Source: Hahella sp. CCB-MM4 | Lineage (GTDB): Bacteria > Pseudomonadota > Gammaproteobacteria > Pseudomonadales > Oleiphilaceae | Length of the DNA stretch: 64,000 nt | Reading direction: 5' to 3' | Assembly: GCF_002260525.1 (NCBI RefSeq) | Contig: NZ_MRYI01000003.1 | Coordinates: forward strand, 372,001 to 436,000 | In this document: one piece after another, positions 1 to 64,000 of the stretch | Numbering within the stretch: position 1 is the stretch's first letter | Layout of the letters: each line of letters begins with the position of its first letter | Translations under genes and position numbers: made by a program | Notes under the pieces: model-generated | Told to the model about the DNA's origin: nothing | Databases searched by the model: none | Seen by the model: only the letters and a program-made list of their open reading frames with translations

Positions 1-1083
1 CAGATTGTGGCCGGCGCCATGGGTCTGAAGCTCCATGAGGACTGGGGAACCACGCCTGCGGCAATCGATAACTGCCTGAACGTTGCAGAAAAGTATGATG
101 TTCAGGTCGCGATTCACACCGATACCCTCAATGAATCGGGTTTTGTTGAAGACACCCTGGCGGCCTTCAAAGGCAGAACGATTCACACCTATCATACCGA
201 AGGTGCCGGTGGCGGCCATGCTCCGGACATTATCAAGGCCTGTGGCGAATCCAACGTATTACCCTCTTCGACTAATCCAACTCGCCCCTACACGATCAAC
301 ACTGTGGACGAGCACCTGGATATGCTGATGGTATGCCACCACCTGGACCCCGACATCCCGGAAGACGTCGCATTCGCCGATTCCAGAATTCGTAAGGAAA
401 CCATAGCCGCCGAGGATATTCTTCACGACCTGGGTGCGTTCAGTATGATCGCATCAGACTCACAGGCAATGGGACGGGTGGGAGAAGTCGTCACCCGTAC
501 CTGGCAGACGGCTCACAAAATGAAAGTCCAGCGTGGCCCTTTGTCACCGGACTCCGACCGACACGACAACTTCCGGGCCAAGCGCTATGTAGCCAAATAT
601 ACGATCAATCCGGCCATTACCCACGGTATTGCTGACGAAGTGGGTTCCCTGGAAGTCGGAAAACTGGCAGACATCGTTTTGTGGAAACCCGCTTTCTTTG
701 CCACCAAGCCGGCCGTCATCATTAAAGGCGGCATGATCGCCGCTGCTCCGATGGGCGACCCGAACGCCTCCATCCCTACCCCTCAACCCGTCCATTATCG
801 TCCTATGTTTGGGGCCTTTGGTGGGGCGCTGCCACAAACAAGGATTACCTTTGTCAGCCAGGCTGCCCTGGCAAATGACATCAAGGGCTCTCTGGGCCTG
901 ACGTCCATGGTTGCCGCCTGTCGTAATACCCGCTCAGTTACGAAAAAGGACATGCTGCTAAATGACCTGATGCCCAGAATGGAGGTGGACTCGCAGACTT
1001 ACGAAGTGCGGGCCGACGGCGAATTACTGGTTTGCGAACCGGCAAAGGTATTACCCCTTGCGCAACGTTATTTCCTATTTTAG
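1..1083 (+). CDS. ureC: Urease subunit alpha (UreC), C-terminal part, 5' truncated by window edge
   Basis: Catalytic subunit of the cytoplasmic nickel urease, which hydrolyses urea to ammonia and carbamate. The reading frame is open from base 1, so the true start lies upstream; about 360 of the usual ~567 residues are present. The motif GLKLHEDWG near the start carries the lysine that is carbamylated to bridge the two nickel ions, plus a nickel-ligand histidine. MVCHHLD is the mobile active-site flap with its Cys-His pair, and a later segment ends in the usual RYFLF. The gene is followed at 37 bp by ureE, then ureF, ureG and a hupE/ureJ gene, the usual accessory order. Identity is certain; only the N-terminal part cannot be assessed. 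Confidence 0.98.
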
Positions 1084-1120
1084 GCAATGAATTCTGGAGA
1101 GCTCCAAAAGAGGTAACACG

Positions 1121-1741
1121 ATGTTAAAAGTCATTGAACGCCTGACGGCCAGTAAGACCGGCGAACCGACATTAGAAATCGCAGCGGAAATTGAACTGAC
1201 CTATGACGAGCGCAAACGGGGCCGCTTCAAAACCCAAAGCCGTTGCGGCAAGGAAGTCGGGCTGTTTCTGGAGAGAGGTAAATGCCTCCTCGACGGCGAA
1301 CTGCTGGTGACCGACACCGGAGAGTTCGTCAAGGTAGTGGCAGCTCAGGAGTCAGTCGTTACCGCACGGGCACAAGAGCCGATGCAGTTTGCCAGAATCG
1401 CCTACCACCTGGGTAACCGGCATGTTCCCTTACAGATCGGAGAATTTTGGGTGAGGATGCAGCCCGATCATGTACTTGAAGATCTCTGCCGCCTGTATGG
1501 TCTGGAGGTCACATCGGAACAGGCACCGTTCCAGCCGGAAAACGGCGCTTATGGTCAACATGGGGGTCATGCCCATGGGCATCATCACGGGCACTCTGAG
1601 CACCATTCACATGAGGAGCATTCACATGAGCGCAATCTTGGTCACGAGAACAGTCATGGTCACGAGCACAGTCACGGACACCGTCATGGTCAAGAGCACT
1701 GTCATGGCCAGGAGCACCACAATCATGAGCATCAGCACTAG
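1121..1741 (+). CDS. ureE: Urease nickel metallochaperone UreE
   Basis: UreE dimers deliver nickel to the urease apoprotein through the UreG-UreF-UreD complex. The 206-residue product is longer than the common ~150-170 residues because of a histidine-rich tail. From about residue 143 to the end the sequence is mostly H, G, S and E, with about 26 histidines. The DNA for this tail is a degenerate run of CAC/CAT-containing repeats. The core (about residues 1-140) has the peptide-binding-like N-terminal domain and the metal-binding domain. An AGAGG ribosome-binding site precedes the ATG. The tail implies high nickel-storage capacity; tails of this kind vary between species. Confidence 0.97.
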
Positions 1742-1754
1742 GATTTAATCGGCG

Positions 1755-2438
1755 ATGAATACGATTCCCATGCTCAGACTGTTCAACCTGATCAGTCCAG
1801 CTTTACCGGTGGGCGCTTTCGCGTATTCCCAAGGCCTGGAGTGGGCTATCGAGGAAGGCGGCGTCGATTCACCGGAAGCAATCAGCGACTGGATCGCCAA
1901 CATCCTCCGCTACAACATCAGCCACACCGATATTCCGGTAATGGCCCGAATGATCAATGCCCTGGCAGCACATGATCGGGAAATGCTGTTGTTCTGGAAT
2001 CAATGGAGCCTGGCCAGCCGTGAAACCCAGGAATTGCTGGATGAGGATCGACAGGTGGGCAAAGCCATGCTGAAGGTTCTCCAGCAACACAGCATCAATC
2101 CCCAGTCCTACTTCGACATCTCCATTGATGGCGACGTTCAACCTTCCCTGTTACTTGGCTGGTCACTGGCCGCCTGGCATTGGGAGATTGATACTCAAAC
2201 CGCCGTTACCGGATTCTGCTGGAGTTGGCTGGAGAACCAGATCACCGTAGCAGGCAAGACGCTCCCTCTTGGTCAATCCCAGGCGCAGAAAATCCTGGGG
2301 GAACTGATGCCTGTTATCGAGCGCAGTGTGGATGTCGGGCTCAGCCTGACCGATGAGCAGATGGGTCATTCACTTCCTGGATGGACTATGGCCTGTGCTC
2401 TGCATGAAACGCAATATTCCAGGTTGTTCAGGTCCTGA
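1755..2438 (+). CDS. ureF: Urease accessory protein UreF
   Basis: UreF is part of the UreD-UreF-UreG complex that activates urease and is thought to act as a checkpoint on UreG GTP hydrolysis. The 227-residue product begins with the family signature LLxLxSPALPVGAFAYSQGLEWAI and is all-helical by composition. It starts 13 bp after the ureE stop in the same operon. The ribosome-binding site is weak, so translation may depend on coupling with ureE. The length matches the family. Confidence 0.97.
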   Translation: MNTIPMLRLFNLISPALPVGAFAYSQGLEWAIEEGGVDSPEAISDWIANILRYNISHTDIPVMARMINALAAHDREMLLFWNQWSLASRETQELLDEDRQVGKAMLKVLQQHSINPQSYFDISIDGDVQPSLLLGWSLAAWHWEIDTQTAVTGFCWSWLENQITVAGKTLPLGQSQAQKILGELMPVIERSVDVGLSLTDEQMGHSLPGWTMACALHETQYSRLFRS

Positions 2439-2491
2439 TCCCTGAAGCCTGATGACAAATAATCAGAATCAATATGTGCAGGAGAATTGAT

Positions 2492-3109
2492 ATGAGCAAA
2501 CAGACATTAAGAGTCGGCATCGGCGGACCAGTGGGCTCCGGCAAAACCGCCCTGGTTTCAGCCCTGTGCCAGAAGCTCCGCGAGCGCTTCAATCTGGCGG
2601 TGGTCACCAACGATATTTATACCAAGGAAGACGCCCAGTTTCTGATACGTCACCAGGCCCTGACAGAGGATCGAATCATGGGCGTTGAAACCGGCGGTTG
2701 TCCGCACACCGCCATAAGGGAAGACGCGTCGATGAACCTGGCTGCCATTGATACTTTAACGCAACGTCATCCAGGGTTGGACCTGGTGCTGGTGGAAAGC
2801 GGCGGAGACAACTTAAGCGCGACTTTTAGCCCGGAACTGTCCGACCTGACCCTTTATGTGATCGATGTGTCCGCGGGTGACAAAATCCCCCGCAAAGGCG
2901 GACCGGGCATTACCAAGTCCGACCTGCTGATTATCAACAAAACCGATCTGGCACCATTAGTTGGGGCCTCATTGGAAGTAATGGATCGTGATGCAAAGAA
3001 AATGCGCGGCGACAAGCCGTTTGTATTTAGCAATATGAAGAATGGCGAAGGCCTGGAAGCCATCATCGACTTCATCGTAGACCGTGGCATGCTGGAGGTC
3101 GCAGCCTGA
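2492..3109 (+). CDS. ureG: Urease accessory GTPase UreG
   Basis: SIMIBI-class GTPase whose nucleotide cycle drives nickel transfer into urease. The P-loop [11 protein letters not shown] is at about residues 12-22, with the [11 protein letters not shown] segment carrying the Cys-Pro-His nickel site and NKTDLAP as the guanine-specificity motif. The chosen ATG at 2492 has AGGAG eight bases upstream and gives 205 residues, the family length. An in-frame ATG at 2474 would add six residues but has no ribosome-binding site. The gene follows ureF at 53 bp. Confidence 0.98.
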
Positions 3110-3206
3110 TCAGGCTGCTTCAATGATTCATGTGCCGACCGAAACCTCACCATCCAACAATCGCCTGGAATTTTAATTCCTGCATCTCATGATGGAGTAA
3201 TACGTA

Positions 3207-3803
3207 ATGAAAATACTCAACAAATATCACCGGTTGATTGCACTGGTCGTACTCTCAGTCTGCTCCACCGGAGCCATGGCTCACCCGGGCCACGAGACTG
3301 TTCAAGGTTTTACCAGTGGTCTTCAGCACCCATTTTTTGGCCTTGATCACCTGATAACCATGATCGCGCTCGGCTTTATTGCCACTCGTTTGAACGCACG
3401 TATGGCCACCATGGCAACATTCAGCCTTGGCATGCTCGGTGGTGGTCTGATGGCTTTTGCCGGTATCACCATTCCCTACGCAGAGTTGCTTATCGTCGCG
3501 TCATTGGTGGCGATCGCACTTGTGCTTTTCAGTAGCAAGCAGCAGAGCTTTCGGCTGGCTTATGCCATTCCTCTTATCGCTCTGTTTGCCTCCTGCCATG
3601 GTTGGGCCCATGTAGCAGAGCAACCAGCCGATCTGAGCAGTCTTTGGTATATGATCGGCATGATGTCCGGTGCCCTCACCCTGCAACTGGCTGGCCTTGC
3701 TCTCTCCACCTGGTTACGCCATAAAGTGGCTGCCAGAAAAACCATGGCGGGTGCAGCACTCACCACAGCCGCCGTGAGTTCAATATCACTGTTACTGGGC
3801 TGA
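3207..3803 (+). CDS. ureJ: HupE/UreJ family nickel-permease-like membrane protein
   Basis: A 198-residue polytopic inner-membrane protein with an N-terminal signal-like segment ending ...GAMAHPGHE, then HPFFGLDHLITMIALGF, which matches the HPxxGxDH motif of HupE/UreJ nickel transporters. About six hydrophobic segments are visible. Its place as last gene of the urease operon supports a role in nickel supply to urease. It could equally be named hupE, because the two names cover one family. A strong inverted repeat follows the stop codon. Confidence 0.92.
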   Translation: MKILNKYHRLIALVVLSVCSTGAMAHPGHETVQGFTSGLQHPFFGLDHLITMIALGFIATRLNARMATMATFSLGMLGGGLMAFAGITIPYAELLIVASLVAIALVLFSSKQQSFRLAYAIPLIALFASCHGWAHVAEQPADLSSLWYMIGMMSGALTLQLAGLALSTWLRHKVAARKTMAGAALTTAAVSSISLLLG

Positions 3804-3818
3804 CCTTCTCATATCCTT

Positions 3819-3860
3819 TACGTACCTGGAGCAAACCAAAGCGTTCCAGGTACGTATTTC
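3819..3860 (+). terminator. Probable terminator of the urease operon
   Basis: A perfect 12-bp inverted repeat, TACGTACCTGGA (3819-3830) and TCCAGGTACGTA (3845-3856), separated by 14 bases and followed by TTTC. It lies 16 bp after the hupE/ureJ stop codon. The T-run is short, so it may be an inefficient terminator or a processed 3' hairpin. Confidence 0.6.
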
Positions 3861-3971
3861 CCGCCATAACCGTCGATTCACAACGGTTTTTCTTTAATTC
3901 ATCCTGCCTGAACGGCTTTCATCGGATATAGTATGGCTATGTTAGGTTAGCTATTGGGACAATCCGCAAGT

Positions 3972-4610
3972 ATGAATCTAGAAGACATCCGCCGGGAGTA
4001 TCTACAGGGAGGATTGGATATTTCCGATCTGGACGAGAATCCATTCAGACAGTTCAAAACCTGGATGAACATTGCCATCGAGGCCGAACTGAGTGCAGAT
4101 CCGACCGCAATGATTCTGGCAACCGTTAACTCAGAAGGCATTCCCAGACAACGTGTCGTACTGCTCAAGCACGCAGACGAACAGGGATTTTTGTTTTACA
4201 CCAATCTTGGCAGCCGTAAAGCTCAGGATATTGCCGAAAACGCCAATGTCAGTCTGCATTTCGCATGGCTTCCTCTTGAACGCCAGATTAGCATCACCGG
4301 CAAGGCCACCAAGTTATCTGTGGCAGAAGCCACCCGCTACTTCCTTTCCCGGCCCCACGAATCCCAACTGGCCGCCTGGGCATCCCAACAGAGCAGTAGA
4401 GTCAGTTCAAGACAGATGCTGGAACAGGCATTTGAACAAATGAAAAACCGATTTAAGAAGGGTGAAGTGCCCCTTCCCTCTTTTTGGGGAGGGTACAGAG
4501 TCGTACCGACAAGATTTGAATTCTGGCAAGGGCGGGCTAACCGGCTGCATGACCGCTTTGAATATCTGCCCGACGGCGAAGGCTGGGGAATCAACAGGCT
4601 ACAACCGTAA
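3972..4610 (+). CDS. pdxH: Pyridoxamine 5'-phosphate oxidase (PdxH)
   Basis: FMN enzyme that oxidises pyridoxine or pyridoxamine 5'-phosphate to pyridoxal 5'-phosphate in B6 synthesis and salvage. Family motifs visible are [20 protein letters not shown] (FMN and substrate site), the FAWLPLERQ segment, and the C-terminal [15 protein letters not shown] and WGINRLQP. The ATG at 3972 gives 212 residues, close to the E. coli 218; a TTG at 3954 would add six residues without support. The gene stands alone between the urease operon and a convergent exported protein. Confidence 0.97.
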
Positions 4611-4689
4611 CCTGGAATCTGAGATTCGGATCGTCCGGCATTGAATGTTAGACAAGGCCAGACGATCCAAGCCAAAACCAGATGAAAGA

Positions 4690-5247
4690 CTACTGGCCCT
4701 GGCTATTGAAGAATTCCATCAGTTTACCGACCTGAGGACGGATAGCCTCGACGTCAGCCTTGGGAGCATTCTTTGCTCTTTCCATCATGGCCAGACCTTC
4801 TTCCATCATCTTCAGCATCGCATCCTTCTGTTCCTTGGGAATGTTTGGATCATTTTTAATCTGATCGATCTGAGCCTGTGCATCGAAATTTGATGCCTGG
4901 GCTTCCATCTGAACAGCTCCCATAGCGTGCATAATTCGCAGTGTCACTCCCGCCCAGTCTTCAGGCGTATCGAAGCCATACTCTTCCAGAACATCTTCAG
5001 CTTCCGAATAAAGACCGGATTTCTTCAATGGCGCGACAAACTCCGCAACATCCGCAGGAAATCCATCGTGATCAAGATCGTCAAGCGCTTCCTGGTGCTC
5101 TTCGCCCCATTTCATGATCGCTTCCTGTGACTTGATCCAGCGGTCTACAACTTCTTCCGTCAATGCAACTTCTGCATGCGCCATCCAACCTGCAAACATG
5201 AACAATAGTCCACAAAAGGCTTGTTGTAATATTTTTGTCTTTTTCAT
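4690..5247 (-). CDS. Exported protein of unknown function
   Basis: Not recognised. The ATG at 5247 has GGAG six bases upstream and starts a clear signal peptide (MKKTKILQQAFCGLLFMFAG, then a probable cleavage after AHA), giving a mature protein of about 160 residues. The mature part is helical, acidic and charged, with no cysteine pairs; its C-terminal half (ALKMMEEGLAMMERAKNAPK-like segments) may form a coiled coil. Upstream in-frame starts would bury the signal peptide behind 24 residues and have no ribosome-binding site. It is probably periplasmic. It converges with pdxH. Confidence 0.75.
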   Translation of the reverse strand: MKKTKILQQAFCGLLFMFAGWMAHAEVALTEEVVDRWIKSQEAIMKWGEEHQEALDDLDHDGFPADVAEFVAPLKKSGLYSEAEDVLEEYGFDTPEDWAGVTLRIMHAMGAVQMEAQASNFDAQAQIDQIKNDPNIPKEQKDAMLKMMEEGLAMMERAKNAPKADVEAIRPQVGKLMEFFNSQGQ

Positions 5248-5459
5248 AAAAACTCCATAATTAAATAAGTTACATCCGATACTGAAGAAGCTTTCGAGAT
5301 GATATTTCCAGACGTACATAAGCGCCTGAGTTTAATTGATAATGCATCTAACACACCAGTGTCCGTCAACTAAACTTGTTATTATCTGAAGCAATTCAGA
5401 TTCTTTTCATTTCGTCTTTATCCTGCTTTAAATACTTACAAAGATTCTGTAAGGTCAAT

Positions 5460-5485
5460 GCGCTGATGGATCAGCGCTTTTTTTT
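5460..5485 (+). terminator. Rho-independent terminator hairpin just upstream of the 5497 gene
   Basis: GCGCTGA-TGGA-TCAGCGC followed by eight T residues is a textbook plus-strand terminator. No plus-strand gene ends here: the nearest upstream gene is on the minus strand and starts at 5247. It ends only 11 bp before the ATG at 5497, which lacks a clear Shine-Dalgarno site. It could therefore be a leader attenuator or the end of a short RNA starting between 5250 and 5450. Confidence 0.75.
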
Positions 5486-5496
5486 GGTTACCACTT

Positions 5497-5979
5497 ATGC
5501 CCGACATTACTCCGAACAACCTCCTGGAGGATTGGCTTAACGCACACCGTCCAAGCCAAATCCTGACCATAGGGGCCTCCGAACCACCGTCCATTCAAAC
5601 ATACCAACAGCAATCCGGCTGCAGGTTGAATCACCTGTCCCACCATCGGGACCTGGGGTTGGACAAAAAAGTTCCCGACACAGTGATTATCAGCGACTAC
5701 CTGGAAAAGCTCTCCGTGGAGGATGGCAAAGCTCTTTTAACCTCACTGCGTAATTTCCTGGTTCCTCACGTCTTGGTCTTCATTGATCATCAGTTAACTG
5801 AAGAGTGGGATTTCAACACACTAATTGGAATTGGTTTCAGAAAGGTGATGGCGTTTGATCACCAGGCCAGATCATTGTGTTGCTATAGCTATGACATTGA
5901 CACCTATAATCCCCGACGCACCTGGAACAATGCTGACCATTGGGCAAACCCGGAACTCTATGGCAAATACTGGTGGTGA
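5497..5979 (+). CDS. Conserved hypothetical protein (resembles DUF6231)
   Basis: A 160-residue cytoplasmic protein. The N-terminal half has a Rossmann-like pattern (QILTIGASEP, then VIISDYLEKL and LVPHVLVFID) reminiscent of a degenerate methyltransferase fold. The end, NPRRTWNNADHWANPELYGKYWW, has the tryptophan-rich finish typical of a small gammaproteobacterial family I believe is DUF6231; that assignment is from memory. The function is unknown. It is preceded by the terminator at 5460-5485 and converges with the amidotransferase gene. Confidence 0.72.
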   Translation: MPDITPNNLLEDWLNAHRPSQILTIGASEPPSIQTYQQQSGCRLNHLSHHRDLGLDKKVPDTVIISDYLEKLSVEDGKALLTSLRNFLVPHVLVFIDHQLTEEWDFNTLIGIGFRKVMAFDHQARSLCCYSYDIDTYNPRRTWNNADHWANPELYGKYWW

Positions 5980-5980
5980 T

Positions 5981-6706
5981 TTATCCGGAAGATTCCGACG
6001 TTAAGCAATAGTCCACAAAATGCCCCAGCAACTGATTGGCTTCGGGGCTATCATGCAGATGCTCCTCCACGGTCAGACGCTGCCGCTGGGACATATCACC
6101 ACTGTATATATTGATGTAAGCAGCCATCACATCCCGGCTGAATTCAGGATGGAATTGTACCCCCCACACAGCTTCACCGTATCTGAACGCCTGACACCCC
6201 ACCCGACTACTGCTTCCCAGCAGCACTGCTCCTGTGGGCATTTTTGTTACGGACTGTGCATGAGTGAGCTGAGCAAAAAAGCTTTGCGGCAGTTTGCTGA
6301 ACAAGGGGTCGTCTGCGGCAGCGGATGAACAGGAAATCAGCAGACTGCCGATTTCACGTCCCCCCGGCTGAAAATCCACTTCGCCGCCAAGGGCATCCGC
6401 CAATAATTGGTGGCCATAACAAACACCTAGCACCGGGATTCCCAAGCCGATGCATTCAAGCACCCAGCCGGATAAAGCCTCTGACCAGCCCGCTCTGTCT
6501 GTCACCATGGCAGGAGAACCGGTCAATACTGCACCGATGAATGAAATATCCGGTACATCATGGTGTTGATGGGCATTCCAGACAACGATCTCCATCTCCG
6601 GCCTTTCCATTGCCTGGATAAACCAGTGATCAAAATTCCCGTGCTGTTCCCTGATCGCAGGAAAAGTGTCGCCACACAACACTAGTAAGAGCTTTGGTTT
6701 GGACAC
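5981..6706 (-). CDS. Class I glutamine amidotransferase family protein
   Basis: A 241-residue stand-alone class I glutamine amidotransferase domain, related to GuaA-N-like or YfeJ-type proteins. The nucleophile elbow GVCYGHQLLADALGG supplies the catalytic Cys, and VQFHPEF supplies His and Glu. It starts at GTG 6706, with AAGG upstream. Such proteins act as hydrolases on gamma-glutamyl compounds or as amidotransferase subunits; the substrate cannot be deduced here. It is a distant homologue of the amidotransferase at 44054 but lacks that gene's catabolic neighbours. Confidence 0.85.
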   Translation of the reverse strand: MSKPKLLLVLCGDTFPAIREQHGNFDHWFIQAMERPEMEIVVWNAHQHHDVPDISFIGAVLTGSPAMVTDRAGWSEALSGWVLECIGLGIPVLGVCYGHQLLADALGGEVDFQPGGREIGSLLISCSSAAADDPLFSKLPQSFFAQLTHAQSVTKMPTGAVLLGSSSRVGCQAFRYGEAVWGVQFHPEFSRDVMAAYINIYSGDMSQRQRLTVEEHLHDSPEANQLLGHFVDYCLTSESSG

Positions 6707-6861
6707 ATCGGTCGCCTTATTTTATTGATCCTCTGACACGGGATTGTTCCATCAGATAGCTGTAGATCCTCCATCCCGTACATGAATTACGTAATCCGCT
6801 AGATACCTGATCATGTCTGTAGTAAAAATAGGTTCATATATTTGTCACGGGATACAGGATA

Positions 6862-7137
6862 ATGAACAGGAAATCCGTCCGCGCAATAGTTTCCGGAAGA
6901 GTCCAGGGGGTATGGTTCCGGCAGTCCACCAAGCAGACGGCCATCTCTCTGGGTATTACAGGAAGCGCAGTAAACCTTCCCGACGGACGCGTGGAAGTGC
7001 ATGCACACGGAGAAAATGAAGCCGTCAACCGTTTGCTGGAATGGCTTCATGAAGGCCCTGAGCTGGCGAGAGTGATAGACGTAGAAGTCGTGGAAATAAG
7101 CAGCATTTCCATACCTGAAGACTTCACCACAGGATGA
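6862..7137 (+). CDS. acyP: Acylphosphatase
   Basis: Small enzyme (91 residues, the family length) that hydrolyses acyl phosphates. The signature VSGRVQGVWFRQST carries the phosphate-binding loop and catalytic Arg; GITGSAVNLPDGRVEV carries the catalytic Asn. The fold is a ferredoxin-like alpha/beta sandwich. It is monocistronic and converges with the outer-membrane protein gene. Confidence 0.95.
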   Translation: MNRKSVRAIVSGRVQGVWFRQSTKQTAISLGITGSAVNLPDGRVEVHAHGENEAVNRLLEWLHEGPELARVIDVEVVEISSISIPEDFTTG

Positions 7138-7190
7138 TTCGTAGAGGTGTTGTCAATCAGGTAGGAAGAGCAGTATCTGAGCGATAGATA

Positions 7191-7216
7191 AGCCGGAATC
7201 AAATAAGAAACCGGCT
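7191..7216 (-). terminator. Possible weak terminator between convergent genes
   Basis: AGCCGG (7191-7196) and CCGGCT (7211-7216) form a 6-bp stem with a 14-base loop downstream of the minus-strand gene at 7238-8494. There is no proper T-run after it on the minus strand, so confidence is low. Confidence 0.3.
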
Positions 7217-7237
7217 CATTGAAGACAGGTTGATGAC

Positions 7238-8494
7238 TTAGAAATAGTAAACTAGCTCAAGCTGTACATAGTCTTCGTTTTGAAGCGCACCGGTTTTATT
7301 ATTAGGATCGGGATCAGCATATGCCTGCAGGCGCTCAGCGGTAGTGGTTGGCAAAGGATCTCCACCCTCAAACGCACGGACTTCCATATTCAAGGTAAAA
7401 ACATCAAAGAGCCTACGGCTGGCTTCGATACTATATAACTGTTCGTGAGTCTCGGGATCATAAATGGCTCCAAACAGAACTTCTGTGGAGTCGATATCGT
7501 TGAGAGCCCAACGCCACCCCAGAAAAACGTCATGTTCAAGGAAGGAAGTCGCCTCTTCTCCCCTTTCGTCCCAAAGGCCTTCCATAATCCACCCCAAGTC
7601 TGCGTCGGTACCAAAGACACCAGCCTGGGTGTATTCAAACCCTGTTGTCACCGCTCCGTATCGCTTCTCTTCACCCTCTGTGTTCTCAAAGCCTGAACGA
7701 ACAATACCTTCAAACTTGAACAACCATCCTTCCGCTATCATTTGCATTACCAGACCGGTTTGTTCAATTAGCGGATAACGTGGTATCAGTTTGGGATTGG
7801 CATAATCGCCATTAAAACGCCAATTGGGCTCTCGACTTGTTCCTGAAAAGTGAGACAAAGACACTTCAAAATCATCACCGATAATGGCGTATCTGATGGC
7901 AATATCTGGATGCTCCTCTTCCTCATCTGCTTCATAGCGGGCATGGTCCACATCTACGGAAAAAGGGAGGCCAAGCCGTCCCTCAGGTCCTGAAAAAGTC
8001 CGCTCCCTGAAATACGGCAAAACAAAGAAATCCAATACCACCTGATCCTGGGCCGTGGAGAACTTGAGCATGGGTTGCCCCAGCTTCTCCTCACCATCAG
8101 GGCTCTCAACAAGGTCAGTCTGGTTAATGATGTCTACCAGGTGCTGGGATTCTGTGACGCCCCAGAATACTTTACCTACCCCGAACCGGGTCTCCCAGTA
8201 ATCTCCAATGTGCAGCCAGTTCGCTTCGCGCACGTCACCATGAGTACGCTCATCGTCGTTCTCATCATGCCGGTAAAAACCAACAAACGTCAGCCGGTCG
8301 CTGCCATCGTTCCATTCGAAATAAAGCTCAGGCTTTGCCCAGGCCGAACCATTTTCCTGGCTTTGACCTGCATCGCCCTCCTCCTGAAAATACCGTCCTT
8401 CGAGGCCAAACTGGGAGAGAAAATCAATGGCCAGTGCGTTGGAGGTTGCAAACAAAAGGACAGACAAACTTGTAGCTAGTTGGGCGAACCGCAT
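7238..8494 (-). CDS. Outer-membrane beta-barrel protein, function unknown
   Basis: A 418-residue exported protein. The signal peptide (MRFAQLATSLSVLLFATSNA, cleavage near NALA-ID) is followed by alternating hydrophobic/aromatic strands with acidic loops (DAGQSQENGS, ENDDERTHGD, EADEEEEHPD). It ends in YVQLELVYYF, whose terminal Phe is the usual BAM insertion signal. The charge pattern suggests a 16-18 strand barrel. I could not match a named porin family. The ATG is preceded by AAGAG. A single-gene transcript is likely, divergent from lexA. Confidence 0.8.
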   Translation of the reverse strand: MRFAQLATSLSVLLFATSNALAIDFLSQFGLEGRYFQEEGDAGQSQENGSAWAKPELYFEWNDGSDRLTFVGFYRHDENDDERTHGDVREANWLHIGDYWETRFGVGKVFWGVTESQHLVDIINQTDLVESPDGEEKLGQPMLKFSTAQDQVVLDFFVLPYFRERTFSGPEGRLGLPFSVDVDHARYEADEEEEHPDIAIRYAIIGDDFEVSLSHFSGTSREPNWRFNGDYANPKLIPRYPLIEQTGLVMQMIAEGWLFKFEGIVRSGFENTEGEEKRYGAVTTGFEYTQAGVFGTDADLGWIMEGLWDERGEEATSFLEHDVFLGWRWALNDIDSTEVLFGAIYDPETHEQLYSIEASRRLFDVFTLNMEVRAFEGGDPLPTTTAERLQAYADPDPNNKTGALQNEDYVQLELVYYF

Positions 8495-8838
8495 GAAAAT
8501 AACTCTTTTAAGGGATGTTGATTGAACAATTATTCGACGTTCTTCTTATACAGAATCAGGACTTACGCCCAACTCTTTGAGGTGCCTATAAATATAGGCA
8601 ATCCGGAGGGGAAATGACAGTGTCAGCTTCGATATTCCTTTACAACTTTCCTGTGCCGGACATCCAAATCCACTTCCCGGCTGGAGAAGTTTGCCGCTTG
8701 ATCTCCAACAGGTTACTCAGAGCTTAAAAACACTAGAAATTCAGTGTTCTAGCTTTACATCAACGAATACATACTGTATACATTAACAGCCATGGATATT
8801 CATGCAGTAAATTAGACCTGCTGAACTTGGGAGCAACC
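8495..8838. other. Divergent intergenic region with the lexA promoter
   Basis: This gap of about 340 bp separates the outer-membrane protein gene from lexA. Apart from the SOS box at 8774-8789 I see no gene-like structure. A second LexA box, common upstream of lexA in enterics, was not found by eye. Confidence 0.6.
8774..8789 (+). promoter_or_regulatory. LexA (SOS) box
   Basis: CTGTATACATTAACAG matches the LexA operator CTGT-N8-ACAG exactly, with an AT-rich core and the preferred TA before it. It lies 50 bp upstream of the lexA GTG start, consistent with autorepression. Confidence 0.93.
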
Positions 8839-9435
8839 GTGATAAAACTGACCAAACGCCAGGAACAGGTTCTTGATCTGATCAAGGAACACATTGGAGA
8901 GACCGGCTATCCGCCGACCCGTGCAGAAATAGCAAACAAGCTGGGATTCCGCTCCGCCAACGCTGCTGAAGAGCATTTGAAAGCCCTCGCCAAAAAAGGC
9001 GCTATCGAGATGGTTCCGGGCGCCTCCCGCGGTATCAGGCTCCCTGAACCCGAGTTCGACGGCATTCCCATTGTTGGCCAGGTAGCTGCCGGCTATCCGA
9101 TATTGGCCCAGGAAAATATTGAAGACTATTGCCAGGTTCCGAATAGTTTTTTCACACCTTCTGCTGACTACTTTTTGCGCGTCAAAGGATTGAGTATGAA
9201 GGATGCCGGAATTCTGGACGGCGACCTGTTGGCGGTCCATAAAACGACAGACGTCCACAATGGTCAGATTGTCGTGGCCAGAATCGGCGACGAAGTCACC
9301 GTAAAGCGCTTCCAGAAATTAAAAGGAAAAGTGGTTTTACTCCCGGAAAACGAAGAGTTTACCCCTATAGAAGTGGATGCGAACTCCGAGCCATTTGAAA
9401 TCGAGGGCTTGGGTGTCGGAATCATTCGACGCTGA
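8839..9435 (+). CDS. lexA: SOS repressor LexA
   Basis: Repressor and self-cleaving serine peptidase of the SOS response. Starting from GTG 8839 (GGGAG six bases upstream) the protein has 198 residues. The helix-turn-helix [24 protein letters not shown] is near residues 28-51, the autocleavage bond falls at Ala84-Gly85 (VAAGYP), and the catalytic dyad at Ser119 (GLSM) and Lys156 (VKRF). These are the same numbers as in E. coli, which supports this start over a TTG at 8827. In Pseudomonas sulA normally follows; here the next genes are the small conserved pair at 9539 and 9882 on the opposite strand. Confidence 0.98.
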
Positions 9436-9445
9436 TCTGTAAATA

Positions 9446-9497
9446 TTGATTTGTAGAAAAGAATTGGTTTGTAGAAAAGAACTGATTTGAAAAAAAA
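9446..9497. repeat. Tandem repeat, 18-bp period, about 3 units
   Basis: TTGATTTGTAGAAAAGAA (9446-9463), TTGGTTTGTAGAAAAGAA (9464-9481) and a third degraded unit beginning CTGATTTG (9482-9497). It starts 11 bp after the lexA stop and runs into the terminator stem. Confidence 0.85.
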
Positions 9498-9519
9498 AGA
9501 GAGGGACTCCCTCTCTTTT
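9495..9519. terminator. Bidirectional terminator between lexA and the 9539 gene
   Basis: A perfect 11-bp stem, AAAAGAGAGGG (9495-9505) and CCCTCTCTTTT (9509-9519), with a 3-base loop. It has an A-run on the left and T-run on the right, so it can terminate both lexA (+) and the convergent gene (-). Confidence 0.9.
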
Positions 9520-9538
9520 CTTCTCCGCTCGTATCTTT

Positions 9539-9790
9539 TTAGTGAACGGTCTTTGAAGGCTCTTCCATAGAGGATTTCAGACGAGCCTCTTCACGCATGT
9601 TACCAACAGCTTTAATCGCCGCTTTAATCATGGCATGAGCCACATCAACATCTTTATCAGCCAGAAATGCCTTGGCGTCTGCACCAAAGCTAATCTTCAC
9701 CAGATGCTCACTACTGCTGCCTCCCGCCGGCTGCAGGGCAAAATCACCATTAGCCAGTTGCACAATTTCAAAATAACTACCTGTAGACAT
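9539..9790 (-). CDS. Small conserved hypothetical protein (PA3009-like position)
   Basis: An 83-residue cytoplasmic protein starting at ATG 9790, with GGAGAG upstream. It reads MSTGSYFEIVQLANGDFALQ, then ISFGADAKAFLADKDVDVAHAMIKAAIKAVG. I do not know its function. The gene sits next to a DUF6586-like gene and lexA, the same neighbourhood as two small genes downstream of lexA-sulA in Pseudomonas aeruginosa. That synteny is the main reason to treat it as real. Longer in-frame starts would overlap the upstream gene by about 35 bp and lack a ribosome-binding site. Confidence 0.75.
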   Translation of the reverse strand: MSTGSYFEIVQLANGDFALQPAGGSSSEHLVKISFGADAKAFLADKDVDVAHAMIKAAIKAVGNMREEARLKSSMEEPSKTVH

Positions 9791-9881
9791 TCTTCTCTCC
9801 AACAATTCGATTTCCGGTGTGGCTCCGGGTTTGATTCCCGACTGCAATTGCCGGCCTCCCGGCGATAGACGATCAGTCTCA

Positions 9882-10346
9882 TTACCATTCGGTACTTGTT
9901 TCCCGCAGCTCCTCAAAACTCTGCTTCATCGCCGCAAGCAAAGTGTTCAGATCCACTGTATCCCCTGTGCCGGAGCTTACCGCAATGACTCTGCTATCTT
10001 CTGGCCGAACCTCCTTACGAGGCTGGCGACAACGCTGTATCAGACTTAATAACTGCTCTAACCATTTTCCCTCTGCAGCGAGCAACTTCAAGGCTCTGAC
10101 TTCCGCGGACTCAATCCCCAACCGGGATTCCAGGTCCTCGATATCAGCAACGGTCTCTTTAATTCTACGTTTATGAGCCAATTCATTAAGAAAACCGTAA
10201 TAAGCTCTCTCAAGAAACAATATAGCAGCTGTTTCGGCAGCTATTTGCTTTGGCTTCGAATCCGCCTGTGACATTTGATCCAATTGCATACGAGCAAAAT
10301 ACAAATTTTCATTGATGAAAGAGGACCAATTCACCGTTGCAGCCAC
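9882..10346 (-). CDS. Conserved hypothetical protein (DUF6586-like)
   Basis: A 154-residue mostly helical cytoplasmic protein (SSFINENLYFARMQLDQMSQ, then AAETAAILFLERAYYGFLNELA). Its character and position next to lexA match the family I recall as DUF6586. The function is unknown. The start is uncertain: GTG 10346 gives the full length, but another GTG at 10334 has a better-placed GGTGG. It is probably transcribed with the 83-residue gene that follows it at 91 bp. Confidence 0.75.
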   Translation of the reverse strand: MAATVNWSSFINENLYFARMQLDQMSQADSKPKQIAAETAAILFLERAYYGFLNELAHKRRIKETVADIEDLESRLGIESAEVRALKLLAAEGKWLEQLLSLIQRCRQPRKEVRPEDSRVIAVSSGTGDTVDLNTLLAAMKQSFEELRETSTEW

Positions 10347-10571
10347 CTATAGTTACATCGAAAGTTACGCTGAAAGCACAAAATCTTAATAGCTTTTCAT
10401 CATACAGAAAACGGACATCGTTTTCTCTATCGGTCGCTTTTTTACCAAAACGTTACAAAATTGCACAAATAGCTATTTCAACTAAGGTAATGTTAAAAGC
10501 TAATATTCGAACGCATATTCACTTATTGAGTATTTTATAATTCCCATAATACGCGAGCGTATACCACAACT

Positions 10572-11948
10572 ATGAATGCCAACCTGAAACTACGTGTATC
10601 CAGCCTTGCATTTATCCTTTCACTGGGAGTGGGATCCTCCAGTGTCCTGGCTAAAATTTCTGAACAGGAAGTCAAAAGACTCGATTCGGAACTGACACCC
10701 GTAGGCGGTGAACGAGGCGGTAATGTCGAAGGCACCATCCCTCCATGGACAGGAGGCATCACACAGCCACCCGCCGGATATACTCCTGGCGGAAACTACG
10801 TCGATCCCTATGCCAACGATTCAGTGGTCATGACCATTGATGCCAAAAATTTCGGTCAAGTACAGGATAAACTCTCAGAAGGCCATAAGACCCTGCTGAA
10901 GAAATATCCCACTACCTACAAGATGAATGTCTACCCATCCCGTCGCAGTGCTTCGTACTCTGAGGACATTTACAAGGCCATCAAGAAGAATGCCCGGGAG
11001 GCAACCTTGCTGGACCTTGGAGCCGGCGTGAAAGGAGGTTCAGTATCCAGCCCATTTCCGATTCCCAAGTCGGCTGAGGAAATACTCTGGAACCATGTAC
11101 TTCGCTACCGGGGAGACGAAGCATCTTCGAGGACCGGATACGCAGCCGTCACCTCCGGCGGGTCCTATACTCCCATTATGACTGAGCGCGACATTATCTT
11201 TATCTACGCCCAGGAAGAGTTGGACGCACGCAAACTGGAAAACAAGTTCTTCTATCTGAAGGTCCTGACATTATCTCCACCAAAGCAGGCAGGAAATATC
11301 AGTCTGGTACATGAATCGATTGATCAGGTGAGTTCTCCTCGTAAAGCCTGGCAATATTTCTCCGGACAGAGGCGCCTTCGCCGTTCTCCCAGCCTGGCCT
11401 ATGACTCGGACTTACCCAACACCGACGGCTTGCGAACCACTGACCAGTACGACATGTTCAACGGCGCTCCAGACCAGTATGAATGGAAGATTGTGGGCAA
11501 GAAGGAAATGTACGTGCCATACAACTCTTACCGTCTGAACGACAAGGGCGTTAAATATGACGACATCATAAAACCGGGCCATATTAACCAGGATCTGGCA
11601 CGTTATGAGTTACACCGGGTATGGGTGGTTGAAGGCAACCTACGAGTCGGCATTCAACACCTGTTCTCAAAACGGGTGCTCTATTTTGATGAAGATTCCT
11701 GGCAGGTCCTCGTCACCGAAGAATATGATGAAGACGGCAAGTTGTGGCGGGTACAGGAAGGTCACGCCATGAACTACTATGACCAGCCCCTGGTATGGAC
11801 GGCATTGGAAGTCGTCTACGATTTGAAGAGCGACCGCTATCTGGTGGAAGGTCTGGATAATGAAGAACCTGACGCTTACAACTTTAAGCCCGGGTTTCGG
11901 CTGAACGACTTTTCAACGTCTGCTGTCCGCCGGGAAGCCAAACGTTAG
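10572..11948 (+). CDS. DUF1329 family exported protein
   Basis: A 458-residue secreted protein. The signal peptide (MNANLKLRVSSLAFILSLGV, cleavage near VLA-KI) precedes the DUF1329 N-terminal pattern (LDSELTPVGGERGGNVEGTIPPWTGGI, then YTPGGNYVDPYANDSVVMTI) and continues with the lipoprotein-carrier-like beta half clam typical of the family (RVWVVEGNLRVGIQHLFSKRVLYFDEDSWQV). DUF1329 proteins are often found with RND transporters and are thought to bind lipids in the envelope; no transporter is adjacent here. It appears monocistronic, with a hairpin after the stop. Confidence 0.93.
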   Translation: MNANLKLRVSSLAFILSLGVGSSSVLAKISEQEVKRLDSELTPVGGERGGNVEGTIPPWTGGITQPPAGYTPGGNYVDPYANDSVVMTIDAKNFGQVQDKLSEGHKTLLKKYPTTYKMNVYPSRRSASYSEDIYKAIKKNAREATLLDLGAGVKGGSVSSPFPIPKSAEEILWNHVLRYRGDEASSRTGYAAVTSGGSYTPIMTERDIIFIYAQEELDARKLENKFFYLKVLTLSPPKQAGNISLVHESIDQVSSPRKAWQYFSGQRRLRRSPSLAYDSDLPNTDGLRTTDQYDMFNGAPDQYEWKIVGKKEMYVPYNSYRLNDKGVKYDDIIKPGHINQDLARYELHRVWVVEGNLRVGIQHLFSKRVLYFDEDSWQVLVTEEYDEDGKLWRVQEGHAMNYYDQPLVWTALEVVYDLKSDRYLVEGLDNEEPDAYNFKPGFRLNDFSTSAVRREAKR

Positions 11949-11961
11949 GGAACCCTAAAAC

Positions 11962-11996
11962 ACATAGCGGGAGGCAATTCCCGCTATGTTGCCTCT
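11962..11996 (+). terminator. Terminator after the DUF1329 gene
   Basis: ACATAGCGGGA (11962-11972) and TCCCGCTATGT (11979-11989) form a perfect 11-bp stem with a 6-base loop, followed by a T-rich tract. It lies between convergent genes. Confidence 0.75.
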
Positions 11997-11999
11997 TCT

Positions 12000-12848
12000 T
12001 TACTCTCTATTCTTTCCTAGATTGATAAACTTCCGCAATACCCGGCTGTAGCCGACAGGAAAGCCTCTCTGAACCAGATCCAATACTCTGGCATCATTTC
12101 CGATTAACAGACGATCTTTCCCCTTTAATGCCGCGCTGATAATTTGTTGTGCCGCCTCTTCCGGTGATACCCGAGCGACCCGGTCAAATTCCTGAACCGC
12201 TTTACTCTTATCCACTCCTCCGTCTATACCGGAGCAAAAGCGTGAATTTCGAGCAATATTGGTTTTTATGCCACCGGGATGTACACACAACGTTTTGACA
12301 TTGGTTTCAGCCAACTCACAGCGAAGAGATTCTGTAAAACCGCGGACCGCAAACTTACTGGCATTGTATGCTGACTGGGTCGGAACTCCGATTAGTCCGA
12401 AAAGGCTGGAGATATTCACGATCATTCCGGAGTCCCTGGAGAGCATGCCCGGCAGCACTGCCTGTGTTCCGTGAACGACTCCCCAGAAGTTGATATCCAT
12501 CACCCATTTGAAATCCTCCACCGACATTTCAGCGACGGTGGCGGACAGAGCAACCCCGGCATTGTTGATCATCATATCAATCCTGCCGAATTGCTCCTCA
12601 ATTTGCCTGACGAATGCATTAACATCGTCGCGGGAACTCACATCAAGTTGCTCAACCACGCCCCTGGCACCAGATTTTTTGAGCCTTTCAGCGGCACCGT
12701 CAGGTTTGATATCGGAAAGCGCCACTATCGCCCCGGAATTCATGCACAGATCAGCCAACGCTGCACCAATGCCAGAGCCCGCCCCGGTAATTGCAACGAC
12801 TTTGTCCTTTAAAGATAGTGTTTCCTTAGAAGCGAATGCTTTGCTCAT
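12000..12848 (-). CDS. Short-chain dehydrogenase/reductase
   Basis: A 282-residue NAD(P)-dependent classical SDR. The cofactor motif TGAGSGIG is near residues 21-28, with NNAG near 92 and the catalytic Tyr-Lys pair in YNASKFAVRGFTESL near 166-170. The acidic residue after the second strand (ALSDIKPDG) favours NAD over NADP. The ATG overlaps the stop of the Ser/Thr kinase gene by four bases (ATGA), so the two are translationally coupled. The substrate is unknown; linkage of an SDR to a T6SS-region kinase is unusual. Confidence 0.92.
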   Translation of the reverse strand: MSKAFASKETLSLKDKVVAITGAGSGIGAALADLCMNSGAIVALSDIKPDGAAERLKKSGARGVVEQLDVSSRDDVNAFVRQIEEQFGRIDMMINNAGVALSATVAEMSVEDFKWVMDINFWGVVHGTQAVLPGMLSRDSGMIVNISSLFGLIGVPTQSAYNASKFAVRGFTESLRCELAETNVKTLCVHPGGIKTNIARNSRFCSGIDGGVDKSKAVQEFDRVARVSPEEAAQQIISAALKGKDRLLIGNDARVLDLVQRGFPVGYSRVLRKFINLGKNRE

Positions 12849-14398
12849 TGCGCCGCCGCCATCCTCACCAGCTCCTTATTCTGAGGAAACACCTTCGCGC
12901 CCGCGACCGCTTGATTATGCGCCAGGTCACCGTTTCCGTTCTGTTTCAATTCCTGGATTCTATCCACCAAAGTCCGTTCAAGCGTTTCCATTCCGGCGAT
13001 GGCCTGAGTATTCTCCGGATCAATATCCAGCACTATGCGGTAGGCGTCATAAGCACTAGAGCCGGACGGCGTCACCAGTCGACCTTGCAATTGATGGACC
13101 TTCGCCACCCGCAAAAGCTTATCCACTTTAGCAGACAACTCCGGCGGAAGATTTGATGTGGAGCCCACTTCCGCCGTGGCGATATTCTCGGGTGAACCAC
13201 TGCTTGATACTGACTCGGTGGAAGATGAGGTTGTTGTCGCCACGTTACCCTGATGTTTGGTTTCATCGGGGCTACCGGTCTCGCCAGTTGCAGTGTTCGC
13301 TACACCATTATTTGTCACGTCAGTTTTAGCTAGTTGCTCGCCCGTTTTGGGCGTCTTCTCGCCAACGTTTAATTTCTCTGGCGAAGGCAAACCCAGATTC
13401 TGCTCGGATGTCTCCCCCGAAGGCGTGGTTACCCCCTGTTTTTCCAATATCTGCGGTATAAAGAATACGGCGGCAGCCGCTCCCAGCAACACCCCCGCTG
13501 ATGCCCCAACCAATTTGGGAACCTTACTGGGTCCACGCTTGGTTTTACCGGCAGCGGCGTCATCAAGCGATGTAATAAATTCAGCAGCATTCTGGAAACG
13601 TTTATCCTGATATTTATCCAGCGCCCTGAACACCACCTGATCGTATGGTTTGGGTAGCGTCGGGATGAGCACTGACGGCGCTTCCGGCGTTGAATGAATA
13701 ATCTTCTGCATGATGGCAGTTGGACTGTTGGCATCGAAGCAATGCTCGTTGGTCAGCAACTGGTAGAAAATAATACCGGCAGAAAACAGGTCACTGCGGG
13801 TGTCGACCGGCAACCCCTGGCATTGTTCCGGCGACATATATCTGGGGGAACCAATAATGGTGCCCACCCGGGTTAGTTCCGAGCTTTCCAGTTTGGCGAT
13901 ACCAAAATCCGTTATTTTGGCCGAACCGTTGCGGGTGATAAATATATTAGCGGGCTTGAGATCCCGGTGAGTAATGCCGTGTTCATGGATATATTTCAAC
14001 CCGTTGAGGATGTCCTTCATAATCCTCAGGGTGCGGGGCAGTTCAAACCTTTCACCGCTATCCAGAGCCTGTTTCAGCTCAATACCATCCACATACTCCA
14101 TGACAAAGTACGGCACCCCGTCCTGCTCCCCCGCATCATAAACATTGATGACATTGGGGTGTGACAGTCGGCCCGCAGCCTTCATTTCATTTTTGAAGCG
14201 TTGCCGGTATTCGCCACTGGTATCATGACTCAGCAACTCAGGGGACAGAATCTTTATGGCGACGGTTCGTTCAAAGTCCGGGTCAAAAGCCTGGTATACA
14301 ACGCCCATAGCGCCACGGCCCAGTTCCTTTACAACTTTATATTTTCCGAAAGATTTCGATCCCGACGTTTCCGGCTCATAAATCTGGGTATCTGTCAT
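12845..14398 (-). CDS. Membrane Ser/Thr protein kinase (PpkA/Stk-like)
   Basis: A 517-residue Hanks-type kinase. The glycine loop LGRGAMGVVY is at residues 27-35, the catalytic Lys in VAIKIL near 49, HRDLKPAN near 144-151, DFG at 164-166 and GSPRYMSPEQ in the activation segment. A single membrane span (about 295-316) leads to an S/T-rich linker and a helical TPR-like C-terminal domain predicted outside the membrane. PpkA-type kinases regulate type VI secretion by threonine phosphorylation. The location next to tss genes supports this, though no partner phosphatase (PppA) or FHA protein (Fha/TagH) is visible. A TTG at 14410 is a less likely start. Confidence 0.92.
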   Translation of the reverse strand: MTDTQIYEPETSGSKSFGKYKVVKELGRGAMGVVYQAFDPDFERTVAIKILSPELLSHDTSGEYRQRFKNEMKAAGRLSHPNVINVYDAGEQDGVPYFVMEYVDGIELKQALDSGERFELPRTLRIMKDILNGLKYIHEHGITHRDLKPANIFITRNGSAKITDFGIAKLESSELTRVGTIIGSPRYMSPEQCQGLPVDTRSDLFSAGIIFYQLLTNEHCFDANSPTAIMQKIIHSTPEAPSVLIPTLPKPYDQVVFRALDKYQDKRFQNAAEFITSLDDAAAGKTKRGPSKVPKLVGASAGVLLGAAAAVFFIPQILEKQGVTTPSGETSEQNLGLPSPEKLNVGEKTPKTGEQLAKTDVTNNGVANTATGETGSPDETKHQGNVATTTSSSTESVSSSGSPENIATAEVGSTSNLPPELSAKVDKLLRVAKVHQLQGRLVTPSGSSAYDAYRIVLDIDPENTQAIAGMETLERTLVDRIQELKQNGNGDLAHNQAVAGAKVFPQNKELVRMAAAQ

Positions 14399-14510
14399 GA
14401 GGTGTAGCAATCCTTAATCTGGCATCAATAGATTCTGTCATCACTCATTGTATATGAATGTCGACGTTGAGCCAGCCCAAGGAGCCAATAGAACCTATTG
14501 AACGAGTACA

Positions 14511-14535
14511 CAAAAAAGCCCGGCATTTGCCGGGC
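14511..14535 (-). terminator. Terminator downstream of the caspase-like gene
   Basis: GCCCGGCA (14518-14525) and TGCCGGGC (14528-14535) form an 8-bp GC-rich stem with a TT loop; read on the minus strand it is followed by TTTTTTG. It ends the 14564-16456 transcript and separates it from the kinase gene, which therefore needs its own promoter in 14399-14510. Confidence 0.9.
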
Positions 14536-14563
14536 CTCTTACAAATATTGGCTTCAGGCGGTA

Positions 14564-16456
14564 TCAACCGGCAGGAACAAAGAAGAATTCTCCCGCTTCG
14601 TGTCCAGCGTATTTGATGGCACCGTAGTCAGGAATCTGCTCAAGACCCAACTCTTTGGAGCGCTTACGCACATCCCCCAACACTGACAGGAACAGGCGGT
14701 TACCGTCGAGCAGGGACTGATTTCCGTTCAGAGCCTCAATAAAGGAGCGGGCGAACACAGAGTGGGTTCCACCGCCGCTATCCAGCACCGGACGCACACC
14801 ACCGGAGGTCATTACCGTACGGGCTTTGACTTCCAGCATCACTTCCAGCCATTCCTTCTGAACCTCATCACTGGTCAACGCGCCTTGACGGGCAACTGAC
14901 GCGGTTGACAGGGTACCGGCATAACAGGAATCCGCCACGACCATGACGTGACGTGCGCGCAGGGTATTCAACTGATCTGAGATGGAGACGTTGGATAACC
15001 AGTTTGCGGTATTACCAGGCTCAGCATCAACAGGCAGCCAATATCCACGATCATTTTCCGAGTCCAGCTCACCGTGACCGGCATAATAGATCAGCAGATT
15101 GTCTTTCTCGGTCAACTTGTCGCGCATGTCGTTCAACGCAGACAGAATTTCATACCGGTTGGCGTTCAGCACCAATTGAGTGGTGAAACCATAATGCTTA
15201 CTCAGCAACTCGGCAATTTCCCGGGCATCGTTCTCGGGGGTCTCAAGATCCGTATAGTGCTGGTAGTCCTGGTTTCCTATCACCAAAGCATAGTACCGCC
15301 CAAAGCTCACACCATCGAATTCGGGAGACTGGGACTCGGCATCAAAGCTGATATGCTTGGATTTCACCGGGGTGTTCTGGTCCAGGAACATGGTGAACTC
15401 GAACCCGACCTGCTGGTCTTCTACGTCCTTGGCCTGCAGTGTCACATTCGTCCGGGCGCCGGTGACCGGTACCGAAACGAAGAAGAGGTTATATTCGTCC
15501 AGCTCCACTGGAGCACCATTCACCGTGAAGTTTCGAACGCCAATCGGGCTTTCCACCTTCCCAATCACTTCCTTGGTGCTGACGGCACTACGGAGCAATG
15601 CAGTAGGGCCGCTTCGAGTCAGGGAAATAGGGGGATCCAGAATCTGAATAGCAGGCGGCGGCACCATTGAATCCGCCGTCACCATTGCCAGGGTATTATT
15701 CTGCTCCTGCTTGCTCGCCAGATCGGCAGCGTCCTTACGGGCTTTTTCCAGCTGAGCTTTGGTCTGCTGCTGGGACGTTTCCAGTTCGGAATATTTGCCC
15801 TGCAGGCTGGACAACTCGGTTTGCAGTACTTCGTTGGCAATAATGGTCGATGCATACTGAAGATTATCGCTCTCCAGCCCAGACGCCTTGCGATACCAGT
15901 TCAATGCCTCAACAGGATTTTTCTTTACCCCTAGACCTTTCTCGTAAAGGTTCCCCAGGTTGATCTGGGCACGGGTGAAGCTCTGATCAGCCGCCCTGCG
16001 ATACCAGATGGCAGCGACTTCATAATCCGGCGACAACCCCAAACCTTTTTCGTAAATTTCGCCCACGTACGTCTGCGCTTCCGGATCGCCGGTCTTCGCC
16101 TGGTCCAGCCAGACTTTCAGGGCCGTGGCATAGTCTGCCCGGTCAAAGGCGGTATACTCGCCTCCCCTGATAGCACAATCTGACGCGGTAGTTTTCACAG
16201 GTCGGCGAGCTGTCAAAAATCGGGCGTTCGCCCCCAACTGGCGGACCTGGCCTGGTAACAGACAGTCAACCACCATCAGGTCGTCTGCCTTCTCAGCACC
16301 GTCAGCAGACTCCTGCACCGTGGGACCGGAACAGGCGGACAAACCGAACAGTCCGACTAAAAGTGCAGCGGTCCTGATACGTTTATTATCATGCGCCACC
16401 TGATTGAATTGCTTGGCCTGTGCCGCAGGCAATTTAAGATCTTTCACAAACTGCAT
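14564..16456 (-). CDS. Caspase-family (C14) lipoprotein with Sel1 repeats
   Basis: A large exported protein, 630 residues from ATG 16456. Near residues 31-42 LLVGLFGLSAC is a lipobox. Sel1/TPR-like repeats follow (AQTYVGEIYEKGLGLSPDYEVAAIWYRRAA and AQINLGNLYEKGLGVKKNPVEALNWYRKA), then a coiled coil (QTELSSLQGKYSELETSQQQ), then a caspase-like domain. That domain has its catalytic His in YYAGHGEL (about 458) and Cys in VADSCYAG (about 508). The pre-lipobox segment is unusually long. ATG 16456 has GGTGG upstream; the frame extends to 16516 through a 25-bp tandem repeat, and a GTG at 16396 would give a conventional signal. Its substrate is unknown. Confidence 0.88.
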   Translation of the reverse strand: MQFVKDLKLPAAQAKQFNQVAHDNKRIRTAALLVGLFGLSACSGPTVQESADGAEKADDLMVVDCLLPGQVRQLGANARFLTARRPVKTTASDCAIRGGEYTAFDRADYATALKVWLDQAKTGDPEAQTYVGEIYEKGLGLSPDYEVAAIWYRRAADQSFTRAQINLGNLYEKGLGVKKNPVEALNWYRKASGLESDNLQYASTIIANEVLQTELSSLQGKYSELETSQQQTKAQLEKARKDAADLASKQEQNNTLAMVTADSMVPPPAIQILDPPISLTRSGPTALLRSAVSTKEVIGKVESPIGVRNFTVNGAPVELDEYNLFFVSVPVTGARTNVTLQAKDVEDQQVGFEFTMFLDQNTPVKSKHISFDAESQSPEFDGVSFGRYYALVIGNQDYQHYTDLETPENDAREIAELLSKHYGFTTQLVLNANRYEILSALNDMRDKLTEKDNLLIYYAGHGELDSENDRGYWLPVDAEPGNTANWLSNVSISDQLNTLRARHVMVVADSCYAGTLSTASVARQGALTSDEVQKEWLEVMLEVKARTVMTSGGVRPVLDSGGGTHSVFARSFIEALNGNQSLLDGNRLFLSVLGDVRKRSKELGLEQIPDYGAIKYAGHEAGEFFFVPAG

Positions 16457-16478
16457 GGTCATCCACCATTTTGAATTT

Positions 16479-16528
16479 GATCCAGGTTCATCCTGAAATA
16501 CTTGATCCGGGGTCATCCTGAAAAAGTT
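16479..16528. repeat. Tandem repeat, 25-bp period, 2 units
   Basis: Two units beginning GATCCAGGTTCATCCTGAAA (16479-16503) and GATCCGGGGTCATCCTGAAA (16504-16528), upstream of the caspase-like gene. The repeat makes the frame open upstream of the likely start. Confidence 0.85.
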
Positions 16529-16554
16529 GCCAGGCTGATCCCGACATGTTCATT

Positions 16555-16584
16555 TTTATTCGACTTCAATTTATTCGACTCCAA
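16555..16584. repeat. Tandem repeat, 15-bp period, 2 units
   Basis: TTTATTCGACTTCAA (16555-16569) and TTTATTCGACTCCAA (16570-16584). The rest of the gap 16585-16817 holds short GACTCGAC/TCGATGCATC-type repeats but no gene that I can see. Confidence 0.85.
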
Positions 16585-16817
16585 GGTCGACACCTTAGAC
16601 TCGACTTTCGTCATCGATGCATCATATCGCCGATGTATCCGGCTTCCCAATGTGCCAGACAGTGTCGACTCACTTATCTAGAGTTTAGCCGTGATACGAC
16701 CTTATGGCCCGTTGAAAATGTAACTGGTACTCCGTAAAGCGTTTCTCAGGTCTCAAAACCGTAATTTTTTCTGGTAAGGCTTTGTAAGTATACGTAAAAG
16801 AAGCATGAATAAAGGAA

Positions 16818-17708
16818 TTAACCGGACTTCAGCCGCTCTATCATATCCTGCACCAATGCATTGATTTCAGGCCATTTCTGCTTCCATGTATCGTTGTGAT
16901 CCCCCTCCCACAGGAGGAAATCGGCATGTTGTCTAGCGGCCTCATGCTCTATCCAGTCAGGCGAAATAACGTTGTCTCTACTCGCGGCCAAATGTAATTG
17001 AAGAATTTTAGCTGGTAAAACAGGTTCACTCGCCGGATCGAGCGACCCGTATAAAGGGGTATAACTGTGAGACTCCTGCCAGCGTGTCACCTGCAGGTTC
17101 CCGGCCAGCGTGATCACGCCCCTGACTTGCGACATCCTACCGGCCAATAACATTGCCAACGTGCCGCCACCGCTATGTCCAATCAATATTAGAGGTCGAT
17201 CTGTCTTTAAACCGGCCTGGATGGCTTCGACCATACTTTGTACAACAGGGTCACTATAGCGACCGAGAGTAAACCAGTAGGGGTCACATCCGGTCAACCG
17301 AAACCCGGTCTTTATTTCGACCGAAGGTTCCGGGGGAGAGACTTCCTTCGCTCCAAAATAGCATGGTCTGCCAACATAAATAGCGCGGCCTGGCCATTGA
17401 TCAAACCAGTGAAGCAGCAGAGGATCCGGTGATGTAGGATCAAGAGACAACCGGCCCGGCGCAGCCCAGGGACGGCCATCACCTTCTATGACCACCACAA
17501 CTGCCCCCTCATTATCATTGGCCGCCTCACTATTCCTGAGCCCGATACGATGCTCGAAGAAACGCCCCTCAAACATCAAGGAGTCACCTTCAAACCTAAT
17601 CCGCTCCTCAGAAGTGGTCTGGCAGCCGGAAATTCCGAACAAAAGCGATAAAGCGAATATCACCTGACAACTAGAGATGCCCCAGGTTTCTGCTATTCTT
17701 TCAAACAA
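16818..17708 (-). CDS. Alpha/beta-hydrolase lipoprotein
   Basis: A 296-residue probable lipoprotein. The hydrophobic N-terminus ends in LLFGISGC, a lipobox with Cys near residue 29. The nucleophile elbow is IGHSGGGT, and the C-terminal WEGDHNDTW supplies the catalytic His. The region GDGRPWAAPGR resembles the oxyanion part of small esterase/thioesterase-like hydrolases. Its position between the caspase-like gene and tssA suggests a link with the type VI region, possibly as a lipase-type protein kept at the cell's own envelope, but no motif proves effector or immunity function. Confidence 0.8.
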   Translation of the reverse strand: MFERIAETWGISSCQVIFALSLLFGISGCQTTSEERIRFEGDSLMFEGRFFEHRIGLRNSEAANDNEGAVVVVIEGDGRPWAAPGRLSLDPTSPDPLLLHWFDQWPGRAIYVGRPCYFGAKEVSPPEPSVEIKTGFRLTGCDPYWFTLGRYSDPVVQSMVEAIQAGLKTDRPLILIGHSGGGTLAMLLAGRMSQVRGVITLAGNLQVTRWQESHSYTPLYGSLDPASEPVLPAKILQLHLAASRDNVISPDWIEHEAARQHADFLLWEGDHNDTWKQKWPEINALVQDMIERLKSG

Positions 17709-18090
17709 TTAAATGTATCCTGTAAATTCATCAGGCGGCCCGCGGCCGGAGTGTTGGAGATCAGCCGATAGTTCACATTGCCTGCATTCTGCAGGTCCCC
17801 AGGTTGAAAACAAGGCCAGCAGGCTAAATATTACTGTACCCGGGGCTAATGATTTGTGTCACCAATCACCCCTACATTTTGCGTTATCCTGCGTCTGCAC
17901 CCGAATCCAGGGAGAAATCACACCATCTCCTGATTCAACAGTTGCATGATGAACGCTATACGTATAAATTTTCATAATTTTTAGTAGGTTAGACTATTCT
18001 AAATGCAGGCTTCCAGGACAACATACCTTACAGCCACAACACTTCTGAATGACGAACATAAAGCCTTAAGGACCCGGAGGCCCATGCATT
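17709..18090. other. Divergent intergenic region upstream of tssA
   Basis: About 380 bp that should hold the promoters of the hydrolase (-) and of the tss operon (+). I see no sigma-54 element (TGGCAC-N5-TTGCW) and no clear sigma-70 pair. An AT-rich stretch at about 17955-18000 is the best candidate for the tss promoter. A 78-codon frame at 17713-17949 has no ribosome-binding site and looks spurious. Confidence 0.4.
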
Positions 18091-19344
18091 ATGGCATCTG
18101 AACCCATCATAGAAATCGAACCGTTTCTTAAACCGATTGACGACGACAGTCCTGCCGGCCCGGATCTCAGGGAAAACGGTGACAAAGACTACTCGACCGT
18201 CAAAGCGGCTCGCCGAAAAATCGTCTCACTGGCCAAAGCCGCCCGCTTTGACCCGAATGTAGAATCCGATTTACTTGAACAATGGCGAGAAATCCGCCGG
18301 CTGGCACCCAATATCCTGAAAAGGGGCTCCAAGGATCTGGAAGTCGCTGCCTGGCTGGCAGAAGCACTTCTGAAACTACACGGCTTTGCTGGTCTGCTCG
18401 AAGGATTCCAGCTAATTCGCGCTCTGGTGGACAATTTCTGGGACGACATGCACCCCCAACCTGATGAGGACGGCATGGAGACCCGGGTTTACCCCTTAAT
18501 TTCACTCAACGGGGAAGATGGTACCGGCACGTTGGTTCTGCCGATAAAAAACACCCCCCTGTTTCCTGATAGCGACCCGCAGATCAGTGTTACCGCCTAC
18601 GGACGGCTGCAGGAAGCCATGCAGATCAATGATCTGGACGAGAGAGCCACCAAAATCCAGGATCTGGGAATCAGCGAAGAAGCCGTCCATCAACAGGTTA
18701 ACATGGTGGACCCGGCCACAGCTGAAGAGTATTTGAACACCATCGAAGAGGCTATGACCACTTGGGCAGAGCTGGCAGAAGTGATAGACCAGAAATGCCG
18801 CGATGCCGATGCCAGCGATGTGACGGTTCCCGTGAGCGGTATCCGTAATGCTTTGGAGGAAGTCAAAGACCTCTATCGACAATTACTGAGCAGCAAACTG
18901 GCAAGCCAGGACCTGGTAACCGAGCCTCAGGGAACTGAAAATGCACCCGCAGCGGGAATGACGGCTATGACCAACACCAACGGAGTGGCAGTGGCGACCG
19001 GCCCCATCAGAAATCGGGAAGATGCCATCAACCAACTGCTTGTAATTGCTAACTTTTTCCGGACTACGGAGCCGCACTCTCCGTTATGCGGCGCCATAGA
19101 GCGTACGGCAAACTGGGCGAAGTTGTCTTTGCAGGATCTATTGAGGGAGTTAATACCTGACGAAGGCGCCCGAATGCACTATGCTCTTATGACTGGAATA
19201 CAGATCGGTGAAGACGCCACACCGGTCGGTCAGTTGGCTCAAACCGCCAGACCGACTCCGGCACCAACACCGTCTGCTTCACCACAGGAATCTTCCGGAG
19301 ATTCTGCATGGGGTTCAGAAGCCGACCCACATAGTGGGTTCTAG
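18091..19344 (+). CDS. tssA: Type VI secretion protein TssA (ImpA_N domain)
   Basis: A 417-residue TssA, the dodecameric cap that coordinates baseplate and sheath assembly. The N-terminal ImpA_N domain (about 10-150) is clear: LKPIDDDSPAGPDLREN, LLEGFQLIRALVDNFWDDMHPQPDEDG and RVYPLISLNGEDG. The C-terminal domain (about 300-385) has NREDAINQLLVIANFFRTTEPHSPL and WAKLSLQDLLRELIPDE, the short TssA1-type C-terminus. A P/A/S-rich tail follows. The GGAGG ribosome-binding site is ten bases upstream. It is the first gene of the A-B-C-C'-E-F-G-H run. Confidence 0.95.
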   Translation: MASEPIIEIEPFLKPIDDDSPAGPDLRENGDKDYSTVKAARRKIVSLAKAARFDPNVESDLLEQWREIRRLAPNILKRGSKDLEVAAWLAEALLKLHGFAGLLEGFQLIRALVDNFWDDMHPQPDEDGMETRVYPLISLNGEDGTGTLVLPIKNTPLFPDSDPQISVTAYGRLQEAMQINDLDERATKIQDLGISEEAVHQQVNMVDPATAEEYLNTIEEAMTTWAELAEVIDQKCRDADASDVTVPVSGIRNALEEVKDLYRQLLSSKLASQDLVTEPQGTENAPAAGMTAMTNTNGVAVATGPIRNREDAINQLLVIANFFRTTEPHSPLCGAIERTANWAKLSLQDLLRELIPDEGARMHYALMTGIQIGEDATPVGQLAQTARPTPAPTPSASPQESSGDSAWGSEADPHSGF

Positions 19345-19527
19345 GGCTAATTGCTTGGGTTTACCACCCATAAACGGAGTTTTTCGCTTTAATTGAGGGA
19401 TTCCTGAAACTTTTAACGCTTTAACGGGTACTTATGCCACTTACGCCTGACTTCCGGGTTCTGTCGGTGGCATTTATAATTAACCCAGCTAGTATCCAAC
19501 GATCACCAATACAAAGGGGAGGCAGAA
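19345..19527. promoter_or_regulatory. tssA-tssB spacer with possible internal promoter
   Basis: This 183-bp gap is the largest within the tss run. It contains TATAAT at 19475-19480, about 48 bp before the tssB start; no convincing -35 box was found 17 bp upstream. An internal promoter would fit the high demand for TssB/TssC sheath subunits. Confidence 0.3.
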
Positions 19528-20061
19528 ATGTCTGACAGCCTACAGGACAAACTTAATCGGGTACGCAAACCACGCGTACACATTACTTACGATGTTGAAA
19601 CCGGCGGTGCCGAGGTTAAAAAGGAATTGCCTTTTGTAGTTGGCGTCATGGGCGATTATTCCGGTGATAACCAGGATGCCAAGAAATCACTGAAAGAACG
19701 CAAGTTCGTCAATATCGATCGTGACAACTTCAACGAGATCATGGAAAAGGTTGCCCCTACCCTTGATCTGAAAGTCAAAGATGAAACTTCAGACGACCCT
19801 GACAAGCAGGTTGCCGTTAACCTGGAGTTCAACTCAATCGAAGACTTTGAACCACAAAATCTGGTTAAGCAGGTTCCTGCGCTTAAGGAATTACTTGAAG
19901 CACGTAACCGTCTGCGTGACCTGCTGAGCAAAGCCGACCGCTCTGAAGAGCTGGAAGGACTACTGGAAAAAGTATTGTCCGATGCGGATAAAATGGCCGT
20001 ATTAAGCAAAGAAGTAGAAGAACGTAGCCCGAAACAAGAAGATGATGGAGGAGACGCCTGA
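19528..20061 (+). CDS. tssB: Type VI sheath small subunit TssB
   Basis: TssB (VipA) forms the contractile sheath with TssC. The 177-residue product has the family N-terminus LNRVRKPRVHITYDVETGGA and ELPFVVGVMGDYSG, the LKERKFVNIDRDNF segment, and a C-terminal helix (LKELLEARNRLRDLLSKADR). A strong GGGGAGG ribosome-binding site precedes the ATG. Its TGA overlaps the tssC ATG by one base, coupling the two subunits. Confidence 0.98.
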   Translation: MSDSLQDKLNRVRKPRVHITYDVETGGAEVKKELPFVVGVMGDYSGDNQDAKKSLKERKFVNIDRDNFNEIMEKVAPTLDLKVKDETSDDPDKQVAVNLEFNSIEDFEPQNLVKQVPALKELLEARNRLRDLLSKADRSEELEGLLEKVLSDADKMAVLSKEVEERSPKQEDDGGDA

Positions 20062-21551
20062 TGAGCGACGCAGAATTAGAAAGCCAAGGAGCCGCTGGAG
20101 AAGAGGAAGCCGGCAGTTTGTTGGATATGGCGATTACTGCCACTAAACAGACCGCTCCAGAACAGGCTCAAGATTTGATTGCCAACCTGGCCAAACAGGC
20201 CGGTGCAGGCATGGTGAAATGGGACCGCAACCTCACCGTCACTATCAACAAGGCTATAGACCAAATCGATGCACTGATGTCAAAGCAGCTTGCTGCCGTC
20301 ATGCATGACGAAAAGTTCCAGAAGCTTGAAGGCTCCTGGCGTGGTATGCATCACTTGGTGATGAACTCTGAAACCGGAGCTGGCCTGAAGATCCGCATGC
20401 TGAACCTCAGCAAGCGCGAACTATACAAGGATCTGGACAAAGCCGTTGAATTCGACCAAAGCCAGATCTTCAAGAAAGTCTATGAAGCAGAATTCGGCAC
20501 TGCCGGTGGTGAGCCTTATGGCGCCCTGATCGGTGACTATGAATTCTCCAACCACCCAGAAGATGTGGAACTGCTGCAAAATATGGCAGGCGTCAGCGCT
20601 GCCGGATTCTGCCCGTTCATTTCCGCCGCCGGTGCACAGATGTTCGGTTTCGACGATTTCACCGAACTGTCCACCCCAAGGGATCTGGAGAAAATCTTCG
20701 AGACTCAGGAATACATTCCCTGGAGAAGCTTCCGGGATTCTGAAGATTCCCGTTTTGTTACCCTGGTTATGCCACGCGTATTGTCCCGTATGCCTTACGG
20801 CATGAACGGTAAATCCGTGGAAGACTTCAACTACGAAGAACTGCCGATTGATTCAAAAACCGGTAAATCCGCCAAGGTAGATCACGATCAGTTCACCTGG
20901 ATGAACGCAGCCTATGTCATGGGTACCACCCTGACCCAGGCATATGCACAGCACGGCTGGTGCGTGGCCATCCGTGGCGCTGAAAACGGCGGTAAAGTAA
21001 CCGGCCTGCCTTCTCACCTGTTTGTCAGCGATGATGGTGACGTAGATCAGAAATGTCCTACCGAAGTAGGTATTACTGAACGTCGCGAATTCGAACTGTC
21101 CAAACAAGGCTTCCTGCCACTGTTGCACTACAAGAACACCGACTATGCGGTATTCTTCGGTTCACAGACCGCACAGAAGGCGAAGAAATACGACAAAGCC
21201 GACGCTACTGCCAACGCGGCCATTTCCGCGCGTCTTCCTTACATCATGGCAACCTCTCGTGTCGCTCACTACCTGAAGGTAATGGCACGCGACAAGATTG
21301 GTTCCTTTATGGAGGCTAAAGACGTGGAGCGCTGGTTGAACAACTGGATTAACACTTACACCAACAGTAATCCGGATGCCAGCCCTGAAATGAAAGCCAA
21401 GTTCCCATTGGCAGAAGCCAAAGTGGAAGTGAAGGAAAACCCAGAAGCACCTGGTTCTTACAGTGCCGTTGCGCACCTGAGACCTTGGCTGCAAATGGAA
21501 GAACTGACTTCCTCTCTGCGTCTGGTAGCAGAAATCCCCAAAGGCGGTTGA
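20061..21551 (+). CDS. tssC: Type VI sheath large subunit TssC
   Basis: TssC (VipB), 496 residues, the main sheath subunit. Family features include the N-terminal helix that binds TssB (AITATKQTAPEQAQDLIANL), EKFQKLEGSWRGMHHLV, KAVEFDQSQIFKKVYEAEFGTAGGEPYGALIGDYEF, and a conserved C-terminus (VEVKENPEAPGSYSAVAHLRPWLQMEELT). This is the canonical sheath gene. A second, more divergent TssC-like gene follows at 21641. Confidence 0.98.
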   Translation: MSDAELESQGAAGEEEAGSLLDMAITATKQTAPEQAQDLIANLAKQAGAGMVKWDRNLTVTINKAIDQIDALMSKQLAAVMHDEKFQKLEGSWRGMHHLVMNSETGAGLKIRMLNLSKRELYKDLDKAVEFDQSQIFKKVYEAEFGTAGGEPYGALIGDYEFSNHPEDVELLQNMAGVSAAGFCPFISAAGAQMFGFDDFTELSTPRDLEKIFETQEYIPWRSFRDSEDSRFVTLVMPRVLSRMPYGMNGKSVEDFNYEELPIDSKTGKSAKVDHDQFTWMNAAYVMGTTLTQAYAQHGWCVAIRGAENGGKVTGLPSHLFVSDDGDVDQKCPTEVGITERREFELSKQGFLPLLHYKNTDYAVFFGSQTAQKAKKYDKADATANAAISARLPYIMATSRVAHYLKVMARDKIGSFMEAKDVERWLNNWINTYTNSNPDASPEMKAKFPLAEAKVEVKENPEAPGSYSAVAHLRPWLQMEELTSSLRLVAEIPKGG

Positions 21552-21567
21552 TTTCTGGTTCTTGTTG

Positions 21568-21597
21568 GAGTTGGTGGCCCCGTGCCGCCAACTCTTT
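21568..21597 (+). terminator. Intercistronic hairpin between tssC and the second tssC-like gene
   Basis: GAGTTGGTGGC (21568-21578) and GCCGCCAACTC (21584-21594) form an 11-bp stem with one G-U pair and a 5-base loop, followed by TTT. The weak T-run suggests partial termination or mRNA stabilisation, which could keep TssB/TssC above the downstream baseplate genes. Confidence 0.55.
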
Positions 21598-21640
21598 ACC
21601 TATCATCACACCACACTGAATTCCTGGTAATGCTGAATAT

Positions 21641-23140
21641 ATGCAGGCAAAAGAGAAGTCATCCAAGCCCCAAAACTCATCGATGACAGGGCCGGACATT
21701 CCAGAAAAGGAACTGCGCCGCCTGAAGAAAATCCTCAGCCTCATTCAGCTTCCTCAAGCACTCGTACAAAGATACTCCGGTGAAGGAACCCTGGCGCCAC
21801 TGGATCCCGACATGCTGACTCTATGGTTGCAGAGAGCAGTCGCGCAGATCGACCAGTTGATTATCCGCCAACTCAATAAAATCCTTCATCACCGCAAGTA
21901 TCAGGAACTGGAACGCTCCTGGCGCAGCCTTTTTGACCTGGTAGTCTTTTCTACCGGACGCAAGATGGTGAAGATCCGGGTATTGGATATCACTTGGGCA
22001 GAAGTCACCAAAGACGTTAATCGGGCCATCGAGTTCGACCAAAGCCAACTGTTCCAGAAGATTTACAGTGAAGAATATGACAAGCCGGGCGGTGAACCGT
22101 ACGGCGTCGTTATTGCCGATTTTGAGGTGTCGCACAAGCCCTATGAGGGACACCGCTACAACGACATCCCAACACTTGAGCATCTGGCAGAGATCGCTGC
22201 AGCCGCTTTTTCACCGATCATTGTCAACGCCGCTCCGCAGCTGTTTGAGATGGAAAACTTCGAGCGCATGGGGTACCCCATCAACCTCAAGCAGCTGTTT
22301 GGGGAGTCTGATTACATTGAATGGAATCGACTGCGGGAACACCCGGACACCCGTTTTCTGGGCATAACCCTGCCCCGGGTACTGATGCGCAAACCTTACG
22401 AACTGACCGTTAGTGCCCACGGCGGCATTATGTTTTCCGAGCGTGAAGCACTGGCGAATGATCGGAACTATCTATGGGGATATGCCAATTTCGCCCTGGC
22501 CAAGGTATTGGTTCGCGAATTTACTGATGTCGGTTGGTTTTCCCACATCAGAGGGTTGCTGCGGGATCACCAGGCCGGCGGCACCGTCGACAGCATGATT
22601 GTTGACAGCTTTAATACCGATGCCGACGATATCGCGTTTAAACCAGTGGTGGAGTGCGTTTTTTCCGATGAGCGGGAAAGAGCATTGAGCGAACAGGGTT
22701 TCATCGCTCTCTGTCAATGTTACGATGTTCCCATGGGAGTGTTTTACAGCACACCGACTCTGCACTTTCCCAAGCAATACCGGGACAAGAAAGCCACCAA
22801 CAACGCCCGTTTGTCCTCATTGCTGCAGCACGTACTTTGCGGCTCCCGATTCGCCCACTACATCAAAGTGATGACGCGGGATATGATCGGTTCAGTAAAA
22901 CGCGCCGAGGAGTGCCAGCGTCAGTTACAGGCCTGGTTGTCCCAGTATGTGACCTCCCAGGAAGACTCAGACTGGTATCTGCAGGCCCGGCATCCGCTAC
23001 GCGAGGCTTCGGTGACTGTAAAAGAGATACCCGACAAACCGGGCTCCTACGCCACAGCCATCTATCTTCGGCCGCATTATCAGGCCGATCGGTTGGTTTC
23101 GGAGCTGCACCTGACCACTGAAGTGACTGCGGCCAGTTGA
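21641..23140 (+). CDS. Second TssC/EvpB-family protein (ImpD-like)
   Basis: A 499-residue paralogue of TssC with the same core layout: HHRKYQELERSWRSLFDLV, RAIEFDQSQLFQKIYSEEYDKPGGEPYGVVIADFEV, and ending VKEIPDKPGSYATAIYLRPHYQ. The N-terminus differs (ELRRLKKILSLIQLPQALVQRY) and lacks the TssB-binding helix of the first copy. Imp-type clusters of rhizobia carry such a second gene (impD) after impC; I use that as the model. Its role is not settled: it could be a minor sheath or baseplate-proximal subunit. It should be treated as tssC-like, not as a simple duplicate. Confidence 0.92.
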   Translation: MQAKEKSSKPQNSSMTGPDIPEKELRRLKKILSLIQLPQALVQRYSGEGTLAPLDPDMLTLWLQRAVAQIDQLIIRQLNKILHHRKYQELERSWRSLFDLVVFSTGRKMVKIRVLDITWAEVTKDVNRAIEFDQSQLFQKIYSEEYDKPGGEPYGVVIADFEVSHKPYEGHRYNDIPTLEHLAEIAAAAFSPIIVNAAPQLFEMENFERMGYPINLKQLFGESDYIEWNRLREHPDTRFLGITLPRVLMRKPYELTVSAHGGIMFSEREALANDRNYLWGYANFALAKVLVREFTDVGWFSHIRGLLRDHQAGGTVDSMIVDSFNTDADDIAFKPVVECVFSDERERALSEQGFIALCQCYDVPMGVFYSTPTLHFPKQYRDKKATNNARLSSLLQHVLCGSRFAHYIKVMTRDMIGSVKRAEECQRQLQAWLSQYVTSQEDSDWYLQARHPLREASVTVKEIPDKPGSYATAIYLRPHYQADRLVSELHLTTEVTAAS

Positions 23141-23179
23141 TTGCCGCTTCCCGACTAATGGACGTTTAGAGAATATTTC

Positions 23180-23671
23180 ATGGCGAAACTCACACAAAGC
23201 CAGAAATTACGACCATCAATCCTGGACCGCCTGATGGATGATCGCCCGGACCTCAAAACTGAACCGGAAAAAAACCGGCATCAGGTTTTGAATGAACTGA
23301 GGGAATCCGTCAGAAGAGATCTGGAAGACTTACTGAACACACGTTTCCGCGCGATTTCTGCGCCGGATAACATGCATGAACTGGATATTTCGCTGATTAA
23401 CTACGGACTGCCCGACCTGCACACGATCAATTTCCTCAGCGCTGAAGGGAAAGACGAGTTTTGCCGGACGATTGAGCAGCATATCGCCATGTTTGAACCA
23501 CGATTTAAATCTGTCAGGGTGGTTACCCTGGATGATCAATGGAGTGAGGACACCAGCCTGAAGTTCCGCATTGAAGCCATTCTTTATGCGGAGCCGGCAC
23601 CGGAAGAAGTGACCTTTGACTCCTCGCTGGAACCTATCTCAGCGATCGTTAACGTGCAGGAGGCTCGCTGA
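23180..23671 (+). CDS. tssE: Type VI baseplate subunit TssE
   Basis: A 163-residue gp25-like baseplate wedge protein. The N-terminal PSILDRLMDDRPDLKTE and the gp25 core (VRRDLEDLLNTRF, then INYGLPDL, RTIEQHIAMFEPRFKSVRV and LKFRIEAILYAEPAPEEVTFDS) are typical. The stop codon overlaps the tssF ATG by one base. Confidence 0.96.
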   Translation: MAKLTQSQKLRPSILDRLMDDRPDLKTEPEKNRHQVLNELRESVRRDLEDLLNTRFRAISAPDNMHELDISLINYGLPDLHTINFLSAEGKDEFCRTIEQHIAMFEPRFKSVRVVTLDDQWSEDTSLKFRIEAILYAEPAPEEVTFDSSLEPISAIVNVQEAR

Positions 23672-25500
23672 TGAGTGACGATTTACTGCCGTTTTACGAA
23701 AAGGAACTGGCCTTCCTACGCCAGTCAGGGGCCGAATTTGGACGCATACATCCCAAGATCGCCGGCCGGCTGCGCATGTCAGGCGATGTGGTGGAAGACC
23801 CTCATGTCAGCCGATTGCTGGAAGGGGTTGCCTATCTGAACTCACGAATCCAGTACCGCCTGGACGATGATTTTTCCGAACTGTCGGATGCCCTGCTGGA
23901 TCAGCTCTACCCTCACTACCTGCGCCCTATTCCGTCAATGACGGTGGTACAGTTCAAACCGGCAAAGGACTTGGACGGCCCCCTTAAGGTCAAACGCCAT
24001 GCCCGGCTGGAAAGTGAACCTTTCCAGGGACGAGTCTGCAGCTTCATGACCGGGTACGAACTCGATATCCTCCCGGTCTCCGTCACCAAAGCGGCCCTGA
24101 AAGAGCGCCCTTTTGTGACTCCGGGTTCTCAGCGAGTAGAGCGGGCCTCATCGGTCATCCATGTCCGGCTTGAAGGTTTTACCGGAGATGTGGATTGGGC
24201 TGAACTGGGCACTGACAAGATTCGATTCTTCCTTCGGGGTCAGTCACATTACGCATACGCCCTGTACGAACTCCTCCTGAATCATTGTGTTCAGGTGGTC
24301 ATGACCAAAGGTCCTGACGACACTCAGCCAAGGCTTCTCGGACCACAGTGTCTGCAACCGGTTGGTTTTGCTGAGGAAGAGGCATTGTTGCCCTGCCCCA
24401 ATCAATCATTCCCCGGTTACCGCCTTCTCACCGAATATATGGTGTTTCCTGAAAAGTTCCTGTTTCTGGATGTTGAAGGGTTGAAGCCCTATCTGGAAGA
24501 AGGCTTCGGTTCCACCCTGGAATTCTATTTTTATCTGGACCGCTCCCACACCGAGCTGGAACGTAACCTGAGCGCTGACAATTTCGCGCTGGGATGTACT
24601 CCCATAATCAATCTGTTCAAGCATCGGGCGGAACCTATCAGTCTGGAGCATGAGCAATACAGCTACACAATTATTCCCGATGCCCGCTACCCGGATAACT
24701 TTGAAACCTATTCCATAGAAAAGGTTCAAGGGTTGACCGGTGACGGCAATAAAAAGAACTATCGTCCTTTTTATGGTCTGACGCACTTCGATATCAATCG
24801 GGAAACGCAGCACTTCTGGCACGCTCAAAGGTATCCGAAAGTGGGCGGAGAACTGGGTAACGAGCCAGGCAGTGAGATGGAAATATCGCTGGTGGACCTG
24901 AATTTTTCCCCGGCGGAGCTTACCGACGAAACCCTGTCTCTGGATATGTATTGCTTTAACCGCAATACCCCGGAGAAACTGCCGTTCGGTGGAGGTCAGC
25001 CACAATTCAAGTGTCTTGATATTGGTGTCACCCTGGACGGGATACACACCCTGACCCACCTGACGCCCACCATCAGACCGCCACTCAGGGACGGTGCGCG
25101 CTGGCGTCTGGTCTCCCACCTGGCCTTGAACTACCTTTCGCTCGACAGCCCCAACGCAATAGAAGTATTGAAAGAGTTGCTGTCACTCTATGACTTTCAG
25201 GACAGTGCAGCGTCAAGAGCACTGATTGCCGCACTGGTCAAAGTACAAACCAGCCCCATGACCGCGCCTGTGACACTTGGCGGTAAAACGACTGTGTGTC
25301 GCGGAGTGGAAATAGAAGTGACCTTTGATGAAACATTGATGTCGGGTAACAGTACATTTCTGTTCGCTTCAATACTGGAAAGATTTTTTGCCCTATACTG
25401 CTCTATCAATACCTTTACCCGGCTTGTTGCCAGAGTGAAAGGACGACAGGATATACTGAAGAAATGGCCGCCCAGGATCGGAAATCAACCTCTAATCTAG
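23671..25500 (+). CDS. tssF: Type VI baseplate subunit TssF
   Basis: A 609-residue TssF (VasA/ImpG), partner of TssG in the baseplate wedge. Signatures are LLPFYEKELAFLRQSGAEFGRIHPKIAGRL near the start, RIQYRLDDDFSELSDALLDQLYPHYLRPIPSM, and the C-terminal CRGVEIEVTFDETLMSGNSTFLFASILERFFALYCSINTFTRL. The length is normal. The end overlaps tssG by 37 bases. Confidence 0.97.
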   Translation: MSDDLLPFYEKELAFLRQSGAEFGRIHPKIAGRLRMSGDVVEDPHVSRLLEGVAYLNSRIQYRLDDDFSELSDALLDQLYPHYLRPIPSMTVVQFKPAKDLDGPLKVKRHARLESEPFQGRVCSFMTGYELDILPVSVTKAALKERPFVTPGSQRVERASSVIHVRLEGFTGDVDWAELGTDKIRFFLRGQSHYAYALYELLLNHCVQVVMTKGPDDTQPRLLGPQCLQPVGFAEEEALLPCPNQSFPGYRLLTEYMVFPEKFLFLDVEGLKPYLEEGFGSTLEFYFYLDRSHTELERNLSADNFALGCTPIINLFKHRAEPISLEHEQYSYTIIPDARYPDNFETYSIEKVQGLTGDGNKKNYRPFYGLTHFDINRETQHFWHAQRYPKVGGELGNEPGSEMEISLVDLNFSPAELTDETLSLDMYCFNRNTPEKLPFGGGQPQFKCLDIGVTLDGIHTLTHLTPTIRPPLRDGARWRLVSHLALNYLSLDSPNAIEVLKELLSLYDFQDSAASRALIAALVKVQTSPMTAPVTLGGKTTVCRGVEIEVTFDETLMSGNSTFLFASILERFFALYCSINTFTRLVARVKGRQDILKKWPPRIGNQPLI

Positions 25501-26612
25501 ACCAGGTCAACCCATTGATTAAGCGAATCATGCGCTCTCCATGGCGCTATGATTTCTTTCAACTGGTACGCCTGCTTGAGCACTACAGGGATGGAGAACC
25601 ATCCAAACAGGCACCTGTGGGCAGCTATTATCCTCCCAGCCAGGAACCTCTCAGGTTCTCCATGAACCCGAGCATGTCTTTTGAAGCCAGACCGGTGGAG
25701 AAAGTAACCCGCGGCGCTGAAAACGCTTTGGCCCATCGGCAGCAGTGGGATGTTCAGGTGAACTTCTGGGGCCTTGTGGGCTCCAGGGGTGTATTGCCGT
25801 TCCATTACCGGGAACTGATTCTCCAGCGCATGCGTCATAAAGATTCTGCGATGAAGCATTTCTTTGACATGCTGGATCACCGCACCCTGACTCTCTATTA
25901 CCGTGCCTGGAAAAAATACCGTATTCCTCTGGTATTTGAGGCAAACCAGCGCCTGGATCCAAAATACAATCGCGACCGGCATGCGGAGTTGCTGAAAGGA
26001 TTGCTTGGCATAGCCTCGAAAAAGCAGGCGCGATTTTATGAATTCAACGGCGCTGAACTGAATACCTCCGGCCTCATGAGCAGACGAGTCTGTTCTCCGG
26101 CCGCATTGGAAAAAGCGATCGCCCATCATTTCGGGCTCAAAGTCAAAATTCTCCCGTTCAGGGGACAATGGCAGTTGATGCCGGAGGATGTGCGGACCCG
26201 AGTCGGCGATTTCCGCTTGGGGGCTCGCAACCACATTCTTGGTCAGCAGGCAATTCTAGGCGAGCGAACCTGGGCTATCCAGAACCGGTTCACCGTGCAG
26301 TTCGAGGACATCGATTACGATAGCTTTCTGAACCTGCTTTCCGGCACCCAGATGCTGGGTTCCATGTATAGCTTGATTCGAACAATGTCCGGTGTTGCAC
26401 TAGACTTTGACTTAGCTCTTCAGGTGAAACAACGTAAGCTGCCGACCAGCCGATTGGCATTTAAGGCCACCCCTCCATTGCTAGGGTGGAATACCCGGCT
26501 GCACGGGGACGATCCTGATGACAGGTATATCGATGTTGCTGTGTCCCGCCACGCCATGCAGAGAACGCTGGAAAGTGGTGGCAGCCTGGAAGCCGCTATC
26601 AACCACGGCTGA
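25464..26612 (+). CDS. tssG: Type VI baseplate subunit TssG
   Basis: A 382-residue TssG (VasB/ImpH). The motif SPWRYDFFQLVRLLEH near residue 25 is diagnostic, followed by RFSMNPSMSFEARPVEKV, GVLPFHYRELILQR and MLDHRTLTLYYRAWKKY. The first ATG lies inside the end of tssF, a usual arrangement for this pair; a start nearer the conserved motif cannot be excluded. Confidence 0.96.
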   Translation: MAAQDRKSTSNLDQVNPLIKRIMRSPWRYDFFQLVRLLEHYRDGEPSKQAPVGSYYPPSQEPLRFSMNPSMSFEARPVEKVTRGAENALAHRQQWDVQVNFWGLVGSRGVLPFHYRELILQRMRHKDSAMKHFFDMLDHRTLTLYYRAWKKYRIPLVFEANQRLDPKYNRDRHAELLKGLLGIASKKQARFYEFNGAELNTSGLMSRRVCSPAALEKAIAHHFGLKVKILPFRGQWQLMPEDVRTRVGDFRLGARNHILGQQAILGERTWAIQNRFTVQFEDIDYDSFLNLLSGTQMLGSMYSLIRTMSGVALDFDLALQVKQRKLPTSRLAFKATPPLLGWNTRLHGDDPDDRYIDVAVSRHAMQRTLESGGSLEAAINHG

Positions 26613-26790
26613 CGCTTTTTTGAACACAACGGACCAATATCCGGCCCGATTAAAGGAATATTCAATAAAACAACGCTTTACCCAGAAAACTGACAGTGTA
26701 TACAGCTGTACACCGGACTTGCACCGGGTACACATGTGGCAGTTGCATCGACCGATCTGTATGAATTAAGAAAATGAAAAAGGCTTCGCT

Positions 26791-29487
26791 ATGATCGAAC
26801 TGAACCTCCGTCAATTGATAAGCCCCACAACCACTGTTGTGCGGAAAGCGCTGGAAGACGGCCTGCGTCTCGCTCAACAGGAACGCCACAGTGCCCTGGA
26901 AGTTGAGCACGTATTGTTAAAAATAGTGGAACAAAGTGACAGTGATCTTGACCGCACCTTCGAGCAATTGGGGGTCGACATCGGCAGAGTCAGCAAAGAC
27001 CTGGCGCAGGCGGTCAGCCATTTTCACCGGGACAATCCCCGGGATATGGTGCCGTTCTCTCCCAGCCTGGTGGATGCACTGAAGGTCGGATGGCTGATCG
27101 CTTCCGTGGAAATGGGCGTTAACTTCATCAGTTCAGCCCACTTGTTTGCGGCGATCATGGCTCATGACACTATGCGGACCCAACTTCTGCATTCAGTCAA
27201 AAGCCTGAAAGATGTGCCATTGGAGAAAATTCCTTCAGTGGTAAAAGCTGTGACAGGTCAATCCTCCGAAAGCCGCGCCTATTTCAAATCCGGTGGTGCA
27301 GCAGGTGGCGCCCCCGAAGCTCCCCCGGCTGCAGGCGGTGCATTGCAGAAATACACCATCAACCTGACAGAACGGGCTCGCAACAATGAAATCGACCCGG
27401 TTCTGGGACGCGACGGCGAAATCCGCCAGTGTATCGACATTCTGACCCGTCGCCGTCAGAACAACCCTATCCTGACCGGTGAAGCCGGTGTCGGTAAAAC
27501 GGCAGTCGTGGAAGGATTGGCGTTGCGAATCGCTAACGAAGATGTTCCCGATCCTCTGAAAGGCGTGGCCATCCACGTTCTCGACCTCGGTCTCTTGCAG
27601 GCAGGCGCCAGCATGAAAGGCGAGTTTGAAGAGCGTCTGAAGTCGGTTATCGAGGAAGTTAAAGCTTCCCCTATTCCTATTATCACCTTCATTGACGAAG
27701 CTCACACCCTGATTGGTGCGGGCGGAAAAGAAGGACAGGGTGATGCCGCCAACCTGTTGAAACCAGCTCTGGCTCGTGGTGAGTTGAGAACCATTGCCGC
27801 GACCACCTGGGCTGAGTACAAAAAGTATTTCGAACGTGATCCTGCCCTGACCCGTCGTTTCCAGGTCGTCAAAGTGGAAGAGCCTTCTGAAGCAGTGGCG
27901 GTTGATATGTTACGCGGTATCTCCAAGACTCTGGCGACCCACCATGGTGTCAGAATCTCGGACGATGCGATCATCCAGGCGGTAAAACTTTCCGCTCGTT
28001 ATATCCCGGCGCGTCAGCTGCCGGATAAAGCGGTAAGCCTGCTTGATACCGCTTGTGCACGGGTTTCACTGAGCCAGAGTGCCACCCCATCCCTGATTGA
28101 AGATACCCGTCGGCGTATCCAGCAGATCGATACCAACCTGGAATTGATCGCTCAGGAGAATGTTTCCACCGGAGCCTACCAGGAAGCCCTGGACGAGCTG
28201 CGTGCAGAAAGACTGGCATTAGAGGAAGCGCTCGGCCTGCAGGAAACTCAATGGCAAGCGGAAAAAGACGTCATCGGAAAGATCCTCGAAGTTCGCAACA
28301 AACTAGAGCTGGATTACCAGGCCAAAACGACCGATCCTGAGTCTGAAGACGCCCTCCCGGAAGAAACCGTTGTCGAACTGCAGAACGAATTCAAGAACCT
28401 GGTCGAACAGTTGATCGCCGCCCAGGGTGAGCAGCCGTTAATGCTGCCTCACGTGGATGGGCAGGCAGTGGCGGATGTTGTTGCCAACTGGACTGGTATC
28501 CCCGTCGGAAAAATGATGGGAGATGAGATCAACGGCATCCTTAACCTCCAGCAACAACTGGAACAACGGGTTATCGGACAATCCCACGCACTGGAGGCAA
28601 TTGCTCAGGCAATCCGCACTTCTCGCGCCGGACTGACAGATCCGCGTAAGCCCATCGGTGTTTTCATGATGGTCGGATCTTCCGGTGTAGGTAAAACCGA
28701 AACTGCGCTGGCCTTGGCAGACATCCTGTTTGGCGGCGAACAGAACCTGACGGTTATCAACATGTCAGAGTTCAAAGAAGAGCATAAAGTCTCCATGCTA
28801 CTTGGTTCTCCTCCAGGGTATGTAGGTTACGGCGAAGGTGGTGTACTCACAGAAGCAGCACGCCGTAAGCCCTATTCCGTCATCCTGTTGGATGAGATGG
28901 AAAAGGCCCACCCAGGCGTGCAGGATGTGTTCTACAGCCTGTTCGATAAGGGAACGATCAAGGACGGTGAAGGTCGCGATATCGACTTCAAAAACACCGT
29001 CATTATCATGACCTCCAACGCTGGTGAAGAAGCCATTCGTGCCATCTGTGCCCAGTCTGAGGAAAGACCTGATCCTGAAGTACTGCTCGACAGCATGCGT
29101 CCGGAATTACTTAAGCACTTCAAACCAGCGTTCCTGGGGCGTGCTAACGTCATCACTTACTTCCCGCTGGATGACGACAACATGATCAAAATTTGTAAGA
29201 TCAATATGAACCGCATCGAAAAACGGGTACGTGAGCACTACGGCGCAGAGTTTACCTTTGACGATGACGTTATGGTGAACATCGTAGCCCGCTCTCAAGA
29301 GGTTGATACCGGCGCGAGGAATATCGAACATATCCTCAACCGCACCGTATTGCCGGAGCTTTCTACAGAGTGTCTGAGCCGACTGGCAAATGGAGAGCAC
29401 ATTGAGCACATCCATATCGGTGCAACTGAAGAAGGCAGCTTTACTTACCTGTTCAACAGCGAAGCCAAAGCGGCAGCAACAGCCTGA
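26791..29487 (+). CDS. clpV: Type VI AAA+ ATPase ClpV (TssH)
   Basis: An 898-residue Clp/Hsp100 ATPase that disassembles contracted sheaths. The Clp_N domain (about 10-160) contains LRLAQQERHSALEVEHVLLKIVE. The first AAA module has Walker A GEAGVGKTAVVEG and Walker B ITFIDEAHTLIGAGG; a middle coiled-coil domain follows; the second AAA module has Walker A GSSGVGKTETALAL and GSPPGYVGYGEGG. ClpV-type, not ClpB-type, identity is supported by location. The gene is 178 bp after tssG with a weak ribosome-binding site and is followed by a strong terminator. Confidence 0.97.
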   Translation: MIELNLRQLISPTTTVVRKALEDGLRLAQQERHSALEVEHVLLKIVEQSDSDLDRTFEQLGVDIGRVSKDLAQAVSHFHRDNPRDMVPFSPSLVDALKVGWLIASVEMGVNFISSAHLFAAIMAHDTMRTQLLHSVKSLKDVPLEKIPSVVKAVTGQSSESRAYFKSGGAAGGAPEAPPAAGGALQKYTINLTERARNNEIDPVLGRDGEIRQCIDILTRRRQNNPILTGEAGVGKTAVVEGLALRIANEDVPDPLKGVAIHVLDLGLLQAGASMKGEFEERLKSVIEEVKASPIPIITFIDEAHTLIGAGGKEGQGDAANLLKPALARGELRTIAATTWAEYKKYFERDPALTRRFQVVKVEEPSEAVAVDMLRGISKTLATHHGVRISDDAIIQAVKLSARYIPARQLPDKAVSLLDTACARVSLSQSATPSLIEDTRRRIQQIDTNLELIAQENVSTGAYQEALDELRAERLALEEALGLQETQWQAEKDVIGKILEVRNKLELDYQAKTTDPESEDALPEETVVELQNEFKNLVEQLIAAQGEQPLMLPHVDGQAVADVVANWTGIPVGKMMGDEINGILNLQQQLEQRVIGQSHALEAIAQAIRTSRAGLTDPRKPIGVFMMVGSSGVGKTETALALADILFGGEQNLTVINMSEFKEEHKVSMLLGSPPGYVGYGEGGVLTEAARRKPYSVILLDEMEKAHPGVQDVFYSLFDKGTIKDGEGRDIDFKNTVIIMTSNAGEEAIRAICAQSEERPDPEVLLDSMRPELLKHFKPAFLGRANVITYFPLDDDNMIKICKINMNRIEKRVREHYGAEFTFDDDVMVNIVARSQEVDTGARNIEHILNRTVLPELSTECLSRLANGEHIEHIHIGATEEGSFTYLFNSEAKAAATA

Positions 29488-29569
29488 AGCTTTCTTCACT
29501 GAGAAGAACCCGACATAGGGATCACTAAGCGATCTCTAAAGTTAATTGGGTTCAAATAAAGTAAATCCC

Positions 29570-29594
29570 AAGGGTGCCGCAGGCACCCTTTTTT
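29570..29594 (+). terminator. Terminator of the tss operon
   Basis: AAGGGTGCC (29570-29578), GCA loop, GGCACCCTT (29582-29590), then TTTT. This is a strong Rho-independent terminator about 80 bp after clpV, closing the tssA-clpV transcript. Confidence 0.92.
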
Positions 29595-29768
29595 GTATCT
29601 TTCAAACCACTCAATGTAAGTGCCGGTTAATTGACACGTATGCTTCCCAACTGGCTGCACAAAATAATCAGGACGAATATTTTGTTTAAAAATCAACCGC
29701 TTTAAGGAGTTGGTATAAGCATTGCTACACCTTTCGGGACTCATTGGTTAATGAATTGGAAGATTGCT

Positions 29769-30458
29769 ATGGACCAGATTACCGTATCGCGCAAAGAACT
29801 GTACGTCCTTTTTTTCAGCCTGCTTTTGGTACCGCTGATATTTTTTGGCAGCGGAATCTTTGTAGGAAATGTCATATCCACACCTTCCGCCAAAGACTCT
29901 TCGCTGATAAATGATGTTGCCGACTCATACAGGATCCAGGACGGAACCATGAATGCATCAGAAACGTTAGTTCCTTTGACAGCCAGCGTCGACCAGTCTG
30001 AGCCGACCGATATTGTGACTGTCGAAGAAGCGATTACCTCGATAGATCCGGCCAGTGACACAATCGCCATCGATTCTCCACAGATTGATGCGGTTATCAG
30101 TCCCGTTGCAGATGACATATCGACCATTGCAGAGAACAAACAGAGCACTCCTGTCGCCACCGATGAAACGGTTAAACAGGAAGCCATTGCGCCGGTAGAA
30201 CAGTTTGCCGCCCAGGTAGGACTGTTTTCTGATGAGGAACGGGCCAAACGCTGGAAAAACACGCTTGATCCCAGATTTGATTATGCCGTTGTACCGAAAA
30301 CCGGTTCTGACAATCCCAGATTTTCTGTCATTATCGGCCCTTACCTTTCCAAAGGGGAAGCCAGCATCATGGTGGACAGGTACAAACTGGTGACTAACAG
30401 TGATGCCTTTGTGGTGACTCTTCATGGAGAAGCCGGTCAAATGTTTGCCGGGCTCTGA
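29769..30458 (+). CDS. Membrane-anchored SPOR-like domain protein
   Basis: A 229-residue protein with one N-terminal membrane span (ELYVLFFSLLLVPLIFFGSG, about 10-30), an acidic low-complexity periplasmic linker (about 35-145), and a C-terminal domain beginning FAAQVGLFSDEERAKRWKNTL. That domain contains FSVIIGPYLSKGEASIMVDRYK, the beta-alpha-beta pattern of SPOR domains that bind denuded peptidoglycan. ATG 29769 has GGAAG seven bases upstream; ATG 29751 has none. It lies just after the tss terminator. SPOR proteins act in cell division or wall remodelling; a link to the secretion system is only positional. Confidence 0.75.
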   Translation: MDQITVSRKELYVLFFSLLLVPLIFFGSGIFVGNVISTPSAKDSSLINDVADSYRIQDGTMNASETLVPLTASVDQSEPTDIVTVEEAITSIDPASDTIAIDSPQIDAVISPVADDISTIAENKQSTPVATDETVKQEAIAPVEQFAAQVGLFSDEERAKRWKNTLDPRFDYAVVPKTGSDNPRFSVIIGPYLSKGEASIMVDRYKLVTNSDAFVVTLHGEAGQMFAGL

Positions 30459-30504
30459 GTTAAGTCCTGACTTATGTCCAGAGCTAAGTCCTTGCTTATT
30501 GGCA
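30457..30504. repeat. Tandem repeat, 24-bp period, 2 units
   Basis: Units begin GAGTTAAGTCCTGACTTATG (30457-30480) and GAGCTAAGTCCTTGCTTATT (30481-30504). The array begins inside the stop codon of the SPOR-like gene. Confidence 0.8.
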
Positions 30505-30531
30505 ATCAACTTACCAATGCGACAGTGAAGC

Positions 30532-31449
30532 TTATTCTCCGAGAGATGAAGCTTCACTGCTCATAAGCACCACGGCTCGCTCCAAGCCGGCGTCCCGATG
30601 ACACTCCCCCTGGTGAAACTCGGCACTTTCAATGATAAACAACAAGTCCCGGCGCCTGGGATATCGAACAAATATGAATTTGTCCCACTGGTCCGCCAGC
30701 ATATTACCGACTCCACCATGCAGGAAACCTATCGGCTTTCCTCCATAGACCGGATAAGCACCTCGACGCAATAGTTCAAAACCCGCTGTTTTGGCATAAC
30801 GATCGTAAGCAGCCTCTCCACTCTCCTGTTTATCATGACTGTCCTGTTTATCCTGGCTCCCCTGCTTATCCTGACTCTCCTGTTTATACTGACTCTCCTG
30901 TTTATACTGACTGGCCCCATGGTCATAGCGGGCCACAGGCCGGTACTTGTTGAGGTTATATACATAAAGAGGTGCATCCAGATTCTGCGCTCTGGCAATC
31001 TCCATCTGATGATGGTCCGGCCATACGGCGGTATCATCAGCTTTCCAACGGTTCCCCGGCTCACCAACGTCTTTGCATCCCTTTAATTTCCTGGTCAGCC
31101 ATGAAATGACCTTCACCGCTGCAAAAACAGCCCTGGGCTCCGGCACGACAGCTAAAACATCAAGCTCATCACAAGCCTCTTCCAGTTCAGACAGATAATC
31201 AGCCAGAAAAGTCACTGCAACATCGGCACAGCGGCATTCAACTATCACCACCTCATCAATCCACATACCCTCTCGCGGAGCAGGATCCACTTTTACCTGA
31301 TGCAGCCTTCGAACCCCCGTAAGGGAACCGGTTCTTTGTAACCAGGACCGATAGGCCGTGGCGCTCCCAAGTCGCACGTGGAATATCAAAGCGACCCTGT
31401 TTCTACCGACCCCTGAATACAAAGCAGCATATCTATCGTCTTTATCCAT
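30532..31449 (-). CDS. Hypothetical protein with two alpha/beta-barrel-like halves and a hexapeptide repeat insert
   Basis: A 305-residue soluble protein of unknown function. The C-terminal part (PLYVYNLNKYRPVARYD, then YDRYAKTAGFELLRRGAYPVYGG and FIFVRYPRRRDLLFIIESAEF) resembles DUF1330/EthD-like dimeric ferredoxin-fold barrels; the N-terminal half may be a second such unit. A run of five six-residue repeats (SQYKQE, SQYKQE, SQDKQG, SQDKQD, SHDKQE) interrupts the C-terminal domain just before YDRYA. The ribosome-binding site is weak. Family assignment is tentative. Confidence 0.65.
   Translation of the reverse strand: MDKDDRYAALYSGVGRNRVALIFHVRLGSATAYRSWLQRTGSLTGVRRLHQVKVDPAPREGMWIDEVVIVECRCADVAVTFLADYLSELEEACDELDVLAVVPEPRAVFAAVKVISWLTRKLKGCKDVGEPGNRWKADDTAVWPDHHQMEIARAQNLDAPLYVYNLNKYRPVARYDHGASQYKQESQYKQESQDKQGSQDKQDSHDKQESGEAAYDRYAKTAGFELLRRGAYPVYGGKPIGFLHGGVGNMLADQWDKFIFVRYPRRRDLLFIIESAEFHQGECHRDAGLERAVVLMSSEASSLGE
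30822..30912. repeat. In-frame 18-bp tandem repeat, 5 units (coding)
   Basis: Plus-strand units follow the pattern CTCCTGTTTATACTGACT, with variants CTGCTTATCCTGACT and CTGTTTATCCTGGCT. On the minus strand they encode the Ser-Gln/His-Tyr/Asp-Lys-Gln-Glu hexapeptide repeat. Copy number is a likely site of variation between strains. Confidence 0.9.
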
Positions 31450-31640
31450 TTATGTGATGTCCTATCATTCGGTTGCGGTATCAAGCTCCTTTCCGGAAAG
31501 CCTATCATAGTTTTTAAGCGGCTCAGTCAGTGACTGGCAATATCTGACATATTTCATCGCTCGGCACATACGTCGACTTGTCAGATAATTCTCCAATAGG
31601 GTATTCTTCCCCGGCTTCTCAGAAGCGAGACATTAACCAC
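31450..31640. other. Divergent spacer upstream of the FMN riboswitch
   Basis: This spacer should contain the ribB promoter. No gene or clear promoter pair was recognised. Confidence 0.4.
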
Positions 31641-31782
31641 TTATTCTCAGGGCAGGGTGAAATTCCCTACCGGCGGTATGCCCCAACGGGCGAGCCCGCG
31701 AGCGCCTGTCGATATGACAGGGTCAGCAGATCCGGTGAAAAGCCGGAGCCGACGGTCACAGTCCGGATGGGAGAGGATAAGG
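31641..31782 (+). ncRNA. FMN riboswitch (RFN element)
   Basis: The conserved RFN segments are present in order: TTCTCAGGGCAGGGTGAAAT, then CCCTACCGGCGGTATG, an AGCCCGCGAGCG stem, GGTCAGCAGATCCGGTGAAA, AGCCGGAGCCGACGGTCACA and GTCCGGATGGGAGAGGA. It lies in the ribB leader, about 105 bp before the ATG. FMN binding is expected to turn ribB off. The expression platform is not obvious; no strong terminator lies between 31782 and 31889, so control may be at translation initiation. Confidence 0.97.
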
Positions 31783-31888
31783 CTTCATATTGCCTGGACT
31801 TGGTCCCCGGCATTCGTACGCCTATTGGCCAGCCTTTACAGGCCGGCTTCCCAACGCCCTGATTCTGGCAACTCATTCAGGAGACACC

Positions 31889-32548
31889 ATGAATCAGCCA
31901 ACATCATTACTCGCCTCCTTTGGCAATCCCACGACTCGGGTAGAGAACGCCCTCACAGCCCTTCGTCACGGCCAGGGTATACTGCTGGTCGACGATGAAA
32001 ATCGTGAAAATGAAGGGGATTTGATTTTCTCTGCCGAATCCATAACGGAATCTCAAATGGCCATGCTTATCCGGGAATGCAGCGGGATCGTGTGCCTATG
32101 CCTGACCGACGAGGTTATCAAGCGCCTGCAGCTCCCCATGATGGTCACACATAATTCCAGTAAAAACGGAACCGCCTTTACTGTCTCTATTGAAGCCAGA
32201 AAAGGCGTCAGCACCGGAGTGTCCGCCGCAGACAGGGTTACCACTATCCGTACCGCCATTGCAGGTGACAGCCAACCAGAGGATCTGGCCCATCCCGGTC
32301 ATGTCTTTCCCCTCAGAGCCCAACCGGGAGGAGTACTCACTCGACGAGGACACACCGAAGGCACTGTGGATCTGATGCGTCTTGCAGGCCTGCAACCTTC
32401 CGGGGTGTTATGCGAGCTGACGAATCCGGACGGAACCATGGCACGGTTGCCCGAGATCATAGAATTTGCCAGACAACATGAGATGCCGGTACTCACGATT
32501 GAAGATCTGGTCCGGTACCGAGAAGATATTCTCGGCCAGACAGGCTAA
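31889..32548 (+). CDS. ribB: 3,4-dihydroxy-2-butanone-4-phosphate synthase (RibB)
   Basis: Converts ribulose 5-phosphate to 3,4-dihydroxy-2-butanone 4-phosphate and formate in riboflavin synthesis. The 219-residue product matches stand-alone E. coli RibB (217). Active-site motif [17 protein letters not shown] is near residues 36-52, with [12 protein letters not shown] and [24 protein letters not shown] further on. ATG 31889 follows CAGGAG. As a stand-alone, riboswitch-controlled copy it may be a supplementary ribB in addition to a main rib operon elsewhere. Confidence 0.97.
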
Positions 32549-32564
32549 TCACCTCAAATAGAAG

Positions 32565-32612
32565 AAGTGCCTACTATTCAACTCTTCAGAAGAGTCCGGT
32601 GGGCACTTTTTC
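32565..32612 (+). terminator. ribB terminator
   Basis: Nested hairpins: outer stem AAGTGCC...GGCACTT (32565-32608) enclosing ACTCTT-CAG-AAGAGT (32581-32595), ending in a T-run. It lies about 17 bp after the ribB stop. Confidence 0.8.
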
Positions 32613-32688
32613 ACTTGTATGCTGTTTCACCTGTATGCTTTTTTGCTCGGATACTTTTCTCATCTTAGCGTCTTCTCACCTAACATCC
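32609..32688. repeat. Degenerate tandem repeat, 16-bp period, about 5 units
   Basis: Units TTTCACTTGTATGCTG, TTTCACCTGTATGCTT, TTTTGCTCGGATACTT, TTCTCATCTTAGCGTC and TTCTCACCTAACATCC run from the ribB terminator to about 100 bp upstream of msrB. The first two are near identical; the rest have decayed. Confidence 0.65.
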
Positions 32689-32788
32689 TTTGTTAATTAA
32701 ACCGCTCTACCTCGCTACCCTGCGCTCCAGGGAATTTTCTTTATCTTTCGCTGTCCAACCTACTACATACATTGCCTGGAGACAGATT

Positions 32789-33313
32789 ATGGACCGGCGA
32801 ATTTTCATCGGAGGAGCCATCTCCACAGTCGTCGCACTTTCCCTTGGAAGAAATGGTAGCGCGGCCACTGCCCCCCAGAATACCGGTTCCGGAGACTTCC
32901 CCCCTATCCAGAAAGCCAAGACCGAATGGAAAGAGCTGCTGACCAGGCAGCAATACGATGTCCTGTTTGAAGAAGCAACTGAACGCCCCTGGTCAAGCCC
33001 ACTGAATAAGGAGAAGCGTGAAGGTACTTATGTCTGTGCCGCCTGCTTCCTGCCGCTGTTCAGCTCCGATGCCAAGTTTGACAGCGGCACCGGATGGCCC
33101 AGTTTTTTCAGACCCATTGCAGGCCATACAGGAACCTCCCGGGATTGGAAGCTGCTGATCCCCCGCACCGAGTATCACTGTGCCCGCTGCGGCGGACATC
33201 AGGGGCATGTATTCAACGATGGGCCCAAGCCCACCGGACAGCGCTGGTGTAACAATGGGGTTGCTCTTCGATTTGTCCCTGCCTCAGAAACCTTACCGGA
33301 GTTACGTTCATGA
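32789..33313 (+). CDS. msrB: Exported peptide methionine-R-sulfoxide reductase (MsrB)
   Basis: Reduces the R epimer of methionine sulfoxide. The 174-residue product begins MDRRIFIGGAISTVVALSLG, a Tat-like or Sec signal, so it acts outside the cytoplasm. The MsrB domain has two zinc CxxC pairs (CAAC and CARC), the GTGWPSFF segment and the catalytic Cys in RWCNNGVALRF. The last motif is usually RYCxNSxxLxF, so Ser is replaced by Gly here. ATG 32789 follows GGAG. The stop overlaps the msrA start by four bases. Confidence 0.94.
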   Translation: MDRRIFIGGAISTVVALSLGRNGSAATAPQNTGSGDFPPIQKAKTEWKELLTRQQYDVLFEEATERPWSSPLNKEKREGTYVCAACFLPLFSSDAKFDSGTGWPSFFRPIAGHTGTSRDWKLLIPRTEYHCARCGGHQGHVFNDGPKPTGQRWCNNGVALRFVPASETLPELRS

Positions 33314-33930
33314 ATCTTAAACATATTTTTTCAGCCATCTTCCCGGTTCTACTGCTTTTCACTGCCTCAGTCACAGAAGCGGCGGAGACTTCAGAAGCGA
33401 TTTTTGCCGGTGGCTGCTTTTGGTGTACTGAATCAGATTTTGAAAAGGTCTCAGGGGTGGAGTATGTCATTTCAGGATACGTCGGAGGCCATGTGGACCA
33501 TCCCACTTACAAACAGGTTTCCGCCGGAGGCACCGGTCATGCTGAAGCTGTTAAAGTAGGCTATGACCCGGATATCGTCAGCTATGAACAACTTTTGGAG
33601 GTGTTCTGGCACTCGGTTGATCCACTGGCCAAAGACCGCCAATTTTGTGACGGTGGACATCAATATCGTTCAGTGATTTTCTATCTCAACGATCAGCAGA
33701 AAATGATGGCAGAATCCAGCAGGAAGGCACTGGCGGACAGCGGTATTTTAAAAGGCCCGATTCAAACAGAGATTAGTGCTGCCGGCACATTCTGGAAAGC
33801 TGAGGAATACCATCAGGATTACTACAAAAAGAATCCCATCCGCTACAAGCTCTACCGGTATGGATGTGGACGTGACGCCCGCCTGGAAGAGGTTTGGGGA
33901 GACAAAGCCGGCTGGACGCCCAATCATTGA
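33310..33930 (+). CDS. msrA: Exported peptide methionine-S-sulfoxide reductase (MsrA)
   Basis: Reduces the S epimer of methionine sulfoxide. The 206-residue protein starts with a Sec signal peptide (LKHIFSAIFPVLLLFTASVT, cleavage near EA-AE), followed by IFAGGCFWCTESDFEKVSGV with the catalytic Cys, then GYVGGHVDHPTYKQVSAGGTGHAEAV and AAGTFWKAEEYHQDYYKKNP. The ATGA overlap with msrB marks a coupled periplasmic MsrB-MsrA pair covering both epimers. No DsbD-like electron donor is adjacent. Confidence 0.96.
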   Translation: MNLKHIFSAIFPVLLLFTASVTEAAETSEAIFAGGCFWCTESDFEKVSGVEYVISGYVGGHVDHPTYKQVSAGGTGHAEAVKVGYDPDIVSYEQLLEVFWHSVDPLAKDRQFCDGGHQYRSVIFYLNDQQKMMAESSRKALADSGILKGPIQTEISAAGTFWKAEEYHQDYYKKNPIRYKLYRYGCGRDARLEEVWGDKAGWTPNH

Positions 33931-33985
33931 CGCCGAAAGCTGGTGCTCTTAGAAGCAAATAGAAGCAAAACCGGCTTTCGCAGAA

Positions 33986-35560
33986 CTACTGCTTCACCTG
34001 ATCCAAAACCTTTGCCAATCGCTGGCGAAGCAGTAGCAGCAGGACCAGACTGGGGATAATCATCAGCGTAGTAATGACGAAAAATACGGCCCAATTTCCA
34101 TCCAGCCAATCCACCAGCACTCCGCTATAGGTTGCCAATAAAGTTCTACCCAGCGTTCCCAGAGAAGCCATCAGCGCATACTGTGCGGCCGTGAATGCCC
34201 GGTCGCACATCACCGAAAGAAATGCCACAAAGGCCACCGTGGACCAGGCAGAAGTGAAGCCATCAACGATCACTGCAGCGAGCAACAGATCAGTGGAAGG
34301 GCCGACCATCGCCAGCCAGGCAAACATCAGGTTACTCGCCGCCATGGCGATACCGCCGATCAACAACCCCCTGAACAAGCCGAAACGAATATTGACCATA
34401 CTTCCGACTATTGAGAACAGGATGGTGACCCACCAACTGGTCGCTTTGGAATACAGACCGATCTCTTCATTGGAGAACCCGACTTCCTTGTAAAAAACGA
34501 TCGACATACGTCCGAGAAAGGCCTCACCGATTTTGAACAGGAAGATAAACAGCAGAATGGATACCGCCAGTTTTACGCCGTTTCTGCGGAAGAATTCTGC
34601 CAAAGGTTCCAAAAAGGTGGACAGCAGCCACCCCAGTGTCTTGTGGTGCCATTTGAATGTTCCGGTATAGACTGACGCACTCCCCTCTCGCTCCCATCTC
34701 AACAGAGTTCGTAGAACCCAGGCAACAATGGCCACTTCCAGCGAAACAATTGCCCACTCAATGCCTGGAAATGAAAACGATAATCCCGGCCGCCCCAGGA
34801 TCGCCCAAATACCGATGACTATGGCTAGTCCGATCAGCCCGACCAATCCGAGGCTTGCACGTTCACTGCGTTGAACAAATATTGAGAGATATCGATTTTG
34901 GGCGCTTTGCTGCTCCTTTTCACGATTAGACGGGGGCTCTTTCGCCAGTAATGTACAAACCATCAGCAGTACCACCACCACAGCCATCAACAGGTAACTG
35001 TCCGCCCAACTGAACCGGTCACCAACAAACAGGAACGGTACAGCTCCGAGCCCGGCATATCCGGTCCACCAACCGGCTGTGGTAATGGCGGATGCTGCCG
35101 ACATTCGACGCCCGTCCCCCTCCGGCATGATGTCTATTCGATAGGCATCAATAGCAATATCCTGGGTCGCAGCAGACAGCGCCAAAGCCAACGCAATACT
35201 TTTCGCCAGCGCAAGCTGGGAGAGAATATCCACCTGTGACATCAGCAGGCAGCAGGCCACCACCACTCCCTGGGTCAGGAATATCCAACTTCGGCGCTGC
35301 CCCAGCCATCTTCCTCCCAAGGGAAGACGCACCCGGTCAACCAGCGGCGACCAGAGAAAGTTCACCGAATAAGCCACGAATACGACGCCAAAGAAACCAA
35401 TTTCAGAGCGGGAGAATCCAGCTTCCTTGAGCCAGGCCGATATGGCCGACCCGATCATCACCCAGGGGAAGCCGCTGGATATTCCGAACAGAAAAATAGT
35501 AAGGAGACGTTTGTCCTTGTATAAACGCAGACTATCGCGCCAGCTGGCAGATTCTGACAA
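33986..35560 (-). CDS. ampG: AmpG-family muropeptide permease (MFS)
   Basis: A 524-residue inner-membrane MFS transporter of about 14 spans. It has the AmpG N-terminus (SLRLYKDKRLLTIFLFGISSGFPWVMIGSAISAWLKEAGFSRSEIGFFG) and the MFS A motif region near SPLVDRVRLP. AmpG imports GlcNAc-anhydroMurNAc peptides in wall recycling and influences ampC induction. No ATG precedes the conserved start in frame, so initiation is at TTG 35560, with AAGG eight bases upstream. Confidence 0.93.
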   Translation of the reverse strand: MSESASWRDSLRLYKDKRLLTIFLFGISSGFPWVMIGSAISAWLKEAGFSRSEIGFFGVVFVAYSVNFLWSPLVDRVRLPLGGRWLGQRRSWIFLTQGVVVACCLLMSQVDILSQLALAKSIALALALSAATQDIAIDAYRIDIMPEGDGRRMSAASAITTAGWWTGYAGLGAVPFLFVGDRFSWADSYLLMAVVVVLLMVCTLLAKEPPSNREKEQQSAQNRYLSIFVQRSERASLGLVGLIGLAIVIGIWAILGRPGLSFSFPGIEWAIVSLEVAIVAWVLRTLLRWEREGSASVYTGTFKWHHKTLGWLLSTFLEPLAEFFRRNGVKLAVSILLFIFLFKIGEAFLGRMSIVFYKEVGFSNEEIGLYSKATSWWVTILFSIVGSMVNIRFGLFRGLLIGGIAMAASNLMFAWLAMVGPSTDLLLAAVIVDGFTSAWSTVAFVAFLSVMCDRAFTAAQYALMASLGTLGRTLLATYSGVLVDWLDGNWAVFFVITTLMIIPSLVLLLLLRQRLAKVLDQVKQ

Positions 35561-35591
35561 TGTGGAAGCCTTATTCTGGAGGTGTTGGATT

Positions 35592-35639
35592 CTGTTTGGG
35601 TATAGCTTGGTTCAGGTGTAGCTCTGTTTAAGTAGCAGC
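35592..35639. repeat. Degenerate tandem repeat, 16-bp period, 3 units
   Basis: CTGTTTGGGTATAGCT (35592-35607), TGGTTCAGGTGTAGCT (35608-35623) and CTGTTTAAGTAGCAGC (35624-35639), in the short gap between yajQ and the ampG start. A GC-rich hairpin (GCCCCGG/CCGGGGC, 35643-35660) without a T-run lies between it and the yajQ stop. Confidence 0.65.
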
Positions 35640-35668
35640 AATGCCCCGGTGATCCGGGGCGGGTCCAC

Positions 35669-36154
35669 TTAATCCCTGAAATTGGTGAACTGCAGAGCCA
35701 GTTCGATACTCTCGTCAGCCCGCAGCAGTTGCATGACTTCCTGCAGATCGTCACGCTTCTTGCCGTTCACCCGGACCTGGTCGCCCTGGATAGAGGCCTG
35801 AACCTTGATCTTACTTTCCTTGATCTTCTTCACCATGTCCTTGGCCGCTTTCTGGTCGATACCTTCTTTCAACGGATAGCTTCGCTTGACCAGTTTGCCG
35901 GATTTGGTGTCTGAGGGTTCACCCAGGGTTCGGAGGTCCACCTTGCGCTTGGACATGGTGGTGGTCAGCATCAGGAACATCTGCTCAAGTTGAAAATCCT
36001 GTTCTGCCTGCATATCTACAGACTTTTCAGTCAGCTCGAATGATGCTTCCACGCCCCTGAAATCGTAACGGGTTTCCAATTCACGGTTAGCCTGATCCAC
36101 CGCATTGGTCAATTCATGACGGTCGAATTCAGAAACAATATCAAATGAGGGCAT
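35669..36154 (-). CDS. yajQ: YajQ-family nucleotide-binding protein
   Basis: A 161-residue cytoplasmic protein of the UPF0234/YajQ family. The sequence opens MPSFDIVSEFDRHELTNAVDQANRE, then RYDFRGVEASFEL, and has the late KVQASIQGDQVRVNGKKRDDLQEVM. Members bind cyclic di-GMP in Xanthomonas and Pseudomonas and affect transcription or tRNA/rRNA interactions. Full length, with a GGAGAG ribosome-binding site. Confidence 0.96.
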   Translation of the reverse strand: MPSFDIVSEFDRHELTNAVDQANRELETRYDFRGVEASFELTEKSVDMQAEQDFQLEQMFLMLTTTMSKRKVDLRTLGEPSDTKSGKLVKRSYPLKEGIDQKAAKDMVKKIKESKIKVQASIQGDQVRVNGKKRDDLQEVMQLLRADESIELALQFTNFRD

Positions 36155-36581
36155 GATCTCTCCTGGGGGTCTTTTTCATCAATTCTTAAATTGCGTCTTT
36201 CAATTACAGCATCAAGGTCTCAAGCTGTGTCTTTTATCCACACTTAAAACTATTCCGGTTGTGTCTTTCATCCACACTTAAAACTATTCCGGTTGTGTCT
36301 TTCATCCACAACGGGCAACTGTAAAACAGTTACAAATTTTATCAAACCGATAATTTTCGCCGAATGGCTCATAGAAAAAAAACCACAAACCGTTATGATT
36401 GCCATTTTGGAAGTCAGGCTGTACTTTTTGGCATTGTTTGCTGGGCTTTATTGAGAGAGCAAAACCGAGGCAACCAATGGAGGGTAAGAAGCCGATAGCC
36501 TGACTTGAAGTACAAATGAGGCCCATAAATTCAATGCCAGGAAGTCCAAATAATCATAAATCGGATCGGAAAATTAAACGC
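36155..36581. other. Divergent intergenic region
   Basis: About 430 bp between yajQ and the response regulator gene. It holds the 34-bp tandem repeat at 36226-36310. No promoter could be assigned with confidence and no gene is seen. Confidence 0.5.
36226..36310. repeat. Tandem repeat, 34-bp period, 2.5 units
   Basis: Units begin TGTGTCTTTTATCCACACTT (36226-36259) and TGTGTCTTTCATCCACACTT (36260-36293); a 17-base partial third unit follows (36294-36310). The units differ by a single base. Each contains TGTG...CACA, a small inverted repeat, so the array could also be a set of protein sites. Confidence 0.93.
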
Positions 36582-37568
36582 ATGCCGAACTTAGACCTTT
36601 CCATTCTCGTTGTGGATGACGCCAAATTCAGTAGCGCCATTATTACAAAAACCCTGCGAAATTCCGGCTACCGCGATGTGCGGATCGCCAACAATGCCGC
36701 TTCTGCAATCACCATGTTGGAGCAAAGGCCCGTCAGTGTATTGATCGCCGACTGGTTGATGCCGGAAATGGACGGTCTGGAACTGGCAGAAAGGGTTCGC
36801 CAGATTGACGAAGCCACCAACCATTTCACGTATATCATTCTGCTGACAGCCAAAGAAGGCGTTGAAGCTCTTTCCGAAGCCTTCGATCGCGGTGTGGATG
36901 ATTTTATTAATAAGTCCGAGATGAACAAACAGTTGCTGCCCCGGGTATTTGCAGCAGACCGTATTTCGGACATGCAGAACACCCTGTTGCTTGCCAATCA
37001 ATTGTTGATGGATAACAACCAAGAACTGCAGGAACGTAATGTACTGGATCTCTCTACCGGCCTGGGGAATCAGAGGCTGGCTCGGGAGCGTCTGGCTGAT
37101 ATGCTGCGACAGACGGAATCCCGCGGCGGTGCGGCAAGCTACGTTCTGATCGGCATTCGTAACTGGCAGTCTATCCGCAAGCAATATAATCCTGCCATTG
37201 TGGAAGAGGTTGCGAACGGGGTGGCACGCAGGTTACGTCACCTCACACGGCCACTGGACACCGTATGCCGAATTTCAGAGAACCAATTGGCGATCATCAG
37301 TCAGTTCAGTTCCCTCGATCAGTGCACCAGCACTTGTTTCCGACGCATTCATGATGGCATCAACCACAAGGCCTTTAAGACCACAGCCGGATTTATATCC
37401 GTACAGGCCGGCACCAGCATTATCGGCATAGACGGCAGTACAGCGATGCCCAATGCCCAACAAGTGGAAAGGGTGGCCCTGAAACAGCTGCAATATGCCT
37501 TCGACACAGGGACCATCTCCATCAGCCACTGGCCTGAAGTGACTCTGGAAACAGAAGAATCCGAATAA
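36582..37568 (+). CDS. Response regulator with degenerate GGDEF output domain
   Basis: About 328 residues. The receiver domain (about 5-125) has the acidic pair in ILVVDDAKF, the phospho-acceptor Asp in VLIADWLMPEMDG, Thr in ILLTAKEG, and an Asn-Lys-Ser in place of the usual KP (FINKSEM). After a coiled-coil linker (NTLLLANQLLMDNNQELQERN) comes a GGDEF-type fold starting LDLSTGLGNQRLARERL. The signature RxGGDEFA is replaced by RISENQLA, so cyclase activity is not expected. An alternative ATG at 36516 would add 22 residues. It is followed by a terminator and stands alone. Confidence 0.88.
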   Translation: MPNLDLSILVVDDAKFSSAIITKTLRNSGYRDVRIANNAASAITMLEQRPVSVLIADWLMPEMDGLELAERVRQIDEATNHFTYIILLTAKEGVEALSEAFDRGVDDFINKSEMNKQLLPRVFAADRISDMQNTLLLANQLLMDNNQELQERNVLDLSTGLGNQRLARERLADMLRQTESRGGAASYVLIGIRNWQSIRKQYNPAIVEEVANGVARRLRHLTRPLDTVCRISENQLAIISQFSSLDQCTSTCFRRIHDGINHKAFKTTAGFISVQAGTSIIGIDGSTAMPNAQQVERVALKQLQYAFDTGTISISHWPEVTLETEESE

Positions 37569-37577
37569 GCCCTTCCC

Positions 37578-37612
37578 GGCCCCGAGGACATCATGCTTCG
37601 GGGCCTTTCTTC
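37578..37612 (+). terminator. Terminator after the response regulator gene
   Basis: GGCCCCGA (37578-37585) and TCGGGGCC (37598-37605), followed by TTTCTTCTTT. The stem is perfect over 8 bp. Confidence 0.88.
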
Positions 37613-37731
37613 TTTCTATTTCTTAGCCTTCTTGGCCTATAGCAGCTTCTTCGTTTATCTCAGTAATTCTCAACTTATCAGAGATTATCGGCACATATCA
37701 GCAAATACCCGCACACAGAGTTTCCTGATCG

Positions 37732-37771
37732 TTACAAAACACCACAACAGCTTACCCAAACACAACTGAAT
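37732..37771 (+). promoter_or_regulatory. Conserved upstream boxes of element A
   Basis: TTACAAAA (37732-37739), ACAACAGCTTAC (37744-37755) and ACAACTGAAT (37762-37771). The last two recur upstream of element B with the same 6-base gap and the same 58-base distance to the conserved transcript sequence, which suggests a shared promoter or activator site. The bases between are not conserved. Confidence 0.6.
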
Positions 37772-37801
37772 CTCCCGTCGGACTTTCCTAAACTTCTCAT
37801 T

Positions 37802-37867
37802 GTGGATTTGAGTAGTATCCCCACTTACAAGCAAGGGGGATCTTAGTAGTAACCCCTTGCTTCTTTT
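37802..37867 (+). ncRNA. Candidate small RNA, element A
   Basis: Begins with GTGG plus the 17-base block ATTTGAGTAGTATCCCC, shared exactly with element B. It then has a perfect 10-bp hairpin AAGCAAGGGG (37829-37838) and CCCCTTGCTT (37853-37862), followed by CTTTT. The loop repeats the motif AGTAGTAaCCCC. ATCCCC (37817-37822) can also pair with GGGGAT (37836-37841), giving an alternative fold that excludes the terminator-like stem. A longer transcript could reach the hairpin at 37927-37949. No open frame with a ribosome-binding site is present. Confidence 0.5.
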
Positions 37868-37926
37868 AAGTGGCTATTCACAGTTTCCTTGCCTTTTGTT
37901 TCATTTCCATTCTCTTTACAGAGTTC

Positions 37927-37962
37927 GGGGTGGCGTAGTTTGCTGCCCCATTTGTTTATTTA
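37927..37962 (+). terminator. Second hairpin downstream of element A
   Basis: GGGGTGGCG (37927-37935), TAGTT loop, TGCTGCCCC (37941-37949) with several G-U pairs, then ATTTGTTTATTT. It corresponds in position to the terminator after element B. Confidence 0.55.
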
Positions 37963-38000
37963 TCTCCAAAAACTTCCACTGGGATCCCGCTACCCCACTA

Positions 38001-38040
38001 TTTGTTGGTCAGTACCGCAACTTGTTGGTCAGTACCGCAA
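38001..38040. repeat. Tandem repeat, 20-bp period, 2 units
   Basis: TTTGTTGGTCAGTACCGCAA (38001-38020) and CTTGTTGGTCAGTACCGCAA (38021-38040). It covers the end of the small membrane-protein gene on the minus strand. Because 20 is not a multiple of 3, the second pass is read in another frame and supplies the last residues LRY and the stop codon. Confidence 0.93.
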
Positions 38041-38299
38041 CTGTGGTGAATGTAAACAGACTTCCCGGCACCAGAAAATAGGCGATCAGGTCGGAAACAG
38101 CCCAATTTCCATCCACAATTCTGCCTCTTCTGTATAAGCTAAGAGTCACCCCGACCAGGATGAATATCAGGATACTGATCCAGCCCATCATGGAATGCTC
38201 GACGATCCCGTATTTCATCGGTACAGGCAGCATAAAACTCAGCATCCAAAGCGCTGCAACGCAGCTGGCGCTGTCATAGGTTCCAAGTATTTTTTTCAT
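38009..38299 (-). CDS. Small membrane protein of unknown function
   Basis: A 96-residue protein from ATG 38299 with three hydrophobic stretches: ASCVAALWMLSFMLPVPM, GWISILIFILVGVTLSLY and DLIAYFLVPGSLFTFTTVAVL. A basic loop RRGR lies between the last two, giving a likely three-span inner-membrane protein. I do not recognise the family. It lies between the two copies of the small-RNA-like element, in the opposite direction to them. Its 3' end is formed by a 20-bp tandem duplication that changed the reading frame. The ribosome-binding site is poor. Confidence 0.55.
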   Translation of the reverse strand: MKKILGTYDSASCVAALWMLSFMLPVPMKYGIVEHSMMGWISILIFILVGVTLSLYRRGRIVDGNWAVSDLIAYFLVPGSLFTFTTVAVLTNKLRY

Positions 38300-38418
38300 A
38301 AACCCCAAAATAGCCAGTTAATTTTCCTTCAAGCAGCTTGTTCCAGTGATTAGCGCCAGAAAGAACTCAATGTGCAACATACATATCTGATACATGTTAG
38401 TCCAACTACCTGATAACT

Positions 38419-38459
38419 TTACAAAAGACTAACAACAGCTTACGTAGAAACAACTGAAT
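38419..38459 (+). promoter_or_regulatory. Conserved upstream boxes of element B
   Basis: TTACAAAA (38419-38426), ACAACAGCTTAC (38432-38443) and ACAACTGAAT (38450-38459). Spacing of the last two boxes to the downstream conserved block is identical to element A. An AT-rich TATTAATATTTAAAT follows and may include the -10 region. Confidence 0.6.
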
Positions 38460-38489
38460 ATCAGGGATTCGTCTATTAATATTTAAATC

Positions 38490-38551
38490 GTGGATTTGAG
38501 TAGTATCCCCCATTTAGAGCAGGGGGTTGTGTAGTACCCCTGCTGCTTTTT
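38490..38551 (+). ncRNA. Candidate small RNA, element B
   Basis: Starts with the same 21-base block as element A. The hairpin AGCAGGGG (38518-38525) and CCCCTGCT (38537-38544) replaces the element A stem with compensating changes that keep pairing, and is followed by GCTTTTT. The loop again ends in GTAGTA before CCCC. CCCCC (38507-38511) could instead pair with GGGGG (38522-38526). A longer product would end at the terminator at 38600-38627. Confidence 0.5.
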
Positions 38552-38599
38552 GGGCCCTCACTGAGGTTGGTTGTTATCTTGTCCCACAAGGTTTATTTA

Positions 38600-38627
38600 G
38601 GGCGACCCGTTTGGGTTGCCCTTTTTT
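38600..38627 (+). terminator. Strong plus-strand terminator after element B
   Basis: GGGCGACCC (38600-38608), GTTT loop, GGGTTGCCC (38613-38621), then TTTTTT. No plus-strand protein gene precedes it; the only plausible transcript is element B. Confidence 0.9.
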
Positions 38628-38634
38628 ATTGCCT

Positions 38635-38661
38635 AAAAAAAGACCCCACAGAAGTGAGGTC
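38635..38661 (-). terminator. Terminator of the Fe-ADH/ALDH/GS operon
   Basis: On the minus strand GACCTCAC-TTCT-GTGGGGTC (38661-38642) is followed by seven T residues. It lies 24 bp after the alcohol dehydrogenase stop codon. Confidence 0.85.
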
Positions 38662-38685
38662 AAAACTCTACCGAGGGTTCGGTTA

Positions 38686-39858
38686 TCAAATAATGCCGTT
38701 TACCGCATTCCTGAATACCTGGGTTAAATCTTCGGCATTGACCGGAGTAGGATTTCCGCCCGCGGAAGGATCTCCAGCAGCGAGCTCACCAACGGCCTCC
38801 GCCTGATCGGCCGCAACATCGATATCACGAAGCGTATGCGGAATTCCCAGCTGCCTGCGGAATTCCAGCACCCACGCCAAGACAGATTCAAAAGACGTGT
38901 CCTGCAGACCGATCGCCTGAGCAACAGGAGTCATGCGATGCTCGATGGCGCTCTGATTATGCTTCATCACATAGGGCAACAGGATCGCATTGGTAAGACC
39001 ATGGTGAGTGTTATACATGGCACCAACCGCATGGGCGATGGCATGCACACCTCCCAAGCCTTTCTGGAACGAGATCGCTCCCATACTGGCAGCCGCTAAC
39101 ATGTGAGTTCTGGCAACCAGATCAGCACCATCTTCATAAGCTACCGGCAGAGCTTCCGCAATCAGACGCATCCCCTGCAAGGCAATGCCTTCGGCAATCG
39201 GGTGAAATCCGGGTGCACAATAGGCTTCAAAACAGTGAATAAAAGCATCCAGACCTGTTGCAGCCGTAATGGGTGGAGGTAGTGCAACTGTCACTTCCGG
39301 GTCCAGAATGACCGCTACCGGTAGCATTTTGGGATGGAACACGATGACCTTGCGATGCTCTTGCTCGTTGGAAATTACCGAAGCACGCCCGACTTCAGAG
39401 CCTGTTCCCGCCGTCGTCGGTACGGCAATCACCGGGGCAATACCGTTAACGTCCGCCCGCTTCCAGTAGTCGCCGATATCCTCAAAATCCCATATCGGAC
39501 GGGTCTGCCCGGACATAAACGCAATGGCTTTGCCCACATCCAAAGCACTACCGCCGCCAAATGCAATAACACTGTCATGCTGGCCCGTACGATAGACTTC
39601 CACCCCCGCGCTGACAGAGCTTTCTACCGGGTTACCGGCAACATCGGCGAACAGGTCAACACCAAGCCCGGCATTTTTCAGCAATGCCAGAGTTTCAGTG
39701 ATCATGGGAAGATCCTTAAGTCCCTTATCTGTCACCAGCAAAGGCGACTTATATCCCAGCTCCTCACATAAGGACGGCAGCTCTTGCAACCGCCCCGGAC
39801 CCACCAGCATTCGATTGGGAATTCCCCAGTTGGCAGTAATGGTTTGTGCTGAACTCAT
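38686..39858 (-). CDS. Iron-containing alcohol dehydrogenase
   Basis: A 390-residue group III (Fe) alcohol dehydrogenase. NAD-binding GGGSALDVGKAIAF and TTAGTGSE are present. All metal ligands are in place: Asp and His in TGLDAFIHCFEAY, His in GGVHAIAHAVGAM and His in NTHHGLTNAILLP. It is the last gene of a minus-strand operon after the aldehyde dehydrogenase (2-bp gap) and the GS-like ligase. In that setting I infer oxidation of a gamma-glutamylated amino alcohol to the aldehyde. A role as a general alcohol dehydrogenase cannot be excluded. The ATG has GGAG seven bases upstream. Confidence 0.93.
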   Translation of the reverse strand: MSSAQTITANWGIPNRMLVGPGRLQELPSLCEELGYKSPLLVTDKGLKDLPMITETLALLKNAGLGVDLFADVAGNPVESSVSAGVEVYRTGQHDSVIAFGGGSALDVGKAIAFMSGQTRPIWDFEDIGDYWKRADVNGIAPVIAVPTTAGTGSEVGRASVISNEQEHRKVIVFHPKMLPVAVILDPEVTVALPPPITAATGLDAFIHCFEAYCAPGFHPIAEGIALQGMRLIAEALPVAYEDGADLVARTHMLAAASMGAISFQKGLGGVHAIAHAVGAMYNTHHGLTNAILLPYVMKHNQSAIEHRMTPVAQAIGLQDTSFESVLAWVLEFRRQLGIPHTLRDIDVAADQAEAVGELAAGDPSAGGNPTPVNAEDLTQVFRNAVNGII

Positions 39859-39860
39859 AA

Positions 39861-41264
39861 TCAGGCTCCAGAAGGCAATCTAAGGTGGAAACTTTTAGGC
39901 TGGGTCAGTGCGTCGTACCCCAATTCAGAGAGAGACGCGCCACGCCCAGTATTCTTGACCCCTGTCCATACCAACGATGGGTCCAGATAGTCACATCGAT
40001 TCATGAAAAAGGTTCCGGTATTTACCTGGGCGCCAAGACTTTCTGCCGCCTCAAGATCACGGGTCCAGATGGAGGCGGACAGGCCAAATTCGCAGTCGTT
40101 CATCAGAAGAATTGCCTCTTCATCCGAGCTGACAGGCATAACGCCAACCACCGGACCAAAACTTTCTTCCTTCATCACGCGCATATCATGGTTCACATTG
40201 ACCAGGATTTGCGGAGCCATATAAGGGCTGCCCTCTTCATCAGCGGGAAAATCAGCAGGGTTAATGAGGGTCTTGGCACCGGCCGCAACGGCTTCTTCAA
40301 TCTGCCCACGGACAAAGGCAGCGGCACTTGCTTTTACCAGTGGCCCCAGTGACGTTGTCGGCTCCAGGGGGTTACCCAGCATCAGTTTTTTGGTTTCTTC
40401 GACCAATGCCTCGACAAATTCATCGTACACACTTTCGTGGACATAAATACGCTCTATGGAACAGCAGGACTGCCCGGTATTAAAGAATGCCCCATCTGCC
40501 AGATTGACTGCGGCATCGGCGATGTCCGCATCGGCGCGGACATACGCAGGATCCTTGCCTCCCAGTTCCAGACCGGTACCGGCAAAGTTGCCGCTTTCTG
40601 CAACAGCCTGCTGAATACTGAGACCTCCACCCACGGACCCGGTAAAGTTCACGAAACGGATTTCAGGAGACTTCAACAGATCGGATGTGGTCTGGTGACT
40701 CATGTGCAGAACTTGGAACAAACCTTCCGGCAGCCCGGCCTTTTCAAGCACACTTTGGATTCGCTCACCACACAATAAAGTTTGTTGCGCATGTTTCAGA
40801 ATTACCGCGTTACCGGCCACGAGTGCTGGCCACACCGAATTCACTGCGGTCATGTAAGGGAAATTCCAGGGAGCAATTACCATCACCACCCCAACCGGAT
40901 CACGACGTATATAGCGCTTGAATCCTTCCTTCTCCGGCATCTCGATCGGTGCCAATACCCTGGGGGCAATTTCCAGCATATAGCGGGCACGCTCACTGAA
41001 GCCGCGCACCTCTCCGGCTCCCTGGGATACCGGCCGCCCCATTTGCCAGGCCAGCTCGGTAATCAGGTCCTGGGTTTCCTCCGCCAGGATATCGATGGCC
41101 GCATTCAGAATACGGATACGCTCATCCAGTGACACCTGTTGCCAGGCTTTTTGCGCTGTTGCGGCTTTAGCGACACTTTCCCGGGCTTCCTCCGCCGAAA
41201 CATAAGGTCTTTCGGCGAACACTGATCCGTCAACCGGACTGATTATTCGTGCCATTTCACTCAT
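39861..41264 (-). CDS. NAD(P)-dependent aldehyde dehydrogenase
   Basis: A 467-residue aldehyde dehydrogenase superfamily enzyme. VIAPWNFPYMTAVNSVWPALVAGNAVILKHA binds the cofactor, the general base Glu is in LELGGKDPAYV and the catalytic Cys in NTGQSCCSIERIYV. The local His-Ala in VILKHAQQT replaces the common KPS/KPA, as in succinate-semialdehyde-like members. Operon position suggests oxidation of a gamma-glutamyl aminoaldehyde to the acid. GGAG precedes ATG 41264. Confidence 0.94.
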   Translation of the reverse strand: MSEMARIISPVDGSVFAERPYVSAEEARESVAKAATAQKAWQQVSLDERIRILNAAIDILAEETQDLITELAWQMGRPVSQGAGEVRGFSERARYMLEIAPRVLAPIEMPEKEGFKRYIRRDPVGVVMVIAPWNFPYMTAVNSVWPALVAGNAVILKHAQQTLLCGERIQSVLEKAGLPEGLFQVLHMSHQTTSDLLKSPEIRFVNFTGSVGGGLSIQQAVAESGNFAGTGLELGGKDPAYVRADADIADAAVNLADGAFFNTGQSCCSIERIYVHESVYDEFVEALVEETKKLMLGNPLEPTTSLGPLVKASAAAFVRGQIEEAVAAGAKTLINPADFPADEEGSPYMAPQILVNVNHDMRVMKEESFGPVVGVMPVSSDEEAILLMNDCEFGLSASIWTRDLEAAESLGAQVNTGTFFMNRCDYLDPSLVWTGVKNTGRGASLSELGYDALTQPKSFHLRLPSGA

Positions 41265-41280
41265 GGTTTACTCCACGACG

Positions 41281-41326
41281 TTTGATATAAAGTTTGTGAT
41301 GAATTTGATTTAAAGTTTGTATTAAA
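41281..41326. repeat. Tandem repeat, 23-bp period, 2 units
   Basis: Units begin TTTGATATAAAGTTTGTGAT (41281-41303) and TTTGATTTAAAGTTTGTATT (41304-41326), in the gap between the ALDH start and the GS-like gene end. Confidence 0.85.
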
Positions 41327-41390
41327 AAGCACCCAGGGCGAAACCACATCGAGCAATGGCTTCGCCCAGTTCTGTATTAAATCCAGTCTA

Positions 41391-41462
41391 ATACCTTCAA
41401 CCTGCTAGATACCTTCAACCTGCTAGATACCTTCAACCTGCTAGATACCTTGAACCTACTAA
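41391..41462. repeat. Tandem repeat, 18-bp period, 4 units, spanning the GS-like stop codon
   Basis: Three identical units ATACCTTCAACCTGCTAG (41391-41408, 41409-41426, 41427-41444) and a fourth diverged unit (41445-41462) that contains the stop codon of the GS-like gene. On the minus strand every unit carries an in-frame TAG, so the gene is followed by three further in-frame stops separated by five codons (Gln-Val-Glu-Gly-Ile). Confidence 0.95.
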
Positions 41463-42829
41463 ATAATCTCGAAGTAACGGCGCATCTCCCAATCGGTAAT
41501 GGCCTTACGAAACTCCCGCTCTTCCCACTCACGGGTAGCCGCATAATGTTCAACAAATTCGCTTCCGAACAGCTCTTTCGCTGCGGTTGACTCACGTAAT
41601 CGACCGGCTGCTTCCATTAAGGTTCTGGGGAGATCCCGTTCTTTACTGAACGTTTTCTCATAGGCATTTCCTTCTATCGGAGCATCAGGTTCGATCTTGT
41701 TCTCAATCCCCCACAAACCAGAACCTAATGCGGCAGCCAGGGCAATATAGGGGTTAATGTCCGCTGCAGAAATCCGGTATTCAACCCTTTGCGACTTAGG
41801 TGTACCGGGGATTGCCCGCAAGGCACAGGTACGGTTCTCAATACCCCATGAAGCCGACGTCGGAGCCCAAAACCCGGGAATAAGGCGGGTATAGCTGTTC
41901 ACCGTACAGGCGATCATCGACAGCAGTTCAGGCATCAATGCCTGTTGGCCACCGATAAAATACCGCATGGTATCCGACATGTTGTGCTCATCTTTGCCCT
42001 CCTCATGGAAAGCCGAGCTGCCGTCTTTGTTCTGCAATGAAATATGCATGTGGCCGCTTTGGCCCGGCCAGTCTTTGGACCATTTTGCCATGAAAGTGGC
42101 CATCCAGCCCTGGCGCTGTGCGTACACCTTGGTAAATGTCTTGAAGAGTGCTGCTTTATCCGCCGCAGCCAGTGCCTGATCGACAGTCAGTGCTGCCTCC
42201 AGAACCCCTGGGCCGGTCTCCGTATGGAGGCCTTCCACTCCCATATCGAAGTTGTCACAGTAGCTCATGAAGTCTTTGTAAAAATCACCCATTACAGAAC
42301 TGCGCAGCACCGAGTAACCAAAAAAGCCCGGTGTAATGTTCTTCAGGTCGGTGTAGTTCTTTTCACGCACTGAATGGGGAGTTTCCTCGAACATGAAGAA
42401 TTCGAATTCACAGGCAGCACTGGCCGTGAACCCCATGCTGTCAGCTTTATCCAGTACCCGCTTCAGCAATCCACGCGGACAGATCTTTTCCGCACGGTTC
42501 TCAAATTCACACAGGAAAAACAGAATATTGTCTTCAGAGGGAATTTCCCTGCAACTATCGGGAATAACACGAACCCAGGCATCAGGATAAGCGGTATGCC
42601 AGCCGGTGAAAGTGGTGTTGTCATACAGCTGATCATTGGAGTCCCAGCCTAGTACCACATCGCAAAAACCAAAACCGGACTCCAACGCCGACAGGAACTT
42701 TTTCCTGCTCATGTATTTTCCGCGCAGGATACCATCAACATCAAACACACCCACCTTTACATGTTGGGCATTTCGTTCCTCAATAATCTTTTTGGCATCA
42801 GCGATGGTTTTCACATCTCTGGGCTGCAT
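41459..42829 (-). CDS. Glutamine-synthetase-like gamma-glutamylamide ligase (PuuA/IpuC type)
   Basis: A 456-residue GS-family ligase that would join glutamate to an amine with ATP. It has FDVDGILRGKYMSRKKF near the N-terminus, the metal-site motif ACEFEFFMFEE, GHMHISLQ, and the ATP/glutamate region NSYTRLIPGFWAPTSASWGIENRT. It lacks the adenylylation Tyr segment of GlnA. PuuA- and IpuC-type relatives start catabolism of putrescine or isopropylamine/ethanolamine-type amines. With ADH, ALDH and an amidotransferase beside it, an amino-alcohol substrate is the best inference. ATG 42829 follows AGGAG; an ATG at 42847 is weaker. Confidence 0.92.
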   Translation of the reverse strand: MQPRDVKTIADAKKIIEERNAQHVKVGVFDVDGILRGKYMSRKKFLSALESGFGFCDVVLGWDSNDQLYDNTTFTGWHTAYPDAWVRVIPDSCREIPSEDNILFFLCEFENRAEKICPRGLLKRVLDKADSMGFTASAACEFEFFMFEETPHSVREKNYTDLKNITPGFFGYSVLRSSVMGDFYKDFMSYCDNFDMGVEGLHTETGPGVLEAALTVDQALAAADKAALFKTFTKVYAQRQGWMATFMAKWSKDWPGQSGHMHISLQNKDGSSAFHEEGKDEHNMSDTMRYFIGGQQALMPELLSMIACTVNSYTRLIPGFWAPTSASWGIENRTCALRAIPGTPKSQRVEYRISAADINPYIALAAALGSGLWGIENKIEPDAPIEGNAYEKTFSKERDLPRTLMEAAGRLRESTAAKELFGSEFVEHYAATREWEEREFRKAITDWEMRRYFEII

Positions 42830-43025
42830 ATTATTCTCTCCTGTCATTGCAATGGTCGCTTCACAGCTACAATCCGCTTCCGTAAACTCACAGTTTCAGA
42901 ATTCAGTTCAATTACTGCATCAGTGACCGATTCAGTCCATCCCATTCCACAGGTGCGGCGAGGGAGTCAGGTATTTTTTCTCTATTGCCCGTCAAGAACC
43001 GGTTTATTATTTTTGCCGATTATTT

Positions 43026-43041
43026 TGTACAATATTGTACA
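43026..43041. promoter_or_regulatory. Palindromic operator candidate 1 (RpiR site)
   Basis: TGTACAATATTGTACA is a perfect 16-bp palindrome in the divergent promoter region between the GS-like and RpiR genes. A TATAAT lies at 43051-43056, between this site and the second. Confidence 0.75.
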
Positions 43042-43066
43042 CACGTGATATATAATATCTCCTAAA

Positions 43067-43082
43067 TGTACATATTTGTACA
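43067..43082. promoter_or_regulatory. Palindromic operator candidate 2 (RpiR site)
   Basis: TGTACATATTTGTACA is a near-perfect palindrome sharing the TGTACA half-sites with site 1. The centres are 41 bp apart, about four helical turns, which favours binding on the same face and looping or cooperative binding. Confidence 0.75.
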
Positions 43083-43118
43083 TACCCAAATTAATAAATC
43101 TTCGGTACGTAGCGTAGC

Positions 43119-44033
43119 ATGACAGAAAACTCCCCTCCCCCAGAAACCTCCGAATCAGAGAACACTGTTCGGGAAGACGGCCTGTCGATTGCTGAGCTGA
43201 TTCACCGTAAACTGGAAACCCTGACCCCCTCCGAGAAAAAGGCAGCGCGCCTGCTGTTGACCAACTACCCCGTCGTAGGCCTGGATTCACTCGCCCGCTT
43301 TGCTGAGCGAGCCGAAGTCAGTCATCCCACAATATTGAGGTTTATTTCCAAGTTGGGCTTCAGCGGATACCCCCAGTTTCAGGATGAGTTACGTAACGAA
43401 CTGGATGCCCGACTCAAATCACCATTAGCCAAACGCCACCCGGATATACAGAAAGTCAGGGACAAAACCGACTTTCAGAACATCTATATAGATGCCATCT
43501 GCAACAACATACGGCAGTCCATGGCCTCTATATCGCAAAATGAATTTGAAGGCGTCCTGGCCCTGCTGGAAGACGTTAACCAACAGGTATACCTGATCGG
43601 TGGACGCTTTACCGATGCCATTGCCAAGCAGACCTACATGCACTTGCGGGCGCTGCGTCCCAGAGTTCGCCACATCAACGGCCTGCCGGTTTCCTGGTCG
43701 GAATACCTGCTGGATATGGACAAGAACTGTGTCGTAGTGGTGTTTGATATCCGCCGTTACCAGGAAGAAGTTGTGGTTTTCGCCGAAGAAGCCGCCAAGC
43801 GTGGCGCCAGCGTCATTCTTGTCACCGACCAATGGTTATCCCCCATCGCCAGGGTTGCCCAGCATGTACTGGTAGCTCATGTCGAAGCCCCGTCCAACTG
43901 GGATTCATTGACGTCGATCAGCGCCATGATGGAAACCTTTGTGGCCGCTCTAAGCAACCGGAAATGGGACCAGCTGACGGACCGTATCGGTGACCTCGAA
44001 CACATTCGCTCCCAGTTTCAGAAACGGGATTAA
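43119..44033 (+). CDS. MurR/RpiR-family transcriptional regulator
   Basis: A 304-residue regulator. The N-terminal HTH_6 domain (about 20-100) has LTPSEKKAARLLLTNYPVVGLDSLARFAERAEVSHPTILRFISKLGFSGYPQFQ. The C-terminal SIS domain (about 135-270) has VYLIGGRFTDAIAKQTYMHLR and CVVVVFDIRRYQEEVVVFAEEAAKRGASVILVTD. SIS domains normally sense sugar phosphates, but members next to amine and amino-acid genes are common. It is divergent from the catabolic operon and is the obvious candidate to bind the TGTACA palindromes. Confidence 0.94.
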   Translation: MTENSPPPETSESENTVREDGLSIAELIHRKLETLTPSEKKAARLLLTNYPVVGLDSLARFAERAEVSHPTILRFISKLGFSGYPQFQDELRNELDARLKSPLAKRHPDIQKVRDKTDFQNIYIDAICNNIRQSMASISQNEFEGVLALLEDVNQQVYLIGGRFTDAIAKQTYMHLRALRPRVRHINGLPVSWSEYLLDMDKNCVVVVFDIRRYQEEVVVFAEEAAKRGASVILVTDQWLSPIARVAQHVLVAHVEAPSNWDSLTSISAMMETFVAALSNRKWDQLTDRIGDLEHIRSQFQKRD

Positions 44034-44053
44034 CAGCCAATATGAGGGTGATC

Positions 44054-44806
44054 ATGAAGAAACAACCCCCCTATTCATTCAGGCTAGGGATACTGCAGTG
44101 CGATCATGTCATGCCTGATCTGCAGGCCAATTTCGGAGACTACCCGGAAATGTTCCGAAACCTGTTTGGTGAAGTTGCACCGGAACTACAGTATCGGGAC
44201 TACGATCTGACGCAAATGGACTTTCCCGAGTCACCTGACGAATGCGATGCCTGGCTGTTTACGGGGAGCAAGTGGAGTGTCTACGATGACGAGCCCTGGA
44301 TTCACCGGGCACTCGATCTGGCGCGTACCCTGCATCACTCAGGCCGACCTGTCGTCGGAATCTGCTTTGGCCATCAGCTACTGGCGAAAGCCCTGGGGGG
44401 CGAAGTGATTAAGTCTGATAAAGGTTGGGGAGTCGGCCTGCACAGAGCGAATGTGGAAGCACCGCAGAATTGGATGCAGCCACATCTTGGCAAGCTGGAT
44501 CTGCTGGTGAGTCATCAGGACCAGGTAACACAGCTTCCCCCCGGCGCAAAATGCCTGGCAGGACACAGCTTCTGTCCCAATGATATTGTCCAGATCGACA
44601 ACAACACACTGACCTTTCAGGGACACCCGGAGTTCAGCGCCGGTTACTCCAAAGGGCTGATGGAAAAGCGGGAACAAATCCTGGGAAACAAAACCTTCAG
44701 TGAAGGAATTGCCTCCCTGCAGCAGGCGCCGGATAAAAATGAAGCGGCTCAATGGATACTGAATTTTATTGCCGAAGCAATAGACAATAAATCCTGCGGG
44801 CAGTAA
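44054..44806 (+). CDS. Class I amidotransferase-like gamma-glutamyl hydrolase (IpuF-like)
   Basis: A 250-residue stand-alone class I glutamine amidotransferase-fold protein. The nucleophile motif is GICFGHQLLAKALGGEV, and FQGHPEFSAGY gives the His-Glu pair. ATG 44054 is preceded by GAGGGTG; ATG 44042 has no ribosome-binding site. It lies 20 bp after the RpiR gene. In isopropylamine degradation an enzyme of this fold releases the amino acid from its gamma-glutamyl conjugate, which is the role I infer here, closing the pathway started by the GS-like ligase. Confidence 0.88.
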   Translation: MKKQPPYSFRLGILQCDHVMPDLQANFGDYPEMFRNLFGEVAPELQYRDYDLTQMDFPESPDECDAWLFTGSKWSVYDDEPWIHRALDLARTLHHSGRPVVGICFGHQLLAKALGGEVIKSDKGWGVGLHRANVEAPQNWMQPHLGKLDLLVSHQDQVTQLPPGAKCLAGHSFCPNDIVQIDNNTLTFQGHPEFSAGYSKGLMEKREQILGNKTFSEGIASLQQAPDKNEAAQWILNFIAEAIDNKSCGQ

Positions 44807-44824
44807 AGGGACTCCTCAGCGTCG

Positions 44825-45751
44825 TCAGAAAATGGAACTGTTGGTGTATGTCGTCAACAGTTCCAATGCCCGCTGCCCCAACACCGAGTTGCCATAGGCA
44901 TCCAGTTCCGGAGACCAGACCGCCACAGAGCAATGCCCCGGGACAATCGCCACGATACCGCCACCCACTCCGCTCTTGGCCGGCAGACCCACCTGATAGG
45001 CAAAGTTTCCGGCAGCATCATATAAACCACAGGTCAGCATCAGCGCATTAATACGCTTATCCATTAACTCGCCATGGAAATGGGAACGGAACGTGGATTT
45101 CCCTTTGTTGGCCAGACATTCAGTCGCTCGCGCCAGATCCCGGCAGGACATGGTCATCGAGCACTGCTTAAAGTAAGCATCCAGAACTTCATTCACCTGG
45201 CCTTCCAGATTGCCCATTGCCTTCAGAAGATTGGCGATAGCCGCATTACGAAACCCGGTGGCCGCCTCAGCATTGTAAACCGCAGGATCATAACGATTAT
45301 CGGGGTTGCCGGACAGGGAAGCCATAAACTGCTCAAGCCGTTTCACCGGAGAGGCACTGTGAGAAACGATGGTATCCGTCACCACAATAGCACCGGCATT
45401 AATGAAAGGATTACGCGGGATGCCTGATTCATTTTCCAACTGCAGCAACGAGTTAAACCGCATCCCCGAAGGCTCTCTGCCCACCCGCTTCCACAGGTCA
45501 TCGCCGACGATGTCCAGTGCCAGCATCAGAGCGAAGAGCTTGGAGATACTCTGAATCGAAAACGCCTTGTCTGCCTGGCCAATACTATGTTCCTCTCCAT
45601 CCACCCAGCGAATGGCCATACCGAACTGGCGTGGGTCCACCTGGGACAACGGAGGAATATAATTGGCCACTTTCCCCTCCCCATAATGTAGAACCACTTC
45701 ACTGTGGATTCGCTCCAGGATCTCAGGCATGTCAGACTTGGACAGATTCAT
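44825..45751 (-). CDS. glsA: Glutaminase (GlsA)
   Basis: Hydrolyses glutamine to glutamate and ammonia. The 308-residue product is of normal length, with the serine-lysine motif FSIQSISKLFAL near residue 65, MRFNSLLQLENESGIPRNPFINAGAIVV, and a C-terminal LPAKSGVGGGIVAIVPG. It converges with the amidotransferase gene (18-bp gap). Glutamate made here could feed the GS-like ligase, but glsA is often found in other settings. GAGG precedes the ATG. Confidence 0.97.
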   Translation of the reverse strand: MNLSKSDMPEILERIHSEVVLHYGEGKVANYIPPLSQVDPRQFGMAIRWVDGEEHSIGQADKAFSIQSISKLFALMLALDIVGDDLWKRVGREPSGMRFNSLLQLENESGIPRNPFINAGAIVVTDTIVSHSASPVKRLEQFMASLSGNPDNRYDPAVYNAEAATGFRNAAIANLLKAMGNLEGQVNEVLDAYFKQCSMTMSCRDLARATECLANKGKSTFRSHFHGELMDKRINALMLTCGLYDAAGNFAYQVGLPAKSGVGGGIVAIVPGHCSVAVWSPELDAYGNSVLGQRALELLTTYTNSSIF

Positions 45752-46108
45752 GGCGCCTCTTATCGTTGTTATGTTACTGCTGGGCGGCTTCCGGAAGCCG
45801 ATTCAAACACGGGCGAATATATAGTAGTGAATCACCGCGACAATGGTGGAAAAGGCTTATATCCCCTTCTTCAGAATTATGCACGTGAAAGTCTATCAGC
45901 AGACCCAAACAAAACCGATATGCACTTGATGGTAGTCTGCATTGTCCATTACAGCCTTAATTTTTTTAATACACCGGGATATGCACTAGTCTTAGAGTGT
46001 TTATTGAACTTATTTTTTCATCTGGCTGCGACAAGAGGAACCTGCTCAACGTTCCGAAAATTTGCAGTATCGGGAGTCTAGAAATCTTCAGGAGACCACA
46101 CTCCTCTC
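45752..46108. other. Divergent intergenic region upstream of the hybrid kinase
   Basis: About 357 bp with no recognisable gene. Near its end AGGAG (46090-46094) can pair with CTCCT (46101-46105), masking the Shine-Dalgarno of the kinase gene in a small hairpin directly before the ATG at 46109. Confidence 0.4.
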
Positions 46109-48817
46109 ATGAATTGGCTGACAGCACAATTTCAGATACCCGCCAATACTGATGCGCTAATGCAGGGCAGCTACAATCCCTGGCTGGTCACGCTTTCGGT
46201 TATTATGGCCATCGGAGCTTCCTTTACTGCCTACCAGACCGCTTCCAGATCCTGGGATCTCATATCCCGGCAACGTAGAAAATCAACCCTCTTCGCTGCC
46301 AGTCTTGCCATGGGAGGAGGTGTCTGGACCATGCACTTCATTGGCATGCTGGCCTTTGAAATGGATATGTCGGTCAGCTATGACCCCTTACTGACCCTGA
46401 TTTCCATGTTACCCAGTATCGGCGCTTCCTGGATTGCATTGAACCTGATTATCAGAAGATCGTTGAAGCCTCGCCAGTTAGCCATCGGAGGCACCCTGTT
46501 CGGTTTGGGAATTGGCGTCATGCATTATACCGGTATGGCAGCCATGACCATGCCGGCTCTTCTGCGGTACGACCCTTACCTGTTCTTTCTGTCCATCGTG
46601 GTCGCCATCCTACTTTCCATTTTTTCAGTACGCATCCGCTTTGGCATGAAAAACGCCTGGGGAGAGAAACTCGACACTATCCGGCTGAACCTGATCAGCG
46701 GCTGCATCATGGGACTGGCAATTTCAGGCATGCACTACACGGGAATGGCCGCCGCCCGCTTTATCAAACCGGAGCTAATGCCGGCGAATATTCCCGCTAA
46801 TGATTCCTCCTGGTTCCTGGTTGTAAGTGTTACCTCGACCGCCTTTTTCATCATTCTGCTGACTCTGGCCATCAGTTTAATTCTCAAATACAAAGACATT
46901 TCCGAGGAATCCCGATTTAACGAGCGCCGTTTACGGGCGATTATGGACACCGCAGTGGACGGCATAGTGACCATTAACAGTAGTGGTATCGTCATCGGGG
47001 CCAATCAGGCCGTTGAGAGTATTCTGGGATGGAGTAGTGAGTCTCTTAAAGGCCAGAATGTCCGCTGCCTGATGCCGGAGCCACACCATAGCGAGCATGA
47101 CAACTATCTCGGCCACTATTTGGAAAACGGAACAGCCAACATTATTGGCGTCGGCAGAGAAGTCGAAGCGCGCCACAGGGATGGCCGAAAAATACCTGTC
47201 AGACTCGCCATCGGCCATGTCAGGTTACCGAAGGAAGATGTCTTTGTGGCGTTTATTTCGGATATTTCCAAGCGCATTGAAATGGAACAGGATCTTATAC
47301 GCGCCAAGGAACGTGCCGAGCAGGCTGCCATCTCCCGAGCCGCATTCCTGGCGAATATGAGCCATGAAATTCGCACGCCGATGAATGCCATTATTGGTTT
47401 CAGCGATGTGCTGATGGAAACGCCTTTATCCGATGAACAGCACCAATTTATTTCCACCATCGGTAGTTCTGCCCGCTCCCTGCTCCGGGTTCTGAATGAC
47501 GTTCTGGACAGTGCCAAGCTTGATAAAGGCAAGCTTGAAATTCACCACACCAATTTTTCCCTGACCCAGGAAGTGGATCTGGTGATATCCACCCTCGCAC
47601 TGCAGGCCTCCCGGAAAGGGCTGGATTTGTGTGTGTCCATTTCGTCTGAAATCAAGGGATATTATATAGGAGACCCCGACCGTATCCGGCAGGTCCTGAC
47701 CAACATCGTCGGAAACGCCATCAAGTTTACCGATCATGGCCGGATCGATGTGACCATTGAACCCTCCCATAAAAACCACGTGCTGTTCCAGATTGCGGAT
47801 ACCGGCATTGGTATGACACCGCAACAACTGGAACATATTTTTGATCCGTTTACCCAGGCGGATGCATCCACAAGCCGGCGTTTCGGCGGCAGTGGACTGG
47901 GGACCACCATCAGCAAACAGTTGGTGGAACTGATGGGAGGCAGCATGCAGGTGACCAGTGAGCTCGATGTGGGGACCTGCTTTGAATTTACCCTTCCACT
48001 GCAACCCGGTGAAGAAGCAAAGCAGCAGGAGACAGAACACAGCACCCAGCTACCGCCGCTGAAAATACTGGTGGTTGATGATATTCAACAGAACATTGAT
48101 CTGCTGACTCTGATCCTCAGCAAAGGCTGTCATCAGATCATCCCGGCCAAAGACGGACAGGAGGCTTTTCAGTGTTGGGAGCAGGACTCCCCTGATGTCA
48201 TCCTGATGGATATTCAAATGCCGGTGATGGACGGTCTTTCCGCCTGCCGGGCAATCCGACAGGCGGAAAAAATCAAAAAATTGAAGGAAACACCGATCAT
48301 TGCCATAACAGCCAGTGTCCTCGTGGATGACCAACTGGCGGCCAGAAACGCCGGCATGAACGGGTTTGCCGCCAAGCCGGTGGAAGTTGGAGAGTTATCA
48401 TACGAAATAGCCCGAGTCCTGGGCATTAATACAACCAAGCCACTTACCTCAGTGAAGACCCGAACGATCGATCCACTACACACCATCGATATAGAGAAAG
48501 GACTGAGACTCTGGGGAGAACGCTCTGTCCTGATCAGGGAAATCCAACAATACCTGGAACACTGGGCCCTTAAAAAGCAGCGGCTGTTCAACGCCCTGAA
48601 AGACCACAATTCAGAGGTATTGCAAAACGAAGCTCATGCGCTGAGAGGGGTCAGCGGTAACCTGGCCATGACAGTGCTCAGCAATTTGTTCGATAAGCTG
48701 GAGCAATATGCCAAGGCGGGCCGGCTCAACATGGCAGAATCCGTTATGGCTGAAATCCAGGCCAACACTGACGAAGTCGTGATGGAGATCAGTCTGCTGG
48801 AGGTGGAGGAAAACTAA
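46109..48817 (+). CDS. MHYT-PAS hybrid sensor histidine kinase with receiver and HPt domains
   Basis: A 902-residue membrane sensor. An MHYT domain of about seven spans (20-250) carries three His motifs (MHFIGMLAF, MHYTGMAAM, MHYTGMAAA) thought to bind copper and sense O2, CO or NO. A PAS domain (about 275-395) follows. The kinase core has the H-box FLANMSHEIRTPMNAI (His near 418), an N-box TNIVGNAIKFTDHG and ATP lid GGSGLGTTI. The receiver (about 650-770) has Asp in VILMDIQMPVMDG, and the C-terminal HPt domain has His in EAHALRGVSGNLA (about 842). No cognate regulator is adjacent. Confidence 0.95.
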   Translation: MNWLTAQFQIPANTDALMQGSYNPWLVTLSVIMAIGASFTAYQTASRSWDLISRQRRKSTLFAASLAMGGGVWTMHFIGMLAFEMDMSVSYDPLLTLISMLPSIGASWIALNLIIRRSLKPRQLAIGGTLFGLGIGVMHYTGMAAMTMPALLRYDPYLFFLSIVVAILLSIFSVRIRFGMKNAWGEKLDTIRLNLISGCIMGLAISGMHYTGMAAARFIKPELMPANIPANDSSWFLVVSVTSTAFFIILLTLAISLILKYKDISEESRFNERRLRAIMDTAVDGIVTINSSGIVIGANQAVESILGWSSESLKGQNVRCLMPEPHHSEHDNYLGHYLENGTANIIGVGREVEARHRDGRKIPVRLAIGHVRLPKEDVFVAFISDISKRIEMEQDLIRAKERAEQAAISRAAFLANMSHEIRTPMNAIIGFSDVLMETPLSDEQHQFISTIGSSARSLLRVLNDVLDSAKLDKGKLEIHHTNFSLTQEVDLVISTLALQASRKGLDLCVSISSEIKGYYIGDPDRIRQVLTNIVGNAIKFTDHGRIDVTIEPSHKNHVLFQIADTGIGMTPQQLEHIFDPFTQADASTSRRFGGSGLGTTISKQLVELMGGSMQVTSELDVGTCFEFTLPLQPGEEAKQQETEHSTQLPPLKILVVDDIQQNIDLLTLILSKGCHQIIPAKDGQEAFQCWEQDSPDVILMDIQMPVMDGLSACRAIRQAEKIKKLKETPIIAITASVLVDDQLAARNAGMNGFAAKPVEVGELSYEIARVLGINTTKPLTSVKTRTIDPLHTIDIEKGLRLWGERSVLIREIQQYLEHWALKKQRLFNALKDHNSEVLQNEAHALRGVSGNLAMTVLSNLFDKLEQYAKAGRLNMAESVMAEIQANTDEVVMEISLLEVEEN

Positions 48818-48824
48818 ACCTTAC

Positions 48825-48886
48825 CGAGTCCTACAGGGACTTTCTTTTGGTGTCACGAGTCCTACAGGGACTTCCTTTTGGTGTCA
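48825..48886. repeat. Tandem repeat, 31-bp period, 2 units
   Basis: Two units starting CGAGTCCTACAGGGACTTTC (48825-48855) and CGAGTCCTACAGGGACTTCC (48856-48886), differing at one base. It begins just after the hybrid kinase stop and includes the last codons and stop of the VOC gene on the other strand. AGTCC...GGACT makes each unit a small hairpin. Confidence 0.95.
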
Positions 48887-49260
48887 TAGGTAGAGACCTC
48901 TAACAGGTTCAGGTCAGGGTCGCGAAAATATACTGACGTGATCGGCCCCATAGCACCGGTTCTCGGCACAGGACCATCAATGATCTCAACGCCATGTTCA
49001 GCCAGATGGCTCATCACTTCTTCAAGAGATATGGCAGAAATAAAGCACATGTCCGCACTTCCGGGTTGTACATTTCCGGCCTTGGGTTCAGTTTCAGTGC
49101 CATAGGTATGAAGGTTGATTTTCTGGTGACCGAACTTGAGCGCCACACGCCCATTTCCAAAGATCTCCTTTTCCATGCCCATCACAGTCTGATAAAAATC
49201 TACTGTCTTATCGATATCCATGACCGTTAAAACATAATGATCAAGATGGCTGATATTCAT
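48862..49260 (-). CDS. VOC (glyoxalase/bleomycin-resistance) family protein
   Basis: A 132-residue metal-dependent fold of two betaalphabetabetabeta units. ISHLDHYVLTVMDIDKTVDFYQTVMGM starts the first unit with a metal-ligand His, LKFGHQKINLHTYG is typical of the glyoxalase-like subfamily, and SVYFRDPDLNLLEVSTY ends with the second Glu ligand. The substrate cannot be inferred. Its final residues lie in the 31-bp tandem repeat. Confidence 0.9.
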   Translation of the reverse strand: MNISHLDHYVLTVMDIDKTVDFYQTVMGMEKEIFGNGRVALKFGHQKINLHTYGTETEPKAGNVQPGSADMCFISAISLEEVMSHLAEHGVEIIDGPVPRTGAMGPITSVYFRDPDLNLLEVSTYDTKRKSL

Positions 49261-49431
49261 AGGTACCCCATGCCAACAGGTTATTGAGAATCACGAAATG
49301 TGCACCATTTAACCTTACCGGCGTAGACTTCTCAAATAGCTTTGTCTTATTGCGTTTATCCGCTATTCTGATAAACATCTGGAGTTAGCCCTGATATAAT
49401 TTCGGGCTGTCAGTTTCTCCGGAGACATGGA

Positions 49432-49644
49432 GTGAGTCGTAAGTACAAAGGCGCCGCCTTTGTGAGTTCAGCCAGGATGGAACGTATTCCTACCCACCTT
49501 GCTCCCGATATAAATCGTGATGTAGACAAGTACCTCCACCCTCCCGGTGCGTTGTCGGTGCTTTCTGGTTGTATGATCCATATATCAGAAATCGTATCGA
49601 CAGCAGTCATAGCACTCATAGTTCCCGCTGACGATCGTCGATAG
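49432..49644 (+). CDS. Doubtful small protein
   Basis: A 70-codon frame from GTG with GGAG seven bases upstream and a TATAAT about 30 bp before it. The product has no signal peptide, a C-terminal hydrophobic stretch (IVSTAVIALIVPAD) and no recognised family. A minus-strand frame overlaps the same stretch. It could be non-coding; kept only because the ribosome-binding site is well placed. Confidence 0.2.
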   Translation: MSRKYKGAAFVSSARMERIPTHLAPDINRDVDKYLHPPGALSVLSGCMIHISEIVSTAVIALIVPADDRR

Positions 49645-49682
49645 TTTTCAGAGCGACTGAATTCCGGCTGTACCACTTATTT

Positions 49683-49762
49683 CCTTGTACAGTAACTTAT
49701 ATCCTTGTGTAGTACTGGTCTCCCTGTGTCGTAACGGGTCTCCCAGTACAGTAAAACGGGGA
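49683..49762. repeat. Degenerate 20-bp direct repeats, 4 units, upstream of the exported oxidative operon
   Basis: Units CCTTGTACAGTAACTTATAT (49683), CCTTGTGTAGTACTGGTCTC (49703), CCTGTGTCGTAACGGGTCTC (49723) and CCAGTACAGTAAAACGGGGA (49743). The common core is CCnnGTnnnGTA at exactly 20-bp spacing, close to two helical turns. The array ends 40 bp before the ATG at 49803, so it may be a promoter-proximal iteron set or a decayed tandem duplication. Confidence 0.7.
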
Positions 49763-49802
49763 TACACACATAAAAATAACGGAATTTCTGGAGAGAGATG
49801 AC

Positions 49803-51677
49803 ATGGACAGACGTCAATTTGTCAAATCGTTTTGTGCACTTTCAGTATTACCCAATGTCAGTTTTGCCAGCGGCCAATTGCTATCCGGTCAACCAACAAT
49901 CGCCGGATCCGGCTTTTCAGGGTCCACCTTTCCCGGATCCATCATGGATGCCGACCTGACCCCATCCTCAGGAACCATGGATTTGATCAGCGGCACCCTT
50001 CCCCTGGATATCACCGGACATGTGTTCATGGCTGAAGGTATTCCATTGGAGAAAAATCATTTCACCCCCAACGGCAGAGGCGCACTGACCCGCTTTGATT
50101 TTGGTCCAGAGGGTGTCAGCTTCATGCGGAAAATGATCAACACCCCTTCTGCGATCATGCAGGAACATGCCACCGGATTGCTGGATCGTTTCGCTCTACT
50201 GGGTGGCACCGTGTATTACAGCTCCAACATGGGCTTTATGAACTATTGCAATACGGCTCCCAACTATATGGGTAATAATCGTTTTGCCCTGAGTTACGAG
50301 GGCGGCCCCCCTTATGAATTTGATGCCAATACTCTGGAACTGGTCACCCAGATCGGCAACATGGACGAATGGCGCTCCAGCCTGCCGCCGGCCATTGACT
50401 GGATGACACCGGAGAAATGGTTGTTCCCCCAGATACGCACTACCGGCCACCCCCATTTTGATCTGGAGACCGGCGAATGCTTCACCATCAACTATGGTGG
50501 CAATACAGGCGAAACCGGAACGAAGAACGGCTTTATTCAATTGATTCGCTGGGATCAGTATGGACCATTTGAATCCTGGCAAGTGTATGACCGTCAGGGC
50601 AACAATGCTTACATCTCGGCCACCAGCCATTCCCTGGGCGTTACACGAGATCATATTCTGATCTTCCAGACAGCGGCTTTTGTTGAAAACGGACGCATAC
50701 TGGGCATTCGTACGGTACAGCCGCAGCGTCACCGCACCCCGGTCTGGGTGATCAGAAAATCGGATTTGATGCCTGGCAGCGATAGCGTGCTGGCGGACTA
50801 TATTGAACTGGATTTCGACACCTCAGATATCGTCTGTAATTACGACGACAGCGATGGGGAAATTACGCTCTACGGTCAGTACATGGGGGCCATGGACAAG
50901 TCCGAGCCACAAATGCATCTGGACCGTCTTCATTTTGGCGGCTGGGTCGACAAATCCATTTCAGGATATCCAGCCGCCCCAGTCGACGTCGGGGGCCTGG
51001 TACGGGCACGTATTCAGGTTAACCGGTTCTCCGCAGAAGAAATCAAAGAAGATTTCGCCGTCGTACGGGACATGCGCTGCTGGGACATGAACGACCCGGC
51101 CTATCGCGGGCATTTCCAGTTTCCTGAGCAGTTTAAACATATTTATTGGGCTGCCATCGGCTTCCGTCCTGAGCATCTTCCTTCACGAGTGGCCTATGCC
51201 TACCGAAACTACCCCAACCGTATTTTTACCAACGGCTCCCTGCCGGAACTTGCCCAGCCATCGGCATTACTGCACTTTGACTGCGACGCGATGGCCATTA
51301 GCGATGCCTACGAGTTTCCGGAAGACTGCGTCATGCGCACACCACAATTTATGAACAAGGTTGGCTGCACCGGACAGGACGAAGGTTATCTGTTTACTGC
51401 CGTTGTCAGAAAAAACCCCACCGATGGTCGGGGTAATGGAAAAGAAATATGGATATTCGACGCCCAAAACCTGGCCCAGGGGCCTGTGGGAGTTCTGGGC
51501 AGTACAAATCTGAATTTCGCCACCACCAATCATGCTCTCTGGGTCGAAACGATCGGTCCACGCCCCAGTGGCATTTATCAATCGGATCTGACTGACTTTC
51601 TCATCGGAAAAATGAGTAAACACTCCAGGGAGGTACAGAACATCATCGAGAACCACATTTTGCCCCAATACAGCTGA
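49803..51677 (+). CDS. Exported carotenoid-oxygenase (CCD) family protein
   Basis: A 624-residue seven-bladed-propeller, non-heme-iron dioxygenase-like protein. A Tat-like signal (DRRQFVKSFCALSVLP) opens it. The body has CCD features: ITGHVFMAEGIP near the start, NGRGALTRFDFGPEGV, and candidate iron-ligand His residues in TGHPHFDLETGE, SHSLGVTRDHILIF, MHLDRLHFGGWV and ATTNHALWVE. The family includes carotenoid, stilbene and isoeugenol cleavage enzymes. Bacterial members are usually cytoplasmic, so export is unusual. It is first in a three-gene operon with a flavoprotein oxidase; GAGAGA precedes the ATG. Confidence 0.82.
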   Translation: MDRRQFVKSFCALSVLPNVSFASGQLLSGQPTIAGSGFSGSTFPGSIMDADLTPSSGTMDLISGTLPLDITGHVFMAEGIPLEKNHFTPNGRGALTRFDFGPEGVSFMRKMINTPSAIMQEHATGLLDRFALLGGTVYYSSNMGFMNYCNTAPNYMGNNRFALSYEGGPPYEFDANTLELVTQIGNMDEWRSSLPPAIDWMTPEKWLFPQIRTTGHPHFDLETGECFTINYGGNTGETGTKNGFIQLIRWDQYGPFESWQVYDRQGNNAYISATSHSLGVTRDHILIFQTAAFVENGRILGIRTVQPQRHRTPVWVIRKSDLMPGSDSVLADYIELDFDTSDIVCNYDDSDGEITLYGQYMGAMDKSEPQMHLDRLHFGGWVDKSISGYPAAPVDVGGLVRARIQVNRFSAEEIKEDFAVVRDMRCWDMNDPAYRGHFQFPEQFKHIYWAAIGFRPEHLPSRVAYAYRNYPNRIFTNGSLPELAQPSALLHFDCDAMAISDAYEFPEDCVMRTPQFMNKVGCTGQDEGYLFTAVVRKNPTDGRGNGKEIWIFDAQNLAQGPVGVLGSTNLNFATTNHALWVETIGPRPSGIYQSDLTDFLIGKMSKHSREVQNIIENHILPQYS

Positions 51678-51723
51678 GACGGGATTTCAAGGAAGTTGCA
51701 TCAACAACTCAGGAGAGTGACAA

Positions 51724-53337
51724 ATGAAACCAAAAATAATAGCAACAGGACTTTTGTTGGCAGGAGCAGTACTGGGATTATCCATCGGCATCAGTGCCAA
51801 TGAAGAATCCACTGAAACACTGAGTAACTACCAGGACACCTATGAATGCCATCCGGGAGCCATCTATGATCCCGGCACCATAGAGGAAGTTCAGCAGATC
51901 GTAAAAGCCGCTCTGGCGGAAGGCCGCACCGTCATGACCGGAAACCGCAAATTTGCGAGCCAGATCGATGCCGCCTGTACCCGGGATGGACAGGACCAGA
52001 TCACACTGAAAAACATGGACAAAATCGTCAACTTTGACGCGGGCAACCGCACGGTCACCGTTCAGGCGGGAATGCGCTTCAACAAGCTAAACGAATTCCT
52101 GCGGGAACAGGACCTGGCAGTCAATATGGTCACCGAGTTGGGCACCTTCACTATCGGCGGAATGTTAGGAAGCGGCACCCACGGTTCCACATTGGCGAAA
52201 CCTTCCAATATGATTGCCGACTACGTGACCCAATTGAAAATAGTGGACGGGTTGGGTGATGTCCGCGTGCTCACCGGGGAAGAGCTCAATGCTGCGCGGG
52301 TTAATCTCGGTGTGCTCGGAGTCGTGGTAGAAGCCACCATACAATTGGAACCGGCGTTTAAAGTTCGGGCTGACGTGAGAGGGTATCGGGACGATACAGG
52401 ACTGGAAAACATTATTCTGGATATCGCCAGGCAGAATTACTCTGCCAATATCGCCTGGTTCCCAGGCATCGGCCGCTACACCACAACACTATATAATACC
52501 GTTCCGCTGTCTTCTGCAGGTAACGCGTATAACGCCCAGGCTGACGTGTCAGACATCCAGGAATTTTTCTTCAAACTCCTGTTTGATGCACTACATGAAT
52601 TCCCCGGCTCCGGTCTGCAGTGCCTGGCGGCCAAAGTTCGCTATGACGCCAGAGCCAAGTCCTACTACCGGGATTCCGATAGCAAAAAAGTCCTGGATCA
52701 CCCTATCGGTCCTTCCGACCGTATGCAATATTTCACCTGCAAGGATCCGGAAAAATGCATCTGGGACAAGCTCCCCATCGCGTTGCAGGAAGTCGCCATT
52801 CCCATTGAGCAGCTACCGAACTGGATCGCGGACGTCAGACGTATTCTTGCCGCACAACCCCAAACCTGCTTCCCTCTGAACGGCATCTATTTCCGCTTCG
52901 GCAAGGCCTCTCCCAGTTATCTTGGAATGAATTCAGGCCGGGATAGTGCTTATCTCGGTATCGAATATACCCTGCGCAAAGCCGGCGAAGCCGTTCCGAA
53001 GAACTACTTCGTGAACCTGGAAATCGAACAGATGTCGATCCGAAAATACGGTGCCCGGCCACATTGGGGCAAAAACTCCGTCGCCATCTTCGAAGATATG
53101 CCCTCCCGGTATCCCAGATGGAATGACTTTCTCTCTTTCAAGCAGGAGGTCGACCCATACAACGTATTTACCAACCCATTCTGGGAACGCGTCAACGGCC
53201 AGGATCCGTTGGAAAACTATCTGACTCCCGGCTGTAATGCACGTGGCGAATGCTATTGCCAGACGGATGAAAACTGTAGCGAAGGAACCAGCTGCCAGGC
53301 AGGTGCCTACTACTCTGAAGCGCGGATCTGTAAATAA
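51724..53337 (+). CDS. Exported FAD-linked oxidase resembling aldonolactone oxidases
   Basis: A 537-residue PCMH-type flavoprotein. A signal peptide (MKPKIIATGLLLAGAVLGLS, cleavage near SANE) is followed by the FAD domain (VQAGMRFNKLNEFL, then ELGTFTIGGMLGSGTHGS). The C-terminal substrate domain carries RPHWGKNS, the HWGK motif of arabinonolactone/gulonolactone oxidases, and VDPYNVFTNPFWERV. It ends in a short Cys-rich tail (PGCNARGECYCQTDENCSEG) with eight cysteines, which the family lacks. The substrate is unknown. It lies 46 bp after the carotenoid-oxygenase-like gene; AGGAG precedes the ATG. Confidence 0.88.
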   Translation: MKPKIIATGLLLAGAVLGLSIGISANEESTETLSNYQDTYECHPGAIYDPGTIEEVQQIVKAALAEGRTVMTGNRKFASQIDAACTRDGQDQITLKNMDKIVNFDAGNRTVTVQAGMRFNKLNEFLREQDLAVNMVTELGTFTIGGMLGSGTHGSTLAKPSNMIADYVTQLKIVDGLGDVRVLTGEELNAARVNLGVLGVVVEATIQLEPAFKVRADVRGYRDDTGLENIILDIARQNYSANIAWFPGIGRYTTTLYNTVPLSSAGNAYNAQADVSDIQEFFFKLLFDALHEFPGSGLQCLAAKVRYDARAKSYYRDSDSKKVLDHPIGPSDRMQYFTCKDPEKCIWDKLPIALQEVAIPIEQLPNWIADVRRILAAQPQTCFPLNGIYFRFGKASPSYLGMNSGRDSAYLGIEYTLRKAGEAVPKNYFVNLEIEQMSIRKYGARPHWGKNSVAIFEDMPSRYPRWNDFLSFKQEVDPYNVFTNPFWERVNGQDPLENYLTPGCNARGECYCQTDENCSEGTSCQAGAYYSEARICK

Positions 53338-53344
53338 TTCCGTA

Positions 53345-53412
53345 CTGGCGTCACCACTACGCCAGCATTCATGACATTACTCTGATAAGCGCCGTCATCA
53401 TTGCGACGGCGC
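53345..53412 (+). other. Two hairpins in the operon spacer
   Basis: CTGGCGT (53345-53351)/ACGCCAG (53359-53365) and GCGCCGTC (53389-53396)/GACGGCGC (53405-53412). Neither has a clean T-run; they may protect or attenuate the mRNA between the flavoprotein and the third gene. Confidence 0.5.
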
Positions 53413-53440
53413 TCCTTCCTTATCAGCCCAGGAGCATTCC

Positions 53441-54517
53441 ATGAAAGTCCTCCCTGCTTTTTCTTATCAGAGCTCTACTTTTTTTTATCTAATCTCTACT
53501 TTGCTTTGCCTGATGACGACTCTGAATACTGCGTACGCCACCAGTTACGACGATCTGGCCCCTCACCCACCCTCAGGAAGTCCATGGAGTGAACAGTGGT
53601 TTTATAACCTCAATGATCCCGATCATGGTTATTTCAAAGTCACCCTGCAAACCTATATCACTCCCGATTCTAATCAACAGAGTCTGGGAGGTTACGTACA
53701 CTTCGCCTATTCGAGTAAGGCGGGGATCACCAAGACCTACGAATATTTTTCTGATGAGGTTATTGTTGAACAAGTCCCGGGCGCAAAGGGTAATTCATTT
53801 CATTTTCAAATCCCGGGTATCGTGGATGCAGACGAAAATACCCTCTCGTTAACTCTGCAAGACATTAACTTCCATATGAGTTGGGTGGGAGTTCATACTC
53901 CCTATTGGTCAACGTTAAATCCGGCTCAATCACCGTTCAGAATCCTATCGGAGCTTCCTGGATTGGGGGCTCACTGGTTTGTCTGGACGATCAAGACACC
54001 GACTCAATACACCTACTCTGACGACGGGCAGAATCTTTCGGGCTTTGGCTGGTCCAATGTGGACAAGGGCTGGTATGACAAGGAAGTATATGGCAGTTAC
54101 ATGTATGCGTTGGCAGTCACCGGTCAGTACCAGTTACTACTGTCAGGCGGCACTGCCAAAAATAACGCCATTGAAGTCTGGGCCGGTCAATTCAGATCAG
54201 AGGACGAAGTCGTCAGCTTTCTTCCGACATTTAAAGGTCTGGGGGTGAAACGAACCCTCGACACCTGCCGGGGCCTTCTCGATATTGAGCTGAATAAGGT
54301 TTCTCGAAAGCTGGTCATCCATGCTCAGTCAGAACCTTCAGATTTCTACGATGCAAGAATGCCGTCGCAAATCGTTTTCAATGCCGAAAAGCCTGTCATG
54401 AAAACCATGCGGGCCAGCTTCAATATCAAGGTCTATCACTGGGGACAATTGCAGAAGGAAGTCACACTGCCCCAGGGACTCATGGAATTTGCAGGGGAGG
54501 CCTATTGTGATCAGTAA
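53441..54517 (+). CDS. Exported calycin-like protein (AttH/CrtC/tocopherol-cyclase-like)
   Basis: A 358-residue exported protein. The signal peptide contains a duplicated seven-residue segment (YQSSTFFYLISTLL) encoded by a 21-bp tandem repeat. The mature part begins WSEQWFYNLNDPDHGYFKVTLQTY and has GFGWSNVDKGWYDKEVYGSYMYALAV, a layout reminiscent of the lipocalin-like AttH/CrtC group (WxEWWYF and GxGYxDHxWG), with the Asp-His pair replaced. Similarity is by pattern only, so function is open. It is probably the third gene of the operon; AGGAG precedes the ATG. Confidence 0.65.
   Translation: MKVLPAFSYQSSTFFYLISTLLCLMTTLNTAYATSYDDLAPHPPSGSPWSEQWFYNLNDPDHGYFKVTLQTYITPDSNQQSLGGYVHFAYSSKAGITKTYEYFSDEVIVEQVPGAKGNSFHFQIPGIVDADENTLSLTLQDINFHMSWVGVHTPYWSTLNPAQSPFRILSELPGLGAHWFVWTIKTPTQYTYSDDGQNLSGFGWSNVDKGWYDKEVYGSYMYALAVTGQYQLLLSGGTAKNNAIEVWAGQFRSEDEVVSFLPTFKGLGVKRTLDTCRGLLDIELNKVSRKLVIHAQSEPSDFYDARMPSQIVFNAEKPVMKTMRASFNIKVYHWGQLQKEVTLPQGLMEFAGEAYCDQ
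53465..53506. repeat. In-frame 21-bp tandem repeat, 2 units (coding)
   Basis: TATCAGAGCTCTACTTTTTT plus T (53465-53485) and TATCTAATCTCTACTTTGCT plus T (53486-53506) duplicate seven residues in the hydrophobic core of the signal peptide. Confidence 0.8.
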
Positions 54518-54566
54518 GGGTCAACCTTGGCAATTAAATGATCAATCGACGATGTCTGCTGACAAA

Positions 54567-55832
54567 TCAGGATTTCAACTTGGAGCGCACCAACTGATAG
54601 GTCAGCTCATCACGATTGAAGGTCTTGGCAAAGACAGCGGCCTCTTCTATTTCAGCCGTCATTTTCAGCTGTTCCATCACTCTTTGCCTCAAGGCTTCTA
54701 ATTTCTCAATGAGCTGTTGCAAGGGAGAGACAAATTTGGAGTTTTCACCGATAGCTTCAAGCTGTCTCTCCTGCCGCTCTCTTAACTCCCGCAACCGTGC
54801 CGCCACTTCGGAAAAGCCTGATGCCTGACGAAGGTCCGCATTACTGAGTTGCAGGTCCTGATCTGTCATGGCTGCCTGCCCACGTTGGTCGGCCAGATCC
54901 AATTCCTGGACCGTTCTCACCTCACCGTTTTCCATGAGCATTATTCCGGCCGCCTTCGTCTGCCCAAGTATCCTGCCCTGTCCATCGACCAGATCAAAAC
55001 GGTCCCCGGTCGCGCCCAGGTAGATAGCACCCACACCCACTTCGCTCAATGTCGCCAGCCGCTGATTTTCAGTGCCCGCATCTACCCAGACTCGCAACTG
55101 CTCAAACACCGGATCAGCTTCATCAATCCATCGATTGCCATCACTGTCATATCTGGCCAGCTCCCCAAACCCGCTACCGGTCTGTGGGCCGAACAGTTCA
55201 GAACCATCATCTACCTCGCCATTCTGATTGGCATCCAATACCAGATACCCGCTTCCCGCCCCCAGCGCGGCAATGGATTCCTGATCGCCATCGCTGTCCA
55301 GGTCAAAGAAAAATGTGTTGGAGTCCAAAGACAGAATATCCGTCGCGAAATTCAGCACCAGTGGATCAGTGAGCTGACGCCCTTGAATATTCAGGGTCTG
55401 TTCAACCGCCAATTCCGTTTCCCGGCCACGTTCCACATAGAGATTGAAGTTTATGCTTCGGCCATCATCCAGAGTGATTACCCCCGAGGAGGTGATCAGC
55501 GATGACTGGCTTTCTGTGACGTAGCGATATTGGGAAAACGTCACCGAGGCATTGCCACCTTCAGATCTGCGCAAATCGGGCTGCGCCGGTTCATAGGAAG
55601 ACTGTTCGAGGGACACGACTTCCCTCGCCAGACGTTGTTGCGCATAATTTTTCGTTCTGTCGCCGTCGGTTACCCGTGAATACAATTGAACCGATTCAAG
55701 CTCTCTCGCCTCATATTCCAGATCACTGGAATTCGCCTGCTGACGGCCAATCGACAAACGACTGCTGACAGCAACACTTTCCCGTTGATCCTGCAAAGAT
55801 TGATAGTTGACCTGGGACGACTCGATAATCAT
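54567..55832 (-). CDS. Calcium-binding-repeat-like protein of unknown function
   Basis: A 421-residue protein without a signal peptide. Three acidic EF-hand/dockerin-like loops lie in the middle: DLDSDGDQE (about 195), DANQNGEVDDGSE (about 216) and DSDGNRWIDEAD (about 240), with a FGPQTGSGFGELA segment between. The N-terminus is polar and low complexity; the C-terminus is a long coiled coil (ADLRQASGFSEVAARLRELRERQERQLEAIG and later). Proteins of this layout occur in gammaproteobacteria as conserved hypotheticals. ATG 55832 has GGAG six bases upstream; a TTG at 55847 is less likely. It converges with the calycin-like gene. Confidence 0.75.
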   Translation of the reverse strand: MIIESSQVNYQSLQDQRESVAVSSRLSIGRQQANSSDLEYEARELESVQLYSRVTDGDRTKNYAQQRLAREVVSLEQSSYEPAQPDLRRSEGGNASVTFSQYRYVTESQSSLITSSGVITLDDGRSINFNLYVERGRETELAVEQTLNIQGRQLTDPLVLNFATDILSLDSNTFFFDLDSDGDQESIAALGAGSGYLVLDANQNGEVDDGSELFGPQTGSGFGELARYDSDGNRWIDEADPVFEQLRVWVDAGTENQRLATLSEVGVGAIYLGATGDRFDLVDGQGRILGQTKAAGIMLMENGEVRTVQELDLADQRGQAAMTDQDLQLSNADLRQASGFSEVAARLRELRERQERQLEAIGENSKFVSPLQQLIEKLEALRQRVMEQLKMTAEIEEAAVFAKTFNRDELTYQLVRSKLKS

Positions 55833-55975
55833 GGGATACTCCGCCAATTCCTTTATGGATCCTGAAACGACACATAAGTCCTTCTCAGGTTATCGGCCGG
55901 GTATCCCTCACACTGAATCAAATAAATTAATGAGAAATAGATAATATGAAGCAAATTATTATGGGCCCAGAACGG

Positions 55976-57133
55976 CTATAAAGCCCTGTTCAGGATGTCT
56001 TTCATCTCTGCCTCAGTCAGTTCAATCGGATTTCCTTTCATGCTGCTGGAATTTTTGGATTTGGCGATCGCCTCATCAACATGTTCCGCCGACATTCCAT
56101 AGCAGGACAAGGGCGGGATCTGCATATGCTCACAGATTTCCCGAATCCAGGTGTTACCGTCTTCGGCTGTGGCAGATGGATTCCCGGTCAATAACCGTGC
56201 GACTTCGTCAAAACGCTCAATATACGGCGAATCCGGTGTTCTTTCCTGCAAAGCCCGAAGGTTGCACTCCATAACCAGCGGAAGCAGCCTTGCGCACAAG
56301 GCGCCATGGGGGGCATGAAACATTCCCCCCAAAGGACCGGCAAAACCATGAACGGCTCCGAGTTTGGCATTGGCCAGCGCCAGCCCGCCAAAGAGATTGA
56401 CCAATGACATGTCTTCACGGGCCTGGGAATTGCCGGGCTCATCGTAGACCAGGCGCAATGACTGTCCTGCCCGGCGAATCCCCTCCCGGCAGAGACTGTC
56501 CGTCAACGGATTGGATTTATTCGAGAGCAGAGGTTCGATTACCTGGGTCAGTGCGTCCAGCCCGGTGCAGGCGGTCAGCTGAGCAGGCATCGACCAGGTG
56601 AGTTCCGGATCGACTACGGCAACCGCAGGGAGCATATAAGGGCTTCGCATACTGACCTTGACCTTGTGGTCCGGCGAGTCGAGTACGGCATTTCGCGTGA
56701 CCTCAGAGCCCGTCCCCGCCGTGGTGGTGATCGCGATATAGGGAGCACTGTGATTGGCCAGCGGCTGAGCCCGCCCGATCACCTCCAGGTAGTCCATCAA
56801 CTCGCCGTCATTGGTCAGCATGGCAGCCACCACCTTGCCCAGATCCAGGACACTGCCACCACCATAACCGATGACCACGTCGGCTTCGGCAAGCCGTGCC
56901 TGTTCAACCGCTTGTTCTGCCATCCGAACCGTCGGCTCTCCCTTGCCGATACCATGAATGGTCAACTCCAGCGATTTGTCCTGGAGAGCGTCAATCAGTC
57001 CGGCACAGCGTTCCGGAGAGCTACCGGTCAGTAGGAATACCTTGCGTCCATACTGTGCAGCCAGCCCAGGCACCTGCTTCATAACTCCGTTTCCAAACAG
57101 GATTTGATTGGCAGTCGCGAACTCAAAATTCAT
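55976..57133 (-). CDS. Iron-containing alcohol dehydrogenase with altered metal site
   Basis: A 385-residue group III alcohol dehydrogenase. NAD-binding YGGGSVLDLGKVVAAM and TTTAGTGSEVTRNAV are intact. The first metal motif is TGLDALTQVIEPL, with Gln where the first metal-ligand His normally sits; the other ligands are in AVHGFAGPLGGMFHAPHGALCA. A Gln at this place occurs in a subfamily of Fe-ADHs. ATG 57133 matches the family N-terminus; an ATG at 57145 overlaps the upstream stop by one base. In this locus oxidation of a long-chain alcohol is a possible role. Confidence 0.9.
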   Translation of the reverse strand: MNFEFATANQILFGNGVMKQVPGLAAQYGRKVFLLTGSSPERCAGLIDALQDKSLELTIHGIGKGEPTVRMAEQAVEQARLAEADVVIGYGGGSVLDLGKVVAAMLTNDGELMDYLEVIGRAQPLANHSAPYIAITTTAGTGSEVTRNAVLDSPDHKVKVSMRSPYMLPAVAVVDPELTWSMPAQLTACTGLDALTQVIEPLLSNKSNPLTDSLCREGIRRAGQSLRLVYDEPGNSQAREDMSLVNLFGGLALANAKLGAVHGFAGPLGGMFHAPHGALCARLLPLVMECNLRALQERTPDSPYIERFDEVARLLTGNPSATAEDGNTWIREICEHMQIPPLSCYGMSAEHVDEAIAKSKNSSSMKGNPIELTEAEMKDILNRAL

Positions 57134-57144
57134 AGTGTTTCCCA

Positions 57145-57729
57145 TCAGCTGTCGAATGATCTTGATGATTCGGAGAGGTTAGTCAAAATGTCACCGGAAT
57201 AGCAAACGGTTCCATATTCTCCATGCAGGTTACTGAGAAAGATCTCATGCACCTTCTCTGCCTCAACAACGTCACCACTGAGCAGTGTCATGCCACAGGC
57301 GGCCATGGCATCAGAAACCAGGTAGCAGGTATAGCCGTAACCGGCCGCCACCCTGGCGGTGGCATCGACAGAGTTGTTGGTCAATACACCGCAGATCACC
57401 AATTCAGAAATACCCTGAGATTTGAGCAGACAATTCAGGTTGGTGCCGATAAAGGCCGAGTTTTCACTTTTGGTGACAATGGATTCAGAATCCAGAGGTG
57501 CTACTTCCGGTTTGAAAGCATGGGAGGCTTTATCCGGATGATAAGGAGATCCGGGGAATTTAGAGGCATGGCGAACATGAAATACCGGCAACTCCCGCTC
57601 CCGCCACAGCTGTAGTAGCTGATGCATCTTCTGTTCTGCATCCGGGTGATTGCGGGGATGTTCGGAATAGCTGTCGATGGCAACTTGCACATCAATCAGG
57701 ATCAATGCGGGTTGGGAAGAATGAAACAT
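57145..57729 (-). CDS. Isochorismatase-fold cysteine-hydrolase family protein lacking the catalytic Cys
   Basis: A 194-residue isochorismatase-like hydrolase. The Asp (ALILIDVQ) and Lys (ESIVTKSENSAFIG) of the triad are present. The nucleophile motif, usually GVxTNxCVxxTAR, reads GVLTNNSVDATARVAAGYGY, so Cys is replaced by Ser. True isochorismatases such as EntB also lack the Cys, so activity is possible but would differ from nicotinamidase-type amidases. ATG 57729 fits the fold; GTG 57741 adds four residues. It is coupled to the following Fe-ADH. Its role in the locus is unknown. Confidence 0.87.
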   Translation of the reverse strand: MFHSSQPALILIDVQVAIDSYSEHPRNHPDAEQKMHQLLQLWRERELPVFHVRHASKFPGSPYHPDKASHAFKPEVAPLDSESIVTKSENSAFIGTNLNCLLKSQGISELVICGVLTNNSVDATARVAAGYGYTCYLVSDAMAACGMTLLSGDVVEAEKVHEIFLSNLHGEYGTVCYSGDILTNLSESSRSFDS

Positions 57730-57780
57730 AGTACCGACCAATCTCAGGAACGATGCAGCATTCTAACGCCGGGACTTTAC

Positions 57781-57812
57781 AAGAAAAACCCTGTCTGATG
57801 TCAAACAGGGTT
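57781..57812 (-). terminator. Terminator of the AGPS-GlpD-FGGY operon
   Basis: AACCCTGT (57787-57794) and ACAGGGTT (57805-57812); read on the minus strand the stem is followed by TTTCTT after its closing TT. It lies about 65 bp after the kinase stop, so the isochorismatase-Fe-ADH pair is a separate or read-through unit. Confidence 0.82.
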
Positions 57813-57823
57813 CTTACAGGGGC

Positions 57824-57895
57824 TGTTCTGGAAGATGGGGCGGCTCTGGATAACGAGCCTACTCTTGATAATCGGCCTATTCGGGATAGCCGGTC
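57824..57895. repeat. Degenerate tandem repeat, 18-bp period, 4 units, spanning the FGGY kinase stop codon
   Basis: TGTTCTGGAAGATGGGGC (57824), GGCTCTGGATAACGAGCC (57842), TACTCTTGATAATCGGCC (57860) and TATTCGGGATAGCCGGTC (57878). The shared core is TCTGGATAA/TTGATAA/GGGATA. The last units encode the C-terminus and stop (minus strand) of the kinase gene. Confidence 0.75.
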
Positions 57896-59439
57896 ACTTC
57901 CTGTATGGTTTTATATAACGGCTGCAATTGCCGGTACATTTTCAGGTAAACCTCTCTGTAAAGACGTTCGTAGGTTTTCACCCTTACCGGATTGGGAGCG
58001 AACACCTTCCCGACCCGCGTCATACTGCTAATCGCCTGCTCAAAGTCCTTATGGACCCCCAACCCCACCATGGCATCAATGGCGGCTCCCAAAGCAGAAG
58101 TCTCATAGGTATGAGGCCTTTCCACATTGAGATTGAAAATATCTGCCGTGAGTTGCAGGGCGGCATCGCTCTGAGATCCACCGCCGGAAACCCGCAGTTT
58201 GTCGATTTTGACACCGGAACGCTTTTCAATCCGCTCCTTCCCTTCCCGCAAGGCATAGGCCAGCCCTTCAAGAATCGCCCGGTAAATGTGGGCACGGGTA
58301 TGCACATCACCAAATCCGATAATCGCTCCCTTGGCTTCCGGTCCGGGTTCCCTGACGCCAGGAGACCAATATGGCTGGAGCATCAGGCCCATCGATCCGG
58401 GAGGCACCTTATTGACCAGATCATCAAACAATTGTTCCGGGGCGATACCCCGCTCCTCCGCGATATGCTGCTCCCTCAATCCGAACTCTCGCTTGAACCA
58501 GCTCACCATCCAGAAGCCCCTGTAGATCATGACTTCAGAGCAATAGCGACCCGGAATCGCAGAAGGATATGGCGGCATAAACGGAATGGCCTCCACATAC
58601 TTGGGATTGGTGGTATTGATGGTCGCGGTGGTGCCATAGCTCATACAGCCGATATTCGGCGAATGACCACCTGATCCTAGAATCTCGCAGGCTTTATCAG
58701 ACGCGGAGGCAATGACCGGAAGTCCGGCAGGCAAGCCCATCATCAACGCAGCCTCTGGTAACAGGGTTCCCAGAGAATCCCCCGGTGAAACCAGCTCTGG
58801 CAGCTGTTCAGGCTTGATTGGCAGAGCCTTCCAGCGCCAGTCGCGGGGGCCGGCCCACTTCAGTTTCTTATAGTCGAAAGGAATATAACCGACTTGGGCA
58901 CCGATAGAATCCTTGAAATTGCCGGTCAACCGATAGGTCAGATAGCCGGATAGCAACAGAAACTTATGGGTGTGATTCCAGAGTGCAGGCTGGTTTTGCA
59001 ACAACCAATTCGCCTGCGCATTGCCCCGGAATCGTTTAACAGTATCCTCGACCCTGGCCAGTTTGAATAGAATGTCCCATACACCGCCGATCGGAGTACT
59101 GACCTCGGCCTGACGTTGATCCAGCCAGATGATCGCCGGACGCAGAGGATTCCCATGCTTGTCGACACAGATGACTGTCCCACGCTGAGTGGTCAGAGTC
59201 ACCGCCGAAACCTGTTCCGGCGCAATATTCGTCGTCGCCCACATCTTTCGGCATGCCAGCTCCAGAGACTCCCAATAATATTCCGGCTTTTGTTCTGCCC
59301 ATCCGGGGTTTTCGGAAAAATAGGGCTCAATTTCCTGCTGTCCCTTGGCAACAATGTTGCCCCGGTCATCAACCAGAATGGATCTTACACTCTGGGTACC
59401 ATTGTCGATGGCCAGCACATAGGTTCTTTTGTCATTCAT
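57877..59439 (-). CDS. FGGY-family carbohydrate/glycerol-type kinase
   Basis: A 520-residue kinase of the hexokinase/ASKHA fold. The first phosphate motif AIDNGTQSVRSILVD opens the protein; GCMSYGTTATIN and VSGGGSQSDAALQLTADIFN are the second phosphate and adenosine motifs. Length fits FGGY enzymes, but substrate motifs differ from canonical GlpK (no RDxxGxxW-like segment), so glycerol should not be assumed. It overlaps the GlpD-like gene by four bases (ATGA). In this operon phosphorylation of an alkylglycerol or related polyol is plausible. Confidence 0.9.
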   Translation of the reverse strand: MNDKRTYVLAIDNGTQSVRSILVDDRGNIVAKGQQEIEPYFSENPGWAEQKPEYYWESLELACRKMWATTNIAPEQVSAVTLTTQRGTVICVDKHGNPLRPAIIWLDQRQAEVSTPIGGVWDILFKLARVEDTVKRFRGNAQANWLLQNQPALWNHTHKFLLLSGYLTYRLTGNFKDSIGAQVGYIPFDYKKLKWAGPRDWRWKALPIKPEQLPELVSPGDSLGTLLPEAALMMGLPAGLPVIASASDKACEILGSGGHSPNIGCMSYGTTATINTTNPKYVEAIPFMPPYPSAIPGRYCSEVMIYRGFWMVSWFKREFGLREQHIAEERGIAPEQLFDDLVNKVPPGSMGLMLQPYWSPGVREPGPEAKGAIIGFGDVHTRAHIYRAILEGLAYALREGKERIEKRSGVKIDKLRVSGGGSQSDAALQLTADIFNLNVERPHTYETSALGAAIDAMVGLGVHKDFEQAISSMTRVGKVFAPNPVRVKTYERLYREVYLKMYRQLQPLYKTIQEVTGYPE

Positions 59440-61142
59440 GCCGGTATCTCCTGACGTCGACCGGCTGGATCGTTTACTTCAGTTGAATCAACCGGCGCGC
59501 CCGGAAGACTGAAATGCCGACGGTAAATGTCTTCATATCGCCTGACTTCATCGGCCCAGTGCGACTCAGACCACCCCAGTTTTGATCGACACAGATGACC
59601 GACCTCATCCAATACACTTGCACCAGCGTTGGGAAGCAATAGCCCGAGCCGGCTTCGACGCAGCATCAGGTCATCCAGATGCATCACCATTTCGTTATCC
59701 AGGCTCCAGCGCAACTCTGCCATGCAGGCTGGGGTTCCCTGTACCGGCTGCAGTTGGTCAGGTTCACAGGTGGCAATCTCATTGGCGGCCAAACCGAACC
59801 TTCCCACCAAACGCCCAGCCTGTCCGTTGGGAAGATGATTGAGCACTTCTCCCCGGTTTACCCGGCTAAAGATTCTCGACTCATCATTAGAGTGGTTTCC
59901 TTTCACTCCGAGATTTTCATTTTCCAGGTATTTCGCTGCATGTTTCAGGACATCGAGAGCGATCAGGCGGAAGGTTGTCAATTTGCCTCCCGCAACCGTG
60001 ATCAGGCCTTTTTCGTCCCATACGGAATGCTCCCGCTTTTCCTCAGAGGGATTCAACGCCCCGGAACTGACAACCGGACGAACTCCGGACCAGGAGCTGA
60101 TCACATCATCTTCATTCAAACCAAGTGCCGGAAACTGATGCTGTATACCGCCAAGCAGATAGTTGACCTCTGCCTGGGAAATACTGGCGTCATCGCGCAT
60201 ATCCTGGTGATGGTCGAGATCCGTGGTACCGATCACGGTCACCCCTTCCCAGGGGAATATAAACACTGGTCGCTTGTCGTGAGGATGAAAAAAGCTTACT
60301 GAGTAGCCTACGGGGAAACGCCATCCGGGAATTACCAGATGACTGCCTCTGAGGGGACGCATTCGCGCCGCTTCTCCCTGGGCAACCCGCAATTCGTCAG
60401 CCCAGGCGCCGGTGGCATTGATCACCACTTTGGCAGGTATTTCCAGTTCCTGGTTACTGATCATATCCTGCGCCACCACGCCACTAACCCGGGTTTGGCC
60501 TGCTTCAGAAGGGCGACTTTTCAATACATGCTTAACAGCGCAATAGTTCAGGGACTGAACCCCACTCATATGTGCCTCATGCAACACTCTGAGCACCAGC
60601 CGGGAATCATCGGTCACCGCATCGGTGAACTGGCTGAGGCTGGCCAGCCTTTCCTCCCTGATCCCCGGTGCCAGATACACAGCATCGCGGGCCGGGTAAC
60701 GGTGGTGTTGACGGGCGCCCGCCATCAAGTCATAGACATCCAGCACCCGTTCAAACAAAAAACCCGGAGGGAACTGTCCACGATAATGGGGCATCACAAA
60801 CCGAAGCGGATCCACCAACCCTTCAGCTTCCGTCATCAGTCTTTGCCGCTCTCTGACCGAGTCACGGGTCAGGGAAAGTTGTCCGGAAGCCAGATAACGA
60901 AGTCCACCATGCACCATTTTCGAGGACTTACTGGAACTGCCGTAGGAAAAATCATGCTTTTCGAGCAATAAGGCTTTCAAGCCTCGCCGGCCGCACTCTC
61001 TTAGAATACCGGCGCCGGTGATACCGCCACCAATAATCACAATATCCCATACAGTAGTGGTTTGTTTGAGCAAATCAACCAATTGCTCCCGACGACCCGG
61101 TTTCCAGGACGCGGATGTATCCTGATCAGACAACATCGTCAT
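59436..61142 (-). CDS. GlpD-like FAD-dependent glycerol-3-phosphate dehydrogenase family protein
   Basis: A 568-residue flavoprotein. The dinucleotide motif IVIIGGGITGAGILRECGRRGLKALLLEKHDF and the GlpD signature SYGSSSKSSKMVHGGLRYLASGQ are clear, with TGAWADELR and TTDLDHHQD further on and a C-terminal helical domain. Canonical GlpD oxidises glycerol 3-phosphate at the membrane and feeds quinones. The setting between an alkyl-DHAP-synthase-like protein and an FGGY kinase suggests it may act on a substituted glycerol 3-phosphate. It is coupled to the kinase by an ATGA overlap and starts 8 bp after the upstream gene. Confidence 0.9.
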   Translation of the reverse strand: MTMLSDQDTSASWKPGRREQLVDLLKQTTTVWDIVIIGGGITGAGILRECGRRGLKALLLEKHDFSYGSSSKSSKMVHGGLRYLASGQLSLTRDSVRERQRLMTEAEGLVDPLRFVMPHYRGQFPPGFLFERVLDVYDLMAGARQHHRYPARDAVYLAPGIREERLASLSQFTDAVTDDSRLVLRVLHEAHMSGVQSLNYCAVKHVLKSRPSEAGQTRVSGVVAQDMISNQELEIPAKVVINATGAWADELRVAQGEAARMRPLRGSHLVIPGWRFPVGYSVSFFHPHDKRPVFIFPWEGVTVIGTTDLDHHQDMRDDASISQAEVNYLLGGIQHQFPALGLNEDDVISSWSGVRPVVSSGALNPSEEKREHSVWDEKGLITVAGGKLTTFRLIALDVLKHAAKYLENENLGVKGNHSNDESRIFSRVNRGEVLNHLPNGQAGRLVGRFGLAANEIATCEPDQLQPVQGTPACMAELRWSLDNEMVMHLDDLMLRRSRLGLLLPNAGASVLDEVGHLCRSKLGWSESHWADEVRRYEDIYRRHFSLPGAPVDSTEVNDPAGRRQEIPA

Positions 61143-61150
61143 GGTCCTTG

Positions 61151-62863
61151 TTACTCCTGCCCTGAAGATCCGGTTTTTGAACCCGTGTCGCTACCTGTGC
61201 CTGTACCACCGGAGAGCTCTATCTCGTCCGGGTTGGCTGCCGCCAATTCCGTCCCTTCTGCTATACCTTCTACCGGAAACAGCGTCCCCGGGTTCATCAG
61301 ATCCTTGGGATCAAACGTGCTGATCAGAGACTTGATGGCACTCATGCCCAACATGCCTTTTTCGACAGGAAGATAGGGGGCATGGTCTCTGCCGACGCCA
61401 TGCTGGTGGCTGATGGTTCCGCGCCGATGCACGATCAATTCGGAGGTGGTGGACTTCATCCGGCGCCAGTAGGCCAGAGTCTTCGCATAACTTTCCGCTG
61501 TACGGAAGACATAGGTGGTGTAGATGGAGCAGCCCTGACTGTAAAAGTGTGACAGATGGGTAAAGACGTGAACGTTTTCTCCCACCTGCTTCAGCGAAGT
61601 CCGCAAGTTAGTTTCTATCTCACGCATCAACGAATCGACGTTATCCCAGTCTGTTGCCGTTTCCAGTGTGTCGACCACATAGCCGTCCTGCCACAATGCT
61701 TCACGCAGATACGGCATCATGAAACGCTTCTCGGCCCACTTTTTCCCTAATACGGTCCCGGTGCTGATCCCTTTGTGCCGACGGATGATTCGGCCGAACT
61801 GAGATTTTGCAGCCCTGCACTGTGCTCGGCTTCCAGTAATGCCCACGGTCATCATGCACTTGCCTTCATCCGCCCCGCGCCAGCTCAGATACTTTTCCAG
61901 CCAGGCAATCTGACCCGGATGTCCGGCCAATGCCAACTGGGTTTCGGTCTCCACCTCATTACTGACACGACACATGGAGAGCTGTATTTTACTCTGGACC
62001 AACTGGCGGGCAGCCGTCCTGGCCTGCTCCCAGGAGGGAAACACCACCACATAAAAATCTTCATGATCAGCCAGCGGCGTTACCCGCACCTTCACCTCTG
62101 TAATCACGCCCATGCGGCCTTCAGAGCCCATGAACATTTCCCTCAAATCCGGCCCGGCAGAGCTGGCAGGAATCGTTGGAATTTCCATGGTTCCCATTGG
62201 CGTTTCTATACGACCACCGGCAAACATCTGCTCAATTCGCCCGTAGCGCAGGGATTGCTGCCCACTGGAACGGCTCGCGACCCAGCCCCCCACCGTGGAA
62301 AGTTCAAATGACTGGGGGAAATGACCAAGCGTATAGCCATTGGCCCGCAACTGTGATTCCAGCAAAGGACCAGGGGTTCCGGCCCCAAAAGTGGCTATCT
62401 GACTGGTTTCATCCAGTTCCAGCAGTTGATTCATGCGTCCCATGTCGAGAGTCAGAATGGGCTTATCCGAGTGGAAGGGATTAATATGCCCTGCAACACT
62501 GGTTCCCCCACCATAAGGGATCAGGATGACGTCGTGATCAATGCAGAAATCCATCAGTTCCCGAACCTGCTCTGTCGTTTCAGGAAACGCAACACCATCC
62601 GGGAAAACGCCAAAATCACCGCTACGCATCGCCAACCAGTCCGGAAGACTCTGCCCCCGCGCATGACGCACGCGAACTTCCGAAGAGGTATCAACCAACA
62701 GATGACGCGGCAATCGGGATTCAGGAACCTTATCAATCACCTCCTGCAGAGATGCGTCAGGCAAAGCATTGGCTCTGCCGACTCGTTCAGCCAGAAAATC
62801 CACACCGTTACCAGGCAGTTCCATGCTGTTCTTTTCATCTCCCCAACCGTTCCAGCGTCTCAT
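61151..62863 (-). CDS. FAD-binding alkyl-dihydroxyacetonephosphate-synthase-like protein
   Basis: A 570-residue PCMH-type flavoprotein. The start MRRWNGWGDE is characteristic of bacterial AGPS-like proteins. The FAD domain has VILIPYGGGTSVAGHIN and GHFPQSFELSTVGGWVASRSSGQQSLRYGRIEQM. The C-terminal motif ISHQHGVGRDHAPYL corresponds to the essential HHH region of eukaryotic AGPS, with Gln in the middle. It ends in a GTGTGSDTGSKTGSSG low-complexity tail. AGPS exchanges the acyl chain of acyl-DHAP for a fatty alcohol; whether this homologue does so, or runs in reverse, is inference. It is first in the operon, with GAGAGTGAG before the ATG. Confidence 0.87.
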   Translation of the reverse strand: MRRWNGWGDEKNSMELPGNGVDFLAERVGRANALPDASLQEVIDKVPESRLPRHLLVDTSSEVRVRHARGQSLPDWLAMRSGDFGVFPDGVAFPETTEQVRELMDFCIDHDVILIPYGGGTSVAGHINPFHSDKPILTLDMGRMNQLLELDETSQIATFGAGTPGPLLESQLRANGYTLGHFPQSFELSTVGGWVASRSSGQQSLRYGRIEQMFAGGRIETPMGTMEIPTIPASSAGPDLREMFMGSEGRMGVITEVKVRVTPLADHEDFYVVVFPSWEQARTAARQLVQSKIQLSMCRVSNEVETETQLALAGHPGQIAWLEKYLSWRGADEGKCMMTVGITGSRAQCRAAKSQFGRIIRRHKGISTGTVLGKKWAEKRFMMPYLREALWQDGYVVDTLETATDWDNVDSLMREIETNLRTSLKQVGENVHVFTHLSHFYSQGCSIYTTYVFRTAESYAKTLAYWRRMKSTTSELIVHRRGTISHQHGVGRDHAPYLPVEKGMLGMSAIKSLISTFDPKDLMNPGTLFPVEGIAEGTELAAANPDEIELSGGTGTGSDTGSKTGSSGQE

Positions 62864-63119
62864 CTCACTCTCCGAATAATTAACTGATAATGTCGTGCAC
62901 CAAGGTACATATTTGATTTCTTGTTTGATGTCTTATTTATCCATTGTTCTTTACATCGGGGTTCAGGGATTAAACTCCAGGTTTCCACTGATGCAAAAGA
63001 TCACTATCCTTACAAGGTTAATAATATTGACGGGAAATACACTGTCAGATTCGGACAGTCCGGGTAGCAAATCGCGACAACGGACGACGAATGAGATATA
63101 CCACAAACTCTGAGACATC
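62864..63119. promoter_or_regulatory. Divergent promoter region between the AGPS-like operon and the araC-type gene
   Basis: An AT-rich 256-bp spacer that should carry both promoters and the AraC-family operator. I found no convincing direct-repeat operator or -35/-10 pair by eye. Confidence 0.4.
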
Positions 63120-64000
63120 ATGAAAAATCTGGGATTTGCCTCCGTTGCCGCCGTCAATCAATACCTCCGGTTTGCCGAAGATCATGGCCTGGACTGCGAT
63201 CAGGCACTAAAAGCGGCCTCGGTTGAAAGAGCCCGGCTGGCAGAAGGCTCAAGCGGTATCACAGGTATACAGTTTCAGGCTATCCTGAAAAATCTCATAC
63301 AACAATCCAATGATCCTCTGCTCGGCCTGAACAGTGGGGATTATGTGCAGCCAGGGTCCTACAATGTCCTGGGCTACATTGTCATGAGTTGTGCCACCCT
63401 GGGCGAAGCCATCGAGCGCATAGCACCGTTTGAAAAGCTGGTGGGTGATATGGGGGTGACCACCCTGGAGCCTTGGGAAACCGATCCGGACATGGTGTTG
63501 ATTCGCTGGCACTGCGCTTATCCCGATCCGGAAGTTCGTCCGCATATGGTCGACAATGTCTTTGCCTCCTGGGTGAACTTCAGCCGCTGGCTGGCCAACA
63601 ATGATTCGGCAGCACCTGAACAGCTATTGCTGCAGAAATCTTCCCCCACTGCCGATCAACTTCCCACTTATAAACAGCGTTACCAAGAGATATTTCATTG
63701 CCCGGTGCTTTACGATCAGAAGATAGATGCGTTGGTTTTCAGGCGGGCATTGCTGGATATCCCTCTGCGACAGCCGGATCAACTATTAAGAAAGACGCTG
63801 GAGGGGCATGCCACCCAGCAGATCAAGTCATTGGAGATGGATGACACACCAGACATCATCCGGGAAATCAAGCAACGACTTCAGCAGCAACTATCGGAAG
63901 GCATTACGCGTCAGGATATGGTGGCAGAGTCGATGAATATAACATCCAGAACCCTGCAACGACGCCTGAATGAGCACGGATACACCTACCAGCAACTCTT
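63120..64000 (+). CDS. AraC-family transcriptional regulator, 3' truncated by window edge
   Basis: At least 293 residues, open to the window end. The N-terminal part (about 1-200) is the arabinose-binding-like domain of the OruR/ArgR/GbdR-distant group that regulates lipid and small-molecule catabolism: VNQYLRFAEDHGLDCDQALKAASVE, then LNSGDYVQPGSYNVLGYIVMSCATLGEAIERIAPFEKLVGD. The first helix-turn-helix of the AraC DNA-binding domain begins near residue 240 (LSEGITRQDMVAESMNITSRTLQRRLNEHGYTYQQL). It is divergent from the AGPS-like operon and is the likely regulator. Confidence 0.93.
   Translation, partial: MKNLGFASVAAVNQYLRFAEDHGLDCDQALKAASVERARLAEGSSGITGIQFQAILKNLIQQSNDPLLGLNSGDYVQPGSYNVLGYIVMSCATLGEAIERIAPFEKLVGDMGVTTLEPWETDPDMVLIRWHCAYPDPEVRPHMVDNVFASWVNFSRWLANNDSAAPEQLLLQKSSPTADQLPTYKQRYQEIFHCPVLYDQKIDALVFRRALLDIPLRQPDQLLRKTLEGHATQQIKSLEMDDTPDIIREIKQRLQQQLSEGITRQDMVAESMNITSRTLQRRLNEHGYTYQQL

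Follow-up and report, generated by a model that had tools for sequence, protein, structure and literature searches.

Twin elements of Hahella sp. CCB-MM4 belong to a predicted small RNA family with repeated loop motifs

Features of the locus

The window, the whole stretch of 64,000 nucleotides of Hahella sp. CCB-MM4 DNA that was analysed, carries two elements on the plus strand, with predicted RNA starts near 37802 and 38490. The two copies and the gene upstream of them, designated F0, comprise the following features.

36516..37568, plus strand: F0, a protein with a response regulator receiver domain (PF00072, 1.8e-21) and a degenerate GGDEF domain (PF00990, 8.7e-12), the stable upstream neighbour of the element family-wide
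37731..37736, 37744..37755 and 37762..37771, plus strand: activator-like boxes GTTACA, ACAACAGCTTAC and ACAACTGAAT upstream of copy 1, identified from the sequence, with related boxes at many other copies
37789..37794, plus strand: -10-like hexamer TAAACT of copy 1, chosen by eye from its position before GTGG and absent from the consensus scan
37802..37955, plus strand: RNA of copy 1, from the conserved GTGG to behind the terminator, both ends predicted (covariance model R1, 60.2 bits, E 1.2e-12)
37811..37817, plus strand: loop motif 1 of copy 1, AGTAGTA, in the 5' loop; AGYAGTA is found here in 106/109 copies and GYNGT in 109/109, partly by selection
37821..37826 with 37868..37873, plus strand: helix P2 of copy 1, CCACTT with AAGTGG, from the minimum free energy (MFE) fold; P2 covaries in Marinobacter-type relatives
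37829..37862, plus strand: hairpin P3 of copy 1, identified from the sequence, with loop motif 2, AGTAGTA, at 37845-37851
37927..37949, plus strand: terminator hairpin of copy 1 with an imperfect T tail, from the terminator scan
38418..38423, 38432..38443 and 38450..38459, plus strand: boxes TTTACA, ACAACAGCTTAC and ACAACTGAAT upstream of copy 2, identified from the sequence
38477..38482, plus strand: -10-like hexamer TAATAT of copy 2, chosen by eye from its position and absent from the consensus scan
38490..38628, plus strand: RNA of copy 2, both ends predicted (R1, 75.5 bits, E 1.0e-16)
38499..38505, plus strand: loop motif 1 of copy 2, AGTAGTA, from the motif count over 109 copies
38509..38512 with 38551..38554, plus strand: helix P2 of copy 2, CCCA with TGGG, from the MFE fold
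38518..38544, plus strand: hairpin P3 of copy 2 with loop motif GTAGTA at 38531-38536, from the sequence, the fold and the motif count
38599..38622, plus strand: strong intrinsic terminator of copy 2, from the terminator scan

A sequence-only reading of this DNA had described twin candidate small RNAs with shared upstream boxes about 690 bp apart, and its layout was recovered. The arrangement ACAACAGCTTAC-N6-ACAACTGAAT lies at 37744-37771 and 38432-38459, and the identical 21-base block GTGGATTTGAGTAGTATCCCC begins at 37802 and 38490, 58 bases from the start of the first box in both copies. The stems, which had been said to differ and yet remain paired, are AAGCAAGGGG/CCCCTTGCTT in copy 1 (37829-37838/37853-37862) and AGCAGGGG/CCCCTGCT in copy 2 (38518-38525/38537-38544), and covariation was found among homologues. 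Two GTAGTA-n-CCCC motifs were located in each element, and the second terminator claimed for each copy is present as a hairpin with a T-rich tail at 37927-37949 and at 38599-38622. Terminator-like sites number 10 in 36500-39900, compared with 3.2 in shuffles. The predicted RNAs of both copies fold better than 200 of 200 shuffles, with z scores of -4.69 for copy 1 (computed on 37802-37951) and -3.26 for copy 2. With up to three mismatches allowed, the 21-mer occurs at 2 places in the 6.66 Mb genome, which are the two elements, and the reversed control at none. A sigma-70 consensus scan, for which 3.7 sites were expected, gave a single site in the region, at 37163, and none at either element.

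About 20 bases (TTGTTGGTCAGTACCGCAAC) are directly doubled at 38002-38042, between the two RNA genes, and the same interval holds a small minus-strand ORF (38009-38308, 99 aa) which is hydrophobic by eye and gave no Pfam match. An opposite-strand terminator-like hairpin at 38642-38661, right behind copy 2, fits the Fe-ADH gene at 38686-39858 on the minus strand. The GGDEF site of F0 reads SENQL and is degenerate by eye.

Distribution of the family and its genomic setting

In agreement with the statement that no known RNA family was recognised, Rfam 15 gave no match at the gathering score for either element. Across the window a single match reached that score, an FMN riboswitch at 31639-31782 (plus strand, 118.9 bits); relaxing the search of 37500-38760 to E<=5 brought up four matches, all below threshold and located around the end of copy 2, and the loci of 12 relatives gave no match at the gathering score. 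A literature search of titles and abstract openings, with subscription papers and preprints outside its range, yielded no description of such an RNA, and the listed matches to short motif words were unrelated by title.

Copy 1 as a BLAST query hit 16 of 38 genomes, the own genome included. A 15-base pattern with one mismatch found 28 places in 19 of the 38 genomes and its reversed control 14, so that the pattern by itself proves little and the case rests on a covariance model. This model, R1, was built from 21 distinct copies in which the remainder of the element was also recognisable; L023 and L024 were excluded, and two places with one mismatch (G001, G005) lay outside the set. A search of related genomes with a covariance model built from both copies had been proposed as a check on the sequence-only reading; R1 matches 109 of the 121 genomes of the window's family, in 15 of 16 genera. 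The matches of the two window copies are by construction, since both stood in the alignment behind R1. In a sample of the order, 12 of 293 genomes were matched, all of the same family, and at least one same-family genome was among the 281 without a match; in a sample of the class the own genome was the one match among 274 genomes, and the strict filters of both searches may miss weak matches. An exact-pattern scan of named genomes retrieved 72 stretches, named as Marinobacter, Hahella, Oleiphilus, Mangrovitalea, Halospina, Halovibrio, Vreelandella utahensis or metagenome-assembled genomes, the last assigned to Hahellaceae, Oleiphilaceae or unspecified Gammaproteobacteria. Several genomes contain additional RNA copies, in tandem or unlinked, and some species have two per genome. 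In G068 and G132 (L086 5949-6416, L087 5921-6395) a second RNA gene with a single module stands behind a three-module RNA.

The twin elements are very likely a real, new and family-wide structured small RNA whose transcription is predicted, and the well-supported family, found in most sampled Marinobacter and Hahella genomes, is apparently undescribed. The two window copies would be paralogues encoding a small RNA of about 140-155 nt that is specific to this lineage. Each would have upstream control sequences and an intrinsic terminator of its own, with transcription and both RNA ends predicted.

Of 40 loci fetched as stretches of 10-16 kb, 34 contain F0 and six (L075, L078, L079, L081, L084 and L093) do not. 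F0 was the next called same-strand ORF upstream for 36 of 48 copies; in L085 and L095 it was missed by the ORF caller. In Marinobacter-type loci the gap between F0 and the RNA is often about 70-90 nt. Matches to F0 were found in 42 of 145 genomes of the order, five of them within the family. Ten plus-strand loci outside the family were readable behind F0, minus-strand loci not being counted. Six of them (L205, L209, L211, L221, L224, L226) have another frame within tens of bases behind F0, which we tentatively take to be panE, going by the Pseudomonas gene order; L220 and L225 carry other sequence, and L218 and L219 end early at an in-gene stop. These few cases suggest that the RNA either originated in the space behind F0 or moved there in the ancestor of the family.

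Positions -68 to -31 are highly conserved upstream of Marinobacter-type copies, reading ACA....GTAACA......CAC.........ACAGAC at the 90% level over 69 copies. The repeats in this region follow an approximately helical spacing, and the last one occupies the place expected for a -35 box, which suggests that the RNA gene depends on a putative activator bound at phased upstream sites. With up to one mismatch, the promoter pattern found the RNA gene in 12 of 12 genomes and 2 other places; with 3 places for the control, these two are at chance level.

Conserved structure and loop motifs

The analysed set consisted of 109 copies after identical or short entries had been dropped. The cut-off L134, a 17.5-bit reverse match of L074, same-contig duplicates and inner or partial module matches (L087 6045, L086 6058, L180 7457) were left out. 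Copies with the 3' element present within three edits (71/109) were classed as Marinobacter-type, and the remaining 38 include some from Marinobacter. Alignment A3 contains 68 Marinobacter-type copies, 67 of them distinct, with L103, L113 and L112 left out for their inserts. Selection accounts for part of the conservation of the 5' block, because an exact pattern supplied the 72 stretches and copies found with the 15-base pattern supplied R1.

The structure of A3 has four helices, with 94.0% of cells paired. P0 joins the 5' end to a segment behind the hairpin, P2 pairs the leader CCCCAU with AUGGGG, P3 is the strong hairpin, and P4 (AACGAA/UUCGUU) encloses the UUCAGGC element. Both-sided changes were found at 16 of 31 pairs, against 4.3 +/- 1.6 in shuffles that ignore sequence relatedness, and all six slid controls of the structure scored lower on every measure. 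P0 exceeded shuffles (P<=0.05) in 50 of 71 Marinobacter-type copies and 16 of 38 others, and in neither window copy. Tested as a free duplex, P2 gave a weaker result, 37 of 109 copies at P<=0.1 (mean -8.4 versus -6.6 kcal/mol). In the predicted folds of the window copies the leader CCCC pairs behind the hairpin, cleanly in copy 1 (CCACTT/AAGTGG) and as CCCA/TGGG in copy 2. The proposal that this leader competes for the GGGG of the stem is less supported, as relatives instead keep P2 behind the hairpin together with the long-range P0. A 5' hairpin, P1 (GGA/UCC), was considered and set aside; it is possible, with both-sided change at one of three pairs in two sequences, and P0 and P2 could account for it.

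The first hairpin and its T-run had been read as a terminator giving a product of about 65 nt. The T-run is present in both window copies, but across the family four or more T follow P3 in only 26 of 109 copies, the window copies among them, and P3 was rejected as a general first terminator. The 65-nt product is correspondingly less supported, with partial termination possible in the window copies. Terminators turned up in 91 of 109 copies under a simple scan, their ends lying at a median of 142 nt; from these two counts the second hairpin is taken as the general RNA end and P3 as internal. Of the original proposal of twin small RNA genes, the conserved structure, the lack of an Rfam family and the covariation of homologues held, and the 65-nt terminator and the CCCC/GGGG competition are less supported.

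The motif GYWGT occurs 2.33 times per element within the first 110 nt, compared with 0.39 +/- 0.06 in shuffled sequence, or about six-fold. It is found in the P3 loop of 103 of 109 copies and missing from that of six; 74 of 109 have GYAGT there, the A of GYAGU often being T. This position lies outside the exact pattern that fetched the 72 loci. Both window copies carry GYWGU in the 5' loop and in the P3 loop. The conserved loops read approximately YYNRGYWGU, and the loop is kept while the flanking stems vary. In L103, L112, L113 and L146 the P3 region is enlarged by further hairpins with GYAGT-type motifs; L086 and L087 carry repeats of the complete P2-P3 module, with about six motif copies, the new ones being GYAGT or close to it. 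In the single MFE folds of these multiplied relatives some motif copies are not unpaired. TCAKGC is found in the 3' part of 87 of 109 copies and is absent from both window copies and from the RNAs with three modules in L086 and L087. The latter indicate that the 3' element is dispensable where loops are multiplied and, taken with the window copies, that the loops are the common denominator.

Proposed role and alternative explanations

The explanation we favour, at about an even chance of being right, is a small RNA that presents several loops and titrates an RNA-binding partner, following the logic of CsrB with another motif. The sequence (A)GYWGU(A) would be displayed in unpaired form twice, once close to the 5' end and once in the loop that caps the strong hairpin. 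A transcript with the predicted ends, its amount set by a presumed activator bound at the phased upstream sites, would capture a loop-recognising partner multivalently, and this partner would most likely be an RNA-binding protein. The explanation is built on the family and its lineage, the Marinobacter-type helices, the conservation of the loops and the extra motif-bearing hairpins of some relatives. By analogy with Csr sponges, a loop that multiplies while its stems diverge suggests a loop-binding partner. The same loop pattern would be expected of an RNA that acts through kissing loops or short-seed pairing, and TCAKGC looks more like a pairing seed. Among single mechanisms, loop-based protein titration is the best at roughly even chances, with short-seed pairing close behind. 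Somewhat less probable, and tentative, is a second Csr-like circuit in which a family-wide sponge holds an RNA-binding regulator on repeated YYNRGYWGU loops, usually with two and up to about six motifs per RNA and one or two genes per genome, born behind a response-regulator gene in the Hahella/Marinobacter ancestor. The occurrence of the family in 109 of 121 genomes suggests that the RNA probably serves some need of these common marine bacteria. Should its loops bind protein, it would be a bait for a new post-transcriptional regulator, and the species in which the motif has multiplied naturally would provide built-in dose experiments.

Several known systems share parts of this design. The Qrr, PrrF and AbcR pairs are near-identical small RNA genes lying close together with their own control regions and terminators, as the neighbouring genes here do; the present elements differ in having no Rfam match and in their conserved parts. 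ANTAR-binding tandem hairpins are repeated hairpins with a hexaloop carrying A1 and G4. The repeated hairpins here likewise keep their loop, but it measures 9-11 nt or more and, by eye, lacks the A1-G4 hexaloop. CrcZ and CrcY are sequestering RNAs with a repeated short motif, as is proposed here, and the motif of CrcZ is AAnAAnAA rather than GYWGU.

A classical base-pairing small RNA of the Hfq type, with the loops and the U-rich UUUUUCAGGCACUUUCGUU of Marinobacter-type copies as short mRNA seeds, is possible and is rated somewhat below the favoured reading. TTCAGGC is invariant in 68 of 68 A3 copies, of a type itself sorted by that element within three edits, and the frequencies of TCAKGC (87/109) and of the scanned terminator (91/109) suit such an RNA, as do searches of 10 genomes in which the complement of the 3' element gave 42 non-self matches against 16 for the reversed control and that of the 5' block 9 against 1. 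These counts neither make nor break the pairing explanation, since reversed patterns differ in codon content. The matches do not lie at shared genes: blastn comparison of 20 of the 42 loci and of 9 of the 9 gave no cross match, and among them no shared long antisense site was seen. TCAKGC, moreover, is absent from both window copies. That the element is instead a cis-acting part of the F0 3' UTR, affecting transcript end or stability, with copies elsewhere as by-products, is improbable. The position of F0 directly upstream of 36 of 48 copies, and the short gap in Marinobacter-type loci, would fit, but 6 of 40 fetched loci have no F0, a terminator-like hairpin at 37578-37605 separates F0 from copy 1, and copy 2 has upstream boxes of its own. 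Least probable of all is a mobile element or DNA repeat that has no function as RNA; although some species carry two copies per genome, most loci have one copy beside F0, the helices covary, and GTGGATTYRAGYAGTATCC has no exact match in viral_contigs.

It is likewise very unlikely that the RNA is the Csr/Rsm sponge of this lineage. Like CsrB, RsmZ and RsmY (RF00018, RF00166, RF00195), the family has several hairpins, one repeated loop motif in variable number and sometimes more than one gene per genome, and its upstream boxes are activator-like. Unlike them, it carries GYWGU(A) in place of ANGGA and has no Rfam match, RF00195 having been covered in the searches of the window and the 12 loci. 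Its conserved loops are without GGA; repeated ANGGA was not found in them, and GGA sits in stems by eye. Searches of 23 genomes with RF00166 and RF00018 did not list the twin-element locus and gave weak matches elsewhere in 15 and 7 genomes, respectively, none over the cut-off in either. Control genomes at E<=0.1 gave 6 of 14 and 3 of 14. As weak RF00166 matches are this common by chance, the ground against a Csr sponge is the GGA count and not the model. Eight of the loci matched elsewhere were read. Three are unremarkable, with 2 (L186, minus strand), 4 (L188) and 10 (L196) GGA per 450 bases, and five (L187, L189, L190, L193, L194) hold 12-30 GGA in 450 bases and are candidates for RsmZ/CsrB-like RNAs. 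The own genome is represented by L190 (G000:C1:276332-276449) with 12 GGA, the highest count of 30 is that of L193 (G015), and L187 and L189 each show two near-identical units in tandem.
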